From assembly GCF_000348685.1 (NCBI RefSeq), contig NZ_ANLA01000004.1, forward strand, positions 434,001 through 498,000: a DNA stretch of 64,000 nucleotides. Reading direction: 5' to 3'. The translations under genes were made by a program, and so were the position numbers. Origin of the DNA: Xanthomarina gelatinilytica. GTDB lineage: Bacteria > Bacteroidota > Bacteroidia > Flavobacteriales > Flavobacteriaceae. The notes beneath the pieces were generated by a model. That model did no database searches and was not told where the DNA came from. It saw only the letters and a list, made by a program, of their open reading frames with translations. Positions 1 to 64,000 of this stretch are shown here, in pieces (the stretch's first letter is position 1; each line of letters starts with the position of its first letter).

Positions 1-708
1 GGCTTCAAAACGGTTGGCATAATCCATTTGATAGGTTTTTTTGTCTTTAGGGATGTTCTTCAAATCCACAGGAGCTGAATCTAGTGCATCGCGAAATGGT
101 CCATAAAATGCCGAAGCATATTTAGCAGAGTAACTCATTATTCCTGTATTTAAAAACCCTTCGTCTTCCAAAGCTTCACGAATGGTTAAAATTCTGCCAT
201 CCATCATATCGCTTGGTGCAACAAAATCGGCTCCAGCCTTGGCGTGGGAGATGCTCATTTCGGCTAAAACATCTGCTGTTTCATCGTTTAATATCATGCC
301 GTTTTCTATAATGCCATCGTGTCCATAAATAGAATATGGATCCAAAGCCACATCTGTCATGACCAACATGTCTGGACAGGCATTTTTTACGGTTTTAATA
401 GCACGTTGCATAAGACCTTTTTTATTTAAGGCTTCTTTTCCTGTATTGTCCTTTAGGTTATCTGGCACTTTTACAAAAAGCAATACCGATTTTAATCCCA
501 AATCCCAAAGTAATTTTACTTCTTTTTCAAGTAGATCCAAACTATATCTATAGTAATTAGGCATGGAAGCAATTTCTTCTTTAACGCCTTTTCCTTCTAC
601 CACAAAAAGTGGCACTAAAAAATCGTTGGGAGAGATAATGGTTTCTCTCACTAGAGAACGTATGGCTTCGTTGGTTCTCAATCTTCTATTTCTTCTTATT
701 GGGTACAT
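1..708 (-). CDS. hemB: Delta-aminolevulinic acid dehydratase (porphobilinogen synthase), C-terminus cut by the window edge
   Basis: HemB joins two 5-aminolevulinate molecules into porphobilinogen in the cytosolic heme pathway. I translated this from the minus strand starting at the ATG at 706-708 (MYPIRRNRRLRTNEAIRSL...). The metal site reads DVALDPYSIYGHDG, without the cysteines of zinc enzymes, so it looks like the magnesium-type site. The segment APSDMMDGR and the first Schiff-base lysine region (SYSAKYASAFYGPFR) are present. The second catalytic lysine lies beyond base 1. It follows hemF on the same strand after a 72-base gap and probably belongs to the same transcript. Confidence 0.95.
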   Translation of the reverse strand, partial: MYPIRRNRRLRTNEAIRSLVRETIISPNDFLVPLFVVEGKGVKEEIASMPNYYRYSLDLLEKEVKLLWDLGLKSVLLFVKVPDNLKDNTGKEALNKKGLMQRAIKTVKNACPDMLVMTDVALDPYSIYGHDGIIENGMILNDETADVLAEMSISHAKAGADFVAPSDMMDGRILTIREALEDEGFLNTGIMSYSAKYASAFYGPFRDALDSAPVDLKNIPKDKKTYQMDYANRFEA

Positions 709-780
709 ATTTCTTTTTAGTTTAAATGCCTACAAGTCCCGACGTTTTTGTATTGATAACTTGCAGGTTATTAAGTTATA

Positions 781-1683
781 TTAAATCCACTCTATTGGTT
801 TTTTTAAAACCTCCATTAATTTATCTTCTTCACTTCCTTTCTCCGGTTGGTGATTATAAACCCATTGCACATGTGGAGGTAAACTCATTAAGATACTTTC
901 TATTCTTCCGTTGGTTTTTAATCCAAAAAGAGTTCCTTTATCATGAACCAAATTGAACTCCACATAGCGTCCACGACGTATTTCCTGCCAACTGCGTTGG
1001 GCTTTAGTGTATGGTAACTCTTTACGTTTTTCTACAATGGGAACATAAGCGTCCAAGAAACTGTTGCCTACTTCTGTTACAAAATCATACCAATTTTCCA
1101 TAGACATATCTTTTGAAGCTTTGCAATAATCGAAAAACAAACCACCTATCCCACGCGCTTCATGTCTGTGAGAATTAAAGAAATATTCGTCGCAGCGTTT
1201 TTTATAAGTAGGATAGAAATTAGGATTGTACTTGTCGCAAGCCGTTTTGCAGGTTCTATGAAAATGGACGGCATCTGCTTCAAACAAATAATAAGGTGTT
1301 AAATCTTGACCACCACCAAACCATTGGTCCACTATTTCTCCTTCTTGATTGTACATTTCAAAATAACGCCAATTGGCATGAACTGTAGGAACCATAGGGT
1401 TTTTAGGGTGTAGAACCAAACTCAAGCCACAAGCAAAAAAGTTGGCATCCTTAACGCCAAAATGATTGCGCATGGTTTCTGGAAGTTCCCCATGTACAGC
1501 AGAAATATTAACGCCACCTTTTTCAAATACTTGTCCGTTTTCAATAACCCTTGTTCGGCCTCCACCTCCTTCCGGACGTTCCCAAAGATCTTCTTGAAAT
1601 TTGGCTTTGCCATCAATTTCTTCCAATTTGTAAGTGATGGTGTTTTGTAAGGCTTGAATGTATTGATAGAATTTATCCTTCAT
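781..1683 (-). CDS. hemF: Oxygen-dependent coproporphyrinogen III oxidase
   Basis: HemF uses O2 to decarboxylate coproporphyrinogen III to protoporphyrinogen IX. About 300 residues, the usual length. Diagnostic stretches are the glycine run with EGGGGRTRVIENGQVFEKGG near residues 40-65, VHANWRYFE, and WFGGGQDLTPYYLFE. I prefer the ATG at 1683 (MKDKFYQYI), which matches the usual family N-terminus. An in-frame ATG at 1695 would add four residues. Either start lies inside the end of the upstream acetyltransferase gene, so translation is probably coupled. Use of the aerobic HemF fits an aerobic organism. Confidence 0.96.
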   Translation of the reverse strand: MKDKFYQYIQALQNTITYKLEEIDGKAKFQEDLWERPEGGGGRTRVIENGQVFEKGGVNISAVHGELPETMRNHFGVKDANFFACGLSLVLHPKNPMVPTVHANWRYFEMYNQEGEIVDQWFGGGQDLTPYYLFEADAVHFHRTCKTACDKYNPNFYPTYKKRCDEYFFNSHRHEARGIGGLFFDYCKASKDMSMENWYDFVTEVGNSFLDAYVPIVEKRKELPYTKAQRSWQEIRRGRYVEFNLVHDKGTLFGLKTNGRIESILMSLPPHVQWVYNHQPEKGSEEDKLMEVLKKPIEWI

Positions 1684-2212
1684 AATGCAATTCATAAAGT
1701 TCCATGTCTAAAGGGGTTTTTCCAGATGTGGAAAATTCATTTTTTAATGTTTTTTGCCACTTAAAACCACAACGCTCTGCAACATTGATACTGTTTGTAT
1801 TTGTTTTATGTATGATTATTTGTAATCTTTTTAAACCCAAGTTATTAATAGCAAATTCTGAAAATGCTTTTAAACTTTGTGAAATCCAGCCTTTTCCAGA
1901 AAACTTTTTACCAATGCAATAGGCAAATTCACCTTGTTTTAACGTATAATCCAAATTTTTTAAAACCAGTATTCCAGCCACTTCGTGAGTTTCAATATCT
2001 TTAATGGCAAAGGTGAATTCTGTTTGCTTTTTTAAAGCTTTGTTTTGATTTAGGATATAAATCTTGGAATCTGCTTCCGACAGATTTTGCGCTAAAATTT
2101 TAGGTAAATATTGTTGGAAACTCTTGCCATTGGTAATCATTAAAGCACTTAAACTTGAAGCATCTTCAGGTTTCAGGGCTTCAAGTTTAAATGTTTCTGT
2201 TGAAAAAGTCAT
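1673..2212 (-). CDS. GNAT family N-acetyltransferase (RimJ/RimL-like)
   Basis: A 179-residue acetyl-CoA-dependent acetyltransferase. Seen are the GNAT beta-strand pattern with FAIKDIETHEVAGILVL, the acyl-CoA-binding loop region IGKKFSGKGWISQSLKAF, and the C-terminal HKTNTNSINVAERCGFK motif typical of the RimJ/RimL group that acetylates protein N-termini or small amines. The substrate cannot be read from the sequence. It is sandwiched between hemE (5-base gap) and hemF (overlap), so it is transcribed with the heme genes, but nothing in the family links it to heme. Confidence 0.88.
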   Translation of the reverse strand: MTFSTETFKLEALKPEDASSLSALMITNGKSFQQYLPKILAQNLSEADSKIYILNQNKALKKQTEFTFAIKDIETHEVAGILVLKNLDYTLKQGEFAYCIGKKFSGKGWISQSLKAFSEFAINNLGLKRLQIIIHKTNTNSINVAERCGFKWQKTLKNEFSTSGKTPLDMELYELHYEG

Positions 2213-2217
2213 TGTTT

Positions 2218-3243
2218 TTAAGGGTTGTATTCTTTTACAGCATCTATAAACGCTTTGGCATGATCTAAAGGAATGTTAGGTAAAATGCCATGACCTAAAT
2301 TTACGATATATTTATCTTTTCCGAAATCTGTAATCATTTGATGCACCATTTTTTTAATCTCAGCAGGTGGTGAAAACAATCTGGTAGGATCAAAATTTCC
2401 TTGTAATGTGATGTTGCCACCAGTTAAATAACGTGCATTTTGTGCAGAGCAGGTCCAATCAACCCCTAAGGCAGACGCTCCGGATTTTGCCATGTCTCCA
2501 AGCGCAAACCAGCAGCCTTTTCCAAAAGCAATTACAGGCGCATCGCCTTTTAAGGCATCGATAATTTGTTGGATATATTGCCAAGAAAACTCTTGGTAAT
2601 CCACTGGAGACAGCATGCCTCCCCAAGAATCGAATACTTGAACTGCATTACAACCAGCTTTTACTTTTTCTTTTAAATAAGCAATGGTAGTATCTGTGAT
2701 TTTTTGAAGCAAGTTATGTGCAGCAACTGGGTTTGTAAAACAAAATTCCTTGGCTTTATCAAAATTTTTGGAGCCTTGACCTTGAACACAATAACAGAGA
2801 ATGGTCCATGGTGATCCAGCAAAACCTATTAACGGGATTTCGTTATTAAGTTTTTCTTTTGTGGCTTTAATGGCTTGGTAAACATAATCCAATTCTACTG
2901 TTACATCAGGAACAACCACATTGTCCACGTCTTTTTGAGAACGGATTGGATTTGGTAAATATGGTCCAAAATTGGGTTTCATTTGCACCTCAATATTCAT
3001 GGCCTGAGGGATTACCAAAATATCACTAAACAAAATAGCGGCATCCATGCCGTATCGTCTTATGGGCTGAACTGTAATTTCGCTTGCCAATTCTGGTGTC
3101 TGGCAACGCGTAAAGAAATCGTATTTTTCCTTTATGGCCATAAATTCCGGTAAATAGCGTCCTGCTTGGCGCATCATCCAAACAGGTGGCCTGTTTACAG
3201 TTTCACCTTTTAATGCTCTTAAAAATAAATCGTTTTTAATCAT
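2218..3243 (-). CDS. hemE: Uroporphyrinogen decarboxylase
   Basis: HemE removes four carboxyl groups from uroporphyrinogen III to give coproporphyrinogen III. Length 341 residues, normal for the family. Both signature regions are seen: [17 protein letters not shown] near residue 20 and [19 protein letters not shown] near residue 145. Also present are [18 protein letters not shown] and the C-terminal [15 protein letters not shown]. It sits between hemC-hemD (104-base gap) and the acetyltransferase gene on the minus strand. Confidence 0.97.
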
Positions 3244-3347
3244 CTTTTCTGATATACTTCAATTCTCTATGTTACAGAGATGGGATATTATTAATCTAAC
3301 TTTTTTTAAAAATTGACATGCTTAAAAAAATTCAGCACGACAAGGGT

Positions 3348-4925
3348 TTATATATAATGTTCGTTTACCAATTCAATAACGCTTTCCACTGTTGGCACTT
3401 TTGCAACCCTAACATCCTTAAAGTGTTTTTTTGCTTCTAAGGCCGTAGATTCACCAATACAAAAAGCAATACCATTTGCGTGGTTTTTCTTTATGTAGCT
3501 CTGTACTGTGGAAGGGCTATAAAACATAACACCTTCAATGTTTTTGTCTACTTCAATAGCATCGTATTTGGTTTGATAAGCTTCAATTTCGTTGACTTTT
3601 ATTTTGTTTTCACTTAGGATCATTGGTAAATAATCCAATCTTAAATCGCTACAAAAGTAAGTGACTTCTGTACCTTCAAGAAATTCCACCAGATGGTTTG
3701 CCAGGTCTTTAGCGTTGTTTTCGGAATGGGTTACTTTCCCAATTCGTTTTTCAACCATGCGCTTGGTTCTTCGGCCAACACAATAAATGTTTTCAAACTG
3801 CAAGTCTTCTGCCGGACAATTGGTTAAAATAGCTTCTACGGCATTTTTGCTGGTTATCACAACGTTTTTTATAGGAGCTTTTAAAACAGCAAGTGGAATT
3901 CTGTTCAAGCTAATTTTAATGGCATCGTTACTTTTAACAAAAATATCGTTGCTAAGCAATTGTACTTGTCCTTCGGTTAATGTTTTTGTGGAGTAAACAT
4001 TGGTTTTCTTGTTTTGGTTTTTTATGCCATCCATCAAGATTTTACCACCACGTTCAATAATGTAGTTGGAGCAGTAAGCAGCTATGTTGTGATGTTCCCC
4101 TAATTTTTCGATTCTGGAAACCTCAATTTTTTTAGAGCCATCTGGACTTAGTAAAACCCCTTTAAAAATCACTTCTTCGTTTTTAATGTAGGCCAAAGCA
4201 CCTATTGGGGCAGTACAGCCACCTTCCAAAAGGTTTAAAAACTTACGTTCTATGGTTGTGCAAATTTCGGTTTCTTCATGGTTGATTTGGGCACAAATGG
4301 CTTTAATGTCTTCATCTTCGTCTAAAGCTGTAATCATGATGGCACCTTGTGCAGGCGCAGGAACCATCCAATCCAGATTGATAATGTTTTCTGGTTTTAT
4401 GTTCAATCTTCCCAAACCAGCTGCTGCAAAAATAGCTCCATTCCAATCGCTATTTTCCTGAAGTTTTTGCAACCTTAAATTAACGTTCCCTCGTAATCCT
4501 ACTACGGTATGGGTTGGATATCTGTTTAGCCATTGTGCTTTTCTGCGCAGACTTCCAGTAGCAATAATGGCATCTTTGTGCGATAAAAACTCTTCGTTGT
4601 TTTTAAATACCAAGCTGTCTTTAATATTGCCTCGTTTTATTACTGCAGCTTGCACAATGCCAGTAGGTAGAACTGTTGGTACATCTTTTGAGGAATGTAC
4701 AGCAATGTCTATGTCGTTATTTAACATGGCAATATCCAATGTTTTGGTAAAAACACCTGTTATCCCAAGTTCGTATAAGGGCTTGTCCAGAACCAAATCG
4801 CCAGTGGATTTAACTGGAACAAGTTCTGTTTTATGCCCTAAGTTTTCTAATAGTTTTTGTACTGTTCTGGCTTGCCATAGTGCTAAATCACTATCGCGAG
4901 TACCAATTCTAATTGTTTTAGACAT
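3348..4925 (-). CDS. hemC: Hydroxymethylbilane synthase fused to uroporphyrinogen-III synthase
   Basis: A 525-residue two-domain enzyme. Residues 1 to about 300 are porphobilinogen deaminase: AVHSSKDVPT holds the catalytic Asp, TGSLRRKAQW the substrate-binding arginines, and EGGCTAPIGA the Cys that carries the dipyrromethane cofactor. Residues of about 305-525 have the HemD fold pattern (VVITSKNAVEAI, CVGRRTKRM, FYSPSTVQSYI, FCIGESTALEA). HemC releases hydroxymethylbilane, which cyclises wrongly unless HemD acts at once, so a fusion makes chemical sense. Its ATG overlaps the last codons of hemA by 8 bases. No separate hemD is present in the window. Confidence 0.95.
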   Translation of the reverse strand: MSKTIRIGTRDSDLALWQARTVQKLLENLGHKTELVPVKSTGDLVLDKPLYELGITGVFTKTLDIAMLNNDIDIAVHSSKDVPTVLPTGIVQAAVIKRGNIKDSLVFKNNEEFLSHKDAIIATGSLRRKAQWLNRYPTHTVVGLRGNVNLRLQKLQENSDWNGAIFAAAGLGRLNIKPENIINLDWMVPAPAQGAIMITALDEDEDIKAICAQINHEETEICTTIERKFLNLLEGGCTAPIGALAYIKNEEVIFKGVLLSPDGSKKIEVSRIEKLGEHHNIAAYCSNYIIERGGKILMDGIKNQNKKTNVYSTKTLTEGQVQLLSNDIFVKSNDAIKISLNRIPLAVLKAPIKNVVITSKNAVEAILTNCPAEDLQFENIYCVGRRTKRMVEKRIGKVTHSENNAKDLANHLVEFLEGTEVTYFCSDLRLDYLPMILSENKIKVNEIEAYQTKYDAIEVDKNIEGVMFYSPSTVQSYIKKNHANGIAFCIGESTALEAKKHFKDVRVAKVPTVESVIELVNEHYI

Positions 4926-6180
4926 GGTTTGTAGTGGCTTCTAATTGAAATACCTTTTTTATAAGTTCCAGGCTTTCATCTGTAGGAATGGTATCATCTT
5001 TTAAATGATGGGCAAAATGATTGGTTATTTTTTGAATGATGTTATTGCTGATAATTTCGGCTTGTTCTTCATTAAAACCAACCAATTTTTTGCGTTGAGT
5101 ATCTAATTCAGCAATTTTAAAATCGTTTAACTTTAATTTTAAGGCTTTAATGGTTGGGGCAAACTTTCTGGTTTCCAGCCATGAATTGAACTCGGCTTCA
5201 ACTTCATTGAGGATTTGTTTGGCAATTGGGATTTGAGCCTTGCGTTTCTCTAACGTTTCGTCTGTGATTTGAGATAAATCGTCCAGATGAATTAAACTTA
5301 CATGCTCTAGTTCTAAAACATTTAAATGTACGTTTCTAGGAATGGATAGATCTAAAATCAATAATGGTTTTTTAGATTGAATCAAGTGCTTGTCAACTGT
5401 TGGATTTTGAGCTCCTGTTGCAACTATCAATACATCTGTTTGATTGATTTCTTCTTGCAAATTGGCGTAATCCTTAACCAATAAATTGAATTTTCCAGCG
5501 ACTTCTTCGGCTTTATTCTTAGTTCTGTTAATTAAGGTAATATGTTTGTTTTTGGTATGTTTTACCAGGTTTTCGCACGTGTTTCTACCAATTTTTCCGG
5601 TACCAAAAAGCAAAATGTTTTTATTGGTTACATCGGGAACGTTGCTCATGATGTATTGAACCGAAGCAAAAGAAACAGAGGTAGCCCCAGAAGAAATGTT
5701 GGTTTCTGTCTTAATGCGTTTACTGGCTTGGATTACGGCATTGATCAAGCGTTCCACAAAGGCATTCAATAAGCCTTCTTTTTTGGAGTTTCTCGCACTG
5801 TTTTTTAGCTGGCTTATAATCTCAAAATCGCCAAGAATTTGACTGTCCAATCCTGAGCCCACTTTAAACATGTGCGACACAGCCTCTTTACCTTTGTAAA
5901 TGTATGCTACGTTTTGAAACTCTTCAACAGTTCCTTTGGTGTTTTCACACAGGAGTTTTATTAACTGATAAGGATGCTCTGCAAAACCATAAATCTCGGT
6001 TCTGTTGCAAGTAGATGTTACAATCAAACTTTCTATGCCAACTTCTTTTGCCTGTTGTAGCAAGTTGGATTTGGCTTGATCGTCCAAACTAAAATGTCCT
6101 CTAATTTCAGCATCGGCTTTTTTATAACTTAAACCAATGGCGTAGAAGTATGTTGTTTTTGATGTATTCATATATTCCAT
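4918..6180 (-). CDS. hemA: Glutamyl-tRNA reductase
   Basis: First committed step of C5-pathway heme synthesis: reduces glutamyl-tRNA to glutamate-1-semialdehyde with NADPH. 420 residues. The catalytic-cysteine motif TSTCNRTEIYG lies near residues 55-65, the GxGxxG-type NADPH loop FGTGKIGRNT near residue 195, and a C-terminal dimerisation helix follows. ATGs at 6180 and 6171 are both possible starts. A TAnnTTTG box at 6203-6210 would place transcription start about 17-25 bases upstream of either. It heads the minus-strand hem operon and is divergent from the AraC gene. Confidence 0.96.
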   Translation of the reverse strand: MEYMNTSKTTYFYAIGLSYKKADAEIRGHFSLDDQAKSNLLQQAKEVGIESLIVTSTCNRTEIYGFAEHPYQLIKLLCENTKGTVEEFQNVAYIYKGKEAVSHMFKVGSGLDSQILGDFEIISQLKNSARNSKKEGLLNAFVERLINAVIQASKRIKTETNISSGATSVSFASVQYIMSNVPDVTNKNILLFGTGKIGRNTCENLVKHTKNKHITLINRTKNKAEEVAGKFNLLVKDYANLQEEINQTDVLIVATGAQNPTVDKHLIQSKKPLLILDLSIPRNVHLNVLELEHVSLIHLDDLSQITDETLEKRKAQIPIAKQILNEVEAEFNSWLETRKFAPTIKALKLKLNDFKIAELDTQRKKLVGFNEEQAEIISNNIIQKITNHFAHHLKDDTIPTDESLELIKKVFQLEATTNHV

Positions 6181-6202
6181 ACCTGACTTGGGAATTCTTG
6201 AA

Positions 6203-6210
6203 CAAATGTA
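6203..6210 (-). promoter_or_regulatory. Candidate -7 box for the hemA operon
   Basis: On the minus strand the bases read TACATTTG, matching the Bacteroidota -7 consensus TAnnTTTG, 22 bases before the first hemA ATG. No convincing TTTG -33 box was found at the right spacing, so this rests on one element. Confidence 0.45.
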
Positions 6211-6304
6211 TATTTATGTTTAGATAAAAAGTAACGCTCAAAGAACTTTAAATGTCGCTAGTCGTTTTTTAACTTTATTTTTTAATATAATATGATAAAT
6301 GTCA

Positions 6305-6312
6305 TATTTTTG
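6305..6312 (+). promoter_or_regulatory. Candidate -7 box for the AraC-family gene
   Basis: TATTTTTG fits TAnnTTTG, 56 bases before the ATG of the AraC gene. No clear -33 TTTG stands 19 bases upstream, which may mean the promoter needs an activator. Confidence 0.45.
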
Positions 6313-6342
6313 CACTCATATCAATGCTTTTAAACGATTTAG

Positions 6343-6359
6343 TTTAGAATCAATCTAAA
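6343..6359. promoter_or_regulatory. 17-bp palindromic operator candidate upstream of the AraC/heme regulator
   Basis: TTTAGAATCAATCTAAA is an inverted repeat with TTTAGA/TCTAAA arms and a 5-base centre. Its reverse complement differs by one base from a site in front of feoA (25038-25054) and resembles two sites in front of the TonB receptor gene. It lies downstream of the -7 box and ends 10 bases before the ATG. I infer an iron-responsive repressor site, possibly for a DtxR-family protein. It could instead be the AraC protein's own operator. Confidence 0.6.
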
Positions 6360-6368
6360 TAAATAATC

Positions 6369-7277
6369 ATGAATTCGAGTTTTATTGTAGAAAAAAATAT
6401 CGCTAAAGGTGCTTTTGAAGAAGTTGAAATTGATAAAGATTTTTTTGTTTTAACCTATCAAAATGAAAGTGGTGTTTTTGAAACACTTGAACGTGAGATA
6501 GATAGTAGTTTTATTCAGTTTCACTATTGTGTAAAGGGTTCCAGTAAATTTATTTTTAACGAAGGACGTTATGCTTTGGATATACAAGACGAAAACTCAC
6601 TTTTACTATACAATCCACAACGTGATTTACCCATACATTTAATTGTAAACCCACATTCCTGGTTGGTTTCGGTATTAATTTCTATTAAAAAATTTCACGG
6701 TTTGTTTTCACAGGAAGCCGATTACATAACCTTTTTAAGCGACGACAATAAGGATAAGAAGTATTATAAGGACGGAAACATCTCGCCATCCATGGCCATA
6801 GTTTTAAATCAGTTGATAAATTATAATTTAAATTCATCTATAAAAAACCTATACTTTAAAGGCAAAGCATACGAATTGTTGAGCCTGTATTTTAACAGAA
6901 GTGAAGATGCCAATATAGAACAATGCCCTTTTTTGGTGGATGAAACCAATGTGATTAAAATTAGAAAAGCCAAAGACATCATTATTTCCAGAATGGCTGA
7001 ACCTCCAACATTACAGGAATTAGCTGATGAAATACAGCTGAGCTTAAAAAAACTAAAAGAAGGTTTTAAAGAGATTTATGGGGATTCGGTTTTTAGTTTT
7101 TTATTCGATTATAAAATGGAATTTGCCAGAAAATTACTGGAAACTGGTAGTCACAACGTAAACGAGGTAGGGCTGAAAGTTGGCTATAGCACATCCAGTC
7201 ATTTTATTTCTGCTTTTAAAAAGAAATACGGAACAACTCCAAAAAAATATTTAATGTCGGTATCTTCGCAGTCTTAA
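6369..7277 (+). CDS. AraC-family transcriptional regulator, PchR-like
   Basis: 302 residues with an N-terminal effector-type domain and a C-terminal AraC DNA-binding domain of two helix-turn-helix units (TLQELADEIQLSLKKLKEGF and VGLKVGYSTSSHFISAFKKK near residues 215-290). The N-terminal half (FIQFHYCVKGSSKFIF...) resembles regulators of siderophore genes such as PchR. It lies between the divergent hemA operon and hemH, and a palindrome shared with iron-uptake genes sits just before its ATG. The likely role is control of heme or iron genes in response to iron or a siderophore; the effector itself is inferred. Confidence 0.85.
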   Translation: MNSSFIVEKNIAKGAFEEVEIDKDFFVLTYQNESGVFETLEREIDSSFIQFHYCVKGSSKFIFNEGRYALDIQDENSLLLYNPQRDLPIHLIVNPHSWLVSVLISIKKFHGLFSQEADYITFLSDDNKDKKYYKDGNISPSMAIVLNQLINYNLNSSIKNLYFKGKAYELLSLYFNRSEDANIEQCPFLVDETNVIKIRKAKDIIISRMAEPPTLQELADEIQLSLKKLKEGFKEIYGDSVFSFLFDYKMEFARKLLETGSHNVNEVGLKVGYSTSSHFISAFKKKYGTTPKKYLMSVSSQS

Positions 7278-7322
7278 ATATGTAAAATTTTTAGATAACA
7301 ATTTTTACTTTTTCAAAAATAT

Positions 7323-8360
7323 ATGAAAGGCATATTATTAGTCAATCTTGGCTCGCCAGATAGCCCAAACCCTAAAGATGTAAAAGAATATTTAGGTGAA
7401 TTTTTAATGGACGAACGTGTTATAGATGTACCACTTTGGGCAAGGACCTTATTGGTAAAAGGCATTATTTTAAACACCAGGCCCAAAGCATCTGCAGCTG
7501 CCTATCAAAAAATTTGGTGGGAAGAAGGGTCTCCACTGATAGTTATTTCAAAAAGATTGCAAAAAAAAATACAGCATAAGGTAGAAAACTATCCTGTAGC
7601 TTTGGCTATGCGCTATGGAAGCATGACCATAAAAAAAGGGCTTCAGGAATTGGTGGATAAAGGTGTGGATGAGGTATTGCTAATTCCGTTATATCCACAA
7701 TTTGCCATGGCAACTACCGAAACCATTTTGGTGTTGGCCGAGCAAATTAGAAAGACACATTTTCCAAACATTAAAATTACAGATTTCCCAGCCTTTTATA
7801 ATAACCCAGATTATATAGAAGTGTTGTCAAACAGTATCTCAAAACATTTGGAAGGTAAAACTTACGAACATTTGTTATTCTCTTATCATGGCGTTCCGGA
7901 GAGACATATTTTTAAAAGCGATGTTACAAAATCCCACTGTAAAATAGATGGCAGTTGCTGTGCCACTCCTTCCAGTGCGCATGAATTTTGTTACAGGCAT
8001 CAATGCTTGGAGGTTACCAGATTGGTTGCAAAAAAATTGCAATTAAAAACAGGAACCTACTCCACCAGTTTTCAGTCCAGATTAGGATTTGACCCCTGGT
8101 TACAACCTTATACAGATAGAACCATAGAGCGTTTGGGGAAACAAGGCATTAAAAACATGGCTATTGTTACTCCTGCTTTTGTAAGCGATTGTCTGGAAAC
8201 TTTAGAGGAAATAGCTATGGAAGGACAAGAAATTTTCCATGAAATTGGTGGGAAGGAATTTACTACCATTCCTTGCTTGAATGATGACGACCCTTGGGTA
8301 GAATTGCTTTCAAAATGGATCATGAATTGGGCAGAACCTAGTATAGCAGAACGCGTTTAA
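7323..8360 (+). CDS. hemH: Ferrochelatase
   Basis: Inserts iron into the porphyrin as the last step of heme synthesis. 345 residues, family length. Motifs: LLVNLGSPDSPNPKDVKEYL at the N-terminus, SYHGVPERHI with the catalytic His near residue 188, and FQSRLGFDPWLQPYT. A Cys-rich stretch follows the active-site His (five Cys within 24 residues, from HCKIDGSCC to CYRHQC), which might hold a metal or cluster. Its TAA stop overlaps the ATG of the MATE gene by one base, so the two are translationally coupled. Confidence 0.95.
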   Translation: MKGILLVNLGSPDSPNPKDVKEYLGEFLMDERVIDVPLWARTLLVKGIILNTRPKASAAAYQKIWWEEGSPLIVISKRLQKKIQHKVENYPVALAMRYGSMTIKKGLQELVDKGVDEVLLIPLYPQFAMATTETILVLAEQIRKTHFPNIKITDFPAFYNNPDYIEVLSNSISKHLEGKTYEHLLFSYHGVPERHIFKSDVTKSHCKIDGSCCATPSSAHEFCYRHQCLEVTRLVAKKLQLKTGTYSTSFQSRLGFDPWLQPYTDRTIERLGKQGIKNMAIVTPAFVSDCLETLEEIAMEGQEIFHEIGGKEFTTIPCLNDDDPWVELLSKWIMNWAEPSIAERV

Positions 8361-9721
8361 TGGCAAAAGTATCTTCACAGGATCTGGGCACACAACCTAT
8401 AGGAAAACTTCTTATTAAACAAGCAGTTCCTGCCTCTATTGGTATTTTGGTGATGTCGCTTAACATTCTTGTAGATACCATTTTTGTTGGAAATTGGATT
8501 GGCGCCACAGCCATTGCAGCCATAAATGTGGTCTTACCGGTTTCCTTTTTTATTGCAGCCCTGGGAATGTCCATTGGGATAGGAGGTTCTTCCATAATCT
8601 CTCGTGCTTTGGGAGGAGATAAAACAGAAAAAGCATTAAAAACTTTTGGGAACCAAATTACCTTAACACTATTGTTTACGGTAACATTGGTTGTGTTTGG
8701 TTTATATTATGTAGATGCCATTATTCCTGCCTTTGGAGGGAAAGGAACAATTTTTGAGCCAGCAAAAATTTACTATAAAATCGTGCTTTATGGTGTACCT
8801 TTTCTAGCCTTGTGCATGATGGGAAATACTGTTATAAGAGCTGAAGGGAAACCCAAATTTGCTATGTATGCCATGATGATTCCATCGGTTGGAAATCTCG
8901 TGTTGGATTACGTATTTATCAATTTGATGGGCTATGGAATGGAAGGTGCAGCTTGGGCCACAACAGCATCCTACTTGTTGTGTTTTGTCTTTATTTTGTG
9001 GTTTTTTGCCTCTAAAAATTCAGAATTAAAAATTAAGTTTTCGCATTTCGGACTTCAAAAAAATATTGTAAAAGAAATAGGGTCTTTAGGTTTTGTAACA
9101 CTTGCAAGACAAGCTGTTGTAAGCATTACCTATCTTTTTATGAACAACATTCTTTACGATTTGGGAGGGGAAACTTCGGTAACCTCTTACGCCATTGTGG
9201 GAAGGATGCTCATGTTTGCTTTGTTTCCTGTATTTGGTATCACACAAGGGTTTTTGCCTATAGCTGGGTTTAATTATGGAGCTGCTAAATTTTTGAGAGT
9301 ACGATTGGTTATCAATACAGCCATAAAATACGCTGTGATTTTGGCAAGCATGATATTTGTGCTGCTTATGGTGTTTCCAGAAGCCATTACCAGGTTGTTT
9401 ACACATGATGCCGAAGTTATAAAGGAAACTCCCAGTGCCATGCGTTGGGTTTTTGCAGCAACACCTATTATTGCCATTCAACTTATTGGGGCAGCTTATT
9501 TTCAAGCTATAGGAAAAGCCATTCCAGCACTTTTATTGACCCTAACAAGACAAGGATTCTTTTTTATTCCCTTAATACTTATTTTGCCTATATTTTACGC
9601 CGAACTAGGCGTGTGGATGTCTTTTCCTATTTCAGATGTTTTGGCTACTATTGTTACTGCCTATTACCTAAATAAGGAAATAAAATCCACCTTAACCATA
9701 AAACCAGTTGAAAAAGAATAA
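8360..9721 (+). CDS. MATE family efflux transporter
   Basis: 453 residues with twelve predicted membrane spans, a typical multidrug and toxin extrusion antiporter that uses a Na+ or H+ gradient. The N-terminal region shows IGKLLIKQAVPASIGILVMS and NILVDTIFVGNWIGA, and repeats of the MATE halves follow, including IIPAFGGKGTIFEPAKIYY and ITRLFTHDAEVI. The start ATG overlaps the hemH stop (TAATG). That tight coupling between ferrochelatase and hemJ suggests export of a porphyrin or other toxic intermediate, but the substrate is not visible in sequence. Confidence 0.92.
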   Translation: MAKVSSQDLGTQPIGKLLIKQAVPASIGILVMSLNILVDTIFVGNWIGATAIAAINVVLPVSFFIAALGMSIGIGGSSIISRALGGDKTEKALKTFGNQITLTLLFTVTLVVFGLYYVDAIIPAFGGKGTIFEPAKIYYKIVLYGVPFLALCMMGNTVIRAEGKPKFAMYAMMIPSVGNLVLDYVFINLMGYGMEGAAWATTASYLLCFVFILWFFASKNSELKIKFSHFGLQKNIVKEIGSLGFVTLARQAVVSITYLFMNNILYDLGGETSVTSYAIVGRMLMFALFPVFGITQGFLPIAGFNYGAAKFLRVRLVINTAIKYAVILASMIFVLLMVFPEAITRLFTHDAEVIKETPSAMRWVFAATPIIAIQLIGAAYFQAIGKAIPALLLTLTRQGFFFIPLILILPIFYAELGVWMSFPISDVLATIVTAYYLNKEIKSTLTIKPVEKE

Positions 9722-9734
9722 TTACATTTAAACT

Positions 9735-10283
9735 GTGGAATATTACAACTACATAAAATCGCTTCATCTTATATTTGTTATTACTTGGTTTGCAGGTTTG
9801 TTTTACATTCCAAGACTGTTTGTTTATCAAATTGAAGCTTTTCATAAACCGTCTCCAGAAAAAGAAATCCTTGGTAAACAGTTAAAACTCATGTCTAAAC
9901 GTTTGTGGACCATCATTACTTGGCCATCGGCAATTTTAGCTACTGTTTTTGCTATTTGGTTGTTGGTCTTACAGCCACTATGGCTACAACAACCATGGAT
10001 GCACGTTAAATTGGCTTTTGTTTTGCTGTTGTACCTGTACCATTTTAAAACACATTTGTACTACAGACAACTGCAACAGGATGTGGTTAAAACATCCTCG
10101 AATTTTATGAGACTTTGGAACGAAGGTGCCACATTTATTTTATTTGCCGTAGTGTTTTTGGTGATCTTAAAAAGTGCCATAAATTGGGTTTTTGGTGTGG
10201 TTGGAATATTTGTCTTAGGGATCTTGTTGATGCTTGGCTTTAAAATATACAAGCGCATGAGAGAAAAAAACCCGGATGTTTAA
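9735..10283 (+). CDS. hemJ: Protoporphyrinogen IX oxidase HemJ
   Basis: 182-residue membrane protein with about five membrane spans. The N-terminal signature, with a conserved His (KSLHLIFVITWFAG) followed by LFYIPRLFVY, is that of HemJ, the heme-associated enzyme that oxidises protoporphyrinogen IX to protoporphyrin IX and feeds HemH. The start is a GTG at 9735. No HemG or HemY is in the window, so HemJ fills this step. It lies 13 bases after the MATE gene and completes the plus-strand hem group. Confidence 0.9.
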   Translation: MEYYNYIKSLHLIFVITWFAGLFYIPRLFVYQIEAFHKPSPEKEILGKQLKLMSKRLWTIITWPSAILATVFAIWLLVLQPLWLQQPWMHVKLAFVLLLYLYHFKTHLYYRQLQQDVVKTSSNFMRLWNEGATFILFAVVFLVILKSAINWVFGVVGIFVLGILLMLGFKIYKRMREKNPDV

Positions 10284-10377
10284 TCGGTAAACCTTAAAGA
10301 CTTCAAATTAAAATTTACAAAGTCTAAAGTGCATTTGGTTTGATTATTGTTATATTTATTGCAGCACAATTCTTACT

Positions 10378-11829
10378 ATGTACTTAGGAAAACTTTCTTT
10401 ACGACTTCGCTTGTTTTTGGCTATGATTTTGCTGGTGCTCTTGGCTTCCATTCTAATTGCTGCTGTAACTATTTATCAATACAACGAAGAAGCTAGGGAT
10501 TACCACAACGAAAGGTTGGAGCGTAAAGAAGAAAACATTAGGGAAAGCATTAATTATGCTATAAAAAAAACCACCTATCCGGTTACTACCGAAACCATGC
10601 CTTTAATTTTTAAAGAAGAAATTTATGAAATTGCAGCCATTCACAAACTGCAAATAAACCTTTACGATTTGGATGGTGGGCTTATTAAATCTTCCAGAGC
10701 CACCTTTGAAACCGATTCCTTAACAAAATGTTTAAGTGCTGAAGTTTTAAATGCTTTATCCAATACTGTAGAACATAGGTTTGTTAGCAAAACGGTAGAA
10801 AACGACGAAGTATTTCTGTCTTCATACACCTATATAACCGATAAAAAATTTAAACCTTTAGCCATTTTAAACTTGCCTTATCTGGAAAATGATGATTTTT
10901 TAAACAAAGAGTTGGACGAGTTTTTAGAGAGGCTGGCTTATGCCTATTTGGTGATGCTTATCATAGCCATTAGTTTGGCTTATTTCCTGTCTAAATACAT
11001 TACCAAATCACTTAAAACCATAAGTGATAAAATGAATGAAATCAGGCTGGAAAAACAAAATAAAAAAATAGACATAGAGTCATCCAGCGAAGAGATAGCA
11101 GCACTTGTAAAATCTTATAACAGCATGATAGATCAGCTTGAGGAAAGTGCTGTAAAATTAGCAACCAGTGAACGTGAACAAGCTTGGAGAGAGATGGCAA
11201 AACAGGTTGCACATGAAATTAAAAACCCCTTGACTCCCATGCGTTTGACTGTGCAGAGTTTTCAAAGAAAATTTGATCCCAACGACGAGCACATTCATCA
11301 AAAAGTAGAAGAATATTCCAAAACCCTTATTCAGCAAATAGACACCATGAGCTCCATTGCTTCGGCATTTTCAAACTTTGCAAAAATGCCTGCACAGCAA
11401 AACGAAATGTTGAATGTGGTTGAGATTACACGTCTGGCTCTAGATATTTTTAGTGAAGACTATATTGTCTTTAAATCTGACAGAAAAGACATTAAAGCAA
11501 AATTTGATAGAACCCAGCTTATTCGTGTCATTACCAATTTGGTGAAAAATGGTATTCAGGCCATTCCAGACGAACAGGAAGATAAACGTATTGTTGTTCG
11601 TGTTTCAGAGGAAAACAATCATGTTGTTATTGAAGTTTCAGATAATGGCATTGGTATTTCCGAAGAAAATAGCCAAAAAATATTTGAGCCTAAATTCACC
11701 ACCAAATCCAGTGGCATGGGACTTGGGTTGGGAATGGTAAAAAACATTGTGGAAACTTATCACGGAAGTATTACCTTTACATCTCAAAAAAATGAAGGAA
11801 CTGTCTTTAAAGTAACCTTCCCTAAATAA
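10378..11829 (+). CDS. Membrane sensor histidine kinase, NtrY-like
   Basis: 483 residues: membrane span near 10-30, an extracytoplasmic sensor region to about 180, second span near 185-205, HAMP linker, then a HisKA domain with the phosphoacceptor in QVAHEIKNPLTPMRL (near residue 280) and an ATPase domain with N box NLVKNGIQAI, G1 VSDNGIGIS and G2 GMGLGLGMVKN. The HEIKNPLTPMRL version is typical of NtrY-like kinases. No response regulator gene is adjacent, so its partner must be elsewhere. The signal sensed is unknown. Confidence 0.9.
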   Translation: MYLGKLSLRLRLFLAMILLVLLASILIAAVTIYQYNEEARDYHNERLERKEENIRESINYAIKKTTYPVTTETMPLIFKEEIYEIAAIHKLQINLYDLDGGLIKSSRATFETDSLTKCLSAEVLNALSNTVEHRFVSKTVENDEVFLSSYTYITDKKFKPLAILNLPYLENDDFLNKELDEFLERLAYAYLVMLIIAISLAYFLSKYITKSLKTISDKMNEIRLEKQNKKIDIESSSEEIAALVKSYNSMIDQLEESAVKLATSEREQAWREMAKQVAHEIKNPLTPMRLTVQSFQRKFDPNDEHIHQKVEEYSKTLIQQIDTMSSIASAFSNFAKMPAQQNEMLNVVEITRLALDIFSEDYIVFKSDRKDIKAKFDRTQLIRVITNLVKNGIQAIPDEQEDKRIVVRVSEENNHVVIEVSDNGIGISEENSQKIFEPKFTTKSSGMGLGLGMVKNIVETYHGSITFTSQKNEGTVFKVTFPK

Positions 11830-11848
11830 TAAAATATAAATTATTGTT

Positions 11849-11869
11849 ACTCTGAGCCTGTCGAAGAGT
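11849..11869. repeat. Imperfect palindrome containing CTGAGCCTGTCGAAG
   Basis: ACTCT...AGAGT arms enclose GAGCCTGTCGA. The core CTGAGCCTGTCGAAG resembles short intergenic repeats widely scattered in bacterial, including flavobacterial, genomes. It lies between the histidine kinase stop and the enoyl-CoA hydratase ATG. Copy number in this genome cannot be judged from one window. Confidence 0.5.
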
Positions 11870-11887
11870 CTTTATAAAATTTAAAAA

Positions 11888-12670
11888 ATGACTTACGAAA
11901 ATATCTTAGCAAACTTCCAAAACGGAATGACCACCATTACCATTAACAGACCCAACAAATTGAATGCCTTAAACAAAAACACCATTCAAGAATTGCACGA
12001 TGCTCTGGATGCTGCCAATACAGATACCAACACCAAAGTAATAATTATTACTGGAAGTGGCGACAAAGCTTTTGTTGCTGGAGCAGATATTAGCGAGTTT
12101 GCACATTTTGATGTGGAAAATGGAGGTAAATTGGCTGCTAAAGGTCAGGAGTTATTATTCGATTTTGTTGAAAACCTATCCACGCCTGTAATTGCAGCAG
12201 TGAACGGTTTTGCACTTGGTGGAGGTTTGGAATTGGCTATGGCTTGTCATTTTAGAGTGGCTAGCGATAATGCCAAAATGGGATTACCAGAAACTTCTTT
12301 AGGCGTTATTCCAGGTTATGGTGGCACACAGCGGTTACCACAACTAGTTGGCAAAGGTCGTGCTATGGAAATGGTTATGACTGCTGGCATGATAGATGCC
12401 AATACAGCACTTGATTTCGGATTGGTAAACCATGTAACCACCCAAGAAGAACTTTTACCACTTGCCGAAAAAATTGCTGGTAAAATTATGCGAAACTCTT
12501 CAGTAGCAATTAAAGGTGCCATAAAAGCTGTTAACGCAAACTATAAAGATGGTGTTAATGGATTTAAAATAGAGATTGAGGAGTTTGGAAACTGTTTTGG
12601 AACCGAAGACTTTAAAGAAGGAACCACTGCCTTTCTGGAAAAACGTAAGGCTGATTTTCCTGGGAAGTAA
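11888..12670 (+). CDS. Enoyl-CoA hydratase (crotonase family)
   Basis: 260 residues, the normal length. Adds water to trans-2-enoyl-CoA during fatty acid oxidation. Seen are the oxyanion-hole segments AFVAGADISEF and NGFALGGGLELAMACHFR, the catalytic-region PETSLGVIPGYGGTQRLPQLVG, and the C-terminal helices. Both glutamate positions of true hydratases appear to be present (GGGLELA and GLPETSLG). No other beta-oxidation gene is adjacent. It converges with the HD hydrolase gene with only 9 bases between stops. Confidence 0.92.
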   Translation: MTYENILANFQNGMTTITINRPNKLNALNKNTIQELHDALDAANTDTNTKVIIITGSGDKAFVAGADISEFAHFDVENGGKLAAKGQELLFDFVENLSTPVIAAVNGFALGGGLELAMACHFRVASDNAKMGLPETSLGVIPGYGGTQRLPQLVGKGRAMEMVMTAGMIDANTALDFGLVNHVTTQEELLPLAEKIAGKIMRNSSVAIKGAIKAVNANYKDGVNGFKIEIEEFGNCFGTEDFKEGTTAFLEKRKADFPGK

Positions 12671-12679
12671 AAAACATAA

Positions 12680-13336
12680 TTACTTTTCCCCTTCCCATTC
12701 GGCATAAAATTGCTCTAAAAACCCTTCCATATATTCATGGCGTTTTTGGGCTATTTGTTTGCCTGTTTTAGTGTTCATGAGGTCTTTAAGCAACAATAGT
12801 TTTTCGTAAAAATGATTGATGGTTGGAGCCGTGGATTTTTTATAGGTTTCTTGGCTCATGTTAAGGTCTGGTAAAATATCTGGATTGTATAGCGCTCTGT
12901 TTTTAAACCCTCCATAATTAAAAGTTCTGGCAATGCCAATGGCTCCAAGGGCATCTAATCTATCGGCATCTTGAACCACATCCAGTTCTGGGGATTTAAA
13001 TGTTTTTGAAGGATTTAAAGAAGAACCATAGGATATGTTGTCAATAATGTTGATGACATGATCTATAACCTTTTTTTCAACTTGAATGCTGTTTAAAAAA
13101 TCTCGAGCTAATTTAGGACCAAGCGTTTCGTCTCCATCATGGAATTTGCTATCAGCAATATCATGTAATAAAGCACCTAGTTGAACAATAAAGACATTTA
13201 CTATTTCCTTTTCAGAAATGAGCAAGGCATTTTTATACACTCTTTGAGTGTGAAACCAGTCATGACCACCTTCGGCATGTTTCAGGGTCTCTTTTACAAA
13301 CACAATGGTTTTTTCAATTTGTTCTTTTTGATTCAC
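12680..13336 (-). CDS. HD domain-containing phosphohydrolase
   Basis: 218-residue cytosolic protein of the YedJ-like HD group. Metal ligands are seen as H near 25-29 (GGHDWFHTQRV), the HD pair in GALLHDIADSKF near residue 58, and the late Asp in VVQDADRLDALGAIG. These proteins hydrolyse nucleotide or related phosphates, but the substrate cannot be assigned. Translation starts at a GTG (13334-13336). The GTG is 81 bases downstream of the acyl-ACP desaturase stop on the same strand. Confidence 0.87.
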   Translation of the reverse strand: MNQKEQIEKTIVFVKETLKHAEGGHDWFHTQRVYKNALLISEKEIVNVFIVQLGALLHDIADSKFHDGDETLGPKLARDFLNSIQVEKKVIDHVINIIDNISYGSSLNPSKTFKSPELDVVQDADRLDALGAIGIARTFNYGGFKNRALYNPDILPDLNMSQETYKKSTAPTINHFYEKLLLLKDLMNTKTGKQIAQKRHEYMEGFLEQFYAEWEGEK

Positions 13337-13350
13337 GAAACAGATTCTTT

Positions 13351-13373
13351 CTTTCAGATTGAGCGCAGTCTAA
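13351..13373. repeat. Possible degenerate copy of a TGAGCGCAGTC-type intergenic repeat
   Basis: The stretch TTTCAGATTGAGCGCAGTC resembles the dispersed TCTGAGCGCAGTCGAAG family seen between genes in many Bacteroidota. It is distinct from, but of the same style as, the element at 11849-11869. This is weak, based on resemblance only. Confidence 0.3.
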
Positions 13374-13417
13374 ATACCACTTTATGGTTGAATTAGACTT
13401 AGACGGACAATTATTGA

Positions 13418-14401
13418 TTAAACAGCAGGTTCCACCCATTTAAATTGATAAGAATTTTCCGGGATTTTCATACGTTCCGAGAGTCTTATTAAACGCGATG
13501 GTAGTTTCATTAAATAATCGCGTGCTTTTTCGGCTTCATCAGAAAGGTTGGTAATTTTATCTATTTCCCAGCGTTTTAAAAGTTTTTCCAGAATCTCCAC
13601 ATAATCGGTTGAGGTATATACACCAATGCGTTGAGCTGTGTTGGAAAACTCTTCGAAAGCTGTTCCTATTTTTCCTCCAGATTCTCTTAAAAAATGTGCA
13701 GGCATGGTAATTTTTAATTTCATCATATGCTGAAAAGCCATCATCATTTGATTGGGATCCACTTTAAAAATACGTTCCACAAATTCGCAGTAGGCGTGAT
13801 GATGCCTCATTTCGTCCCCAGAAATGATCTTACACATTTTGCTTAATTGCTTATTTCCTTTGTCTTTAGCTAATTTAGCCACGCGATTGTGAGAAATATA
13901 AGTTGCTAATTCTTGAAAACTGGTATACAGAAAGTTTTTATATGGATCTTGGTCTGTGCCTATATCAAAACCATCAGCAATAAGATGTTGTGTGGTTTTT
14001 TCAATTTCTTTCATATTCACTCTCCCAGAAAGGTATAGGTATTTGTTTAACACGTCTCCATGTCTGTTTTCTTCGGCTGTCCAATGCCTAACCCATTTTC
14101 CCCAAGAATTCCTTCCCACTTGGTCCACACCTTCCACGTCCATAAGCCAGGATTCGTAAGTTGGCAAAGCTTCTTCGGTAATCATATCTCCAACCAAAAC
14201 TACCCAAAAATCGTAAGGAAGTTCTTTGGAAAGCTCTCTAATTTCTTTCACTTCCTCCATAAAGTTCTCACCTTCAGAATTGGGCAAAAAATCGGTTGGT
14301 TGCCAGATATTATCTATGGGTATCAGGTATTTTTCTATTAAGGAATCGACGTCTTTTTCCAAATACTTCATCACTTCCAATCTCACATTTTTCAACGACA
14401 T
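13418..14401 (-). CDS. Acyl-ACP desaturase (ferritin-like di-iron type)
   Basis: 327 residues of the soluble stearoyl-ACP 9-desaturase family, which introduces a double bond into ACP-bound acyl chains. The two di-iron motifs are clear: TAEENRHGD at about residues 109-116 and SGDEMRHH near residue 196; an additional Glu lies in TEEALPTYE. It is immediately downstream of a PlsC-type acyltransferase gene (11-base gap), consistent with a small membrane-lipid operon. Electron donor not seen here. Confidence 0.92.
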   Translation of the reverse strand: MSLKNVRLEVMKYLEKDVDSLIEKYLIPIDNIWQPTDFLPNSEGENFMEEVKEIRELSKELPYDFWVVLVGDMITEEALPTYESWLMDVEGVDQVGRNSWGKWVRHWTAEENRHGDVLNKYLYLSGRVNMKEIEKTTQHLIADGFDIGTDQDPYKNFLYTSFQELATYISHNRVAKLAKDKGNKQLSKMCKIISGDEMRHHHAYCEFVERIFKVDPNQMMMAFQHMMKLKITMPAHFLRESGGKIGTAFEEFSNTAQRIGVYTSTDYVEILEKLLKRWEIDKITNLSDEAEKARDYLMKLPSRLIRLSERMKIPENSYQFKWVEPAV

Positions 14402-14412
14402 AATTTTAGGTT

Positions 14413-15150
14413 TTAAGGGTTTATGCTGGAGCCAATTGCTTTTTCAATTTGCTTGATTAACTCCTGCTTATTTTCAAAGTTACTCAATTTTAAAGGTTCG
14501 TGAACCGTTAATTGAATATGATTTCCAATTCCCATAGGAAATTTACCATATCTTAACATTTTCCAGGAATTGTTAATGGTAATGGGAACAATGGTTGCCG
14601 ATGGGATTTTTTTAAATAGCATTTCAAGTCCTTTGGTTTGAAAAGGCTTGGGCTGTCCATTTTTACTGCGTGTGCCTTCTGGAAAAATAACTGCTGCCCG
14701 CTTGGTTTTTTCTATGTATTCCCCAAATTTCATAATGGCAGGCAAGGATTGTCTGGGGTTTTTCCTATCGATTAAAACAGAGCCTCCATGACGCAAATTA
14801 TAAGACACACTTGGAATGCCTTTGCCCAATTCCTGCTTGCTAATAAATTTAGGATGATGTTTGCGCATATACCAGATAATACAAGGAATATCGTACATGC
14901 TTTGATGGTTGGAAACTATAATTAGAGGTTGGTCCTTTGCAATTTTATAAGGATTGGTAAAAGTGTAGCGCGTCCCTAAAATATTGGTGCAGCGCAGAAT
15001 AAAAAACTGAAGCCAATCCACACTTTTTTTATGTGCTTGATATCCTAACACATTAAAACAAAACCACTGTATGGGATGAAACACAACCAATGTCAGTAAA
15101 AAAAACACTGCGTAAATGGATGTTAAGATATAGGCGACAAATTTTTGCAT
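14413..15150 (-). CDS. 1-acyl-sn-glycerol-3-phosphate acyltransferase (PlsC family)
   Basis: 245 residues with an N-terminal membrane anchor (residues 5-30). Motif I is NHQSMYD (H82 to D87), motif III is FPEGTRSKNG near residue 156, and motif IV is VPITINNSW. PlsC enzymes add the second acyl chain to lysophosphatidic acid in phospholipid synthesis. The neighbouring desaturase supports a lipid role. A second, fused PlsC-like domain is found in the pigment cluster at 41426-45118, so this one is the better housekeeping candidate. Confidence 0.9.
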   Translation of the reverse strand: MQKFVAYILTSIYAVFFLLTLVVFHPIQWFCFNVLGYQAHKKSVDWLQFFILRCTNILGTRYTFTNPYKIAKDQPLIIVSNHQSMYDIPCIIWYMRKHHPKFISKQELGKGIPSVSYNLRHGGSVLIDRKNPRQSLPAIMKFGEYIEKTKRAAVIFPEGTRSKNGQPKPFQTKGLEMLFKKIPSATIVPITINNSWKMLRYGKFPMGIGNHIQLTVHEPLKLSNFENKQELIKQIEKAIGSSINP

Positions 15151-15186
15151 CTTACAAAATTAGATGTTTGAAAAGTAAAGACAAAA

Positions 15187-15210
15187 AAACCACGACAAAA
15201 ATCGTGGTTT
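15187..15210 (-). terminator. Rho-independent terminator after the bacilliredoxin gene
   Basis: A 9-bp stem AAACCACGA/TCGTGGTTT with a 6-base loop. Read on the minus strand it is followed at once by a run of T residues, and it lies 24 bases after the bacilliredoxin stop. It separates that gene from the downstream PlsC gene. Confidence 0.85.
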
Positions 15211-15234
15211 AATATTTTTGTACAGAATATTATT

Positions 15235-15645
15235 TTAGCAATATTCGTTGTAAGCATCCATTAAATTTTCAGCGATAACTTCTGCTGGACGACCTTCAAT
15301 ATGATGACGCTCTAACATGTGAACCAATTCACCATTTTTAAAAAGCGCCATGCAAGGCGAGCTTGGAGGGAATGGGATCATGTGTTCTCTAGCTTTTTCA
15401 ACAGCTTCTTTATCAACACCTGCAAAAACGGTTACTAAATGTGTAGGGCGTTTGGCGTTTTGAATGCTCATTCTTGCTCCTGGACGCGCATTTGCTGCAG
15501 CACAACCACAAACAGAGTTTACCACAACCAAAGTAGTTCCTTCTTTTGCCAAGGCAGATTCTACAGCTTCTGCAGTATGTAATTCTTCAAAACCAACTTT
15601 GGTTAAATCTTCGCGCATGGGTTTTACTAATTCTGCTGGATACAT
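15235..15645 (-). CDS. BrxA/BrxB family bacilliredoxin
   Basis: 136-residue thioredoxin-fold protein of the YphP/YqiW family with the unusual CGC active site (C46-G-C48 in VNSVCGCAAANARPG). Family members reverse bacillithiol mixed disulfides or act as disulfide isomerases. Conserved C-terminal parts IPFPPSSPCMALFKNGE and ERHHIEGRPAEVIAENL are present. It is a single-gene unit with its own -7 box and terminator. Confidence 0.93.
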   Translation of the reverse strand: MYPAELVKPMREDLTKVGFEELHTAEAVESALAKEGTTLVVVNSVCGCAAANARPGARMSIQNAKRPTHLVTVFAGVDKEAVEKAREHMIPFPPSSPCMALFKNGELVHMLERHHIEGRPAEVIAENLMDAYNEYC

Positions 15646-15678
15646 ATCTTATAAATTTTAGATTATTGTTTTAAAATA

Positions 15679-15686
15679 CAAAGATA
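15679..15686 (-). promoter_or_regulatory. Candidate -7 box for the bacilliredoxin gene
   Basis: TATCTTTG on the minus strand matches TAnnTTTG exactly, 33 bases before the ATG. TTTG sequences upstream are at unfavourable spacings (12 and 25 bases). Confidence 0.5.
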
Positions 15687-15855
15687 CCAATTGTGTAACA
15701 AAGTATATAAACAAACTACTAACAAATAGTATATTTACCCAAAATTTAATATTGTAATAATTCGGATGTTGCGAACCAAGCAAACACCCTACACGTTTTT
15801 TGGGTGTCAGGTAATCAATACAGGTTTGTGCAATACATAAAAGTTTAAAGATAGA

Positions 15856-16593
15856 ATGAGTTTTTCAAAGTGGATTGGTGCTGCCATAGGCTGGTCTTTA
15901 GGTGGTCCTATAGGAGCTATTTTAGGCATGGCTTTAGGAAGTGTTGTAGATGGTTTTTCAAACGGAAGCATAAAAGTAGACACACAAAACCCCTATGCTA
16001 GAAGAAGGCAAACCAAGTCTGGCGATTTTGAAGTGAGCCTGCTTATTCTTTCCTCTATAGTTATTAAAGCCGATGGCAAACAGGACCAAAGGGAACTGGA
16101 TTTTGTGCGTCAACAATTTGTTGGCATGTATGGAAAGGAACGAGCCAATCATGCTTTTAAATTGTTTAAAGGAATAAACAAACAAGATATTCCAACAAGA
16201 CAGGTTTGTTTGCAAATTCGGCAAATGATGGATCATCCATCACGTTTACAGTTGCTTCATTTTTTATTCGGAATTGCCAAAGCCGACGGCATTGTTTTGG
16301 AAAGTGAAGTAAGCTCCATTCAAGCCATAGCCAATTATTTAGGGATAAGCCATGCAGATTTTGAAAGTATCAAAGCCATGTTTTATAACAGTAGCGACAA
16401 TGCCTATAAGATTCTTGAAATATCAAAACAGGCAACGGTTACAGAAATTAAGGCAGCTTATAGGAAAATGGCCAAAAAATACCATCCAGATAAAGTGGTC
16501 CACTTGGGAAAAGAGCACCAAAAAGGTGCAGAAGAAAAATTCAGACAGGTCCAAGCCGCTTATGAACAGTTGCAGAAGGAGCGAGGGTTTTAG
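15856..16593 (+). CDS. TerB-DnaJ (DjlA-like) co-chaperone protein
   Basis: 245 residues. A glycine-rich N-terminus ([20 protein letters not shown]) may associate with membrane. A TerB-like helical domain lies around residues 55-165 ([20 protein letters not shown]), and a C-terminal J domain spans about 178-243 with the HPD motif in [12 protein letters not shown]. The J domain stimulates DnaK ATPase, and the TerB-J arrangement is that of DjlA-like proteins. A short inverted repeat ACACCC/GGGTGT lies upstream at 15784-15807, of unclear meaning. Confidence 0.88.
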
Positions 16594-16673
16594 GATAAAA
16601 GTGTTATATTTACAATTATAGTTAACATGCAGTTACTTATTTGTGTTATTAGTGTTTTCTAATTCAATTTATT

Positions 16674-17096
16674 ATGAAACAGCTACTTTTTTTCGGTTTA
16701 ATCATGTTTCAATCTATTGCCTTTTCACAAATAGAAATGGTGTCTGGAACTTATCAATTTAGCTTTGAAGGTTCCAATGGAACTTTTGGTGAAACAATCA
16801 TTTTACATCCAAATGGAAGCTTCAATATCCATAGTGTAAAAAAGTTGGATGGTTCAAATCCACCGGAAATCAATGCTTACGGAAGAGGCACTTGGAAATT
16901 GGATAAAAAGATTGTTTATTTTACTGCCACTGATGCCGATTTTGATGCAAAATTCACTTTAAACTTGAATCATACCCAAGCACGATTTCATACAAAATCC
17001 CATCGAGATACTACTAATCGTGAGATGGCGACAACGATACAAATAATCAAATCCGATATATCTTGGTTAGTGGGAAGGAAGTTAATAAAGCAATAG
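16674..17096 (+). CDS. Small secreted protein of unknown function
   Basis: 140 residues with a clear signal peptide (MKQLLFFGLIMFQSIAFSQ). The mature part is predicted to be mostly beta strand with a repeated pattern of Gly and aromatic residues (GTYQFSFEGSNGTFGETI, GRGTWKLDKKIVYFTATD), like small lipocalin-type or copper-resistance-type beta barrels. I do not recognise a named family. It converges with the metal transporter operon. Confidence 0.7.
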   Translation: MKQLLFFGLIMFQSIAFSQIEMVSGTYQFSFEGSNGTFGETIILHPNGSFNIHSVKKLDGSNPPEINAYGRGTWKLDKKIVYFTATDADFDAKFTLNLNHTQARFHTKSHRDTTNREMATTIQIIKSDISWLVGRKLIKQ

Positions 17097-17145
17097 GTCG
17101 CGCAATACAAAGCTTGAAATATGTTTTGATATCAACTAAAACTTT

Positions 17146-18306
17146 TTAACCCCTAAATAAAAAGAAATCGTCTTTCATGTCTTCTATTTGAGCGTCTTCA
17201 TTTGTAATGATGTAATCGATAGCTTTAGACGTGAATTCATCTCCTTTTTGAGTTAGAGACACAATCTTGTTGTTAATTAGAATCATGTTGTTTTTAAGCG
17301 CAAGATCTAGAACGGTTTTAGCCCTTACTTTTTGCCAATTGATATGTTCTTGAAGATGATTAACGTGTCGTTCACGTTCTTCAGAATGATTTTTTAAATG
17401 AAGTAAAAAAGTTAACAACGAAACTTCAGTACGTTGTTGCTTTTCCCGATACATGACGGCAATTAAACCTTTGTTTGGTGCAAACAAATAGATAATTAAA
17501 AACAATATGCCCAACATGGTCGTGATGGAACCAGCAATGGAAGCATCCAACCAATGAGCTAACCAATAACCTGAAATAGCACTAAAAACACCAAAAGCTA
17601 TTGCAAGTCCAAGCATTTTTTTTAAATCTGTGGTAAGTAAATAGGCACTTGCTGCAGGAGCAATCATTAAAGCCACGACCAGAATGGCTCCAACTGCATC
17701 GAAAGCACCAACGGTTGTTATAGATGCCATCGTCATTAATCCATAATGTATTAAAGCAGGCGAAAACCCTAAAGAAGCTGCCAGACCAGCATCGAACGTG
17801 CTTATTTTAAGTTCTTTAAAAAAAGCGATTAATAAGCCTATGGTTATGGCCAAGATGGTTCCAATAACCCATAAAGATTTTGGGCCTATATCAGCTCCTG
17901 CAATAATAAGCCTGTCAAAAGGAGCAAAAGCTAATTCGCCCAATAATACTGCATCCACATCTAAATGAATGTCGTTGGCATTTTTAGCGATTAAAATCAC
18001 ACCTATGCTAAACAGTGCAGGAAACACCAAGCCTATAGCTGTATCTTCTTTTACCAATCCTGTTTTTTGAATCCGTTCCACCAAAACAACTGTTATAATT
18101 CCTGTTAAGGCAGCCAATAAAATGAGTAAAGGGGAATTGAGGTCTTGTGTAATAAAAAAGCCAATAACAAGTCCTGGAAGAATGGAATGACTTATGGCAT
18201 CACTAATCATGGCCATTTTTCTGAGTACTAAAAAAGTACCTGGAATAGCACAAGCAATAGCTACCAAGCTTGCAATTAATTGTATTTCTATTTGTGCACT
18301 ATTCAT
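17146..18306 (-). CDS. Metal ABC transporter permease with C-terminal winged-helix domain (second permease)
   Basis: 386 residues. The first 280 or so form an ABC-3 permease of the ZnuB/MntB/TroD type with about eight membrane spans, including LVLRKMAMISDAISHSILPG and AVGAILVVALMIAPAASAYLL. Residues of about 285-386 are a soluble tail with the look of a DtxR-type winged helix (KVRAKTVLDLALKNNMI then NKIVSLTQKGDEF). It overlaps the preceding permease gene by 8 bases and ends the operon. Substrate is probably Mn2+ or Fe2+, judged from the DtxR-family regulator and the binding protein upstream. Confidence 0.9.
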   Translation of the reverse strand: MNSAQIEIQLIASLVAIACAIPGTFLVLRKMAMISDAISHSILPGLVIGFFITQDLNSPLLILLAALTGIITVVLVERIQKTGLVKEDTAIGLVFPALFSIGVILIAKNANDIHLDVDAVLLGELAFAPFDRLIIAGADIGPKSLWVIGTILAITIGLLIAFFKELKISTFDAGLAASLGFSPALIHYGLMTMASITTVGAFDAVGAILVVALMIAPAASAYLLTTDLKKMLGLAIAFGVFSAISGYWLAHWLDASIAGSITTMLGILFLIIYLFAPNKGLIAVMYREKQQRTEVSLLTFLLHLKNHSEERERHVNHLQEHINWQKVRAKTVLDLALKNNMILINNKIVSLTQKGDEFTSKAIDYIITNEDAQIEDMKDDFFLFRG

Positions 18307-19426
18307 CTTTTATAGCTTGTTGATTGTATAAATTGGCAGCAGTTTCAAAGCCTTTTTCTGTTAAGCTCCACATGGTTCCATCTAAGGTCACATAATTTTT
18401 ATCTACTAATTTTTGAAGGGTTTTGCGTGTATAGCCTTGAAAATTATTTAATATTTTTATGGTATGTGGATGCGAGATATCCTCGTGGGTCTCTGCAATG
18501 TGGTACATGAATGCCAGGGTTTTTTGCAGTTCTAGGTCACGTCTGTTTGCAATAAATCTAATTTGACGGAAAAGCAAGCCTCGACTAGGTGAAAAAATAA
18601 AGGAAAATATCACAAAAACAGAAGCAATTATAACAATTACAGGTCCTGTGGACAAATTGTTTTGACTGGCACTAATGGCAGTTCCCAAAACACCAGAAAA
18701 AGCGCCAAAAACGGCAGCCAAAACCACCATTTTAGACAAACTGTTTGTCCATTGCCTAGCAGCAGCAGCAGGAGCCAACAACATGGCACTCATTAATACA
18801 ACACCTACTGTTTGCAATCCCAGAACAATAGCCAAAACAATAAACGATGTGATAAGGATATCAATAAAATTGGTGTTAAAGCCTAGGGTTTTTGCATAAT
18901 CTGTATCAAACAAAAAGAGTTTGAACTCTTTCCAAAAGAACAACAAAACAAAGAGGCAAAGACCTGTAATAATTGCCATTAACCACACATCGCTTTCAAC
19001 CAAAGTTGCTGCTTGACCAAACAAATATTTATCCAGTCCAGCTTGGTTGGCGTTTGGTTGTTTTTGGATGAATGTTAGCAATAGCATTCCAAATCCAAAA
19101 AATAAGGAAAGTATTAAACCTAAGGCTGTATCAGATTTTAAATGTGTTTTGGCAATAATGCCACGTATCCAAAAAGTTCCAATGAGACCACTTATCAATG
19201 CGCCAACAAGCAAGGTGTTGCTATCCTTGGATCCAGTAATTAAAAACGCGATGGCTATTCCGGGAAGTGCAGCATGAGAAATGGCATCTCCTAGTAAACT
19301 TTGTTTTCTCAATACGGCAAAACTACCAAGCATACCAGTAACAGCACCAAGAATAGCTGTTCCCAACGTGATGGTTCGTAAAGTGTAATCATTAAAAACC
19401 AGTTCTATGTATTCTTTCAAGTCCAT
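18299..19426 (-). CDS. Metal ABC transporter permease with C-terminal winged-helix domain (first permease)
   Basis: 375 residues from the ATG at 19426 (MDLKEYIELVF); a TTG at 19465 would add 13 non-conserved residues. ABC-3 permease core with SFAVLRKQSLLGDAISHAALPG and GVVLMSAMLLAPAAAAR. From about residue 290 a soluble tail of around 85 residues shows a winged-helix pattern: KTLQKLVDKNYVTLDGTMWS followed by LTEKGFETAANL. It pairs with the next permease to form the membrane channel for divalent metal import. Confidence 0.9.
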   Translation of the reverse strand: MDLKEYIELVFNDYTLRTITLGTAILGAVTGMLGSFAVLRKQSLLGDAISHAALPGIAIAFLITGSKDSNTLLVGALISGLIGTFWIRGIIAKTHLKSDTALGLILSLFFGFGMLLLTFIQKQPNANQAGLDKYLFGQAATLVESDVWLMAIITGLCLFVLLFFWKEFKLFLFDTDYAKTLGFNTNFIDILITSFIVLAIVLGLQTVGVVLMSAMLLAPAAAARQWTNSLSKMVVLAAVFGAFSGVLGTAISASQNNLSTGPVIVIIASVFVIFSFIFSPSRGLLFRQIRFIANRRDLELQKTLAFMYHIAETHEDISHPHTIKILNNFQGYTRKTLQKLVDKNYVTLDGTMWSLTEKGFETAANLYNQQAIKDE

Positions 19427-19560
19427 TGTTTCTGTGAATGCAGGAATCTTGCCCTTTCTTCGCAAACATTTTTTATGTGTTTGTGTTTTTTATTATAATA
19501 TCAATCAAGACATTTTCATTTGAGCATGCTTGTAAACTACGATTGTAAACCAACAACCAA

Positions 19561-20334
19561 TCACTCTTGAATACTTACTTTATAATTGATACCGTAAGTT
19601 TTGGTTAAATTATCATCATTGAAAATGTCTTTAACAGGTCCAGTTGCTATTTTTTTTACATTTAAAAAAGTCACCCAATCAAAATATTCTGGAACGGTTT
19701 GTAAATCGTGATGGACCACAATCACAGTTTTTCCAGCTTTTCGTAAATCCTTTAAAATGTTAATAATGGCAACCTCAGTAGTGGCATCGACGCCTTGAAA
19801 TGGTTCGTCCATAAAATAAATGGATGCGTCTTGTACCAAGGCACGAGCTAAAAAGATACGTTGTTGTTGGCCACCGGAAAGCTGACTGATCTGTCTGCCT
19901 TTAAAGGGTAACATGCCCACTTTTTCCAAAGCCTCCAGAGCTGCTTTTTTTTCTTTTTGTCCTGGACGTTTAATCCATCCCAAACTGCCATAGGTTCCCA
20001 TCATTACAACATCAAGGGCTGTGGTGGGAAAATCCCAATCCACACTTCCTTTTTGAGGCACATAGGCAACTAATTTGCGTTGTTCGTCATATGGTTTTCC
20101 ATAAATGCTTACACTTCCAGCTATAGGTTTTAAGATGCCCAATATGGCTTTGATTAAGGTGGATTTTCCTGCGCCATTTGGACCCACTATAGCCATAAGG
20201 ACGCCTTCAGGAATTTCTAAGTCTATATCCCAAAGCACAGGCTTATAATTGTAGGCAACTGTTAAATCGTCTACTTGTACTGCTATATTTCCTGAGGAAA
20301 GAGGACTGCTTTTTTCTACTATCTTATTTTCCAC
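19561..20334 (-). CDS. Metal ABC transporter ATP-binding protein (MntA/ZnuC type)
   Basis: 257 residues. Walker [10 protein letters not shown], signature LSGGQQQR, Walker [13 protein letters not shown] and the switch His (VIVVHHDL) are all present, so it should be active. The start is a GTG at 20332-20334. It lies 107 bases after the substrate-binding protein gene and before the two permeases, in the usual order for Mn/Zn/Fe uptake operons. Confidence 0.94.
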
Positions 20335-20441
20335 TTATCCATTTTTTATAGATTCTTTGCTTAGCTCTAAATGATATATTTTTCAAATGGGTCTTATAAT
20401 AAAAGCCTCAATATTCTGGTGAGAACTGAAAGCTTTTTGAC

Positions 20442-21362
20442 TTATTTTAAAGCATTTACAATTGTATTCACATTGTATTGAAACATCCCAATATAGGTGC
20501 CTTCCATGCTTCCAGCATTTCCTAAAGCATCAGAATAGAGAGTACCTCCTATACTTACGTCATGGCCTTTTGATGTTACAGCAGCTTGTAAAGCCTCAAT
20601 GGTTCTTTTTGGTACAGAACTTTCCACAAATATGGCTTTTACTTTTTTATCAATAATAAAAGTTGCTAATTTTTGAACGTCTTGAACACCAGCTTCGGTT
20701 GCCGTTGATAAACCTTGCAATCCAACAACTTCAAAATCGTATGCTTTTCCAAAGTAGCTAAAAGCATCGTGAGCAGTTACCAAGATACGTTTTTCTTTAG
20801 AAAGTGTTTGGATGGTAGCTGTTATCTCTTTTTTTAGAACTTCTAATTTTTCAATGTAATTTTTAGCATTTGTTTCGTAGAACAACTTGTTTTCTGGGTC
20901 TGTTTTTGATAATTGGTCTGCAACATATTGCGTGATTTGAATCCAATAATCTATATTGAACCAAATGTGTGGATCGTAATTGCCAGGAAATAACTCTGAT
21001 GCAATTAGGGTTGTTTTATCCAAAGCATCAGAAACCGCTATGGTTTTAATATTCTGACGACTCATTTTCTCGAAAACTTCAACCAATTTTCCTTCAAGAT
21101 GAAGGCCTCCATAAAATATAATATCGGCATTGGCCAATTTTGAGACATCACCTTCGCTAGCCTTAAATAAATGAGGGTCGACACCAGAACCCATTAAACC
21201 TTGAACATTTATTTTGTCGCCACCAATGTTTTTAACTAAATCGGTAATCATGGTTGTGGTAGTTACTATGTTTGGCTTGCCGTTGGTTGGTTGGTTGTTT
21301 TTGCAGTTAAATATAATAACTGCACCTAATAAGGCCATTAAGTACTTAGGGTTAAATTTCAT
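20442..21362 (-). CDS. Metal ABC transporter substrate-binding lipoprotein (MntC/ZnuA type)
   Basis: About 307 residues from the ATG at 21362; it overlaps the end of the regulator gene by 11 bases. A lipobox (VIIFNC) places it in the membrane-anchored periplasmic class. Metal ligands of the cluster A-I family are visible: His in GVDPHLF, His in YDPHIWF, Glu in IFVESSVPK and Asp in TLYSDALG. The long His-rich loop of ZnuA is missing, which favours Mn2+ or Fe2+ over Zn2+. Confidence 0.92.
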   Translation of the reverse strand: MKFNPKYLMALLGAVIIFNCKNNQPTNGKPNIVTTTTMITDLVKNIGGDKINVQGLMGSGVDPHLFKASEGDVSKLANADIIFYGGLHLEGKLVEVFEKMSRQNIKTIAVSDALDKTTLIASELFPGNYDPHIWFNIDYWIQITQYVADQLSKTDPENKLFYETNAKNYIEKLEVLKKEITATIQTLSKEKRILVTAHDAFSYFGKAYDFEVVGLQGLSTATEAGVQDVQKLATFIIDKKVKAIFVESSVPKRTIEALQAAVTSKGHDVSIGGTLYSDALGNAGSMEGTYIGMFQYNVNTIVNALK

Positions 21363-22008
21363 TGACATATATAATATTTGTAAAATCTTCATTTAGTACA
21401 ATGTTGTTATTGTTAATGGTGATTTGAGTCATTTTATTTTTACTGAATTGTTTGCTTACCAAAATAGGGTTTCCGTATTTTAAGCCATTTAAGGCACAAA
21501 AATCAAAAAATTCCTTATCGTCGCTCATAAGTCTTGAAATAACATATGTTTTTCCTTCTTGAGTATTTGAAAGTGCCATGGATGTGTCTATAGTTGTAAT
21601 CTCCCCATTGGCATTAGGTATGGGGTCGCCATGTGGATCGAATTTAGGATTGCCTAAATACTCACTGATCCTATCGGCCAAAAAGTTGGAGGTTGCATGC
21701 TCCAAGAGTTCTGATTCCCTGTGTATTTCATGCAGTGACATGTCGAACAATTTAAATAACAAGGCTTCCCAGAGACGATGTTTCCTAATTACATTTAAAG
21801 CCATTTTTGTACCTTCATCTGTTAATTGAAGCGCTTGGTATTTTTCGTATTGCAACAGGTTTTTTGAAGCTAATTTTTTGGCCATATCAGTTGCAGCAGC
21901 ATTGGAAATGCCAAGTTTTTTTGCAATGTTTCCTGGTTTGGTGTCGTTCGAGTCGTTATTGTCATTTTTGTAAATGGCTTTTACAAAATTTTCTATGGCT
22001 ACAGACAT
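21352..22008 (-). CDS. mntR: DtxR-family metal-dependent regulator (MntR/IdeR-like)
   Basis: 218 residues: an N-terminal winged helix (GNIAKKLGISNAAATDMAKK at about 26-45), a metal-binding and dimerisation domain (HRLWEALLFKLFDMSLHEIH, ELLEHA), and a C-terminal FeoA/SH3-like domain (about 150-218). DtxR proteins repress uptake genes when Mn2+ or Fe2+ is plentiful. It is the first gene of the transporter operon, with a textbook promoter and a palindrome at the predicted start point, consistent with autorepression. Iron and manganese specificity cannot be separated by sequence reading alone. Confidence 0.9.
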   Translation of the reverse strand: MSVAIENFVKAIYKNDNNDSNDTKPGNIAKKLGISNAAATDMAKKLASKNLLQYEKYQALQLTDEGTKMALNVIRKHRLWEALLFKLFDMSLHEIHRESELLEHATSNFLADRISEYLGNPKFDPHGDPIPNANGEITTIDTSMALSNTQEGKTYVISRLMSDDKEFFDFCALNGLKYGNPILVSKQFSKNKMTQITINNNNIVLNEDFTNIIYVNEI

Positions 22009-22029
22009 TTATTTGTGCTTTAAATTAAA

Positions 22030-22045
22030 TTTAAGTAAGCTTAAA
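22030..22045. promoter_or_regulatory. Palindrome at the mntR transcription start (candidate MntR operator)
   Basis: TTTAAGTAAGCTTAAA has TTTAAG/CTTAAA arms. It begins just downstream of the -7 box at 22053-22060, that is, right at the expected transcription start. A bound regulator would block the polymerase. Confidence 0.55.
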
Positions 22046-22052
22046 TATTAAT

Positions 22053-22083
22053 CAAAGGTAACTAAATTAATAGTTTTGGCAAA
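22053..22083 (-). promoter_or_regulatory. Promoter of the mntR-metal transporter operon
   Basis: On the minus strand: TTTG (22083-22080), 19-base spacer, TACCTTTG (22060-22053). This is an exact match to the Bacteroidota housekeeping promoter pattern TTTG-N19-TAnnTTTG. Confidence 0.8.
22071..22078 (+). promoter_or_regulatory. Candidate -7 box for the divergent secreted-protein gene
   Basis: TAGTTTTG on the plus strand, 44 bases before the ATG at 22123. It overlaps the spacer of the opposing mntR promoter, so the two transcripts may compete. Confidence 0.45.
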
Positions 22084-22122
22084 AGAATTTGTAAATTCAC
22101 AACGTAAAATTTTCAAGTTTAA

Positions 22123-22542
22123 ATGAAACTTTATTTAATAGCCTTATTTGTTTTTTTATCAGGACACCTGGTTGCACAAGATTCAACTACTGTTGAGGTC
22201 CCAAAAATTGTAGCAAAGTTGCCTTTGGGAAAAACCTATACCTTAGACCAAGTTGAGCTTGTTTTTGTGGATGTATTGTCAGATTCGCGCTGCCCAAAAG
22301 ATGTGACTTGTGTTTGGGCTGGTCAAGCTGTGGCTTTGGTTGAAGTATACAAGGACCAGGTTTTGATTGAAAGAAAAGAAGTTGTTTTTGAACCTGGAAA
22401 AAACACCAATTTAAACCTTAAGACCTTATGTGCTTATAAAGGTCTAAGGGTTTTGGCCAATAACTTGTTGCCCTATCCAGAACAATCACAGGAAAAGATT
22501 AAAAAAGAGGCTTATTATTTGCAGCTGGAAATAAGTTATTAG
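22123..22542 (+). CDS. Secreted protein of unknown function with a DSRCPxxVTCVWAG motif
   Basis: 139 residues with a signal peptide (LIALFVFLSGHLVAQ). The segment DSRCPKDVTCVWAGQA, with two Cys probably forming a disulfide, recurs in small secreted proteins of Bacteroidota whose function is unknown to me. A third Cys lies in LKTLCAYKG. Its stop codon overlaps the stop of the tiny FeoB-associated gene on the opposite strand. Confidence 0.7.
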   Translation: MKLYLIALFVFLSGHLVAQDSTTVEVPKIVAKLPLGKTYTLDQVELVFVDVLSDSRCPKDVTCVWAGQAVALVEVYKDQVLIERKEVVFEPGKNTNLNLKTLCAYKGLRVLANNLLPYPEQSQEKIKKEAYYLQLEISY

Positions 22543-22676
22543 TGGCAGTTGTCGCAATCGTGATTCCCAAAGTCTTTTTTCGATTTCGATTTTTTCCAAA
22601 AGAATTTCTTTACCAAAAAAAGTAAGGCTAAAAAGAGCGCAGCAAAAGCCAAGATATTTTGAAACAAGTCATTCAT
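22539..22676 (-). CDS. FeoB-associated Cys-rich membrane protein, 45 residues
   Basis: A short gene I translated by eye: MNDLFQNILAFAALFLALLF then LVKKFFWKKSKSKKDFGNHD, ending CDNCH. One membrane span (about residues 5-23), a basic stretch, and a CxxC-type tail with His. This matches the small FeoB-associated Cys-rich membrane protein family, thought to help FeoB handle Fe2+. It lies 30 bases downstream of the feoB stop on the same strand, and its stop interlocks with the convergent gene's stop (TTAG). Confidence 0.85.
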   Translation of the reverse strand: MNDLFQNILAFAALFLALLFLVKKFFWKKSKSKKDFGNHDCDNCH

Positions 22677-22706
22677 ATACTGTTTGTCGCTTTTTGGGTT
22701 GAAACC

Positions 22707-24806
22707 TTAAATTAATATTTGGTAGGTAATTAAAGCTACCACATAAGCAAAACCACTCATTAGCACCAACTGTAAAATGGGCCATTTCCAACTGTTGGTT
22801 TCCCGTTTTACTATGGCAAGTGTACTCATACACTGCATGGCAAAAGCATAAAAAAGCAACAAAGATATCCCAGAAGCAAAATTAAAGAGAGGTCCTCCTA
22901 AAATAGGATTTACTTCTCCAGCCATCCTGTTTTTTATGGTTTCTTCTTCGTCGCTACCAACGCTATAAATAGTTGCCAAGGTTCCAACAAAGACTTCTCT
23001 GGCAGCAAAGGAGCTTACAATGGCTATACCAATTTTCCAGTCGTAACCCAAAGGCCTTATAGCTGGTTCTATGGCTCTTCCTGTTAGGCCTATAAACGAA
23101 TATTCCAATTTTTGAGATGCAATTTCGTTGTCCAATTCTTCTTGGGTTAAATTTTGGGACGCAAATTTTTCGGTTACAATTTCTTCAGCATTGTTAAACT
23201 GTTCGCCAGGCCCATAAGATGCTAAAAACCATAAGACAATGGAAATGGCCAAGATGATTTTTCCTGCTCCAAATACAAACGATTTGGTTTTTTCTACAAC
23301 TGTCAATGCCACATTTTTCATTAAAGGCAATTTGTAATTTGGCATTTCAACAACAAAAAACGATTTGCTTTTAATTTTTAAAATTTTATTTAAAATCATG
23401 GCAGAAACCAAAGCAGCACCAAAACCAATTAGGTACAATAACATTAGGGTTAAAGCTTGATAGCCTAAACCAAGAAACCTTCCTTCAGGAATAACTAGCG
23501 AAATAATAATCAAATATACAGGTAGCCTTGCCGAGCAGGTGGTAAATGGTGTTACCAAAATAGTAATTAAACGTTCTTTCCAGCTTTCAATGTTTCTGGT
23601 AGCCATAATGGCAGGAATGGCACATGCTGTTCCCGAAATTAAAGGCACTACACTTTTTCCACTAAGTCCAAAACGTCTCATGCCACGATCCATTAAAAAG
23701 ACCACACGACTCATGTAGCCGCTTTCTTCCAGTATGGAAATAAACAAAAATAAAAAGGCAATTTGTGGGATAAAAATAACAATGCCACCAAGACCAGGAA
23801 TAATTCCTTCAGACAACAAATTGGTAAAGGTACCAGCCGGTAAGCTGTCTTTGGTCCATTCGCTTAAAGAGGCAAAGGTGGAATCTATAAAATCCATTGG
23901 CACAGCAGACCAATCGTAAATGGCCTGAAAAATGGTAAAAAGAATGACCAGAAAAATGGCATAACCCCAAACTTTATGGGTTAAAATCCTGTCCAGTCTA
24001 ATGCGCAAATCCTTGGCAGTGCTTAGGTCTATGGTTTGACCTTTTTTAAGCGTATTGTTTATAAACTGATAGCGTTTTATGGTTTCTTTTTGCTGTAAAC
24101 GTTTTAAATCGGCTTTGGTTTTCGTTTTAAAATCGGCAACAGCATCAATTTCATTTCTATCTGTTTTCCCAAAATTTACATCTTGGGTAATAACCAACCA
24201 AAGTTTGTAGAGTAATTGGTTGGGAAAGGCTTTTTGAAGGTTATCAAAATAGTCCTTATCTATTTCCGAAGCATTTAAGCAAGGTGTTGTTGAAAGGTCC
24301 TTATAATTAAAGATAAGTTCTTTTAAATTGTCAATCCCTTGGTTTTTTCTTGTGCTTACAAGGGCGATTTTGGTTTTAAGTTGCTCCTCTAAATATGGAA
24401 TGTCTAAAGAAATACCTTTGTATTTCATTCTATCAGACATATTAATGACAAGAATGGTAGGTATTTCCAAATCTTTTATTTGTGTAAATAAAAGCAGGTT
24501 GCGTTTTAAGTTTTCAACATCACTAACCACAACTGCCACATCTGGAAAGTCTTTGTCGTTTTTATTTAAAAGCAATTCTATCACCACATTTTCATCCAGT
24601 GAAGAGGCGTTTAAACTATAAGTTCCAGGCAAATCTATAATATGGGCTTTAACACCACGAGGAAGTTTGCAAATACCTTCTTTTTTTTCTACAGTAATTC
24701 CTGGGTAGTTTCCAACTTTTTGGTTCAATCCGGTTAAGGAGTTAAAGACCGAAGTTTTCCCTGTGTTTGGATTTCCTATTAAGGCAACATTTATCTGCTT
24801 ACTCAT
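22707..24806 (-). CDS. feoB: Ferrous iron transporter FeoB
   Basis: 699 residues. An N-terminal GTPase domain has G1 GNPNTGKTS, switch YPGITVEKKEG, G3 DLPGTYSL and G4 VINMSDR. The C-terminal part has about eight membrane spans with the two Gate motifs, including SGTACAIPAIMATR and the second half GAGKIILAISIVLWFL. FeoB carries Fe2+ across the inner membrane. It overlaps feoA by 8 bases. The normal FeoB architecture is intact with no truncation. Confidence 0.97.
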   Translation of the reverse strand: MSKQINVALIGNPNTGKTSVFNSLTGLNQKVGNYPGITVEKKEGICKLPRGVKAHIIDLPGTYSLNASSLDENVVIELLLNKNDKDFPDVAVVVSDVENLKRNLLLFTQIKDLEIPTILVINMSDRMKYKGISLDIPYLEEQLKTKIALVSTRKNQGIDNLKELIFNYKDLSTTPCLNASEIDKDYFDNLQKAFPNQLLYKLWLVITQDVNFGKTDRNEIDAVADFKTKTKADLKRLQQKETIKRYQFINNTLKKGQTIDLSTAKDLRIRLDRILTHKVWGYAIFLVILFTIFQAIYDWSAVPMDFIDSTFASLSEWTKDSLPAGTFTNLLSEGIIPGLGGIVIFIPQIAFLFLFISILEESGYMSRVVFLMDRGMRRFGLSGKSVVPLISGTACAIPAIMATRNIESWKERLITILVTPFTTCSARLPVYLIIISLVIPEGRFLGLGYQALTLMLLYLIGFGAALVSAMILNKILKIKSKSFFVVEMPNYKLPLMKNVALTVVEKTKSFVFGAGKIILAISIVLWFLASYGPGEQFNNAEEIVTEKFASQNLTQEELDNEIASQKLEYSFIGLTGRAIEPAIRPLGYDWKIGIAIVSSFAAREVFVGTLATIYSVGSDEEETIKNRMAGEVNPILGGPLFNFASGISLLLFYAFAMQCMSTLAIVKRETNSWKWPILQLVLMSGFAYVVALITYQILI

Positions 24807-25032
24807 GGGTAATTTCTATTAAAATATGAATAGCAGTTTCTTTTCTAATGGCTAAGTGGGTTCCGTTAATGTTTAAGTACATAGGATCTGCAAAAGGTGC
24901 CATTTGAACAAGTTCAACTTCGTTTCCAGGCAAACAGCCCATTTCCAAGAGTTTTAAGGGAATGTATATTGAAGAAACATCAGTAATGATGGCTCTTTCT
25001 CCTCGTTTAAGATGTGCTAGTGTTACTTGCAA
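24799..25032 (-). CDS. feoA: FeoA family protein
   Basis: 77-residue SH3-like protein that supports FeoB. The pattern GERAIITDVSS, LLEMGCLPGNEVELVQMAPF and NGTHLAIRKETA is typical. The only suitable start is a TTG at 25030-25032. Two candidate iron-regulatory palindromes and a -7 box lie immediately upstream, so the feoA-feoB-Cys-rich operon is probably iron-regulated. Confidence 0.93.
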   Translation of the reverse strand: MQVTLAHLKRGERAIITDVSSIYIPLKLLEMGCLPGNEVELVQMAPFADPMYLNINGTHLAIRKETAIHILIEITHE

Positions 25033-25037
25033 GCTTA

Positions 25038-25054
25038 TTTAGATTGATTTTAAA
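25038..25054. promoter_or_regulatory. 17-bp palindromic operator candidate in the feoA promoter (site 1)
   Basis: TTTAGATTGATTTTAAA differs by one base from the reverse complement of the site before the AraC/heme regulator (6343-6359). It covers the predicted start of transcription, since the -7 box ends at 25059, and it ends 6 bases before the feoA start codon. Confidence 0.65.
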
Positions 25055-25058
25055 GAAG

Positions 25059-25066
25059 CAAAAATA
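25059..25066 (-). promoter_or_regulatory. -7 box of the feoAB promoter
   Basis: TATTTTTG on the minus strand, lying between two palindromic sites. No TTTG is found 19 bases upstream. Confidence 0.55.
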
Positions 25067-25069
25067 AGG

Positions 25070-25086
25070 TAAAAATTCAGTCTAAA
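25070..25086. promoter_or_regulatory. Second, weaker operator-like site upstream of feoA
   Basis: Minus strand TTTAGACTGAATTTTTA shares 12 of 17 positions with the best sites, mainly in the left arm TTTAGA. It covers the place where the -33 element would bind. The same two-site layout occurs at the TonB receptor promoter. Confidence 0.4.
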
Positions 25087-25104
25087 AAAATTGTGGACAA
25101 AAAA

Positions 25105-25776
25105 CTATTTATATTCTTCTTTTAAGGTTTCAATATCTGCTATCAAGCGCTTAATATCTTCAGGGTTTGTACCATCGTAATAACCACGTATTTGACGCTT
25201 TTTATCTATAAGCATAAAGTTTTCGGTATGGATCATGTCGTATGCGTCACCATTGCCATCTGTTTTAACGGCCAAATAGCTTTTGCGTGCCAGTTGGTAA
25301 ATTTGTTTTTTATCTCCAGTCACTAAGTTCCATTTGGCATCATTTACCCCTTTTTTAAGAGCATATTTTTTAAGTTGAGCTACAGAGTCAATTTCTGGGG
25401 TTACTGTATGTGAAAGCAACATCACATCTGGATCGTTAATGATTTCTTTTTGAATTTGTACCATATGGTCTGTCATGATTGGGCAAATGGTCTGGCAGGT
25501 TGTAAAGAAGAAATCGGCTACGTAAATTTTATCCTTATAAGTGTTTTGTGTGATGGTTTCACCATTTTGATTGGTTAAACTGAAATCGGCAATTTTATGA
25601 TACTTCTTTTTATATTGAATGGTGCTATCTACCATTTCGGTATTTACCATAGCGGGTTGATAAATAGGCAATGGCTTGTAAACATCAAAAATGTTATAGA
25701 TAATTGAAATGATTATGATGGAAAGAACTGCAAAAACAATAGCGAAGTACTTATAATCTTTGAAAAATGAAAGCAT
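25105..25776 (-). CDS. SCO1/SenC family copper-binding thioredoxin-like protein
   Basis: 223 residues with an N-terminal membrane anchor (about 10-29) and a periplasmic thioredoxin fold. The copper ligands are C94 and C98 in FFTTCQTICPIM and the distal His in DMIHTENFML. SCO proteins deliver copper to the CuA site of cytochrome c oxidase. It has its own -7 box and is divergent from the M1 peptidase gene. Its position beside iron uptake does not itself show a link. Confidence 0.92.
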   Translation of the reverse strand: MLSFFKDYKYFAIVFAVLSIIIISIIYNIFDVYKPLPIYQPAMVNTEMVDSTIQYKKKYHKIADFSLTNQNGETITQNTYKDKIYVADFFFTTCQTICPIMTDHMVQIQKEIINDPDVMLLSHTVTPEIDSVAQLKKYALKKGVNDAKWNLVTGDKKQIYQLARKSYLAVKTDGNGDAYDMIHTENFMLIDKKRQIRGYYDGTNPEDIKRLIADIETLKEEYK

Positions 25777-25814
25777 GCACTCTAATTTTGAAACTTTTAT
25801 GTAAGATTTATTTG

Positions 25815-25822
25815 CAAAAATA
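25815..25822 (-). promoter_or_regulatory. Candidate -7 box for the SCO gene
   Basis: TATTTTTG on the minus strand, 38 bases before the ATG at 25776. No matching -33 box. Confidence 0.45.
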
Positions 25823-25871
25823 CGACAGATAAGTGTTTAATTAGGTATTTTTAACATCTAAATATGTTATT

Positions 25872-27809
25872 GTGAAAAAAATATTTATCTACAGTTTTAT
25901 CTTTTTACCTTTTATTACGTTTGGGCAGGATTTTAAGGAATCCATGGAGTTGATTCGGGAAGCCGAAACAAAAGCAGCCTTAAACAGGATGCTTCAAAGG
26001 GTAAACTTAAATACAGGCAATTATGATGTAAAATATCATCGATTGGAATTTAATGTAAACCCATCACAAGCATTTATATCTGGCGATGTGACCACATATT
26101 TTGAGGCAAAAGAAAATTTGACAGATGTTACTTTTGAATTGACACAAAACATGGTTGTTTCGCAAGTGTTACAGCGTGGAAACCCACTTTCCTTTGTTCA
26201 AAATACAGATGATGAATTGGTTATTACCTTGGACCAGGTTCAAAACACTGGAGTTTTGGATTCCTTAACCATTAGTTATTCTGGAAATCCCATAAGTTCC
26301 GGGTTTGGTTCTTTTGAGCAAAGTACCCATAATGGAGATCCAATAATCTGGACACTTTCTGAGCCATATGGTGCTAAAGGATGGTGGCCTTGTAAACAGG
26401 ATTTAATTGATAAAATAGACAGTATAGATGTTTATATTACCACTCCGATAAACAATCCTTCAAACGAGGAATACATAGCTGTGGCCAATGGGTTGGAACA
26501 AAGTCAAACCATCAATGGGAGCAATAAAACCACACATTTTAGGCATCAATATCCTATTCCAGCTTATTTGGTGGCTATTGCTGTTACCAATTATTCGGTG
26601 TATACCCATACTGTGCCAAATAATGGAAATCCGTTTGAAATTGTAAACTATGTCTATCCGGAAAATTTGGTTTCGGCTCAAGCCAGTACGCCTATAACCG
26701 TGGATATTATGAATCTTTTCACCAATTTGTTTGAAGAATACCCATTTGCCAACGAAAAATATGGGCATGCCCAATTTGGTTGGGGAGGTGGTATGGAGCA
26801 TACCACAGTCTCTTTTATGGGGAGTTTTGGGAGAAACCTGATTGCTCACGAATTGGCGCACCAATGGTTTGGCAACAAAGTTACCTGTGGAAGCTGGAAA
26901 GACATTTGGTTGAACGAAGGCTTCGCCACCTATTTATCTGGATTGGTTGTTGAAAATATAGATGGGAACAACTCTTTTATTAATTGGAAACAATCGTTAA
27001 ACAATTCCATAACCTCTCAAAGTGGAGGAGCGGTTTACCTTTCGGATACTGATACTTTAAGTGTGAGTAGAATTTTTAGTGGCAGATTAAGTTATAATAA
27101 AGGAGCCATGGTAACACATATGCTTCGAAAAAAACTGGGAGATGCTACTTTTTTTCAAGGCATGCAAAATTATTTAAGCGACACCAATTTATCTTATGAT
27201 TATGCCAAAACAGAAGATTATAAAACTGTTATGGAAACAACCAGTGGACAAGATTTAACAGAGTTTTTTAACGATTGGATTTATAATCAAGGTTATCCAA
27301 GTTATAACATAGAGTGGAACCAGCCAAATGCAAGTCAAATTAGGATATCCATTTCCCAAACTCAAAGCCATCCTTCTGTTTCTTATTTTGAAGCACCTGT
27401 TCCCATAAGGGTATTAGGGACCTCAGGAGAAGTCTTGGATCTTGTTTTAAACAATACTACCAATAACGAAATGTTTTTAAGGGCAGTTACTTTTCCAGTG
27501 GATACCATTCTTTTTGATCCAGAATCAGATTTAATCTCCAGAAACAATACGGTTTCTTTAAGTGTGAATGCTTTTGAATTAGACAATCAGTTTACTATTT
27601 ACCCCAATCCAACTTCTCAGGAAATAACCATAACAAAGCCAGAGAGTTTAACTGTCCATAAAATCAATGTTTACAACACCTTAGGTCAGCTATTAATTAC
27701 AACGCCATGGTCTAATACAGTAGATTTGTCAACTTTATCTAATGGATTGTTTTTTGTGCAATTAGAAACAAATCAAGGTGTAATTAATAAATCCGTGTTA
27801 AAAAACTAG
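25872..27809 (+). CDS. M1 family metallopeptidase with type IX secretion sorting domain
   Basis: 645 residues starting at GTG 25872. Signal peptide (MKKIFIYSFIFLPFITFGQ), then the aminopeptidase N-like beta domain, then the catalytic domain with GGMEH, the zinc motif HELAHQWFG (first His near 326) and the third ligand in NEGFATY near 347. The last 75 or so residues are a type A T9SS C-terminal domain (YPNPTSQEITI ... GLFFVQLETNQG ... KSVLKN). It should be exported to or beyond the outer membrane and trim peptides there. Confidence 0.94.
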   Translation: MKKIFIYSFIFLPFITFGQDFKESMELIREAETKAALNRMLQRVNLNTGNYDVKYHRLEFNVNPSQAFISGDVTTYFEAKENLTDVTFELTQNMVVSQVLQRGNPLSFVQNTDDELVITLDQVQNTGVLDSLTISYSGNPISSGFGSFEQSTHNGDPIIWTLSEPYGAKGWWPCKQDLIDKIDSIDVYITTPINNPSNEEYIAVANGLEQSQTINGSNKTTHFRHQYPIPAYLVAIAVTNYSVYTHTVPNNGNPFEIVNYVYPENLVSAQASTPITVDIMNLFTNLFEEYPFANEKYGHAQFGWGGGMEHTTVSFMGSFGRNLIAHELAHQWFGNKVTCGSWKDIWLNEGFATYLSGLVVENIDGNNSFINWKQSLNNSITSQSGGAVYLSDTDTLSVSRIFSGRLSYNKGAMVTHMLRKKLGDATFFQGMQNYLSDTNLSYDYAKTEDYKTVMETTSGQDLTEFFNDWIYNQGYPSYNIEWNQPNASQIRISISQTQSHPSVSYFEAPVPIRVLGTSGEVLDLVLNNTTNNEMFLRAVTFPVDTILFDPESDLISRNNTVSLSVNAFELDNQFTIYPNPTSQEITITKPESLTVHKINVYNTLGQLLITTPWSNTVDLSTLSNGLFFVQLETNQGVINKSVLKN

Positions 27810-27850
27810 GGATTGCATTGGGAATAGTTTTCTAAATGATGCTAAAACAC

Positions 27851-27858
27851 TACTTTTG
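27851..27858 (+). promoter_or_regulatory. Candidate -7 box for rseP
   Basis: TACTTTTG matches TAnnTTTG, 30 bases before the rseP ATG. Confidence 0.5.
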
Positions 27859-27888
27859 CAAATTAATTTACATTAGAGAAGAATTTAC

Positions 27889-29235
27889 ATGGAATTTGTT
27901 ATAAAAATATCTCAATTTTTATTGAGCCTTTCATTATTGATTGTTTTGCACGAATTAGGACATTTTATTCCTGCCAAACTTTTTAAAACCCGAGTAGAAA
28001 AATTTTATCTGTTTTTCGATGTTAAATTTTCTTTGTTCAAGAAAAAAATAGGCGATACCGTTTATGGAATTGGCTGGTTGCCTTTAGGAGGTTATGTTAA
28101 GATATCTGGTATGATAGACGAAAGCATGGACAAAGAACAAATGGCGCAACCACCACAACCTTGGGAGTTTCGCTCCAAACCTGCTTGGCAACGTTTAATT
28201 ATCATGCTTGGTGGTGTAACCGTAAATTTTTTATTGGCCATTTTGATATATATAGGAATGAGCTATTTTTATGGAGACAGAATTTTGCCTAACGAGAATA
28301 TTAAAGATGGGGTTTTGGTTGAAAGCACTGTCGCTAACAAAGCAGGTCTTTTAACAGGAGATAAAATTATATCGGTTGATGGGGAACCTATTGAAGACTT
28401 TTCTCAAATTTCAGAAAAAGTGTTGTTTGGTAAAAACATCACCATAGAAAGGGATGGACAACAGTCCACGGTTACATTGCCAGAGGATTTTTTAGCACAG
28501 CTAATAGATTCCAACGAAAAGAAATTTATAGACCTAAGGATGCCTTTTGTTATTGCTGAAGTACCAGATTCTTCTTTCAACAAAGGAAGTGGAATACAAA
28601 AAGGAGATATTATTACAGGGTTTAATGATAAAAAAACTAAGTATATAGATGAGGTAATCCCAGCATTGGAAACTTTTAAGGGACAACAGGTTCAAGCTAC
28701 TGTATTAAGGGATAATAAAGAGCTACAAATACCATTGACCATAAGTGAAGAAGGCAAATTGAGTTTGGTGTATGCCTCTGGAGCAACTCCAGAAACTTTG
28801 GAAGCCTTGGGTTACTATAAATTTGAAACCAAAAAATATGGATTTTTTGAATCCATACCAGTTGGATTTGTAAAGACCAAGGAAAAACTGTCTTCATACA
28901 TCACACAAGTAAAAGCCATTTTTACACCTAGCACTGGAGCCTATAAAGGGGTTGGAGGGTTTAAAGCTATTTACGATATCTTTCCAAACTATTGGAGTTG
29001 GCAGGTGTTTTGGAACATTACAGCCTTTTTATCCATTATGTTAGGCTTTTTAAATTTATTGCCAATTCCAGCATTGGATGGAGGTCATGTTATGTTTTTG
29101 CTTTACGAAATGGTTTCAGGAAGAAAGCCTGGAGATAAATTTTTAGAGTATGCCCAAATGGTTGGTTTTATCATTTTAATAGCTTTGGTTTTGTTTGCAA
29201 ATGGCAACGATATTTTTAAAGCTATTTTTAATTAA
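27889..29235 (+). CDS. rseP: RIP metalloprotease RseP (site-2 protease)
   Basis: 448-residue membrane protease that cuts transmembrane segments of anti-sigma factors and signal peptides. The zinc motif HELGH lies at residues 21-25 in the first membrane helix. Two PDZ-like domains follow (about 130-300; NKAGLLTGDKIISVDGEPI and KGSGIQKGDIITGF). The third ligand motif LPIPALDGGH lies near residue 395. Complete and of normal length. Confidence 0.95.
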   Translation: MEFVIKISQFLLSLSLLIVLHELGHFIPAKLFKTRVEKFYLFFDVKFSLFKKKIGDTVYGIGWLPLGGYVKISGMIDESMDKEQMAQPPQPWEFRSKPAWQRLIIMLGGVTVNFLLAILIYIGMSYFYGDRILPNENIKDGVLVESTVANKAGLLTGDKIISVDGEPIEDFSQISEKVLFGKNITIERDGQQSTVTLPEDFLAQLIDSNEKKFIDLRMPFVIAEVPDSSFNKGSGIQKGDIITGFNDKKTKYIDEVIPALETFKGQQVQATVLRDNKELQIPLTISEEGKLSLVYASGATPETLEALGYYKFETKKYGFFESIPVGFVKTKEKLSSYITQVKAIFTPSTGAYKGVGGFKAIYDIFPNYWSWQVFWNITAFLSIMLGFLNLLPIPALDGGHVMFLLYEMVSGRKPGDKFLEYAQMVGFIILIALVLFANGNDIFKAIFN

Positions 29236-29251
29236 ATTTTTTTAAATATAG

Positions 29252-29282
29252 TTTGTAGTAATTAATAATTAAATTATATTTG
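29252..29282 (+). promoter_or_regulatory. Promoter of the tRNA-Asn gene
   Basis: TTTG (29252-29255), 19-base spacer, TATATTTG (29275-29282), then the mature tRNA begins 23 bases later. Exact match to the Bacteroidota pattern. Confidence 0.8.
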
Positions 29283-29305
29283 CGCTCGCAAAAGCGAAAA
29301 AACAC

Positions 29306-29379
29306 TCCTCCTTAGCTCAGTTGGTTAGAGCATTTGACTGTTAATCAAAGGGTCCTTGGTTCGAGCCCAAGAGGGGGAG
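29306..29379 (+). tRNA. tRNA-Asn (anticodon GTT)
   Basis: A full cloverleaf was folded by eye: acceptor TCCTCCT/AGGGGGA with discriminator G, D arm GCTC...GAGC, anticodon arm TTTGA-CTGTTAA-TCAAA with GTT as anticodon, and T arm CTTGG-TTCGAGC-CCAAG. It is followed by a strong terminator. A damaged second copy of the 3' half lies at 29716-29795. Confidence 0.96.
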
Positions 29380-29420
29380 CTTAACAAAAGAAAGCCCTTA
29401 CAGAGATGTAGGGGCTTTTT
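29372..29420 (+). repeat. 49-bp direct repeat, first copy (tRNA 3' end plus terminator)
   Basis: The stretch from the last acceptor-stem strand of tRNA-Asn through the terminator is repeated without a mismatch at 29788-29836. The two copies flank the GIY-YIG reading frame. Confidence 0.92.
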
Positions 29421-29421
29421 T
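29392..29421 (+). terminator. Terminator of tRNA-Asn
   Basis: 11-bp stem AAGCCCTTACA/TGTAGGGGCTT with a GAGA tetraloop and a T run. It would stop transcription before the GIY-YIG frame. Confidence 0.88.
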
Positions 29422-29427
29422 GGTTTT

Positions 29428-29724
29428 ATAATTATAATACCTTGTGTTTACATATTACAATCCAAACAATTGAATCGGTTCTACATTGGTTACAGTTCCA
29501 ATATAGGATTAAGATTGGAATTCCATAAACATCCAGACACAAGAAAATTTACAAGCAACGCACAAGACTGGATTTTATATTACAAGATAGACTGTACCAC
29601 AAAATCGCAAGCATTGGCCATTGAGGCACATATCAAGCGAATGAAGAGCAAAGTCTATATAGTCAACCTAATAAAACATCCAGAGATCACTACAAAACTT
29701 CTAGAGAAGTATCGTGACTGTTAA
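29428..29724 (+). pseudogene. GIY-YIG nuclease reading frame lodged between two tRNA-Asn 3' copies
   Basis: About 90 codons with the GIY-YIG fold: CVYILQ and FYIGYSSN form the two tyrosine strands, the catalytic Arg is in GLRLEFH, and the metal-binding Glu in AIEAHIKRMK. Small single-domain GIY-YIG proteins of this size are common in Bacteroidota. Oddities: no ATG, GTG or TTG lies in frame between the tRNA and the domain (only ATA/ATT codons at 29428-29439), a terminator precedes it, and its TAA stop is supplied by the duplicated anticodon loop. It may use a non-standard start or be dead; I call it a probable decayed gene. Confidence 0.65.
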
Positions 29725-29730
29725 TCAGAG

Positions 29731-29748
29731 TCCCGAAAGCTTTCGGGA
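29731..29748. repeat. Perfect 18-bp palindrome TCCCGAAAGCTTTCGGGA
   Basis: It lies inside the partial tRNA copy, between the variable-loop GTCC and the T arm; these bases are not in the intact gene. Palindromes starting TCCCGA are commonly scattered between genes in flavobacteria. Confidence 0.8.
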
Positions 29749-29769
29749 TTGGTTCGAGCCCATTGCTTG

Positions 29770-29787
29770 TCCCGATTCCTATCGGGA
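29770..29787. repeat. Second TCCCGA palindrome (TCCCGAT-TCCT-ATCGGGA)
   Basis: Seven-base arms with a 4-base centre. It lies inside the same partial tRNA copy, just before the acceptor strand, together with about 7 extra bases (TTGCTTG). Confidence 0.8.
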
Positions 29788-29836
29788 AGGGGGAGCTTAA
29801 CAAAAGAAAGCCCTTACAGAGATGTAGGGGCTTTTT
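29788..29836 (+). repeat. 49-bp direct repeat, second copy
   Basis: Identical to 29372-29420. It marks the right end of the duplication around the GIY-YIG frame. Confidence 0.92.
29808..29836 (+). terminator. Duplicate terminator after the partial tRNA copy
   Basis: Same 11-bp stem and GAGA loop as at 29392-29421. It may also help separate the plus-strand unit from the convergent PepSY gene. Confidence 0.75.
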
Positions 29837-29883
29837 GGCTTAAAATATTACAAGGATGTTCTTTGTTCTTCGTTAAACATCAG

Positions 29884-30999
29884 TTACTTTTTTTTATAAC
29901 GCCTTCCATACCACATTAATACTCCAGTAACAGGCAAAGTAGCTGTGAGCAAACTTATTAAAAAGGCCAGAATTTTTCCAGCAATCCCTCCAATGGCTCC
30001 AATATGTATATCATAATTCATACGTAGAATTTTATCGGCAAACTTGGCATCTTGATATTTCCCGTAAATGGCAGGTGTTTCCAATTCCTCTAAGGTGTTT
30101 TGATCAAAGAACCTATAATCCGAATCGTAATATAGCCCTTTGCTATTGGATACTTCCACATAAATACTTTCCTCATCAGTTTTGGGATAATGCAGCTCAA
30201 AAGACTCTGCATCTGGCGATTCCTTTAAAAGTTTAACTATCAAGGTGTCCATTGGTATTATGCCTTCATCCATGGCAACTTTACTTTTATTTTCAGGAAT
30301 TATAAAAGCTGGAACTTTGTCACCTCCTGTAGATTTATAAACCACATATTTCAACCAGTTGTATGAAATCACAGAGCCTGTAAAAGCTAAAATCAATGCC
30401 AATGAACAAACATAAAATCCAATAATGGTGTGCAAATCGAAATTTTTACGTTTCCAACGTGTAGTTTTTTTCCAATCGAATTTTAAACGTTGTTTTAAAT
30501 TCTTTTTTTTCTTCGGAATCCACAGTATGAATCCAGATATAATAATCATTATGAAGATTAATATAGAAGCTCCAACCACCTGTTCGCCTATGTCCTTGGG
30601 TAACCACATTCGCATGTGGCCTTTCAATATAAATGCAAAAAAACCAGATAAATGGTCATCAACTTGAATGACTTTACCAGAGTAAGGGTTTAAAAACACA
30701 CTTTGATAAAATTCAGGTTCTGCATCGTAGAAAATGACTTCAATGGCATCATCTGCTTTTTTAAATAAGGTACCATGTACTGTATTGTTAGGAAACACGT
30801 CTTTAGCAAGTTGCTTAGCTTGGGTTGGAGTTAAAATGGCTTGGTTTTGTGGAACCACTTTTTTATAGTCGTCGTACAGGCTTTCTATTTCCTCTTTAAA
30901 AGCCCAGCAACAACCTGTAATAGCTACAATAAAAACCACAAGGCCTGTTGTAAGGCCTAAAATTTTGTGTAACTGGAATATAAATTTTTTAAATGTCAT
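29884..30999 (-). CDS. PepSY-associated transmembrane protein
   Basis: 371 residues with four membrane spans (near 12-35, about 145-165, 192-215 and 335-360) and periplasmic PepSY-type domains between them (LTPTQAKQLAKDVFPNN). Such proteins commonly stand next to TonB siderophore receptors and are thought to reduce or handle ferric siderophores at the inner membrane. Here it is directly downstream of such a receptor on the same strand, with a strong hairpin between them. Reductase activity is inferred, not shown. Confidence 0.85.
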   Translation of the reverse strand: MTFKKFIFQLHKILGLTTGLVVFIVAITGCCWAFKEEIESLYDDYKKVVPQNQAILTPTQAKQLAKDVFPNNTVHGTLFKKADDAIEVIFYDAEPEFYQSVFLNPYSGKVIQVDDHLSGFFAFILKGHMRMWLPKDIGEQVVGASILIFIMIIISGFILWIPKKKKNLKQRLKFDWKKTTRWKRKNFDLHTIIGFYVCSLALILAFTGSVISYNWLKYVVYKSTGGDKVPAFIIPENKSKVAMDEGIIPMDTLIVKLLKESPDAESFELHYPKTDEESIYVEVSNSKGLYYDSDYRFFDQNTLEELETPAIYGKYQDAKFADKILRMNYDIHIGAIGGIAGKILAFLISLLTATLPVTGVLMWYGRRYKKK

Positions 31000-31013
31000 T
31001 AATATTATTTTTA

Positions 31014-31043
31014 AAAGAGCAACTTTTAAATAAGTTGCTCTTT
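31014..31043 (-). terminator. Intercistronic hairpin between the TonB receptor and PepSY genes
   Basis: A perfect 12-bp stem AAAGAGCAACTT/AAGTTGCTCTTT with a 6-base loop, 14 bases after the receptor stop and 14 bases before the PepSY ATG. Only a weak U tract follows on the minus strand, so it may be a leaky terminator or an mRNA-stability element. Confidence 0.6.
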
Positions 31044-31056
31044 ACATACATACTTA

Positions 31057-33480
31057 TTAAAATTGATATGAAAAGTTTGCCAAAAAGGTTCTAGGTGTTT
31101 GTGGATTAATGGTTGTCCAACCTTTATAGTATTCTTTGTTGAACGCATTGTTTAGTTTCAAACCAATTCTGTATTTGTTGGCTTGATAAAACACTGATGC
31201 GTTGGCAATGGTGTAACTTGGCAATATAAAATCGCCAGTAGATTCGTAATTAATGGCATAACGCTCACTTGCTCCATTAAAACCAAAACCAAGTCCAAAC
31301 CCATCCAAAGCCCCTTCTTGAAACTCATAGTTAGCCCAGAAATTATACAAGGTTTCAGGTCCTGCTTCAAGAGGTCTTTTATTTAGGATTTCGGTATTGT
31401 CGGACTTAGTGGTTTCACTATCATTATTACTGAAGCCAGCTCTAATGTTCAAACCATTTACAGGGTTGGCATTCAGTTCAATTTCAAATCCTTTGCTAAC
31501 GACCTCTCCACCTTGTATTTTGTTAAAAGGCGAAGATGGATCTGTAATTACCCTATCTTTAACTTTAATATCGTAGTAACTCATTGTAACATTCAATCGG
31601 TTGCTAAATAGGTTAGTTTTCACACCAAACTCTAATTGGTTGGCTTGTTCTGGATCGAATGTTTTTAAGGTTTGTGGACCATCATCTGGATTTCCAACCA
31701 ATTGAGGCGCTACATTTGTAAAGCCGTTTTGATAATTGGCAAAAACTGCAAGTTGGTCTTTAATAGGTTGGTATACGATTCCAAATTTTGGAGAAAGTGT
31801 GGTTTGGTTATAATCATCATCAGGATTTGTTAGGTCGCCTTCATTATCAAAATGATCCAAGCGAAGACCAACCATAGCCGATAGTTTTTCGGTAATATCT
31901 ACCACATCCGAAACATATAAGCTATAGATATGATTTTTAGATTTTACATTGCTCACGCCTTGGGATGCTAAAGCTGCATCAACCCCTGCAGTAGATAACG
32001 GATAAGAATCTGTTTCAATTACTGGTGTGAACGGGTTGTCGCCATTGGTTCCACCATCTGGAGTGACATTTCCATAAAAGGCATATCCTGTGCTATTGTT
32101 TGTTTGGGTTTCATTAAAATAATCCAAACCAATAACCACTCTGTTTCTTAAAGATGCTATTTTAAAATCACCTATAAAATTTTGTTGGATATCTGTGGTT
32201 TGTGTGTTTGCATTTTGCTTGTTAACAAACCTTGTAAAGGTGTTTCCTTCCAATATTCCATAATCAAATAAATAGGAATAATATCCTTTGGTTGATGTGT
32301 TACTGGTAGATAATAAGGTTTGTGATTGCCAAGTATCTGATAATTTATAGTCCATTTCCACACGATAGTTCTGTGTTGGGTTTTCCAAGGTTAAATCGTT
32401 ACTGGTAAAAGACAACTTGTTGTTGTAGCCTAATTCGTCCAGGTTTGATGCTGCCGAAGGCGCACTTCTGTTTAAGAACAAAAAGGTAGGATTGGTTTGT
32501 TCGGCCTGTGTGATTTCACCATAAAAAGAAAAGGACAGTCTATTGGTTACTTTATACGATAGAGAAGGTGCTATAAAAAACGATTTTCTAAATCCTGCAT
32601 CCTGGAAACTTTGTTCTGTTGTGTAAGCTGTGTTTAAACGGAAATAAATATTCTCTTTTTTACTTAAGGCAGTATTGAAATCACCTACAATTTGATTTAA
32701 TCCGTAAGAACCCGAAGTAAATGATAATTCCCCACCTGTGCCCACATAAGGTTTTTTGGTTACCACATTAATAAGTCCACCATAAGAACTAACAGCATTA
32801 CCAAACAATGTGGCAGAAGGTCCTTTAAGAACTTCAATACGTTCAATATTTGCAGGATTTATGGTTCCGTTGGTTAAGCCAGGTAAGCCATTTACCAATT
32901 GGGGTTGCACAGAAAATCCACGAAGCGAGTAGTAACCAGCTCCATCTCCACCACGTCCAGTTGAGGTCCATAATTGCTCGACTCCAGTGGCGTTTTTCAA
33001 GGCATCATCGAAATTTGTAACGGTTTGTGATTTTAAAATTTCATTGGTTATCGTACTATAAACCTGTGTGTTTTCTATGTCTTTTAAAGGAAGCTTAGAT
33101 ACATAAGCTGTTTTCTTTCTGGAAAACATATTTCTACGTTCTCCATTGATTACTACTTCAGTTAAAATTTCATTTCCTTCATACAGGGTTATGTTTCCCA
33201 AGTCCAGATTTTGATTGTTGGAAATGGATAGGGCAATATCTTTAGTCTTAAAACCCAAATAGGAGAGGGTTAACACATAATCGCCACTTTCAAGATTGGA
33301 AATATCAAAGCTACCTTTTTCGTTTGTTTGAGCTCCTTTAGAGGTATTTTTTAAGGACACGTTGGCACCTATTATTGGCATTTGGTTACTGTCTGTAACG
33401 GTTCCAGTAATAGTAGCTTGTTGTGCAAAAGAAAGGTGTGTAAATAGTATAAATGCTAGGATTTGTAATGGGTATTTCAT
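31057..33480 (-). CDS. TonB-dependent siderophore receptor
   Basis: 807-residue outer-membrane receptor. A signal peptide (LQILAFILFTHLSFAQ) is followed by a carboxypeptidase-regulatory-like domain (about 22-105: TITGTVTDSNQMPIIGANVS), a plug (about 130-245, including GGDGAGYYSLRGFSVQPQLV and ERIEVLKGPSATLFG) and a 22-stranded barrel ending in the typical aromatic FSYQF. It imports a ferric chelate using TonB energy. The ligand cannot be read. Two operator-like palindromes and a good promoter precede it. Confidence 0.95.
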   Translation of the reverse strand: MKYPLQILAFILFTHLSFAQQATITGTVTDSNQMPIIGANVSLKNTSKGAQTNEKGSFDISNLESGDYVLTLSYLGFKTKDIALSISNNQNLDLGNITLYEGNEILTEVVINGERRNMFSRKKTAYVSKLPLKDIENTQVYSTITNEILKSQTVTNFDDALKNATGVEQLWTSTGRGGDGAGYYSLRGFSVQPQLVNGLPGLTNGTINPANIERIEVLKGPSATLFGNAVSSYGGLINVVTKKPYVGTGGELSFTSGSYGLNQIVGDFNTALSKKENIYFRLNTAYTTEQSFQDAGFRKSFFIAPSLSYKVTNRLSFSFYGEITQAEQTNPTFLFLNRSAPSAASNLDELGYNNKLSFTSNDLTLENPTQNYRVEMDYKLSDTWQSQTLLSTSNTSTKGYYSYLFDYGILEGNTFTRFVNKQNANTQTTDIQQNFIGDFKIASLRNRVVIGLDYFNETQTNNSTGYAFYGNVTPDGGTNGDNPFTPVIETDSYPLSTAGVDAALASQGVSNVKSKNHIYSLYVSDVVDITEKLSAMVGLRLDHFDNEGDLTNPDDDYNQTTLSPKFGIVYQPIKDQLAVFANYQNGFTNVAPQLVGNPDDGPQTLKTFDPEQANQLEFGVKTNLFSNRLNVTMSYYDIKVKDRVITDPSSPFNKIQGGEVVSKGFEIELNANPVNGLNIRAGFSNNDSETTKSDNTEILNKRPLEAGPETLYNFWANYEFQEGALDGFGLGFGFNGASERYAINYESTGDFILPSYTIANASVFYQANKYRIGLKLNNAFNKEYYKGWTTINPQTPRTFLANFSYQF

Positions 33481-33489
33481 TTGTATTTA

Positions 33490-33506
33490 TTTAGACTTAA
33501 TATAAA
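33490..33506. promoter_or_regulatory. Operator-like palindrome at the TonB receptor start point
   Basis: TTTAGACTTAATATAAA matches 13 of 17 positions of TTTAGATTGATTCTAAA. It lies just downstream of the -7 box (33521-33528), at the predicted transcription start, as at feoA. Confidence 0.55.
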
Positions 33507-33520
33507 TAGTTAATTTTCGG

Positions 33521-33552
33521 CAAAACTATTTATGATTTTCGATATACCCAAA
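33521..33552 (-). promoter_or_regulatory. Promoter of the TonB receptor-PepSY operon
   Basis: Minus strand TTTG (33552-33549), 20-base spacer, TAGTTTTG (33528-33521). The rest of the 349-base gap up to 33829 is AT-rich and shows no gene. Confidence 0.7.
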
Positions 33553-33555
33553 TTA

Positions 33556-33572
33556 TTTATAATAAATCTAAA
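33556..33572. promoter_or_regulatory. Second operator-like palindrome, upstream of the -33 box
   Basis: Minus strand TTTAGATTTATTATAAA matches TTTAGATTGATTCTAAA at 15 of 17 positions. It sits 3 bases from the -33 element of the TonB receptor promoter. Confidence 0.6.
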
Positions 33573-33829
33573 TAAAGATTTTTAACTGCTTGATTTTGTG
33601 CTAATGCTTTATGAGTTTAAATAATTATATGTACAGTAAAAAGATGTAATTGACTATACTAATTTCTTAATGTGACCTGAGAAGAAGGTTTAAAACGTTA
33701 GTAAAAATATCTTTTTTTATTGAAGAATAAATGTAACATCATATACAAAAGTAAGGGCATTTAAACCATGTTATATAGACTGGGTTCTGTTTCCATAAAA
33801 CTATCTTATAGAAACACATACATTAACTT

Positions 33830-34906
33830 TTATTTTTTCACAAAATCAGGCCATCTATTTAAATATTCAATAAACTTTTTGCCTAATCCTTCCTTTGTAA
33901 GGTGTTCTTTTGAAACAGGAATAGCTATTGGATTAAAATTAGGATTTTCTATAACCAATTTTGGAAAGTTATGATGTAGTATAGCCGATTTCCCTATAGT
34001 TACAAAATCCACTCCAGAATCTAATATTTTTTGCACATCGGCAGCATTACTAATTTTTCCAGCAACAGTCCATTTTACATGTTTAAAATTTAAGGATTTA
34101 AAATGTTCTAATAAACTGATGTTTTGATATTTTTCTTCATAGGGCATTTTAAAACAATCCCATAAGGATAAATCAAGAAAATCAATAGCTCCATCATTGA
34201 TTAATTTCTGACAAACCCATTTTATTTCATCAATGTCCATTCCAAATCTTTCTGGAGACAATCTAACACCAAGTAAAAAATTTTCACCACATGTTTCTCT
34301 AATGGCATTAACTATTTCAAATAGAAGTCGAGACCTATTTACTAATGATCCACCATATTCATCCGTTCTTTTATTTATTTCTGAACTTAAAAATTGGGTT
34401 AAAACATATCCATGAGCACCATGAACTTCCACACCATCATAACCACATTTTTTAGCCCGAATAGCTGCTGAAATAAAATGGTCTCTTAGTTGTTTAACTT
34501 CTTCTAAAGTAAGGCCTCTTGAATTTGTTTCTTCATTATCAGAAGGGCAAACAGGTTTTTCATTTATTAATTCAGCTGGAGTTCGCATTCCAGCATGATG
34601 TAACTGAATTACAGCTAAACTTCCATGTTCTTTAATTTGAGATGCTAATTTTATGTGTCCTTCGTTTAGATCATCACTAAAAATACCTAATTGACCAGGA
34701 AACCCTTTTCCAATTTCTTGCACATGTGATGCGCATGTCATTACCAACCCAAATCCTCCTTCTGCTCTCATTGTTAACCATTTTAATTCATCTTCAGAGA
34801 GTTTGCCATTTTCATGGCTTTGTTGGTTGGTTAATGGAGCTAACATAAATCTATTTTTCATGGATTTACCACAAGGAAAATTTAAGGTTGAATTGGCATT
34901 TATCAT
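33830..34906 (-). CDS. NADH:flavin oxidoreductase (Old Yellow Enzyme family)
   Basis: 358-residue FMN-binding TIM barrel. Seen are NRFMLAPLTNQQS at the N-terminus, QLHHAGMRTPAE, the substrate-binding GVEVHGAHGYVLTQFLS, RTDEYGGSLVNRSR and the FMN phosphate region VTIGKSAILHHNFP. These enzymes reduce activated C=C bonds such as enones with NAD(P)H. No operon partner is visible. It is upstream of, and on the same strand as, the siderophore receptor, but separated from it by a 349-base promoter region. Confidence 0.9.
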   Translation of the reverse strand: MINANSTLNFPCGKSMKNRFMLAPLTNQQSHENGKLSEDELKWLTMRAEGGFGLVMTCASHVQEIGKGFPGQLGIFSDDLNEGHIKLASQIKEHGSLAVIQLHHAGMRTPAELINEKPVCPSDNEETNSRGLTLEEVKQLRDHFISAAIRAKKCGYDGVEVHGAHGYVLTQFLSSEINKRTDEYGGSLVNRSRLLFEIVNAIRETCGENFLLGVRLSPERFGMDIDEIKWVCQKLINDGAIDFLDLSLWDCFKMPYEEKYQNISLLEHFKSLNFKHVKWTVAGKISNAADVQKILDSGVDFVTIGKSAILHHNFPKLVIENPNFNPIAIPVSKEHLTKEGLGKKFIEYLNRWPDFVKK

Positions 34907-35012
34907 AATAAAATATTTTGAATGTAAATTTAAGTAGAAACTTAAATTAATACCTTTAAAAGCTATAACTTATAAAGAATTAATAATTTTTTTAAACTAA
35001 TTCTAAAAAAGA

Positions 35013-35042
35013 CCAAAAGGTATGATATTTATCATCTTTTGG
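35013..35042. promoter_or_regulatory. Bulged hairpin upstream of the 602-residue unknown gene
   Basis: CCAAAAG pairs with CTTTTGG and an inner ATGAT with ATCAT, separated by a 2-base bulge. It lies 56 bases before the ATG at 35098. No U tract follows, so it is more likely a leader structure or operator than a terminator. Confidence 0.4.
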
Positions 35043-35097
35043 CTCAGAAGGATTTCTCATATTTGTCGCTTATTTAATTTTAAAAAAAATTAAAAAG

Positions 35098-36906
35098 ATG
35101 ACTTTATCAAGATCCCTTCATACATTTCATATTCCAGTTATGGGTTTGGCTTATACCATAGATAGTCCCATTCGTGTGGCTCAATACGGTATTTCTTCTG
35201 TAATTTCTATTATAGACGATGAGCTCATGGAGAAAATGAATGCGTTTTACAGTAAAAAATTTAATTTACCCTATAGGGAGATTTCAAAAAAAGCCGAGGA
35301 TTATCGTGCCAAGCGCATTACCTCTTATTTAAATTTGGTGGACAGCATTGTTAAGGACAAGTTTGCAAAATTTAAGGCAGAACTGTCTGAGAGTAAAGAA
35401 ACTTTAGAAAATTTTTTGGCAACCTTACCTAATACATCGTCTTTTAAAGAAGGTCTTTCTGGGTTTTTAAATGAAGGTACGTTGTTAAAAGACAACATTA
35501 AAAATTATCTGGAAACACATTTAAAACCTGGAGACATTGATGTAAATATCATGACCAAAGTAGATAAGGATAATTTTGTGAAAGGCGACCCATTGCCTGT
35601 GGAATTTAACGATGCGCATGCGTCACTTCGAGGTTTTGCCGAGAGTGACTTAAACTCCTCTGTTGTGCTCTCTGCTGGTATGAATCCGAGATTGTACAGT
35701 TATTTTGAGAATTTTAAAGACTTTTTTCCAAACTCACAAGGGCAATTGACAAAGAAAATTATTTTAAAGGTTAGCGATTACCGTTCCGCTACCATACAAG
35801 GTAGGTTTTTAGCTAAAAAAGGGCTTTGGGTTTCAGAATACAGAATAGAATCCGGTTTAAATTGTGGTGGTCATGCCTTTGCCACGGAAGGCTTTTTATT
35901 GGGTCCTATTTTAGAGGAATTTAAAAATAAAAAAGAAGCTTTGATACAAGACACACACGAGGTCTTGGTTAAAGCATTGGATCAAAAAGGAATAGATGTT
36001 CCACATCAACCTTTGGATTTAAAAATTACGGTTCAAGGAGGTGTGGGAACTGCCAGTGAACACGAATTTCTTCTTGAAAATTATCAAGTGGACTCCGTAG
36101 GTTGGGGAACCCCTTTTTTGTTGGTGCCAGAAGCCACTTCCGTAGATAAGCAAACAAGGGATTTGTTGGCCAAAGCGCAAGAGAAAGACTTATACTTAAG
36201 TGGTATTTCGCCTTTAGGCGTCCCTTTTAATACTATTAAAGGAACCACCAACGAATTCTTCAAACAAAAACGTATCAATGATAACAAGGCTGGCAGTTCT
36301 TGTCCGAAGAAATTTTTGGCTTTAAGCAAGGAATTTGGTCCAGAAGGTATTTGTACAGCATCCAAAAAATATCAGGATGTGAAATTACAGGAACTGGAAA
36401 GCAAAAAGTTTGAGGTTTCACAAAATATGTACGAAAACGCTAAAGCAAAAATCACCGAAAAGGCCTGTCTTTGTGTTGGTTTGGCAAATGCGTCTTATTT
36501 AGAAAACAATATTCCCATTAAAGGTCAGGAGCAAGGTGTGGTTATTTGTCCAGGACCCAATATGGCGTATTTTGATAAAGAAGTATCCCTTTTTAACATG
36601 ATGCAACATATTTATGGAAAGGCATCTGTACTTGCAAATGTGAATAGACCCAATATGTTTGTAAAGGAATTGAAAATGTACATGGCGTATTTACAAAATG
36701 AAATAACTACAGTTTCAGAAGACATTACAAGCAAACAAATAAAAAAATGGGAAGCCTTTAAAAACAATCTGTTGGAAGGGATTACCTATTATCAGGAGTT
36801 GTTTGTTTCAAGCATTTCAAATGAAAACAAGCAAATTCAAGAAGAACTTGGTATTTATAAGCAAGAACTAACAGCCTTGATGATTCCGGAAATGGAACCG
36901 GTTTAA
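35098..36906 (+). CDS. Large conserved protein of unknown function (possible FMN/TIM-barrel-like)
   Basis: 602 residues, no signal peptide or membrane span. The N-terminus FHIPVMGLAYTIDSPIRVAQ resembles the opening strand of nitronate monooxygenase-like barrels. The middle has SGLNCGGHAFATEGFLLGPI and a glycine-rich TVQGGVGTASEHEFL followed by VDSVGWGTPFLLVPEATSVD. Cysteines cluster in GSSCPKKF, EGICTAS and KACLCVGLA, and a long helical tail follows. I cannot assign a function. It is monocistronic and converges with the pigment cluster (16-base gap). Confidence 0.7.
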   Translation: MTLSRSLHTFHIPVMGLAYTIDSPIRVAQYGISSVISIIDDELMEKMNAFYSKKFNLPYREISKKAEDYRAKRITSYLNLVDSIVKDKFAKFKAELSESKETLENFLATLPNTSSFKEGLSGFLNEGTLLKDNIKNYLETHLKPGDIDVNIMTKVDKDNFVKGDPLPVEFNDAHASLRGFAESDLNSSVVLSAGMNPRLYSYFENFKDFFPNSQGQLTKKIILKVSDYRSATIQGRFLAKKGLWVSEYRIESGLNCGGHAFATEGFLLGPILEEFKNKKEALIQDTHEVLVKALDQKGIDVPHQPLDLKITVQGGVGTASEHEFLLENYQVDSVGWGTPFLLVPEATSVDKQTRDLLAKAQEKDLYLSGISPLGVPFNTIKGTTNEFFKQKRINDNKAGSSCPKKFLALSKEFGPEGICTASKKYQDVKLQELESKKFEVSQNMYENAKAKITEKACLCVGLANASYLENNIPIKGQEQGVVICPGPNMAYFDKEVSLFNMMQHIYGKASVLANVNRPNMFVKELKMYMAYLQNEITTVSEDITSKQIKKWEAFKNNLLEGITYYQELFVSSISNENKQIQEELGIYKQELTALMIPEMEPV

Positions 36907-36922
36907 TTTCACTAAAAAATAA

Positions 36923-38221
36923 TTAAGAATCTGTTTTTCTATTATCAATTACCATCACAGGTTTTCTACTCATAATAGGGAATTGCAGTTTTTGAATAAC
37001 TTTTTTATCGTGGATTTCAATTTTTGGGGACACACGCAATTTGGCCCTAAAATGATCTTTTATTCGAGACAGCAATTTATCGGAAGGTGTTTTGGTGGCT
37101 ATTTTGATACAAATTTCGTCTGTGCAAATATTATTGTTTGAAATTTCTATAATGTAACACTCCACTTCGTTAAAATCGTTTAAAATATTATCCATGGCTG
37201 GTGGATATAAGGTCGTGCCTTTATATTTTATCATTTGTTTTTTTCTGCCTACAACAGGTCCAAGACGCATGGTGTTCCTACCACAGCCACAAGCTTCTGT
37301 ATGAGCTTGTACCATATCTCCTGTTTTAAAACGCAACAATGGCATGCCTTCAACGCCTAACGTGGTAATGGTTAATTCGCCAACATGGTTTGCTGGAACA
37401 GCTTGATCGTTTTCGTCCAAAATTTCTGCAATAATCAATTCTGGGTGATGGTGTCCACCTTGCTGTTTTTCACATTCGTTAAATGCTGTGTTCATTTCGG
37501 TGGAGGCATAGGTTGAAAACAACTTTATATTCCATTGAGAGGTTATTTTTTCGGCCAAGGTGTTCAAGGAAAAATCTTGATTGCGCAAAGGTTCTCCAAT
37601 ACAAATGGCACCTTTAACACCTGAAGTTTTTAAGTCGATATCATGTTGTTTGGCATATTCTATCAATTTCAATAAAAAAGATGGAACAGCAATTAAATAG
37701 GTAGGTTTAAATTTTAAGATGGAATCCCATTGCAATTCTGGGATGCCTGCTCCAACCCTTATTATACCTGCACCAAGTTTTCTTGCTCCAAGAAAATAGG
37801 CCAATCCTGCCATAAAACGCCTGTCTATGGTGGTCATAAGTTGCATGACATCGTTTTCCGTAACACCAGAACAAGCAAAGGAAATGGCTTCGTTATAGGC
37901 CAACCGGTTTAAATCGTTATCGGTTAAAGCAAAGGTTACAGGATCTCCCAAGGTGCCAGAAGTTGTGACATAATCAATAATTTTATTTTTTTCCACACAT
38001 AAAAAATCGTTGTTGTATTGTTGCAACTGATCTTTTGTGGTGGTAGGAATTTTGGCCAAGTCTTCTAATGAATTTATGGTATTGACATCAATATGGTGTT
38101 TTTTAAAAATACCTTGATAGTAAGGTGAATTCTTGTTTAAATACTGTAATAGGTCTTTCAGTTTCTCTTCTTGAAAGCGTTTTATGTCTTGGGATGTTGC
38201 TTGTTCTATTTTGGGAATCAT
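36923..38221 (-). CDS. AMP-dependent ligase, phenylacetate-CoA ligase-like (aryl-polyene/flexirubin cluster)
   Basis: 432 residues with the adenylate-forming core: TTSGTLGDPVTFALTD (P-loop), AICIGEPLRNQDF, YASTEMNTAFNECE and LRFKTGDM. Cys/His residues around NECEKQQGGHHHPE and EACGCGRNT resemble the metal site of PaaK-type ligases. In aryl-polyene and flexirubin loci such enzymes activate the aromatic starter acid (a coumaric-type acid). It is the last gene of the minus-strand cluster and overlaps the preceding gene by ATGA. Confidence 0.87.
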   Translation of the reverse strand: MIPKIEQATSQDIKRFQEEKLKDLLQYLNKNSPYYQGIFKKHHIDVNTINSLEDLAKIPTTTKDQLQQYNNDFLCVEKNKIIDYVTTSGTLGDPVTFALTDNDLNRLAYNEAISFACSGVTENDVMQLMTTIDRRFMAGLAYFLGARKLGAGIIRVGAGIPELQWDSILKFKPTYLIAVPSFLLKLIEYAKQHDIDLKTSGVKGAICIGEPLRNQDFSLNTLAEKITSQWNIKLFSTYASTEMNTAFNECEKQQGGHHHPELIIAEILDENDQAVPANHVGELTITTLGVEGMPLLRFKTGDMVQAHTEACGCGRNTMRLGPVVGRKKQMIKYKGTTLYPPAMDNILNDFNEVECYIIEISNNNICTDEICIKIATKTPSDKLLSRIKDHFRAKLRVSPKIEIHDKKVIQKLQFPIMSRKPVMVIDNRKTDS

Positions 38222-39888
38222 TCGTTTAATTTCCTTTTTATCTTCTTAATATACAAATCTATCTGTTCTTGGTCTGGAACGGTTGTAATTTCTTTGGTTT
38301 TTGCTTTTTCAAAAGCATTAAGGGCAGCTCTGTAATATTTTTTTTCATAATTGTATTTACCAACTAAATAATAGGCTTGCCAATATTCTGGATTAAGCTT
38401 TTGTAATTCTTCCAACATGATAGGAACTAGCTGCTCATTGTTGCTTATGGCTTTTTCAACTTGTCTGCTAAGAATGCGATAAGCTTCATAGTCCATATAG
38501 GCTTGAGTATATTGAAACTGATCTTCTTCTATGGTTAATGCTAAATTGTTCAATGGTTCTGCCTGTTTGTTTTTTGGTGCTTCGTTAAAAATGGTATTCA
38601 AGTTGTAAGCAACAAATTCACCTAATTGGTAAGGGTTTGATGACACCCAAACCAAACGCTCTGCTGGTTTAAACACAATGCCATGATGTGCCAAAAGCTG
38701 ATTTAAAGCTTTTTCATTACCATAGCCTATGGATGTATCATCCAACCCTTCTTTGTTTCGCAACATATGGACTGCAATTTCTGGAGTGAGTTTTGGTGTT
38801 TCGTTTAACAATTCTTCCATGCGTTGGTAACGATATTGCGAATGACTTTCGGCTTTGTGTTTGGTGTTTTTTTCATCATTGGCATAAGCCTCACTTTGAA
38901 AGTGATTAGAGCAAATTAACTGATTGGAGTTTTCAAGGTCATATACCCCAAAATTATTTGGAGAGACTTCTATGGTAATGGCACGATTGTCTTTGGCGCT
39001 TCCTATAAAAATGGACTCCGATACAAAAACCTGACGTTTTTTGGCAATGGCAATCGCTTCTTCAATATTGGAAGCATATTGCAAAATCTCTCGGGTAAGA
39101 ATGGAAATAGGTGTTTTTGCTACCCAAGGAATATCCGATTTTCCAGCATTGATGGTAACGGTTAGGCCTTGATTGTTCATACCAGACACCACGCCCATCA
39201 TGCCAGCCCAAGTAACAGACATGAAAGGATAGCCATTGCTGGGTTTTACAAAGGCAATTATTTTGTTTTTTGCAAAAGGGTCTCCTGCATAAAAATCGAA
39301 ATTTCTTCCAATAATCAGGTTGCCATCTTCGGTTTTGTTTCCCCATGCTGCAAAAGACGAACAACCAACAAGCATCAAATCCTGAAGCGCATGTCCTATG
39401 TCGTGTGCACTATGAAAATATAGAATCCGTAAGTAATCGTCTGCAACGTAATCGTAGGTATCTCCTGCGTATTTAGAGACACCCAATATTTCGGATTTGT
39501 ATTCTTCTGGAACGTGTAAATACATTTTTCGGTTGTACCAAGCCAGCATTTTTCGAAGTAGGTATTGCTTGAATTTAGAAGGTACCAATTCGTCCACCTT
39601 ACTTAAAAACGCATGTTCTTGTTCTTCAAAAAGCTCTTGGGTTAAACTTCCTGTATTAAGTCCTATTTGGTATGGATCTCCAGACACATACATTTCCCAT
39701 TGGCCAAATTTGTTTTTGGTGAGATAGCCTTTTTCAGTGATGAATGAACTGTCGGAAATTTTTTCCCGCTTAGGAATTTGTTGATTGTAGCTGCTAACGT
39801 CTGGAACATCTTTCAAGGATTTTGATACACCACAAGACATCAAGCTAAGCAGTAAAAATACAAGTAATATGTTAATTCTTACTTTCAT
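38218..39888 (-). CDS. C45-family autoproteolytic acyltransferase/hydrolase-like lipoprotein with TPR-like tail
   Basis: 556 residues. A lipobox (LLSLMSC, Cys near 19) predicts a lipoprotein. The nucleophile-type Cys lies in MLVGCSSFAAWG followed by LIIGRNFDFYAGD and SVTWAGMMGVVSGMNNQGL, typical of the penicillin V acylase/C45 acyl-CoA:6-APA acyltransferase fold that makes or breaks acyl amides. A helical, TPR-like segment ends the protein (about 490-545). It is coupled to both neighbours by ATGA overlaps, so it probably acts in pigment maturation; exact reaction unknown. Confidence 0.82.
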   Translation of the reverse strand: MKVRINILLVFLLLSLMSCGVSKSLKDVPDVSSYNQQIPKREKISDSSFITEKGYLTKNKFGQWEMYVSGDPYQIGLNTGSLTQELFEEQEHAFLSKVDELVPSKFKQYLLRKMLAWYNRKMYLHVPEEYKSEILGVSKYAGDTYDYVADDYLRILYFHSAHDIGHALQDLMLVGCSSFAAWGNKTEDGNLIIGRNFDFYAGDPFAKNKIIAFVKPSNGYPFMSVTWAGMMGVVSGMNNQGLTVTINAGKSDIPWVAKTPISILTREILQYASNIEEAIAIAKKRQVFVSESIFIGSAKDNRAITIEVSPNNFGVYDLENSNQLICSNHFQSEAYANDEKNTKHKAESHSQYRYQRMEELLNETPKLTPEIAVHMLRNKEGLDDTSIGYGNEKALNQLLAHHGIVFKPAERLVWVSSNPYQLGEFVAYNLNTIFNEAPKNKQAEPLNNLALTIEEDQFQYTQAYMDYEAYRILSRQVEKAISNNEQLVPIMLEELQKLNPEYWQAYYLVGKYNYEKKYYRAALNAFEKAKTKEITTVPDQEQIDLYIKKIKRKLNE

Positions 39889-41429
39889 GCCTGTTGAGGT
39901 TTTGTAGGTTTGTTGGCTTCTATAATTTTATTTAACAAATATTCCTGGCCTAGTATTTCCGAACAGGTTACCACAGCTCCAATGGTAACTCCTAAAATGC
40001 CATGCATATTTAAGCATTGTCCTGTAAACAGGAGGTTTTCTATTTTGGTTTTTGGTGAAATGAACGATTGCATGGATTTATTCACATCTTTGGCATAACC
40101 ATACATGGAACCTTTATTGGTGGCTATATAATCCCTATAGGATAAAGGTGAGGAGGTATAGGTTTCCAAAATACATTCCCTGATGTTTGGGAACTTTTTT
40201 TCTAGTTCTTTAATGATTTTTTCGGCTTTTTCCTTTTTAAATTCTTCGTAAGTTTGCCCTCTTTCATTTTTATTTGCAACAGTGTTAAAGGTGTTTGCCC
40301 AAGGTTCTACCTCTTCATAACGCATGTAGGTCATAATGGTCATGTTGTCGGCATATTCATCGTTGTTTTTTTTAATTCCCATGGAAAGCATATAGTTTTC
40401 TGGCCAAGTATCTTGGGTATAATGTTGTGCTTTCCAAACAGCATCAATTGATTTGAAATGATAATAATTTTTGTTTAAATACTTAAAACAACCCGGTTTT
40501 AATACAATATATAAGCTAAAAGCTGCAATGGTACTTTCTATGTTTTCAATTCTATTGGTATAGGATTTTCGCAATTTGCCTTCTCCAACAAGTTTTAAAG
40601 TGAGTTTTGGGTCTATGTTCGATATAAACAGGTCGCCTTCAATTTCATTACAATTTTCACACACAACGGAACGTATTTTATCTTCTTTGAATGTAAATTT
40701 TACGGCTTCATGATATTTGTACACTTCGCCTCCTGCTTCCAATAGTCTCCGTATTAAGAATTTGGTAATTTGACTGCCTCCATTTAAGCATCTGTACGCA
40801 CTTTGAATATAGGAGTTTACAGATAGCGAATGCACATAAAATGGGGTTTTGTAACCATCTCCTGCATAAAGGAAATTGGTTCCAGCCAAAACAGCTTGCA
40901 AACGTTTGTTGTTTGTTATGGATTCTAAAAACTCCCTTATTTGAAGCCTAAATACACCATCTGCATAAGGTCTGCCTAATTTTAAGCGATAGAGGGGAAA
41001 CTTATCACAAGTTTCCTTTATTTTTTCGCAATAGGCTTTGATAGCTCCAGCTTCTTCAGGAAAATCCTTAATTAAACTTTTGCTGAATCTCTCGTAGCCT
41101 TGAGCATAGTTGTATTCGTTTTCATCGTCATCAAAAGTAATCACATCAAAAGCTTCTTCATCCATTTTTTTCAAGGCCAATTCCTCCATAATCCCTAAAT
41201 AGTTGAAATATTGATAGAGGTTTTGCCCTTTGTTCAAACTGCCAATGTAATGAACTCCTGTATCGAATATGGATTTATCCCTTACAAAGGTTTGAAGGTT
41301 GCCACCATATTGCTGGTTTTTTTCCAAAACACAAACACTGTAACCTTCCTTGGCAAGAATAACGGCAGATACTAGACCTCCTAAGCCACTGCCAACTATA
41401 ACAACATCGTATTTGGATTTTGGTTTCAA
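39885..41429 (-). CDS. FAD-dependent oxidoreductase, phytoene desaturase/retinol saturase-like
   Basis: 514 residues with an N-terminal dinucleotide fold (VVIVGSGLGGLVSAVILAKE, then LEKNQQYGGNLQTF) and the C-terminal LLFTGQCLNMHGILGVTIG of the CrtI-like family. Such enzymes add or remove double bonds on polyenes. In this cluster it could desaturate the polyene or oxidise the resorcinol precursor. Translation begins at TTG (41427-41429), overlapping the TGA of the upstream gene; no nearer ATG precedes the FAD motif. Confidence 0.88.
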   Translation of the reverse strand: MKPKSKYDVVIVGSGLGGLVSAVILAKEGYSVCVLEKNQQYGGNLQTFVRDKSIFDTGVHYIGSLNKGQNLYQYFNYLGIMEELALKKMDEEAFDVITFDDDENEYNYAQGYERFSKSLIKDFPEEAGAIKAYCEKIKETCDKFPLYRLKLGRPYADGVFRLQIREFLESITNNKRLQAVLAGTNFLYAGDGYKTPFYVHSLSVNSYIQSAYRCLNGGSQITKFLIRRLLEAGGEVYKYHEAVKFTFKEDKIRSVVCENCNEIEGDLFISNIDPKLTLKLVGEGKLRKSYTNRIENIESTIAAFSLYIVLKPGCFKYLNKNYYHFKSIDAVWKAQHYTQDTWPENYMLSMGIKKNNDEYADNMTIMTYMRYEEVEPWANTFNTVANKNERGQTYEEFKKEKAEKIIKELEKKFPNIRECILETYTSSPLSYRDYIATNKGSMYGYAKDVNKSMQSFISPKTKIENLLFTGQCLNMHGILGVTIGAVVTCSEILGQEYLLNKIIEANKPTKPQQA

Positions 41430-44400
41430 ATAGTTTCTGTTTTGGTAAATATGAACAAGTTTTCTGTTTCTTGAACCACTTTAAACCCATGGTTTTTTAA
41501 AACATTTAAATATACTTCTTGATTTGCATGAAGCAAAACAATGTGTGTCACTCCATTTAAAATTAGAGTTTCCATCTGTTTGTTGTCTAACTGAAAATGA
41601 TCTAGAATAAGCACCTCTGTTTTAACATTTAAGCTGTTATCTAAGCTATCTAAAACTGAAATACGATAGTGATTATTGCTTATGTAGCTGTTTCTTATAA
41701 GGTTGCTATAAGGTTTATCATTATAGTAGGTAAGGATTTTTCTGTCTGGTTTATCCAATGCCAATAAAAAATCCAGTTGGCCACATGCTTTTGAAAAATG
41801 AAGGATGCTTGCTTTGTCGCCAACAACATCCATAATGGTTTTATAAGCTGTTTTGTTGGCCTTCAAGTCTGTTTTAACTTGTTGATAGACAGCATCACCT
41901 TTATACCTAAAATCTTCCAGGACCACTTTGTGAAAATAGGTTTCGTCTTCAACCTTGTTTCTAAAAGCTTGAAATTCCTGTTTGAAATATGAACTGATTT
42001 TCTTGGTTTTGTCTCTGGTGCTTCCTTTTAATCTATTGTCTTCAAAAGGTATTCTATCTAGAATGTTTACGGTTAAGGTGCCACTTTTTATAACAAAATT
42101 TCCCTTTGGAAGGATTTCAGAATTTCCATGAATCAATACAGGAACAAGATCCAGTTTAAACTGTTCGGCCAAAAAGAAAGCCCCTTTATGAAAACGTTTC
42201 ATTTTGTTGGTATAAGAGCGTGTGCCTTCAGGGAAAGCCATTAAACTATAACCTTGATCCACTTTTTTCTGTAAATGCGAAATCCCATTTTCTATACCAC
42301 TGGAAACCGGATAAAAACCAGCCAATTTTACGGCTTTACCAAAAAATGGTGAATTATAGACCCAATCGTTTACCAGAAAGATAATTTTTGGGTGCAGCAT
42401 ACCAATAGCCAAAATGTCTAAAAAGGAAGTATGATTGGCAATAATGATTGCTTGTTTCTCAAAGGTTTCGTTTGAATGGTTGATAACTTTTGTTTTGAAA
42501 AACGGATAAGAATCCAAAACGGATTTCATGAATTTAGACATGACTCTGTGAAACCAATTCATTTTAATTTTCATGCTTATTGGAACCACTTTCATGACTG
42601 CAATTCCAAATAAGGATAAAAACAAGCCTCCCAAACCATAATACGCAAAGGAAATGGACGAATGAACAAACATGAGTACAGGCGAAGGTCTGTTGTGCTT
42701 GCTTCCTATAAAAAAACCAAACAATATAGGTTGCAGTGCAAACGAAATAAACATGGCAGACAATATACCGATTAGGGACACCAAAGAAATACTGTGTAAT
42801 GCAGGATGTTTGGCAAAAATTAAAACGCCAACACCTAAAATAGTGGTAATTACAGAAAGTAAAATGGATGTTTTATGCGTTGGCAAGGAACGTTCCCCTG
42901 TTCGTAATTCGTGTAACAAGCCGTTGGTTATAAAAATACTGTAATCGATGCCCAAACCAAAAATAAAGGTTGAAATGATGATGTTGAAAATATTGAATTG
43001 AACGTCCAAAACTCCCATAATCCCAATGGTTAGCAACCAAGTTAAGGCAATGGGAACTATGGTTACCAAGGTTAAAGAAAAACTGCGATAAAAAACCAGG
43101 AGCAGTAATAAAACAACTATAAACGAGTATCCAACCAAACTATTGAAATCGGTTTTTAGGTTGCCCAAAAAGGTTTCGTTCATTTGCTTTCTGTCTATCA
43201 CCAAAGTATGTGGCGTTTTTTCAAATTTGCTAAAAAGGTTTTCGGTTTGTTCGTCTTTTAATTTTACCAAGGTTGTAATGGTGGTAAAACCGTCTTTGGT
43301 TGCTATGTAATCATCAGTAGAGATGGTTTTAAAAGCTTTAAAGTCGGCTATGCTCAAGGTATCAAAATCCGAATTTAAATGAGCATAGAATTCTTGAAAG
43401 CTATTGGGTTTAAATCCTAAATCCAAGCCACTTTCAATAAGGTTTTCTTGGACTGCTTGTTTTACTTCCTCTGTCCAAAAGTTTTTCCAATTGGATAAAT
43501 GTTCATGTTGGATTTCAGTAGATTTTATCAAAGCACTTATAGAGCTAAAGCCTATGATGCTGTCTTTTTCCTTAAGGTGTTTCAAGGTTGAAAAAACGCT
43601 GTCGTTTGTTTTTAAAACGTCTTGTTTGTTTGTTCCATAACTGGCAATATATACCGATTTGGAATTGATGTTTGTTAAGGCATCCAATCTGTCTTGCGCT
43701 TCCCGAAGGTTTTTCGGCTCAAAGTTTAAATTGGCCAAATCGTTATTAAACGTCACCTTATTGTAGGTAAAATAACTCATAACAAACAGTAGAACCAATC
43801 CTATTAAAACCCATTTGTTTTTATGAAGTGGATAAGCAGCCACGTTGTCAATAACTGTGGCTTTTTGTGTTTTTTTGCTTTGGTCCTTATAAACCAAAGG
43901 AATAAAAACAAGCGCAAAACTTGAAGCACCAAGCACACTTATGGCAGCAAAAAGTCCTAAGTCCTGAAGCGCTTGAGAGTCCAAAAACAGCAAACATAAA
44001 AAAGCCAATGCTGTTGTTAAGCTGCTCATTAAAATAGGCTTAGTAATTTCTTTATAGAGCGCTTTTACGTTGTTGTTGCTTCTAATATGAGTTAAAATAT
44101 GCAAAGCATAATCTAAGGTAATACCAAGCAATACAGAGCCTATTCCCAAAGAAATGGCCGAAATGTTTGTTCGTATTAAAAAGAGTAAAGCTACAGCCAA
44201 AAGCGCTCCAAACGCTGTTGGTGCAAATAAAATAAGAGGCACGCTGAGCTTTCTGTAAAAAACAATCAATATAAGCAGTAAGATGGTTATGGCTATGCCA
44301 ACCGTTAATTGAATGTCCTGTTTTATCTGTTTGGCATTGGCTACAGCTACTAAAGCGCCACCAAAGTATTCGCTGCTGACCTTTCCTTTAAATTCATGGT

Positions 44401-45118
44401 TTAATTTGGTGTTTAGGTTGTAAAGTTGTTCTGCAAAAAGGGCATTTTTGGATGTTTCACTAGATGGATGTGTGGGAGAAATAAACAATAAAATATGTTT
44501 CTTGTCCTTACTTAACAAAAAGCCATTGTGCATGGTAAACTCATTGCCAAAACTTAGTTGTTGTAATTTTTTTAAAGCTAAAAACGACACACCTAAAGGA
44601 TCTCTTAAAATGGTTTCCTTAGCCACCATTCCAGAAGGGGAAATCAAGGTTTTGTAATTGGCTTTGGTAATGGCTTCTATACTATCCTTTTGGAGTTTGT
44701 TTTTTATGGTGTTGTAATCTGAAGATTCCAGGAAATGAGGCAAATTGTTGTAAACAAAATCCAAGGTGTTCAAGATTTCTTCATCTTCAACCTTGCCTTG
44801 AATTTTTGTGAAATAGTTGCTGGACGTGTTATGGATGCTATCAATAAATTGTGATGCGTATTGGGTTAAATCTGTAATGGAACCTGCTGATTCCCTCTTG
44901 ATGTTAACAATAATTTTATCGGCAAAATTGACAGATTTTAAAACTTTTTGGGCATCACTATTTGTTTCGTTAATTGGGATAAGTTTAGTGATATCCTCTT
45001 CAAACTCAATTTTTGATGCCAAAAACCCTAAGCTTAACACCACTAGCAATAATGCCACAAAGCCTATTATTTTTCTTGTGGCCAAGTAGGTGTGTATGTT
45101 GTAAAAAAAGTTAGTCAT
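41426..45118 (-). CDS. RND/MMPL exporter fused to a PlsC acyltransferase and a C-terminal methyltransferase-like domain
   Basis: 1230 residues. Residues 1 to about 860 form a complete MMPL/RND transporter with two repeats of a membrane helix, large loop and five-helix bundle (IGSVLLGITLDYALHILTHI and FIFGLGIDYSIFITNGLLHE). Residues of about 880-1060 are an acyltransferase with NHTSFLD near 893 and FPEGTRSY near 964. The last 160 or so resemble a degenerate Rossmann methyltransferase (ASILHFSKACGQLDFLLAL). It probably moves and acylates a polyene lipid. Overlaps the glycosyltransferase gene by 8 bases. Confidence 0.88.
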   Translation of the reverse strand: MTNFFYNIHTYLATRKIIGFVALLLVVLSLGFLASKIEFEEDITKLIPINETNSDAQKVLKSVNFADKIIVNIKRESAGSITDLTQYASQFIDSIHNTSSNYFTKIQGKVEDEEILNTLDFVYNNLPHFLESSDYNTIKNKLQKDSIEAITKANYKTLISPSGMVAKETILRDPLGVSFLALKKLQQLSFGNEFTMHNGFLLSKDKKHILLFISPTHPSSETSKNALFAEQLYNLNTKLNHEFKGKVSSEYFGGALVAVANAKQIKQDIQLTVGIAITILLLILIVFYRKLSVPLILFAPTAFGALLAVALLFLIRTNISAISLGIGSVLLGITLDYALHILTHIRSNNNVKALYKEITKPILMSSLTTALAFLCLLFLDSQALQDLGLFAAISVLGASSFALVFIPLVYKDQSKKTQKATVIDNVAAYPLHKNKWVLIGLVLLFVMSYFTYNKVTFNNDLANLNFEPKNLREAQDRLDALTNINSKSVYIASYGTNKQDVLKTNDSVFSTLKHLKEKDSIIGFSSISALIKSTEIQHEHLSNWKNFWTEEVKQAVQENLIESGLDLGFKPNSFQEFYAHLNSDFDTLSIADFKAFKTISTDDYIATKDGFTTITTLVKLKDEQTENLFSKFEKTPHTLVIDRKQMNETFLGNLKTDFNSLVGYSFIVVLLLLLVFYRSFSLTLVTIVPIALTWLLTIGIMGVLDVQFNIFNIIISTFIFGLGIDYSIFITNGLLHELRTGERSLPTHKTSILLSVITTILGVGVLIFAKHPALHSISLVSLIGILSAMFISFALQPILFGFFIGSKHNRPSPVLMFVHSSISFAYYGLGGLFLSLFGIAVMKVVPISMKIKMNWFHRVMSKFMKSVLDSYPFFKTKVINHSNETFEKQAIIIANHTSFLDILAIGMLHPKIIFLVNDWVYNSPFFGKAVKLAGFYPVSSGIENGISHLQKKVDQGYSLMAFPEGTRSYTNKMKRFHKGAFFLAEQFKLDLVPVLIHGNSEILPKGNFVIKSGTLTVNILDRIPFEDNRLKGSTRDKTKKISSYFKQEFQAFRNKVEDETYFHKVVLEDFRYKGDAVYQQVKTDLKANKTAYKTIMDVVGDKASILHFSKACGQLDFLLALDKPDRKILTYYNDKPYSNLIRNSYISNNHYRISVLDSLDNSLNVKTEVLILDHFQLDNKQMETLILNGVTHIVLLHANQEVYLNVLKNHGFKVVQETENLFIFTKTETI

Positions 45119-46307
45119 TTTTTAAAGCCATATTCTTCTTATTAAAAAAGCTGAAGAAAACAAATCCTGTGAAACCAAAAACAAGGGCTCCAATGGTTGC
45201 TAGGGTAAAACTTCCTACAAGATACGTTTTTAGATGTTTCAAAGCTTCAAAATCAGTCGTCATTTCTTCAATGGAATAGGAAATTTTTTCGCCTAAAACC
45301 CATTGTCCCAGTTCTAAACTAGCAAAAATAATAAAAGGAATAAAAGGAGGTAAGCTTACGTTTGAAAAAGCAAAAGCAATGGCTTTATTTAACTTTAAGA
45401 AAACGGCCAAGGTTATCACCAAAAACGTATGAAATCCCCAAAGAGGCGAAAAGCCTATAAAAGTTCCTAAGGCAATGGATAGTGCTTTCTTTTTTGGCGA
45501 ATCGTTACTGCCAAGCAAATCTTCTATTAAAAATCGTTTAAGGCCTTTTTTTTTAATAATTTTTAACAGCCTTTTTGGGAAGTAGTAAATGGCTGTCAAG
45601 AAAACCAACCAGGTATTTAAGATGCTAATTCGGGTAAAATCCTTAAAGGGTCTAAAGTGCGACACGCGTTCAGACTCATCATATAATACTTGTATGGGAA
45701 TGTTTTTAACTTCCACATCTTTCCAAGCTGTTTTTACAATAACTTCAATCTCAAACTCAAATTTAGTGGTGTAAAAGTTGAGTTTTTTAAGAACGTTTAA
45801 TGGATATAACCTAAACCCAGATTGTGTATCTTGAAGCTTGATCCCAGTTTCTACCCAAAACCAAAAATTAGAAAACTTGTTTCCAAAACTGCTTTTTCCC
45901 GGAACACTTTCGTGACTCATGTTTCGAGCTCCAATAATCAAGATATCTTTGGCTTGGTTTTGTTCCAGCTCGTTGATAAAATGTGGAATATCGTTAGGGA
46001 AATGCTGTCCATCGGAATCGATGGTAATGGCAAACTTATAGCCCAAAGATATGGCGTGTTTAAAACCTTCCCTTAAGGCAACCCCTTTTCCTTTGTTTTC
46101 TGGAAAATGGACTTGCTGAATGTTAGGGTATGCTTTTAAAATGCTGGAAGTTGTGTCTGTAGAACCATCATTTACAACAATTAGGTTGTTGGTTAACTCC
46201 AAAACACCATTAATGACCCGTTTTAATGTGTGCTGGTTATTGTATGTTGGAATGATGACACATACACCTAAATCTGTAATTTTTTGTCTGGTTAGCTCTA
46301 AATTCAC
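45111..46307 (-). CDS. Glycosyltransferase family 2 with C-terminal DUF2062 membrane domain
   Basis: 398 residues from a GTG at 46305-46307. GT-A fold: CVIIPTYNNQHTLKRVI, LIVVNDGSTDTTSSI, and ITIDSDGQHFP (DxD-type). From about residue 255 a DUF2062 domain with two to three membrane spans follows (SIALGTFIGFSPLWGFHTFL). Dolichyl-phosphate mannosyltransferase-like enzymes of this build glycosylate lipids at the membrane. It is within the pigment operon, upstream of the RND fusion. Confidence 0.87.
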   Translation of the reverse strand: MNLELTRQKITDLGVCVIIPTYNNQHTLKRVINGVLELTNNLIVVNDGSTDTTSSILKAYPNIQQVHFPENKGKGVALREGFKHAISLGYKFAITIDSDGQHFPNDIPHFINELEQNQAKDILIIGARNMSHESVPGKSSFGNKFSNFWFWVETGIKLQDTQSGFRLYPLNVLKKLNFYTTKFEFEIEVIVKTAWKDVEVKNIPIQVLYDESERVSHFRPFKDFTRISILNTWLVFLTAIYYFPKRLLKIIKKKGLKRFLIEDLLGSNDSPKKKALSIALGTFIGFSPLWGFHTFLVITLAVFLKLNKAIAFAFSNVSLPPFIPFIIFASLELGQWVLGEKISYSIEEMTTDFEALKHLKTYLVGSFTLATIGALVFGFTGFVFFSFFNKKNMALKND

Positions 46308-46387
46308 TTAAAAAAGCATGCTTTTGTTATAATGTCGAAATTACTGATTTTTCTTTTTATTATGAGTCCTTGTTCCAATTATTAAGA

Positions 46388-47044
46388 TTAAAATTTCTGA
46401 CCTGGTTTTTTGTTTTTATTTTTAAGTAAGTAGTTATAGTGTTTTAAAGCATTTACAATAGATTCTGCATGTTCGTGGCCTTCAACGCTTATTACCAATT
46501 TTTGTTTTTCCCATTTATCTTTTTTTTCGTTTACCAAAACTGGTACGTGTAAATTTAAAAAGGCCAAATCTTTATTCCTTCTATCTGGACTCCTAAAGGA
46601 ATACACACTTTTAAAATCGTAAAGATTACTGCTAAGTTCTTTGGATTTGTCTTTATTAAAAAGGGTTAACCTTAAATAATCCCCTTCAAATTTGGCTTGG
46701 TACCCGTTTTTTAAATAGGCATTGTCATCATAACAGTATTTGCCAATGTACTCAATTAAAAAGGCCTGAGTTTCTTCCATGGAGATGTCTTTTTTATCCT
46801 CTTTTTTTGGCGACACATCAAAGATTTCTTCGTTGCCATTTTCAAAAATAATTTTTGAAACTTCAGATTTCTTTATGTGATAGGTAGGTCCAGAAAGGTT
46901 GTCAAATTTTTTATAGCTAACTGTTTCTACATGGATTTCTTCTACTTTGGCCAGGATTTCTTCATTATTTAATGTCCATATGGAGTCTTGAGCAGACAAG
47001 GAAAGGGTAATACACACAAGGAGTAGGAAAGTAATTTTTTTCAT
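46388..47044 (-). CDS. Secreted protein of unknown function
   Basis: 218 residues with a signal peptide (ITFLLLVCITLSLSAQ). An early segment, KVEEIHVETVSYKKFDNLSG followed by YHIKKSEVSKIIFENG, recurs in many small Bacteroidota envelope proteins. A lysine-rich linker then leads to a beta-rich C-terminal half. Function unknown. It lies 11 bases after the preceding gene's stop, in the pigment cluster. Confidence 0.7.
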   Translation of the reverse strand: MKKITFLLLVCITLSLSAQDSIWTLNNEEILAKVEEIHVETVSYKKFDNLSGPTYHIKKSEVSKIIFENGNEEIFDVSPKKEDKKDISMEETQAFLIEYIGKYCYDDNAYLKNGYQAKFEGDYLRLTLFNKDKSKELSSNLYDFKSVYSFRSPDRRNKDLAFLNLHVPVLVNEKKDKWEKQKLVISVEGHEHAESIVNALKHYNYLLKNKNKKPGQKF

Positions 47045-47055
47045 GGGTTTGTTGG

Positions 47056-47559
47056 TTATTGGTTGATAATACTCTGTTTTTCTTGGTCTGAAAACACTTT
47101 AGATTGTAAAATATAATCTTTAATATGAGATTTTAAGTTTTTGGAAGGGATGTTTTTATACTGTTTAAGCAGAAACAGCTTATCCTCGTCTATGTGGTCT
47201 TTATACTTTAAAACTTTAGGAGTGTTTTCTTGAATGCCTAGTCTAATAAACCGAGGTTCTATGGCATTAGGTTCTTTCTCTATGGCAAATTCTATATAGG
47301 AGACACCTTCAATAAAACCTTCTTTTTTGTCTTTTAACGTTTCGGCATATTTGGCCTTTAATGCAATGGAAGCTCCTTTGTAGGCAACCAAGGCGACATT
47401 ATTTTGTTTGTTAATGTCTTTAAGCAGATTGTAAAAAGCCTCTACTTTGCCTTTGTCTTTATCGTTGGCTGCTTCTTTGTAAGCCACTCGAATATCGCTT
47501 AAGTTTTGAGTTAACACAAAAAAACCAACAATGGTCATGAACAGAGTTACAAACTTCAT
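47056..47559 (-). CDS. Small exported helical protein of unknown function
   Basis: 167 residues with a short N-terminal hydrophobic stretch (FVTLFMTIVGFFVLTQ), likely a signal peptide. The mature part is alpha-helical with a TPR-like rhythm (EAFYNLLKDINKQNNVALVA, EFAIEKEPNAIEPRFIRLGI). Proteins like this occur beside the hotdog dehydratase in flavobacterial pigment loci; the role is not known to me. Confidence 0.68.
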   Translation of the reverse strand: MKFVTLFMTIVGFFVLTQNLSDIRVAYKEAANDKDKGKVEAFYNLLKDINKQNNVALVAYKGASIALKAKYAETLKDKKEGFIEGVSYIEFAIEKEPNAIEPRFIRLGIQENTPKVLKYKDHIDEDKLFLLKQYKNIPSKNLKSHIKDYILQSKVFSDQEKQSIINQ

Positions 47560-47571
47560 TTAAAAAAAATT

Positions 47572-47937
47572 TTATATTACTAAGTAATTGTTTGTCAATT
47601 TTAGTGCCATAGTGTCTTCAAACATGGTGGTGTTTTTCACTTTGTATCCTGTGTCTGTTTGGGCAATATCCAATTCCAAAACCAAATCAGGTGTTTTTTC
47701 TGGATTGATAATGGCCATAAACTTAACATTGCTGGCCGACTCCATAAACAGTTTTTTGTCTACAATCTGTTCTGTAAGTTCCTTGATTATTTGCATCATA
47801 CAAACACCAGGAGTTACTGGGTTTCCAGGAAAATGCCCTTTAAAAGCCTCATGGTTTTTGTTAATGGTTATGTGCGCTGTTGCCAAATGGTCCTTTACGG
47901 TCAATTGGGTTATGGTATAAAAATCTTTTAGTAGCAT
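47572..47937 (-). CDS. FabZ/FabA-like hotdog dehydratase (3-hydroxyacyl-ACP dehydratase type)
   Basis: 121-residue hotdog protein. The motif FKGHFPGNPVTPGVCMMQ carries the His of FabZ/FabA enzymes, followed by QIIKELTEQIV. In aryl-polyene assembly such enzymes dehydrate each 3-hydroxyacyl-ACP to build the conjugated chain. Its ATG overlaps the stop of the outer-membrane protein gene by one base. Confidence 0.82.
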   Translation of the reverse strand: MLLKDFYTITQLTVKDHLATAHITINKNHEAFKGHFPGNPVTPGVCMMQIIKELTEQIVDKKLFMESASNVKFMAIINPEKTPDLVLELDIAQTDTGYKVKNTTMFEDTMALKLTNNYLVI

Positions 47938-48560
47938 TACATTCCAAATTTATAATAAACACTTAATTGAAACACAGAGTTCAATTTGGTGTTGCCGTTG
48001 TAGTAATTGTCGTTATAATCGTCATAATAATAATCGTAATAACCGTCCCTAACATCTATAATCCCTTGTTTGTATCTTGCTTCTATTCCCAAACCAATTG
48101 GAAACTCGTAACCAAGACCTCCAAATAAAGAGAAATCAACAGGAGTTACATCATAATACGCATCATTAGAAATGTTAAATTCCAAACTTGGACCTAAAAT
48201 AAAGTGCAAGCCCAAATCTGGTACAAAATAAAACTTATTGGCAATGCCTAAGCCTAAATAATGTGTGTTAACAACTTCATCTCTAGTAGAGATAATAGGA
48301 TCATAAGGTTCTGGACTGTGATGATATACACCATTATAGCCTTGATTGGAATAGGTTAACTCTGGTTGTAGTTCGTAAAAATTGGCAAGATGGATGTTTA
48401 CAAACATGGCACCATTTATACCAATAACCCTTTCAGAATTATAATGATTTGTAATGTTTGAAGCATTCATTCCCAAACGAATACCAGGACGCACTTTTAC
48501 TTGTGAAAATGCTGGTAAATTTAGTGCAACGATTATTAAAGTTAAAAAAAGTTTTTTCAT
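47937..48560 (-). CDS. Outer-membrane beta-barrel protein
   Basis: 207 residues with a signal peptide (LFLTLIIVALNLPAFSQ) and alternating beta strands (GIRLGMNASNIT, QPELTYSNQGYNGVY, FILGPSLEFNIS, FSLFGGLGYEFPIGLGIEAR) closing on an aromatic LSVYYKFGM. It belongs to the PorT-like/OmpA-barrel-like family of about eight strands. Its place in the cluster suggests an envelope role for the pigment lipid, but no specific function is visible. Confidence 0.8.
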   Translation of the reverse strand: MKKLFLTLIIVALNLPAFSQVKVRPGIRLGMNASNITNHYNSERVIGINGAMFVNIHLANFYELQPELTYSNQGYNGVYHHSPEPYDPIISTRDEVVNTHYLGLGIANKFYFVPDLGLHFILGPSLEFNISNDAYYDVTPVDFSLFGGLGYEFPIGLGIEARYKQGIIDVRDGYYDYYYDDYNDNYYNGNTKLNSVFQLSVYYKFGM

Positions 48561-48646
48561 GTGTTGATATTTATTGTTTTCTAATGGTCACATGGAACAC
48601 CCAAATTAACATTTCGCTGTGTGATTAAAGTTTAATAATGGTTGTT

Positions 48647-49258
48647 TCATTGGGTAATTGATTGTAATGTGATATCTAATTTTATGTTATGATGTTTTAT
48701 ATCAATTTGGTCTGCAAGATGATTATTTATTTCTGAAAATAAAAACTGAACCTTTTCTTTTCCGTTTTTTGTTCGAATAACATGGGAAAGTTGATTCTCA
48801 TTAAAATAATAATAATGTTTTTTATTATAAATAATTATTTCAAAAATATGATTATCAGCTTCTGAGAATCTGTTCGTTACGTTAATTTTTTCTGTAATTA
48901 AGACTTTGAAATCTTTCTTTAAAATATTGATTAGTATTTTTTTATTAAGCTCATCGAGAATAAAATTGACTTTAAAGTCGTCTTCAAAAAAAGAGAAATC
49001 GAAAAGTTTGTTTCCCATTTCGGTTGTAAAAACAACTCGATGTTCCTGCTCATTTATTTTTTTGATAATTAAAAGGCCACCAAAATGCTTGTCGTACACA
49101 TCAATGGATGCTTTGTAAACATAATCTTTTGTTTCATCTGAAAAATAGGGGTTTTCGATACTTTTTGAAACCGAATTATCTAATTGAAAGTGTTGTTTTT
49201 TGGGATAGCTGGCACAAGATACAAGCAACAAACAAATACTAATGAGTAAAAATCGCAT
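48647..49258 (-). CDS. Lipoprotein of unknown function
   Basis: 203 residues with a lipobox (ICLLLVSC, Cys near 15). The mature protein is beta-rich (GLLIIKKINEQEHRVVFTTE, NHIFEIIIYNKKHYYYFNEN), like LolB-type or DUF-containing envelope lipoproteins. It overlaps the LolA-like gene by 20 bases, and a LolA/LolB-like pair would make sense, but the homology is a guess. Confidence 0.65.
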   Translation of the reverse strand: MRFLLISICLLLVSCASYPKKQHFQLDNSVSKSIENPYFSDETKDYVYKASIDVYDKHFGGLLIIKKINEQEHRVVFTTEMGNKLFDFSFFEDDFKVNFILDELNKKILINILKKDFKVLITEKINVTNRFSEADNHIFEIIIYNKKHYYYFNENQLSHVIRTKNGKEKVQFLFSEINNHLADQIDIKHHNIKLDITLQSITQ

Positions 49259-49856
49259 CGGGAAGTGGTTTGTTTAATTCTTTATTTGAGAATACAATTT
49301 TTGTGTAGTCTCCTGAAGGTTCCATCATTTTTACCTCAGTGACATCTCCTGAAGGATTAAAAGTAATTTGAAACGTTTCTATGTATTTTGATGAGTTTTT
49401 GTCTTTTGGCACAAAATGCACCTCACTGTTTTTGCCTGTTTTAAAGTAGGTAATAACAAAAGCATCCTCGTCAAACATATCCCCTTTAATACTGTTTATT
49501 ATCAAGTGGTTCAATTCTTTAAAAAGCTTGTTGGAACCCATGTCCACTTGGTTTTTTTTACCCTCGTCGTTTATAAAAAGGGTCTCATTTTTAAAGAGTA
49601 CAGCATATTTGTACGGTTCTGTATATTCCCATTTTACAAGGTCTGGAGTTTTAAAGGCGAGTTTGCCTTTGGTTATAATATCGTTGGATAAAAAATCCAG
49701 ATGTTTATATTGTGTGAAATCGCTAACAATGGTTTTGGTGGTTAAAGCTTGTCTTTTTACAAGTGTTTTTAAGCTTTGGGCCTCTGTTGCAGACATTTTT
49801 GTTTGAGCCTGCATGGTAACGGAAAGCAGTAAAAAAAGAAAAACAAGATTACGCAT
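49239..49856 (-). CDS. LolA-like outer-membrane lipoprotein carrier family protein
   Basis: 205 residues with a signal peptide (LVFLFLLLSVTMQAQ). The half-barrel pattern matches LolA-like proteins found in aryl-polyene loci: VSDFTQYKHLDFLSNDIITK, GKLAFKTPDLVKWEYTEPYK and FINDEGKKNQVDMG. It may carry a hydrophobic cargo, here probably the pigment lipid, across the periplasm. Overlaps its neighbours on both sides. Confidence 0.85.
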   Translation of the reverse strand: MRNLVFLFLLLSVTMQAQTKMSATEAQSLKTLVKRQALTTKTIVSDFTQYKHLDFLSNDIITKGKLAFKTPDLVKWEYTEPYKYAVLFKNETLFINDEGKKNQVDMGSNKLFKELNHLIINSIKGDMFDEDAFVITYFKTGKNSEVHFVPKDKNSSKYIETFQITFNPSGDVTEVKMMEPSGDYTKIVFSNKELNKPLPDAIFTH

Positions 49857-50625
49857 AAGGTTCTATATTAAATAAGCTATCTACAGTAACTGCATGTAAA
49901 TTTTGCTTTTGTAAAATTAACAATAACTGTTCCAAAACCCATATGGTTTTTTCGCTGGAATCGTGTAATAGGATGACATCGCCTTTTTTTATGTTTTTTG
50001 AAGCGCGTTTTAAAATGGTTTCCTTACTTAAACCTGTGGTATCCAAGGAACGCTTATTCCAGCCAATGGCTTGCAATTTCAGAGCGTTTAACGCTTTTTT
50101 TATTCTTGGGTTTGTAACACCAAAAGCAGGCCTGAAGAGTTTGAGCTTTAAGCCTGTTATGTTTTGAACAAGTTTGTTTGTCAATTCCAATTCTTCCATT
50201 ACTTGCTTGCTGTTAAAAAAGCCAAACATATTATGATGGGAATAGGTATGGTTGCCAACTGTGTGTCCTTGCTTTATAATGTTTTTAAAAAGGCCTGGAT
50301 GGTTTTCAATATGTAATCCTATGCAGAAAAATGTGGCTTTGGCGTTGTATTTTTCCAAGAGCTTTAAAACCTGTGGAGTAAAAGCAGGATTTGGACCATC
50401 GTCAAAAGTAATGGCCACATGGTTTTTTGAAACATTGGGATGGCAATTAAAAGCTTCAATATGATAGTTCCAACCTATCAATCCGGAACCTAAAGCAGTA
50501 AAGCTGAACCAAATTATACCTAACAACAAAAACCACCAAAAGGATATATCCAACAGAAAATAAGCCACAATTAAACCAACCAAAAGAATAAAAGCCAAGC
50601 TATTTACTGTTTTAAAGTTTAGCAT
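49849..50625 (-). CDS. Polysaccharide deacetylase family protein
   Basis: 258 residues; two N-terminal membrane helices (about 8-50), then the NodB fold with motif 1 VAITFDDGPNP, motif 2 VGNHTYSHHNM, motif 3 LFRPAFGVTNPR and motif 5 VILLHD. All metal ligands (D-H-H) look intact. The family removes acetyl groups from polysaccharides or glycolipids. With the GT2 gene it hints that a sugar is added and trimmed within this pathway. Confidence 0.87.
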   Translation of the reverse strand: MLNFKTVNSLAFILLVGLIVAYFLLDISFWWFLLLGIIWFSFTALGSGLIGWNYHIEAFNCHPNVSKNHVAITFDDGPNPAFTPQVLKLLEKYNAKATFFCIGLHIENHPGLFKNIIKQGHTVGNHTYSHHNMFGFFNSKQVMEELELTNKLVQNITGLKLKLFRPAFGVTNPRIKKALNALKLQAIGWNKRSLDTTGLSKETILKRASKNIKKGDVILLHDSSEKTIWVLEQLLLILQKQNLHAVTVDSLFNIEPYA

Positions 50626-51683
50626 GATTTTAGTATAATGAAACTATGGTTTTCTCCACGATACTGGTTGTAAAGTAAAATGGTATTATAAGAGGATGTA
50701 TTTTTTTCGTTCCATTTTAAAACATTTGGAACGTTCTGTGTTTTTAGTATTTTGGAAGCCAACCAAATTCCGAAAGGAGATGCTGTATTAAATTCCCCAA
50801 TAAGATGTTTATAGCAAATTTGTGGTGTGTTGCTAAATAGGCTTAAAGACAATTTGGTATAAAACCCATCAAATTCCACATCACCATTCCTACCTAAAAC
50901 AATGGCATCAATAGCTTCAACTGTTAAATTATTTTCCTTTAAGAAGCTCAAGGCAGTTTCTGCAACGTCACTTTCAGACAAGGTGTTGAATATTTTCACC
51001 GAAACCACTTCAGCATAAGCAGTAGCTTGTTTTTTATTGGAAAGTACGAAGAAATTGGCACCTTCTCCAAAAACAGCCCCTTTAGTTTTAGAGTCTAAAA
51101 GGTTGTGTGAACTTGTTTTTTTGTCTTTAATATGATGGATGATTTTATTTAATTTGGTTGTATAGTCTGCTAATTCGTCCACACCACCAATAAGTATGTT
51201 TTCTGCTTCTTCCAATTCCAACTGCAACTTGGCATCCATCAAAGCCGATTCAAACGAATTGCTACCATGTACATAGGTAAAATTATAGCCTTTGCACTGT
51301 AGCTCCAAGGCTATTTGTCCACCAACTGTATTGTGAGTGGATTGAATGAAGGAAGTAGGAGTTAAAAACTGTTCGTTATTATCAATAATGCCACTTAAAA
51401 ACTTTTCGGAATCGCGCAAACAACCCATTCCGGTTCCAGTGATAATGGCATCCACTTGTTCCAAACCAGCTTCGCGTAATGCCATTTTAGAGGCAACCAC
51501 TCCCATTTTAATGCCTTTTGCCATACGTCTGGCAGCAGCTGGTGGAATGTAATCTTTGTAAACAGGTTCCACGGCAAAAACAACTTGGTCCTCATGTATA
51601 ATTATCTCGTTTAAAAACTCTGAGCTATCAAAGGTTTTTTGAGGGGAAATACTTGCTATGCTATTGATGTAGACTTTTTTCAT
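50619..51683 (-). CDS. Beta-ketoacyl synthase-like protein without the active Cys (chain-length-factor type)
   Basis: About 354 residues from the ATG at 51683 (a TTG at 51695 is also in frame). Thiolase fold clear (STHNTVGGQIALELQCKGYN, GGVDELADYT, GAVFGEGANFFVLS). At the nucleophile position the sequence is VHGSNSFESA, so the Cys is missing, and the first His motif is replaced by LGRNGD; only KHLIGEFNTAS keeps a His. This is the expected state for the CLF-type partner of the aryl-polyene ketosynthase, encoded next door. Confidence 0.87.
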   Translation of the reverse strand: MKKVYINSIASISPQKTFDSSEFLNEIIIHEDQVVFAVEPVYKDYIPPAAARRMAKGIKMGVVASKMALREAGLEQVDAIITGTGMGCLRDSEKFLSGIIDNNEQFLTPTSFIQSTHNTVGGQIALELQCKGYNFTYVHGSNSFESALMDAKLQLELEEAENILIGGVDELADYTTKLNKIIHHIKDKKTSSHNLLDSKTKGAVFGEGANFFVLSNKKQATAYAEVVSVKIFNTLSESDVAETALSFLKENNLTVEAIDAIVLGRNGDVEFDGFYTKLSLSLFSNTPQICYKHLIGEFNTASPFGIWLASKILKTQNVPNVLKWNEKNTSSYNTILLYNQYRGENHSFIILKSC

Positions 51684-51695
51684 GTCGGTTATCAA

Positions 51696-52898
51696 TTATT
51701 GGTTCTTAGAAAAAATAACAGTTGAACAATTACCTCCAAAACCAAAGGAATTGGACATAACGGTTTGCAGTTCTTTTTCTTTAAGTTCCAGTTGAGGTGT
51801 GATGTTGAATTCTTTCATCTGGGTTTTAAAATTCAGATTGGGAAATATCACATTGTTTTGCATTGCTAAAATGGAGTACACAGCTTCAATGGCTCCAGCT
51901 GCAGCCAAAGTATGCCCAGTATAGGCCTTTGTGGAACTGAAATCTGGCACTTCTTCACCAAACACACGAATGATGGCTCGGCCTTCGGATAAATCGTTAT
52001 TGCCTGTTGCCGTTCCATGTGCATTGATATAGTCTATGTCTTTTGGAGTGTATCCAGCAACTTTAAGTGCTTTTTCCATGGCCAAAGTGGCTCCATCTCC
52101 ATGATCGGAAGAAGCTGTTTGGTGAAACGCATCGTTGGCATTCCCATAGCCTTTAACATAGCCTAAAACCGGTTTGTTCTCTGCTTTTACCACAGCATCA
52201 GATTCCAAGACTAAAAAAGCAGCAGCTTCCCCTAAATTTAAACCTTTTCTGTTTTCATCGAAAGGTGTGTTATAGGTGTCAGAAAGAATCATTAAGGTTT
52301 TAAATCCGTTGATGGTAAATTTAGACATACAATCGGAACCTCCTACAATCACACGATCCAATTGACCAGATTTTATAAGTCTGGCGCCAAGCATGATGGC
52401 ATTGGCAGCTGAAGAGCAAGCAGTGCTTATGGTTGTTACCAAACTTTTATCAATGCCTAATTGTTCTGCAATTTTTTGGGTTGAATCTCCAGCATGATGG
52501 CTGGCAATATATCTTCTGTGGGTTTCATGCTCCAAATAATCGTAATAATATTTTTCCGTCATGTCCATACCTCCAACACTAGTGGCAGATATCAAGCCTG
52601 TTTTAAAGGCATTTATGTCTTTAATACCAGCATTGGCAAAGGCTTCTTTGGCTGCTATGGCACCAATTAAGCCAGTTCGGGAATAGTTGTTATCTGGAGT
52701 TAAACCTAAAATATGCTCCAATTGTGAATTGGTATAACCAATTTCGCCTACCTTAATAACGTCTTTGTGAATGGTATTGATTTTAGAAATGGTTGTTATC
52801 CCTTTTTTACCTTCCACTAGCGACCGAAAATTCTCTGCCACATTGTTTCCAATGGCAGAAATAATTCCCATTCCAGTTATAGCGACTCCTTGACTCAT
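51696..52898 (-). CDS. Beta-ketoacyl-ACP synthase (FabF-like, elongating ketosynthase)
   Basis: 400 residues. Catalytic triad visible: Cys in TISTACSSAANAIM, His in INAHGTATGNND, His in YTGHTLAAAGAIE. Ends with the Gly-rich SNSFGFGGNCSTVIF. It should carry out chain extension of the polyene with malonyl-ACP, probably as a heterodimer with the Cys-less partner immediately downstream (the two genes are 12 bases apart). Confidence 0.93.
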   Translation of the reverse strand: MSQGVAITGMGIISAIGNNVAENFRSLVEGKKGITTISKINTIHKDVIKVGEIGYTNSQLEHILGLTPDNNYSRTGLIGAIAAKEAFANAGIKDINAFKTGLISATSVGGMDMTEKYYYDYLEHETHRRYIASHHAGDSTQKIAEQLGIDKSLVTTISTACSSAANAIMLGARLIKSGQLDRVIVGGSDCMSKFTINGFKTLMILSDTYNTPFDENRKGLNLGEAAAFLVLESDAVVKAENKPVLGYVKGYGNANDAFHQTASSDHGDGATLAMEKALKVAGYTPKDIDYINAHGTATGNNDLSEGRAIIRVFGEEVPDFSSTKAYTGHTLAAAGAIEAVYSILAMQNNVIFPNLNFKTQMKEFNITPQLELKEKELQTVMSNSFGFGGNCSTVIFSKNQ

Positions 52899-52902
52899 AT
52901 TT

Positions 52903-52923
52903 ATTTCCTGCGTAAGCAGAAAT
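52903..52923. repeat. Short palindrome around CTGC-GTAA-GCAG
   Basis: ATTTC-CTGC-GTAA-GCAG-AAAT folds into a hairpin with one bulge. It resembles the dispersed TTCCTGC...GCAGGAA palindromes of flavobacteria. It lies in the 136-base gap between the ACP and KS genes, the largest gap in the upstream half of the cluster. Confidence 0.45.
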
Positions 52924-53034
52924 CTAATTATTTATTATTTCTGTTCAGCCACAAATTAGCAGATATTCTAAAACATGCATTTGAGGCCAATTTATATTTT
53001 CAACGTTGGTATTCCTGTTATTACGGAAATATCA

Positions 53035-53292
53035 TTATTTAGATCTATGCTCAGAAATATAAGCAGCCATGGTATTGATAGATTCAAAAATGGCACGACC
53101 TTCTTTTGGGTCTGTTAACTTAATCCCGTAATTTTTATCCAGCATCACGATAAGTTCCAAAGCATCAATAGAATCCAATGCTAAACCATCACCAAAAAGC
53201 ATGTCGTCATCTGCAATGTCTTCAGCAGTCATGTCTTCTAAGTTCAATTGCTCGATAATGTTCTCTTTTAATTCTTGTTTTAAAGCTTCCAT
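53035..53292 (-). CDS. Acyl carrier protein
   Basis: 85 residues with the phosphopantetheine site GDGLALDSIDALELIV (Ser of DSID). Three acidic helices typical of ACPs. It is the carrier for the growing polyene or for the dialkylresorcinol chains. A second ACP is cut by the right window edge. Confidence 0.94.
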   Translation of the reverse strand: MEALKQELKENIIEQLNLEDMTAEDIADDDMLFGDGLALDSIDALELIVMLDKNYGIKLTDPKEGRAIFESINTMAAYISEHRSK

Positions 53293-53293
53293 A

Positions 53294-53911
53294 TTATGTG
53301 TTATATAATGTTGTTATTTGTTGTGTGTTGTGCTGTAAATGGCCTTCTTTAGAGACTAAATACAAAAAAGCCTCATAATTATCGCCTTCCAATTCCACCC
53401 AGCCACAAAGCACTGATTTTGCTTTATTGGTTTCCAATAAACTATTGGTATAGCTAAATAAATGTTCGGCATTAAAGCGTTCAAAGATAAAAAAACTATT
53501 CTCAGTATAAAGCTTATATTTAATACTTATCTCACCAAGGCAAATATTTGGTAAGGTATATACAAAAACGGCTGGACTAGGAAAATAATTGTCTTTATGC
53601 TGTATGGCTTTTTGATGCGATATGTCTGTATCCAAACTGGCAGCTTTATTGGAAAAAACCAAAGCAATATTGTTTTCTTTTTCTGAATCCAGTTTTAGGT
53701 TTTTAAGCAAAATATCAGCAGCCAGGAAGGCTAGTTTACTTAAATGATCCATTTTAAAAAACTTTGGATAATTTGTTTTTTGATGCTTATAAGCAGCTTT
53801 TATGAACTCTGAAAACCCAACATGTTGTTCACTAAAAACAACAGTGCCATTTAAAGAAACCTGATGGTTTTTTATATGACAAAAAGAGGTGATGTTATAA
53901 TTAGAGCTCAT
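53294..53911 (-). CDS. Truncated ketosynthase-like protein (half-KS) lacking catalytic residues
   Basis: 205 residues that resemble the N-terminal half of a ketosynthase: LAFLAADILLKN, IALVFSNKAASLDTD and SPAVFVYTLPNICLGEIS followed by ENSFFIFERF where the active Cys would be. It has no Cys nucleophile and no second half. Probably a dedicated accessory or scaffold in the pigment synthase, since it is kept intact in frame directly downstream of the methyltransferase gene. Confidence 0.75.
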   Translation of the reverse strand: MSSNYNITSFCHIKNHQVSLNGTVVFSEQHVGFSEFIKAAYKHQKTNYPKFFKMDHLSKLAFLAADILLKNLKLDSEKENNIALVFSNKAASLDTDISHQKAIQHKDNYFPSPAVFVYTLPNICLGEISIKYKLYTENSFFIFERFNAEHLFSYTNSLLETNKAKSVLCGWVELEGDNYEAFLYLVSKEGHLQHNTQQITTLYNT

Positions 53912-53917
53912 TGTTGT

Positions 53918-54979
53918 TTACTTTTTTTTACATGCAAAGATGGTGTGATATTCCCCAACGGCTATATCTTCCTTAAGTTCCAATCCTGCTTGATCTATGA
54001 GTTTTTTTAACACAGTGCTTGGGTACATTTTACTATTTCCATTTGCCATAACCGTAAAATACAGCGAGGTTGCTTCCAAGATAAACTTGGCATTGTCAAA
54101 TCGTTGTCTATCTGTAAAGGTTTCCATAATTAAAACTTCGCCATGGTCATTTACAGCTGCTGCACAAGCTTTTAAAATGGTTAGAATCTCATCTTCAGAA
54201 AAACAATCTAGGAATTGACTCATCCAAATGGCATCAGCACCTTTAGGTAATTGAGGGTTTTTGGACAACCAATCTATCTCATAATGACTCACACGATCTG
54301 CAAAACCAGCAGCAGCCACATTGCCTCGTGCAATTTTTAATTGACCTGGCAGATCTATCATTTTTATAGAGACAGAATCACTGTATTTACTGCCACTTAT
54401 GGCAAATTTTCCTGTATTGGCACCAACATCGTAAATGGTTTTTGGGTTGTTTCTAAAAACAAATTCCATGGCTTCTTGAAACACTTCATCTGAATAATGA
54501 TGATCAAATTCAAACCAAGCTTTTTGAACATCTGGTTGAAGAACCGATAGACCCTCGTAGATGGTTTTCCAGTTTCCCAACTCCTTCAATCCTGCAGGTT
54601 TTCCGGTTTCAATAGCTTCTGTTAAATGAAAAAGTCCCTTATAACATACTTCTTGGGTAAAATTAATGTTCACATCCACAGTCCTATCAAAGGCCAAGAA
54701 ATACCCAATGGTTGTTAACTCAAAATTTCCTGCGTCGTCTTTATCAACTATATTATAGCTTTCGGCAATTTCCAATAAAACACCAACGCCATAGGTACTG
54801 ATGTTTAATTTTTTTGAAATATCTTCTAAACCAATGCCACCTTTTTTTCTATTTTGAAAAATTAGATTAAAAATCCCCAATTTTCTTAAGGAAACAACTG
54901 CTTGAAAAACAAAAGGAGCAAAGGCTATCTTTTCGGCTTCTTGAACGGCATCTATAGCTTTAATACGGGTTTTAGACAT
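53918..54979 (-). CDS. Class I SAM-dependent methyltransferase (hydroxyneurosporene/O-methyltransferase type)
   Basis: 353 residues: N-terminal winged-helix dimerisation domain (about 15-100: GLEDISKKLNISTYGVGVLL) and a Rossmann domain with SAM motif I IYDVGANTGKFAIS near residue 190. The SQFLDCFSEDEILTILKA stretch matches the plant-type O-methyltransferase group. It may methylate the aromatic head or ring of the pigment. It overlaps the ketosynthase gene by 8 bases. Confidence 0.88.
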   Translation of the reverse strand: MSKTRIKAIDAVQEAEKIAFAPFVFQAVVSLRKLGIFNLIFQNRKKGGIGLEDISKKLNISTYGVGVLLEIAESYNIVDKDDAGNFELTTIGYFLAFDRTVDVNINFTQEVCYKGLFHLTEAIETGKPAGLKELGNWKTIYEGLSVLQPDVQKAWFEFDHHYSDEVFQEAMEFVFRNNPKTIYDVGANTGKFAISGSKYSDSVSIKMIDLPGQLKIARGNVAAAGFADRVSHYEIDWLSKNPQLPKGADAIWMSQFLDCFSEDEILTILKACAAAVNDHGEVLIMETFTDRQRFDNAKFILEATSLYFTVMANGNSKMYPSTVLKKLIDQAGLELKEDIAVGEYHTIFACKKK

Positions 54980-56135
54980 GATTTTTTGTTTGGTTTGATT
55001 TTTTTAATATGATGGCTGTATTGCAACCTCCAAAACCTGAAGCAGTTTTTAAAAAGGTTTTTAATTCTCTTGAAGTGGTTTTTGTAATTACGTTGATAGG
55101 CTTTGTAACGCCTATAGTGTCAAATCCTTTGGAAACGTAAAGTGTATTGTTGTACAACGAGTGCATACCTACAATGGTTTCCAGTAATCCGGAAGCACCT
55201 AAAGTATGTCCAAAATAACCCTTTAAGCTGTTTAAAGGCACTTTTTGCAATTGCATTCTGTTAAAGGCAATGGCTTCCATTTCGTCGTTAAACATGGTAG
55301 CTGTGCCATGAGCCGAAATATAATCGATTTCCTGTGCTGTTAAGTTAGCTTGGTCTAGAGCCAATTTTATGCTCCTATATAAACCTTCACCTGTCCTGGA
55401 AGGACCTGAAATATGGTTGGCATCGTTACAAGAGCTTTCACCAAGAATTTCCACAGCTTCTTTGGCAAGGTTTTCACTGCTTTTTGTAACTAAAATACTG
55501 GCAGCTACTTCCCCAATATTAATGCCTGTCCGGTTTTTGTCATAAGGTTTGCAAGGTTCCTGGCTTAGTGCCTGAAATGAATTGAAACCAGAGAGGATAA
55601 ATTCGGTAACCACATCTCCACTAACAATAAACACGTGGTCGTATGTGTTTTGTTGAATGTACCTTTTGGCAATGGCAACTGAGAGAATTCCGGAAACACA
55701 AGCATTTGAAACCACAATGGCTTCATTTTCAAATTTGAAAAATTCTTGGATATTTTTCCCCAATTCACTTAAGTAAGCACGTTCTTTAGGAAATGGATTG
55801 TTTTTGTCCAAAGCATCAATATTGCCTTTGGTGGTGGAAACTATTAAACCAACACGATCGTTCAATTTTATTTTTGAACTTTGAAGGACTTCATTTAAAG
55901 ACGTTATCATCATTTTTTCCAAACGTGTATAATCTGTCTTTGGTTGAAGTTTCAAAAACGCTTTTTCCAGTGCTTCAGAATCGATCAAAGCTGAATAAAA
56001 GGGTTCCGGAAGTGCCTTGTTATCTTTTATCAATTGCAATCCAGATACTTCGTTGTGAATATTTTTCACAACGCTTTCACTATTGAAACCAAGTGAAGAG
56101 ATAATGTTATTATATGACAGGTAAGCCTTAATCAT
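54972..56135 (-). CDS. Beta-ketoacyl-ACP synthase (second full ketosynthase)
   Basis: 387 residues with Cys in VSNACVSGILSVAIA, His in YISAHGTATMFNDE and His in KGYFGHTLGASGLLET, so catalytically complete. Slightly diverged from the other ketosynthase (51696-52898). In aryl-polyene loci a second KS often handles the priming or first condensations. Overlaps the thioesterase gene by 8 bases. Confidence 0.91.
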   Translation of the reverse strand: MIKAYLSYNNIISSLGFNSESVVKNIHNEVSGLQLIKDNKALPEPFYSALIDSEALEKAFLKLQPKTDYTRLEKMMITSLNEVLQSSKIKLNDRVGLIVSTTKGNIDALDKNNPFPKERAYLSELGKNIQEFFKFENEAIVVSNACVSGILSVAIAKRYIQQNTYDHVFIVSGDVVTEFILSGFNSFQALSQEPCKPYDKNRTGINIGEVAASILVTKSSENLAKEAVEILGESSCNDANHISGPSRTGEGLYRSIKLALDQANLTAQEIDYISAHGTATMFNDEMEAIAFNRMQLQKVPLNSLKGYFGHTLGASGLLETIVGMHSLYNNTLYVSKGFDTIGVTKPINVITKTTSRELKTFLKTASGFGGCNTAIILKKSNQTKNHV

Positions 56136-56580
56136 CCAATAAACCTACGTTTTGTTTCCAATCTTTAAAAAAAGCTGGAATGGTTAGCCATAAATCGCCT
56201 TCCCCAATTTTATCAACAAACACCTGAATGGTTTCACCTGTACAAACCAATTGGTTGTTTTGGTTGTAAATTTCGTAACGAAACACCATTTTCGCAGCTT
56301 GACTATCTACATAAATGGTTTTAATGGTAGCAATATCGCCATAACGCAAAGGTAATTTATGGTCTGTACTGGATTTTACTATTGGAGTGGCAAAACCGTA
56401 TTTTTTTTGATCTAAGTAAGAAATACCATGATGTCTGCCAAAGGCTTCCCTACCGTCTTCAAAATACTGGATGTAGTTGCCATGCCAAACAATTCCCAGG
56501 GGATCTGTTTCCACAAAGCGTACCCGTACTTGACTGGTATGCGAAATTTCTTTTGGTTTAAACGGTGTTTTTCTTTTCAT
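56128..56580 (-). CDS. Acyl-CoA/ACP thioesterase, hotdog fold (YbgC/4-HBT type)
   Basis: 150 residues. The catalytic-Asp motif FVETDPLGIVWHGNYIQYFED near residue 25 is that of the 4-hydroxybenzoyl-CoA thioesterase family. It could release the finished acyl chain or edit stalled ACPs. It overlaps the ABC-2 permease gene by 23 bases. Confidence 0.9.
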   Translation of the reverse strand: MKRKTPFKPKEISHTSQVRVRFVETDPLGIVWHGNYIQYFEDGREAFGRHHGISYLDQKKYGFATPIVKSSTDHKLPLRYGDIATIKTIYVDSQAAKMVFRYEIYNQNNQLVCTGETIQVFVDKIGEGDLWLTIPAFFKDWKQNVGLLDD

Positions 56581-57826
56581 TGTAAACTATGGCAATTATG
56601 GTTGTTGCTATAAAAAATAAAAATAACAAACTTATTTCAGGTAAAATATCCAATAAAGACCCATGACGCAAAAATACATCGTAAAAAGCATTTAAGCCCC
56701 AATTCATAGGTGAAATATTGGAGAGTGTTTGCATGAATTTTGGCATGATAAACACAGGCACCCAAACACCACCAAGAGCAGCTAAAATAACAACAAAGGT
56801 TGCCCCAAATGGAGCCGATTGTTCTTGGGTTTTTGCAATGGTTCCCAACAATAAGCCCAAGCCAATGGCAGCCAAACCAGCAAATATGGCAACCACAAAT
56901 AGCAATGGCAATCTTCCAGAAACATCCAAGGTTGGCAATCCTATGGCTGGAAATACATAAAGGCCAACCAATAACATTAAAACAAATTGAATTAGACAAA
57001 CGGTTAAATAAATGAGTGTCTTTCCTCCCAGAACCGTTGCATAGGATACGGGATTGGTTCGCAATCTTACAAACGTGCCTTGACTTTTTTCTTTAACAAT
57101 ATTGATGGAAAGTGGCACGATTATAAAAAAGATGGCAAACAAGGTCCAAGCTGGTACATTGTGCTGAACCGAGTTTGGGATGATATCTTTATTATCGGTT
57201 TTAGGCAAAATCTCTTTAAAAGTGATAAAGTTTTCAGTTTCAAATATAACTTCGGTTGGATCGTCTGTTATTTGTTCTTGAAAAGCTTTGTAAATAGATT
57301 GGGTTTCAATTTTTGAAACCATTTTATCGATGCCGTTTTTAACGGAACTTTTAAACGATACTTGGGTGGCAGGATCGAAATAAAGTTTAACCTCTTTACT
57401 TTCAACAGGTATTTTTGTCAAGCTGTCTGTTTCTTCTTCCAGACCAAATTTGGAGATGATGCCATCGACATTTTGGGCGACCTTTTGTTCCAACCCAGAA
57501 CTTAAGTTTTCTGGAATAACAATGGCCAATTGGTAAGCTCCCTTAAAAACCAAGTTTTTGGCAGCTTCTTCTGTGTTTTCCAGAATAACTTCAAAAGCAT
57601 TGGAATCTTTTAGACCTTCTAAAATGGTTTCAGAGACAGTACCTTGGTCGTTATTTACAACCAAAATGGGAATTTTTGTGTCTGCTACGGTTTTAAAGGT
57701 GCTGTCCTGAATTAAGGTAATGGTTACTATAAGCACCAAAGGCATAATAAAGAGAATGGCAATACCACCAATATCTCGGATAAGCAGTAAGAATTCTTTA
57801 TGTGCTGAAGCCATTAATTTATGCAT
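56558..57826 (-). CDS. ABC-2 type transporter permease
   Basis: 422 residues: first membrane helix (about 18-38), a long extracytoplasmic domain to about 210, then five helices (SWTLFAIFFIIVPLSINIV-like start through LFLFFIATTIIAIVY). This is the YhgE/YbhR-like permease layout used for lipid or pigment export. It overlaps its ATPase gene by 8 bases. Confidence 0.92.
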   Translation of the reverse strand: MHKLMASAHKEFLLLIRDIGGIAILFIMPLVLIVTITLIQDSTFKTVADTKIPILVVNNDQGTVSETILEGLKDSNAFEVILENTEEAAKNLVFKGAYQLAIVIPENLSSGLEQKVAQNVDGIISKFGLEEETDSLTKIPVESKEVKLYFDPATQVSFKSSVKNGIDKMVSKIETQSIYKAFQEQITDDPTEVIFETENFITFKEILPKTDNKDIIPNSVQHNVPAWTLFAIFFIIVPLSINIVKEKSQGTFVRLRTNPVSYATVLGGKTLIYLTVCLIQFVLMLLVGLYVFPAIGLPTLDVSGRLPLLFVVAIFAGLAAIGLGLLLGTIAKTQEQSAPFGATFVVILAALGGVWVPVFIMPKFMQTLSNISPMNWGLNAFYDVFLRHGSLLDILPEISLLFLFFIATTIIAIVYNEKKNTV

Positions 57827-58562
57827 GATCTCTTAAGGCTTTTCCAGTTAAACTTATAAAAACATCTTCCAGATTATGTGCACCTGGATTGTTGTTTATT
57901 AACTCTTTGGGTTTTCCTTTAACAATCAGTTTCCCATGGTCTATAATGGCTACACGAGTGCAAAAGGTTTCGGCTTCGTTTAGGTGATGTGACGTATAAA
58001 TAATGGTTGTTCCATTTTTATTTAATTCCTGAAGGAATTCTATAATCACATTTTTAGACTGAACATCCACACCTACAGTAGGCTCGTCCAAAAACAATAC
58101 TTTAGGGTTGTGCAAAATACTGGCAATTAAATTGACACGACGTTTCATACCTCCAGAAAAAGTGTCAATTTTTTTATGTGCAAATTTTACTAATCCTAAA
58201 TGGTCTAAAGAATTATGAATTTTTTCGTCAAGCGATTTTCCTTTTAAACCATACATGCTTCCAAAATATTTTAAATTTTCGAAGGCTGTCAAAGAAGGGT
58301 ATAGCGCGTATTCCTGAGGCACAATGCCTATAAGTTGCTTGAGTTGGTTTTTATGTTCTTTATAAGTCAAGCCTTTAATGCTAAAAGATCCTGAAGTAGG
58401 TTTTATAAGGGAGCATAAAATGGAAATCAATGTGGTTTTTCCAGCACCATTAGGTCCCAAAAGCCCAAAAATCTCTTTTTCATCTATGAACAGGCTTAAG
58501 TCAGATAAGGAATAGTTATCTGCTTTTTTATATTTTTTGGAAACATGTTCAATATGGATCAT
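57819..58562 (-). CDS. ABC transporter ATP-binding protein
   Basis: 247 residues with Walker [11 protein letters not shown] loop [11 protein letters not shown], signature FSGGMKRR, Walker [13 protein letters not shown] and switch His TSHHLNEAE. It pairs with the permease just downstream. The pair probably moves an intermediate or the finished pigment across the inner membrane, in parallel with the RND fusion at 41426-45118. Confidence 0.95.
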
Positions 58563-58563
58563 T

Positions 58564-59562
58564 TTATTTAATGGCTTTCTTTAGTTTTTTAAAGAACACT
58601 TCTTCTTTATCTGCTATGGCTTCCAATTGCAAAGCAACCTGGTTATAGGCATCTTCTTTAGCACTACGGTTTTTGTAAATTCTTGAGGCATCTACGGCAA
58701 AATCTCTCCATAAATCGCCAATAGTGGTCATTTCTTTAGATAAATCAGATAATTCAGGTTTGTTTAAGATTTTGCTGGACTCCTGTAAAAAAGCAGCAAA
58801 TATATATCTAAAGCCTCCACCTCCAGTTCCAATTTCCTCTTGCATTCTCACTATTTGACCTAAATAATGATTGGCTTTTTTTGTGCCTTTTTTCTTAGGC
58901 CATTTTCTAATAAGCTTGGCAGTATAGCGAATGCCTTTAACTCCAAGAACTGGAATTGGCGCCAACATGTCTTTACAGGTATGTTTAATGCCTTTAACAA
59001 TGGCTTTTTCTATATCCAATTCCTTAGGGAAATCTACAGGATAGTAAATATGACCTTTTGGGGCAAAAGCTCCTTTGGCAAAACGTACTTTTTCTAACTG
59101 CTTGTCAGTTAAAGTAGTTACATTTTCCATTACTGGATCGCTAATTAAATATGTGTTGTTTTCCTTGCCATAGACCACTAGGTTATGTGCATTGAAATGA
59201 AACCGATATTCATCTGGAAAATACACCAAATGATAGACGCCAACTTGAAGTCCGACAGGAGTGTTGTTTTTTAAATTTTCGTCTAAAACAGCTTTCGCTT
59301 TTTGTGGATTATTAAATTTTTCGCGTTTAATTTTTATTCCAACACGTTTGGCAAAGCGCTTAAAAATAATACCAGGTAAGGCTCTGTAGGTAAATGCTGG
59401 CGCATGGTTTACCATTAAAAAAGGAATGTGGCAAAACAGCAAGCCCGAACCTATGCCAAAAGCCAAAGGTTCGCTTACTTGATAGCCATGATGTTTCATT
59501 AAATTAGAAATCACACCATTTTCGCAATGTGCCGATTGATGGTGCGTGAAATTAATTTTCAT
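58564..59562 (-). CDS. BtrH-like acyltransferase/amide synthase domain protein
   Basis: 332 residues. The N-terminus HHQSAHCENGVISNLMKHHG resembles the BtrH N-terminal domain (a papain-like fold with a Cys in AHCENG near residue 13), named for an enzyme that moves an acyl group from ACP to an aminoglycoside in butirosin synthesis. The DUF4872-type C-terminal half follows. Within this cluster it is a candidate for joining acyl or aryl chains to an acceptor. Confidence 0.8.
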   Translation of the reverse strand: MKINFTHHQSAHCENGVISNLMKHHGYQVSEPLAFGIGSGLLFCHIPFLMVNHAPAFTYRALPGIIFKRFAKRVGIKIKREKFNNPQKAKAVLDENLKNNTPVGLQVGVYHLVYFPDEYRFHFNAHNLVVYGKENNTYLISDPVMENVTTLTDKQLEKVRFAKGAFAPKGHIYYPVDFPKELDIEKAIVKGIKHTCKDMLAPIPVLGVKGIRYTAKLIRKWPKKKGTKKANHYLGQIVRMQEEIGTGGGGFRYIFAAFLQESSKILNKPELSDLSKEMTTIGDLWRDFAVDASRIYKNRSAKEDAYNQVALQLEAIADKEEVFFKKLKKAIK

Positions 59563-59962
59563 GAAGTTGAATATTTTTTAATTGCTGAATGCTTATCTCG
59601 AAAACATCGGCATATTTTTGTAATGTTTTATCTGAGAGTTTTTGAAACACTTGTGGTTTGAAATGCCTCTTTACACGCCATTTCCACATCCCAACATAAC
59701 TTGCTAAAATAGGCAAATCCATTTTATGATACTCCATGTAATACTCAATAGGACTTGTTTGATGGTTTAAAACACGTTGTTTGGCATCTTCAACACGAAG
59801 TTTAATTTCTTCAATGGCTTTGTTTAACGCAATGGTTTTTGGATCCCAACCAGAACTGTTAACGGTTGTGTATTCCCCATTTTCGTCGACAGCATAACAT
59901 AGCTCCTTAAAGTTGGCCGATTCTAAATTGCTTTTATCTTGTGGCACTTCATCTTTTTTCAT
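59552..59962 (-). CDS. Conserved protein of unknown function in the pigment cluster
   Basis: 136 residues, no signal or membrane helix. A charged N-terminus is followed by EIKLRVEDAKQRVLNHQTSP (helical), and a C-terminal LSDKTLQKYADVFEISIQQL looks like a helix-turn-helix end. I do not recognise a named family. It is coupled to its neighbours by an 11-base overlap downstream and a 1-base overlap upstream. Confidence 0.7.
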   Translation of the reverse strand: MKKDEVPQDKSNLESANFKELCYAVDENGEYTTVNSSGWDPKTIALNKAIEEIKLRVEDAKQRVLNHQTSPIEYYMEYHKMDLPILASYVGMWKWRVKRHFKPQVFQKLSDKTLQKYADVFEISIQQLKNIQLHEN

Positions 59963-60426
59963 TATTTTGAGTGTTCTTTCAGTTCTTGGATCACTAAATT
60001 TATTTCACAAGATAACAATTCTTTACCGTCTTCTGTTATAAAGCAATCAATGGAACACATGGTAAATTGGTCTGTGTTCAATCGGGATTTTATATAGGCT
60101 TTGGTAGTTATGGTTGCGCCTACTTTTGCACAGGCTTTGATGTTAATTTTTTTTATGGCACTAATAAAACCTATAAGTTTAGCTGAACACCCTTCCAGGT
60201 CGTCTTCATCAAAATAACTTTTTCCAACTATGGAGGAACAGGTTTGTGCTGCGTTTTCTATCATGCCAGCCTCGTTAAAAACCCCTTCTTCATTAAATAT
60301 ACATTCAGGTTTTATGTGGAAACAGGTTGAAACATGCTCATCGTCAATGGTTAATACTTGATCTACCATAAGAAAAGGCTCTCGATGAGGTAAAAATTTC
60401 TTTATGTCTAAAAAGTGAAAATTCAT
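59962..60426 (-). CDS. FabZ-like hotdog dehydratase (first of a tandem pair)
   Basis: 154 residues: FLPHREPFLMVDQV near the N-terminus and the catalytic-region EEGVFNEAGMIENAAQTCSS. The Glu/Asn-containing NEAGMIENAAQ replaces the usual His-Glu pattern, as in the aryl-polyene dehydratase group. It overlaps the next gene by ATGA and probably dehydrates 3-hydroxyacyl-ACP with its tandem partner. Confidence 0.84.
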   Translation of the reverse strand: MNFHFLDIKKFLPHREPFLMVDQVLTIDDEHVSTCFHIKPECIFNEEGVFNEAGMIENAAQTCSSIVGKSYFDEDDLEGCSAKLIGFISAIKKINIKACAKVGATITTKAYIKSRLNTDQFTMCSIDCFITEDGKELLSCEINLVIQELKEHSK

Positions 60427-60857
60427 TGGTTTGCAATAACGGTTTTCATTTCTCCAGAGGCAATTTCTTCCTCATTGGCATTATATACTTTTACGGCAAC
60501 CAAGGTCACGCCATTAAATTCGTGTAAAATATCTACTTTGGTTGTAATGATATCGTTTAAGGCTGGTAGTTTTAAAATATCCACTTTTTTAATGGAGCCA
60601 ATATATCCAGTAGGTGCAACTTCATCTTTTAGAAAAAAATCGTAACCAGTATGTAAGGCTACTGTTTGCGCCATATTTTCAATAAGTCCAGACTCCAATA
60701 AGGTGTTGTTTTTTAAAAACAGATTGGTTTTCAGTATCTTGAAAGTAGATACGACATGGGATGGGGAAAAATCCAATAAGGTATCCACCATAACAAATGG
60801 TGTTTTTTGAGGGATTAAATGCGAAATATTTGTTATTGGTAGTTGCTGCTGTATCAT
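60423..60857 (-). CDS. FabZ/ApeP-like hotdog dehydratase (second of a tandem pair)
   Basis: 144 residues: LIPQKTPFVMVDTLLDFSPS and NTLLESGLIENMAQTVALHT. It parallels the neighbouring dehydratase in layout with only low identity. In aryl-polyene systems two such subunits form an asymmetric dimer. Here the pair sits between DarB and the unknown gene. Confidence 0.84.
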   Translation of the reverse strand: MIQQQLPITNISHLIPQKTPFVMVDTLLDFSPSHVVSTFKILKTNLFLKNNTLLESGLIENMAQTVALHTGYDFFLKDEVAPTGYIGSIKKVDILKLPALNDIITTKVDILHEFNGVTLVAVKVYNANEEEIASGEMKTVIANQ

Positions 60858-60858
60858 T

Positions 60859-61992
60859 TTAACACACAGTTAAAAGCGCATAAGCATAAGCAAAACGCGC
60901 ACTTTCTGGAACAGAAAGTAATATGTTGTCTCCTTTTTTCAGTTTTCCTGATGAGGCAAGTTCTTCCAACATAATGTATATGGAAGCGGCACCTACATTC
61001 CCAACTTTACTTAAATTCATAAACCAGTTTTCCCAAGGGATTTCCACACCTTGTTTTACCATTTCCTCGTATAATTTCTCTTTAAAGTAGTAAGAAGAGA
61101 TATGTGGTAAGTAATAGTCTATGTCTTCTGGTTTTACACCATGTTTTTCCATTGCCATTTTTAAGCTGTCCACACCTTTTACAAGTATGTTTTCGCCCAA
61201 AAGCTTGACGTCCTGTTTCATGGCAAAAAGTGATTTTTTACTCCATTGATCTGAAGGATATTCGCTCCAAGGTTTTAAAAACCCTGTTTCCAGTTTATCT
61301 GCTCCTGCATACATACAGGCATCTAGTTCGTGTGCATAAGAGTAGCCTTCCATCCACTCTATTTTAAGTGGAAGATCTCCATTTGGTTGGTTTTCCAACA
61401 AGAAAGCGCCTGCACCATCTGAAAGCATCCAGCGTAAAAAATCTTTGTTAAAGGCTAAGATGGGATTCTCTTCCAGAGTGTTTAGGTGTTTTAGTTCTTC
61501 TTCAAAAGTGTCTGACATCATCCAAGAGGATGTGCGTTCGGAACCTGTACACACAGCATTTTTGGTTTGCCCTGATTTTACAGCCAAAAAGCCATATTTT
61601 AAAGCATTCATACCAGAGCAACAAGCTCCAGAAGGCGAATTTATTTCGGTATTTCCATTTTTAAGGAAACCATGAACCATGGCTGCATGTGAAGGCAAGA
61701 TTTGGTCTGGACTAGAGGTGCCACAGGATAACAGTTCTATGTCGTTGGGTTTTAAGCCATCATCGTAAAGCTTTTCTATAGCTTCTTTGGTTAACTGTGC
61801 ATTGTTATGTGTAATGTTCCCTTCATCATCTATGGCATAGTATCTGGTTTTTATTTGATTGTTTCTTAACACAATACGTCTTCCTTTAGAGGACTTTCCA
61901 TCAATGACTCCTAATTTATCTTCCATTTCGTCGTTACCAATAGGACGATTAGGCAAAAACTTTGATATTTTAGTAATATATACTTCCTTCAT
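60859..61992 (-). CDS. darB: Beta-ketoacyl-ACP synthase III, DarB-type
   Basis: 377 residues of the FabH-like thiolase fold. Nucleophile Cys in SPSGACCSGMNALKYGF, His in YYLPHISSYYF, and Asn in the C-terminal NLSKVGNVGAAS. DarB supplies the beta-ketoacyl partner for dialkylresorcinol formation together with DarA, which is adjacent. The combination DarA-DarB is the known core of dialkylresorcinol and flexirubin biosynthesis. Confidence 0.9.
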   Translation of the reverse strand: MKEVYITKISKFLPNRPIGNDEMEDKLGVIDGKSSKGRRIVLRNNQIKTRYYAIDDEGNITHNNAQLTKEAIEKLYDDGLKPNDIELLSCGTSSPDQILPSHAAMVHGFLKNGNTEINSPSGACCSGMNALKYGFLAVKSGQTKNAVCTGSERTSSWMMSDTFEEELKHLNTLEENPILAFNKDFLRWMLSDGAGAFLLENQPNGDLPLKIEWMEGYSYAHELDACMYAGADKLETGFLKPWSEYPSDQWSKKSLFAMKQDVKLLGENILVKGVDSLKMAMEKHGVKPEDIDYYLPHISSYYFKEKLYEEMVKQGVEIPWENWFMNLSKVGNVGAASIYIMLEELASSGKLKKGDNILLSVPESARFAYAYALLTVC

Positions 61993-62004
61993 TTTTAAAA
62001 CCTT

Positions 62005-62925
62005 CTATTTTAATGCAACAGATGAGTAATATTCTTTTTCTTTTTTTAATTTACCATATAAAGGTAAATAAGTCAACAAAAATAAGATAAATACTATAGG
62101 TGCAATAACCCAAATGGCAAATAAAAGATAATAATTAAACATTTTTACATATAATTGTCGTTTTGTGTCATTTTTTTTGCCTTTGGAAATAATGAAACTT
62201 GCCCATTTTGAAAAAATTACGTTGGCTCGTTTATCAACAGTTATTAAAAAAGGTTTGATGTTTACGGCTTCCTTTTCCAATAATTTGTCTTGTAAGGTTG
62301 CGTAATTGTTATCGATGAGATGATTTTTAATGATGGGACTGAATTTCACGGAATGATCGATGTCTTTTTGGGAAACACCTGGTTTAGGAAAAACACCCAA
62401 GAAACGTTCTTTTTTTCCAGAAAACATCCATTGTGCAATGGTAATGACACTTATATGGTTTATGTGCCTGTCTGCCAAAACAATATTGCCTACTAGTTGG
62501 GCTTGAAGTTCCAAAAGTTTTTTCTTCATTTTTTCCTGAGCCATAATCCACATGTTCCTACAGCCAATAACAGTTATTACAGGTGTGTTGGCAAACAACT
62601 TTTTGGCATCTGGAGTGTTTAAGAAAGAGGTGGTTGGTAGCGAAGGTGTTAGGTACCAAATGGAATATCCAAGAACAATTAAATCGTATGTTTTGTTAAG
62701 GATGGATTCTGGAACCGGTTTGGTTTTTTCGGGTATTTGTAAAAAAGTTTCGGGAAACACACCGTAAAACTCTTTTTTGTTCCATGGAAACGGAAACGGT
62801 TTTTCCATTTCAATGTTAAGAAATGTTAGGTTTGTTTCAGGGGTTTTTAAATCTGAAACAATATTATTTACAATTTCTGTTAACTGTCCAGACTGCGAAT
62901 AATGTATAACTAAAACTTCTTTCAT
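62005..62925 (-). CDS. darA: Dialkylresorcinol condensing enzyme DarA
   Basis: 306 residues. The N-terminus EVLVIHYSQSGQLTEIVNNI looks flavodoxin-like, and a membrane helix lies near the C-terminus (LLFAIWVIAPIVFILFLLTY). This combination is what flavobacterial DarA proteins show. DarA condenses two beta-keto acyl chains to a cyclohexanedione that becomes the dialkylresorcinol. It is next to darB. I rely on recall of family appearance here. Confidence 0.87.
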   Translation of the reverse strand: MKEVLVIHYSQSGQLTEIVNNIVSDLKTPETNLTFLNIEMEKPFPFPWNKKEFYGVFPETFLQIPEKTKPVPESILNKTYDLIVLGYSIWYLTPSLPTTSFLNTPDAKKLFANTPVITVIGCRNMWIMAQEKMKKKLLELQAQLVGNIVLADRHINHISVITIAQWMFSGKKERFLGVFPKPGVSQKDIDHSVKFSPIIKNHLIDNNYATLQDKLLEKEAVNIKPFLITVDKRANVIFSKWASFIISKGKKNDTKRQLYVKMFNYYLLFAIWVIAPIVFILFLLTYLPLYGKLKKEKEYYSSVALK

Positions 62926-62938
62926 TTGTATCTGATAA

Positions 62939-63820
62939 TTATTTTAGGGCATTCCAAAAATCGAAATAGTTAAACCATTGCAAAGGATGTTTTTTAAGCA
63001 TCCATGTTACACTTTGGGTATATTCTTTTAGTAAAGCTTGAGCATCCCTGTGTTTTGCCTGAGATTTTCTGGCGTACAAATGGTAATGCTTGTTGGTTTC
63101 CTTCATGACATACACAAACAATACTGGTACGTTAAGCCTGGAGGCCAACATAAATGGACCAGCAGGGAACTTTGCTTCTTTGCCCAAAAGTTCTTCTGTT
63201 AAAAATTTAGAACCTTTAACATAGCGATCTCCTGTAATGCAGACAATTTCATTTCTTGCTAAGGCTGCATTCACTTCAAAAATATGGGAAAGGTCCTCTT
63301 TTATTAAAATTAATTTAATGTTCGATTTTTTCCTAACACTGTCCAAATATTCTTTTATGGCCGTGTGTTCCACATCTGTGGTTAGTAAACTTATAGAGGC
63401 ATTTTCTTCCAAAATACCAAAAAAGTGTTCGGAAATTTCAAAATTTCCAACATGAGCACTAATTAAGACGCCACCTTTTTTTGCTTTTAAGGTTTCGTTT
63501 ATAAAATGAACTCCATCAGATTCGTAAGTAAATCTATCACTCAAACCTGAGGATATGGCTATTTTATCCAAAATGGTTTGTCCAAAAACATAGTAACTTT
63601 TAAAAATGCCAAAAACACTTTTAAGTTTTGAATATTTTAAACGATGCCTTAAATAATAATAAATGGATTTGGTACTGTCTTTAGAAAAGAAGCAAAAATA
63701 TGCTGCCACAAAATACAGAATAAAGTAAGCTGCTCCTATTCCAACTTTCTTCATGAAAAACACGAAGATTTTGTATCCTAGAACAGTTCCTCTGGATTTA
63801 CCTTGCCATTCAGCAGCCAT
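62939..63820 (-). CDS. Lipid A biosynthesis-like (LpxL/HtrB) acyltransferase
   Basis: 293 residues with an N-terminal membrane segment (about 25-50) and the catalytic ISAHVGNFEISEH (H-x4-E) near residue 120, plus VCITGDRYVKGSKFL. The LpxL fold passes acyl chains from ACP to an alcohol or amine. In flexirubin clusters it is a candidate for making the ester between the polyene acid and the resorcinol. The gene is next to darA. Confidence 0.88.
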   Translation of the reverse strand: MAAEWQGKSRGTVLGYKIFVFFMKKVGIGAAYFILYFVAAYFCFFSKDSTKSIYYYLRHRLKYSKLKSVFGIFKSYYVFGQTILDKIAISSGLSDRFTYESDGVHFINETLKAKKGGVLISAHVGNFEISEHFFGILEENASISLLTTDVEHTAIKEYLDSVRKKSNIKLILIKEDLSHIFEVNAALARNEIVCITGDRYVKGSKFLTEELLGKEAKFPAGPFMLASRLNVPVLFVYVMKETNKHYHLYARKSQAKHRDAQALLKEYTQSVTWMLKKHPLQWFNYFDFWNALK

Positions 63821-63842
63821 ATTATGTTATAAGTAGAATTGT

Positions 63843-64000
63843 TTAGCTTAATTTACGTTCAATAAGCGCATAGAAATCGCTAAGCGACTTTACGTTAATA
63901 AAATCTTCACCAACCAATTTTACGCCAAAATTAGATTCTACGGCAACCACAAGGTCAACAAAATCCAAACTGTCCAGCTCGAGCGTTTCTTTTAAATTGG
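63843..64000 (-). CDS. Acyl carrier protein, N-terminus beyond the window edge
   Basis: Read on the minus strand from base 64000, the frame gives LKETLELDSLDFVDLVVAVE, then a Gly-Val-Lys-rich tail ending in KLS and a TAA at 63845-63843. The phosphopantetheine Ser is in LDSLDFVDL. It is a second ACP of the pigment cluster, and it shows that the operon continues to the right. Confidence 0.88.
   Translation of the reverse strand, partial: NLKETLELDSLDFVDLVVAVESNFGVKLVGEDFINVKSLSDFYALIERKLS

Follow-up and report, generated by a model that had tools for sequence, protein, structure and literature searches.

The window analyzed here is a stretch of 64,000 nucleotides from the genome of Xanthomarina gelatinilytica, in which an rseP-like gene lies 5′ of an intact tRNA-Asn(GTT) gene. 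The tRNA is followed by a terminator, a frame for a GIY-YIG nuclease, a partial tRNA-Asn, and then the same terminator again. This gene order is that of the original prediction, which was made from the sequence, and it is confirmed by ARAGORN, by repeat analysis, and by Pfam. The tRNA gene is continuous and Rfam reports a tRNA alone in this locus (L010, 67 bits), and a group I intron within the tRNA was accordingly rejected.

Table 1. Features of the tRNA-Asn locus and their positions in the window.
Feature	Position	Strand	Basis
Intact tRNA-Asn(GTT), target gene	29306..29380	+	ARAGORN
Intrinsic terminator 3′ of intact tRNA, native-like	29390..29421	+	Sequence, same-genus comparison
GIY-YIG nuclease frame	29437..29724	+	PF01541, E 2e-12; stop inside tRNA copy
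Partial tRNA-Asn, tRNA positions 30-75, with two hairpins inside	29715..29796	+	Repeats, alignment
Hairpin 1, TCCCGAAAGCTTTCGGGA, at the place of the variable loop	29731..29748	+	
Hairpin 2, TCCCGATTCCTATCGGGA, between T arm and acceptor strand	29770..29787	+	
Terminator, second copy	29806..29836	+	Direct repeat

The second copy spans position 29715 to about 29836. Its first base corresponds to tRNA position 30, which lies on the 5′ side of the anticodon stem and not, as had been proposed, in the anticodon loop. It was also said to run through to the terminator; the terminator is indeed reached, but two 18-nt hairpins, missed earlier, interrupt the copy on the way. The claim that the final 49 bases are identical holds, wherein the run AGGGGGAGC...GGGGCTTTTT occurs at both 29372-29420 and 29788-29836. 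The anticodon stem reads TCAGA in the second copy versus TCAAA in the intact tRNA. When the pattern CCCGA-N6-TCGGG was sought with at most one mismatch, only hairpins 1 and 2 matched in the 64-kb window, against 0.19 matches expected, and two matches were reached in 1 of 100 shuffles of the window. We read the partial tRNA-Asn as a displaced half of the gene. As a folded RNA, this partial copy gives an overall z of only −1.4. No integrase gene lies between the intact tRNA and the copy, where the GIY-YIG frame is the sole listed frame of at least 50 aa; a 56-aa frame begins inside the second tRNA copy.

The first bases of the tRNA copy supply the stop codon of the GIY-YIG frame (TAA, 29722-29724). 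All eight aligned family members carry the Pfam GIY-YIG domain. Y13, G15, R23, H27, and E60 are invariant columns of the family, each kept in the window protein. We take catalytic roles to lie among the conserved Y, G, R, and E residues of GIY-YIG proteins. At the expected start of the window frame there is no ATG, GTG, or TTG, and ATA occupies positions 29437-29439 where relatives carry ATG. The sole listed start is a TTG at 29356, inside the tRNA, and the frame is open up to that point. The start codon of the window frame looks to have been lost, and because the frame is without the usual start codon, the window copy may be a decayed member of its family.

Nucleases of this family have about 95 residues and scarcely exceed the catalytic domain. 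Their nearest solved chain is UPF0213 (E 1e-6), and the match to the solved chain of intron-associated endonuclease 1 is not significant (E 0.15). Among profiles of phage homing endonucleases, phrog_5123 is matched by one of the eight members (E 1e-4) and none by the window protein. The 12 closest pairs of Asn-type proteins, among 25 pairs listed, have dN/dS values of 0.07-0.15; the median is 0.37 over all 30 pairs, unaligned, and the values near or above 1 are read as stemming from equal-length pairs that were left unaligned.

Comparison with related loci had been proposed as a check, and the rseP end, tRNA-Asn, and terminator are present in all seven other loci from the same genus (G001-G007). 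No GIY-YIG match occurs within 1.3-1.5 kb 3′ of tRNA-Asn at any of the seven; this absence is the only one that counts for these relatives, in that a search for partial copies with the tRNA alone, which found nothing, misses the copy of the window too. When the genomes G001-G005 were searched with a protein query, three of the five showed only weak matches, located away from this locus. The pattern that would favor a plain tandem duplication, in which relatives have the GIY-YIG gene already beside the tRNA, was not seen. A terminator like that of the window follows tRNA-Asn in several of these relatives, most closely in G003, and differs in G007. The anticodon stem is TCTGA/TCAGA in six of the seven and TTTGA/TCAAA in G007. 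Since both terminators of the window are thus native-like, evidence of a foreign 3′ end cannot come from the window by itself. The proposal that a homing-type element carried in a replacement 3′ end draws its support instead from the recurrence of the arrangement and from empty sites in two other genera.

To survey recurrence, 149 genomes of the family were searched with the window protein, and 65 of them gave matches. From the matches listed, 97 distinct loci were built (L059, cut at a contig end, was left out), and in 54 of these a same-strand tRNA lies no more than 250 nt away; not one of the 97 has a tRNA within this distance on the opposite strand only. Another 25 of the 97 belong to a different subfamily by a C-terminal sequence pattern, picked after the proteins had been seen, and none of these has a tRNA within 250 nt. 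The same is true of 18 further loci, for 6 of which the contig ends within 250 nt. Of the 54 tRNA-linked loci, 45 have a partial tRNA copy beyond the gene, on its far side; no such copy was found in the other nine, which include all three tRNA-His loci as well as L133 and L135 at tRNA-Asn.

A second set came from a scan of named records with eight Asn-type proteins, from which the best 80 of 426 relatives were kept. Within these best 80, a same-strand tRNA lies within 250 nt in 61, with 55 genes downstream of tRNA-Asn, 2 upstream, 3 at tRNA-Met, and 1 at tRNA-Arg. The far-side partial copy is present in 56 of the 61 and was not found in five. For 12 of the remaining 19 relatives, tRNA-Asn sequence occurs within 700 nt, including three with intact tRNA-Asn genes 300-433 nt away; the other seven comprise one with a weak tRNA-Met piece and six with nothing. 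Further GIY-YIG frames beside tRNAs and partial repeats, which had been named as a second check, are found in both sets. The hosts of the best 80 are mostly Flavobacteriales, with additional representatives in Algoriphagus, Marinoscillum, Taibaiella, Chitinophaga, Saprospiraceae, Bacteroidales, Chlorobiota, and one Rickettsiales, several of these being metagenome bins.

The loci fall into two classes. In the 3′ class, an intact tRNA is followed by the gene and then by a partial 3′ half (Asn, Val, Met, Phe, Arg-TCT, Asp, and Pro). In the 5′ class, a partial 5′ half is followed by the gene and then by the intact tRNA (Asn, Arg, Pro, Ala, Met, and Asp). On several tRNAs, two to five similar units form tandem arrays with a period of about 300-410 nt that comprises the gene and the partial tRNA.

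Additional loci were observed in the genome from which the window comes. A second tRNA-linked GIY-YIG gene (L004 1400-1820; G000:C5, about 71700) is of the 5′ class; tRNA-Arg(TCG) follows it directly, and the locus includes an eroded partial copy as well as a hairpin of the CTGTCTGTCGGCAGGCAG type. Two more GIY-YIG genes (L003 1203-1898 and L001 1000-2300) are located within intergenic repeats: one is flanked by 109-nt direct repeats that are 99% identical, at a contig end, and the other lies among GTCATTCTGAACGAAGTGAAGAATCT repeats. In an order-level relative (L039 1515-1917), three consecutive tRNA-Asn genes are called, the middle one, with anticodon ATT, perhaps being a damaged copy.

With the L043 protein as query, no match was found among annotated phages, and the plasmid search returned one distant match (Legionella, 36% identity, E 5e-4). 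On these grounds a phage or plasmid vehicle was set aside. GIY-YIG matches were present on 2 viral contigs. On one of these, an IMG/VR contig (L150 319-641), a GIY-YIG gene lies directly upstream of tRNA-Pro, and this contig is a possible vehicle for the 5′ class.

Empty sites at tRNA-Met were available in the genus of G144, in which 18 genomes were searched and 12 tRNA-Met loci, 11 of them from relatives, were compared; two tRNA-Met loci of this genus are cut by contig ends. Among the 12 loci, a GIY-YIG gene is present at tRNA-Met solely in G144 and G185. In G171 and G178, tRNA-Met is directly followed by 214 nt that, in G144, flank the first array behind its last partial copy (96-97% identity). 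G173 and G170 match this flank over the initial 35 nt beyond tRNA-Met, and a weaker match of 65 nt is found in G174. Different sequence follows tRNA-Met in G182, G183, and G184, which are three of the eight empty relatives whose tRNA is complete. The terminator that follows the intact tRNA-Met in G144 and G185 is absent from all eight.

The T stem of the tRNA is ATGG/CATG in the intact tRNA-Met of G144 and TTGG/CAAG in the last copies of both G144 arrays, as in six of the eight empty relatives. The T stems nevertheless speak against a simple history, in that those of the empty relatives differ among themselves (CTGG and GAGG also occur). In G185, the intact tRNA carries GAGG/CTCG and the partial copy ATGG/CATG, and some inner partial copies of G144 have mixed T-stem alleles. 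Because of the flanks and terminators of the empty sites, the native 3′ end and its terminator are placed behind the gene, and the intact tRNA is joined to another terminator. Thus, by comparison of these loci, a swap of tRNA halves is demonstrated at tRNA-Met.

Two further observations were made at the tRNA-Met arrays. A stretch of about 6.9 kb (L070 3060-9956; G144:C1, about 1217059-1223955) separates two array stretches and is flanked on both sides by element units; it may be a larger passenger. Downstream of the array, a SAM-I/IV riboswitch match is located at L070 11839-11930.

The same exchange is evident at tRNA-Asn in the genus of G165, which is probably Leeuwenhoekiella because the G165 protein is identical to the L213 protein. 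Thirteen genomes were searched and the tRNA-Asn loci of 11 relatives compared, none of which has a GIY-YIG gene at this site. In G165, one terminator type follows the intact tRNA-Asn and is found again after the partial copy, and a native-type terminator lies further to the right, behind a GGAGC remnant of the tRNA. The native-type stretch starts at the very end of the tRNA in 8 of the 11 relatives; two of the 11 gave no match. The element-type terminator occurs without the gene in G196, as the footprint of a lost element would look. From this comparison of loci, the native terminator of G165 has been displaced behind a tRNA fragment, which demonstrates a second half-swap. For other targets, the comparison at tRNA-Pro did not yield a clear half-swap, with the first unit in G122 truncated and the promoter side not conserved, and a genus with the 5′ class that is represented by only 2 genomes offered no empty site.

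A protein tree was built from the 114 proteins, drawn from both sets, whose genes lie within 330 nt of a tRNA (87 columns, 110 different rows, many unresolved forks). The tRNA type plus side requires 22 changes on this tree, against a mean of 50 for shuffled labels, and none of 200 shuffles was as low. Single groups are formed by Phe, Arg-up, His, and, with weak support, Val; Met and Pro types are scattered. The rseP end is upstream in 11 of 15 Asn loci examined. At rseP-tRNA-Asn, the gene lies 3′ of the tRNA in L040, L041, L043, L157, L171, L180, L197, and L207, and 5′ of it in L044, L045, and L101. As judged from this arrangement, entry into the rseP-tRNA-Asn locus takes place on both sides of the tRNA.

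A hairpin within the partial copy is a further recurrent feature. From 115 loci, 112 were left once identical ones were removed, and 110 had enough sequence for a count. Of these 110 loci, 93 have a hairpin of at least six perfect pairs within the copy segment of 110 nt, compared with 4 of 103 control segments, which were not matched for a position just behind a gene, and 98 of 2200 shuffles. By its letters, the best hairpin is terminator-like in 14 of the 93 positive segments (counted by eye). In the Asn clade, the hairpin directly precedes TTGGTT and replaces GGTCC; a pattern search places it there in 45 of 55 loci and inspection by eye in 4 more (L180, L198, L218, and L229), with letters that are changed and mostly remain paired. 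Some relatives, such as L042, L179, L204, and L209, have a hairpin near the place of hairpin 2. Elsewhere the hairpin is located in the anticodon arm (Val), the anticodon loop (Met), the T loop (Phe), or the D loop (5′ class). Because the hairpin adjoins the native half, we take the element to end there.

The results above can be accommodated by one mechanism. Insertion, the exchange and displacement of tRNA halves, clustering by tRNA type, the position of the hairpin, and the arrays are all shown by the compared loci. The element would consist of a gene for a GIY-YIG nuclease of about 95 residues, a replacement half of the target tRNA, which in the 3′ class would bring its own terminator (seen at two loci), and a terminal palindromic hairpin beside a short piece of tRNA. 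The nuclease would cut a tRNA gene that carries no element, at a loop characteristic of the nuclease's clade, and the break would be repaired from a DNA copy bearing the element. The incoming half would restore a working tRNA, and the native half would stay behind, with the gene between it and the tRNA and the hairpin as a mark. Unequal recombination between rebuilt and displaced halves could then produce tandem arrays or clean losses. The hairpin may mark or protect the cut site. Several points weigh against the mechanism: the rebuilt tRNA keeps an intact sequence and might thus be cut again, the proteins hardly extend beyond their catalytic domain, some tRNA-linked loci have no far-side copy, and the flanks and T stems at tRNA-Met vary.

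Cutting by the nuclease, recombinational repair, the cut site, and the role of the hairpin are what we infer, in agreement with the accessible text on fungal mORFs (PMC3630166) and phage SegB (PMC13096335). The original prediction placed the cut at the anticodon loop; the boundary marked by the hairpin in the Asn clade is instead the variable loop, and a cut there would be deduced from that mark. Patchy presence at a fixed target site, set against empty relatives, is what is expected of a homing gene, and it is seen here. The hallmark of mORFs, wherein a replacement end arrives and the native end is displaced, is found at tRNA-Met and tRNA-Asn in two genera, and is not demonstrable for the window copy itself. 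We consider it likely that these loci represent recurrent homing-type elements of about 0.3-0.4 kb in tRNA genes of Bacteroidota, of which the window holds a probably decayed copy.

The hairpins also suggest another explanation. REP sequences and RAYT transposases are a known case of palindromes that are paired with one protein family and also lie scattered in the genome. By analogy, the GIY-YIG protein might recognize and spread palindromes, for which tRNA loops would be one landing place and the tRNA half a by-product. Consistent with this, the palindrome CCCGAWAGCTWTCGGG occurs in 47 of the 149 genomes, including 32 of the 65 with a match to the window protein versus 15 of the 84 without. 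Expressed the other way, a match is present in 32 of 47 genomes with the palindrome versus 33 of 102 others (Fisher p 7e-5, uncorrected for relatedness, with the matches including GIY-YIG proteins away from tRNAs). At least seven CCCGAWAGCTWTCGGG places in five genomes (G079, G144, G156, G159, and G169) have a GIY-YIG match no more than about 60 nt away. The hairpin type also tracks the protein tree, requiring 11 changes against a shuffled mean of 18.7 and a minimum of 16 in 200 shuffles, with types of our own grouping that cover 87 of the 114 rows.

Against the spreading of palindromes by the protein, 15 of the 47 palindrome genomes have no match to the window protein, and not one of 20 CCCGAWAGCTWTCGGG places in G020, G065, and G146 has a GIY-YIG gene within about 600 nt; two of these three genomes have no match to the window protein. 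Moreover, the spread of palindromes does not account for the swap of tRNA halves. The likeness to REP and RAYT lies in palindromes that accompany one protein family and are also dispersed, whereas the differences are the HUH transposase of that system, in place of a GIY-YIG protein, and the tRNA half-swapping seen here. We regard this explanation as improbable, although it fares better than the others that follow.

Palindromes with TCACGCC are found in 16 of the 149 genomes, partly but not solely inside partial copies. The evidence that palindromes sit inside larger stem-loops is weak: mean flank complementarity is 4.7 versus 3.7 in shuffled sequence (P 0.009), but just 2 of 20 palindrome places have at least seven flanking pairs (P 0.13). 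In these two, L234 and L241, a TCCCGATAGCTATCGGGA palindrome occupies the loop of a larger inverted repeat, which is terminator-like in L234.

tRNA loci are common points of exchange. The GIY-YIG gene could be passive cargo, or a former host gene, at a tRNA locus that was swapped by ordinary homologous recombination with foreign DNA. The precise steps are not readable from sequence, and exchange at tRNA loci agrees with the available portion of PMC9897764. However, every locus with a tRNA within 250 nt, in both sets, has one on the same strand, and passive carriage is also opposed by the clustering of tRNA types, by entry on either side of one locus, and by the low dN/dS of close pairs. We judge hitch-hiking to be quite unlikely.

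Equally unlikely, in our estimate, is a plain tandem duplication of the tRNA 3′ end and terminator that caught the GIY-YIG gene by chance. Such an event would fit the two native-like terminators of the window with their 49 identical bases, the tandem tRNA-Asn genes of a few order-level relatives, and the arrays, in which units have been multiplied. It does not fit the constant place of the hairpin, the clustering of tRNA types on the protein tree, or the finding at tRNA-Met and tRNA-Asn of two genera that the intact tRNA has another terminator and the native one lies behind the copy; for the family, plain duplication is contradicted by the empty sites at these two tRNAs. An RNA-guided reading, with the partial tRNA as a guide, was rejected, as adjacency alone speaks for that role.

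The preferred reading, recurrent homing-type elements that exchange one half of a tRNA gene, can be compared with known systems. We rate free-standing endonuclease elements as the closest kind, with fungal mORFs and phage SegB as the nearest known examples. According to the accessible text of PMC3630166, mORFs occur in the mitochondrial atp6 gene of Allomyces and in atp6, atp9, cox2, and nad3 of Glomus. As here, a mobile endonuclease ORF brings a replacement 3′ end for its target gene, a hybrid gene forms, and the native 3′ end remains downstream. Unlike the bacterial tRNA genes considered here, the targets are mitochondrial protein genes, three of the four Glomus cases involve LAGLIDADG ORFs, and that part of the source mentions no 5′ version, terminal hairpin, or tandem array.

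SegB of phage T6 is described in the available portion of PMC13096335 as a free-standing GIY-YIG endonuclease that lies near tRNA genes and cuts in them, with tandem amplification of the tRNA region through homologous recombination. The same portion reports that inefficient cutting of the donor alleles is typical of free-standing GIY-YIG enzymes. SegB differs in acting in phage genomes, in the lack of a described swap of tRNA halves in that portion, and in its reported indifference to isotype, as opposed to the clustering of tRNA types on the protein tree here; none of the terms hairpin, palindrom, or partial tRNA appears in the main text.

Integrative elements in tRNA genes offer a third comparison, and these employ an integrase. 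They likewise leave the tRNA whole with a fragment at the far side of the insert, but they are about 9-23 kb in the accessible part of PMC9897764, compared with one GIY-YIG gene and about 0.4 kb here. Among the open-licence papers listed, a description of such elements in bacterial chromosomes was not found. The features that set these elements apart from other free-standing endonuclease elements are the swap of tRNA halves, the two mirror-image classes, and the hairpin typical of each clade.

If the reading as homing-type elements is true, endonuclease elements that persist by repairing their own breaks also target bacterial tRNA genes. At about 0.4 kb, these elements would perhaps be among the smallest mobile units with an enzyme of their own, and many of the tRNA fragments in Bacteroidota, as well as many small GIY-YIG genes next to tRNAs, would be accounted for. 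Their proteins are candidate natural nucleases against particular tRNAs. Two questions would become testable, namely in what way an essential gene can serve as the target of a parasite and whether homing spreads tRNA alleles. A bolder version, which we put forward tentatively and hold to be somewhat less probable than its negation, is that these are minimal selfish single-nuclease elements that exchange one tRNA half at each invasion in mirror-image 5′ and 3′ forms, with a hairpin that co-evolves as a mark of recognition or immunity and solo copies that are the dispersed palindromic repeats. If this selfish-element version is true, the tRNA genes of these bacteria would be repeatedly overwritten chimeras.
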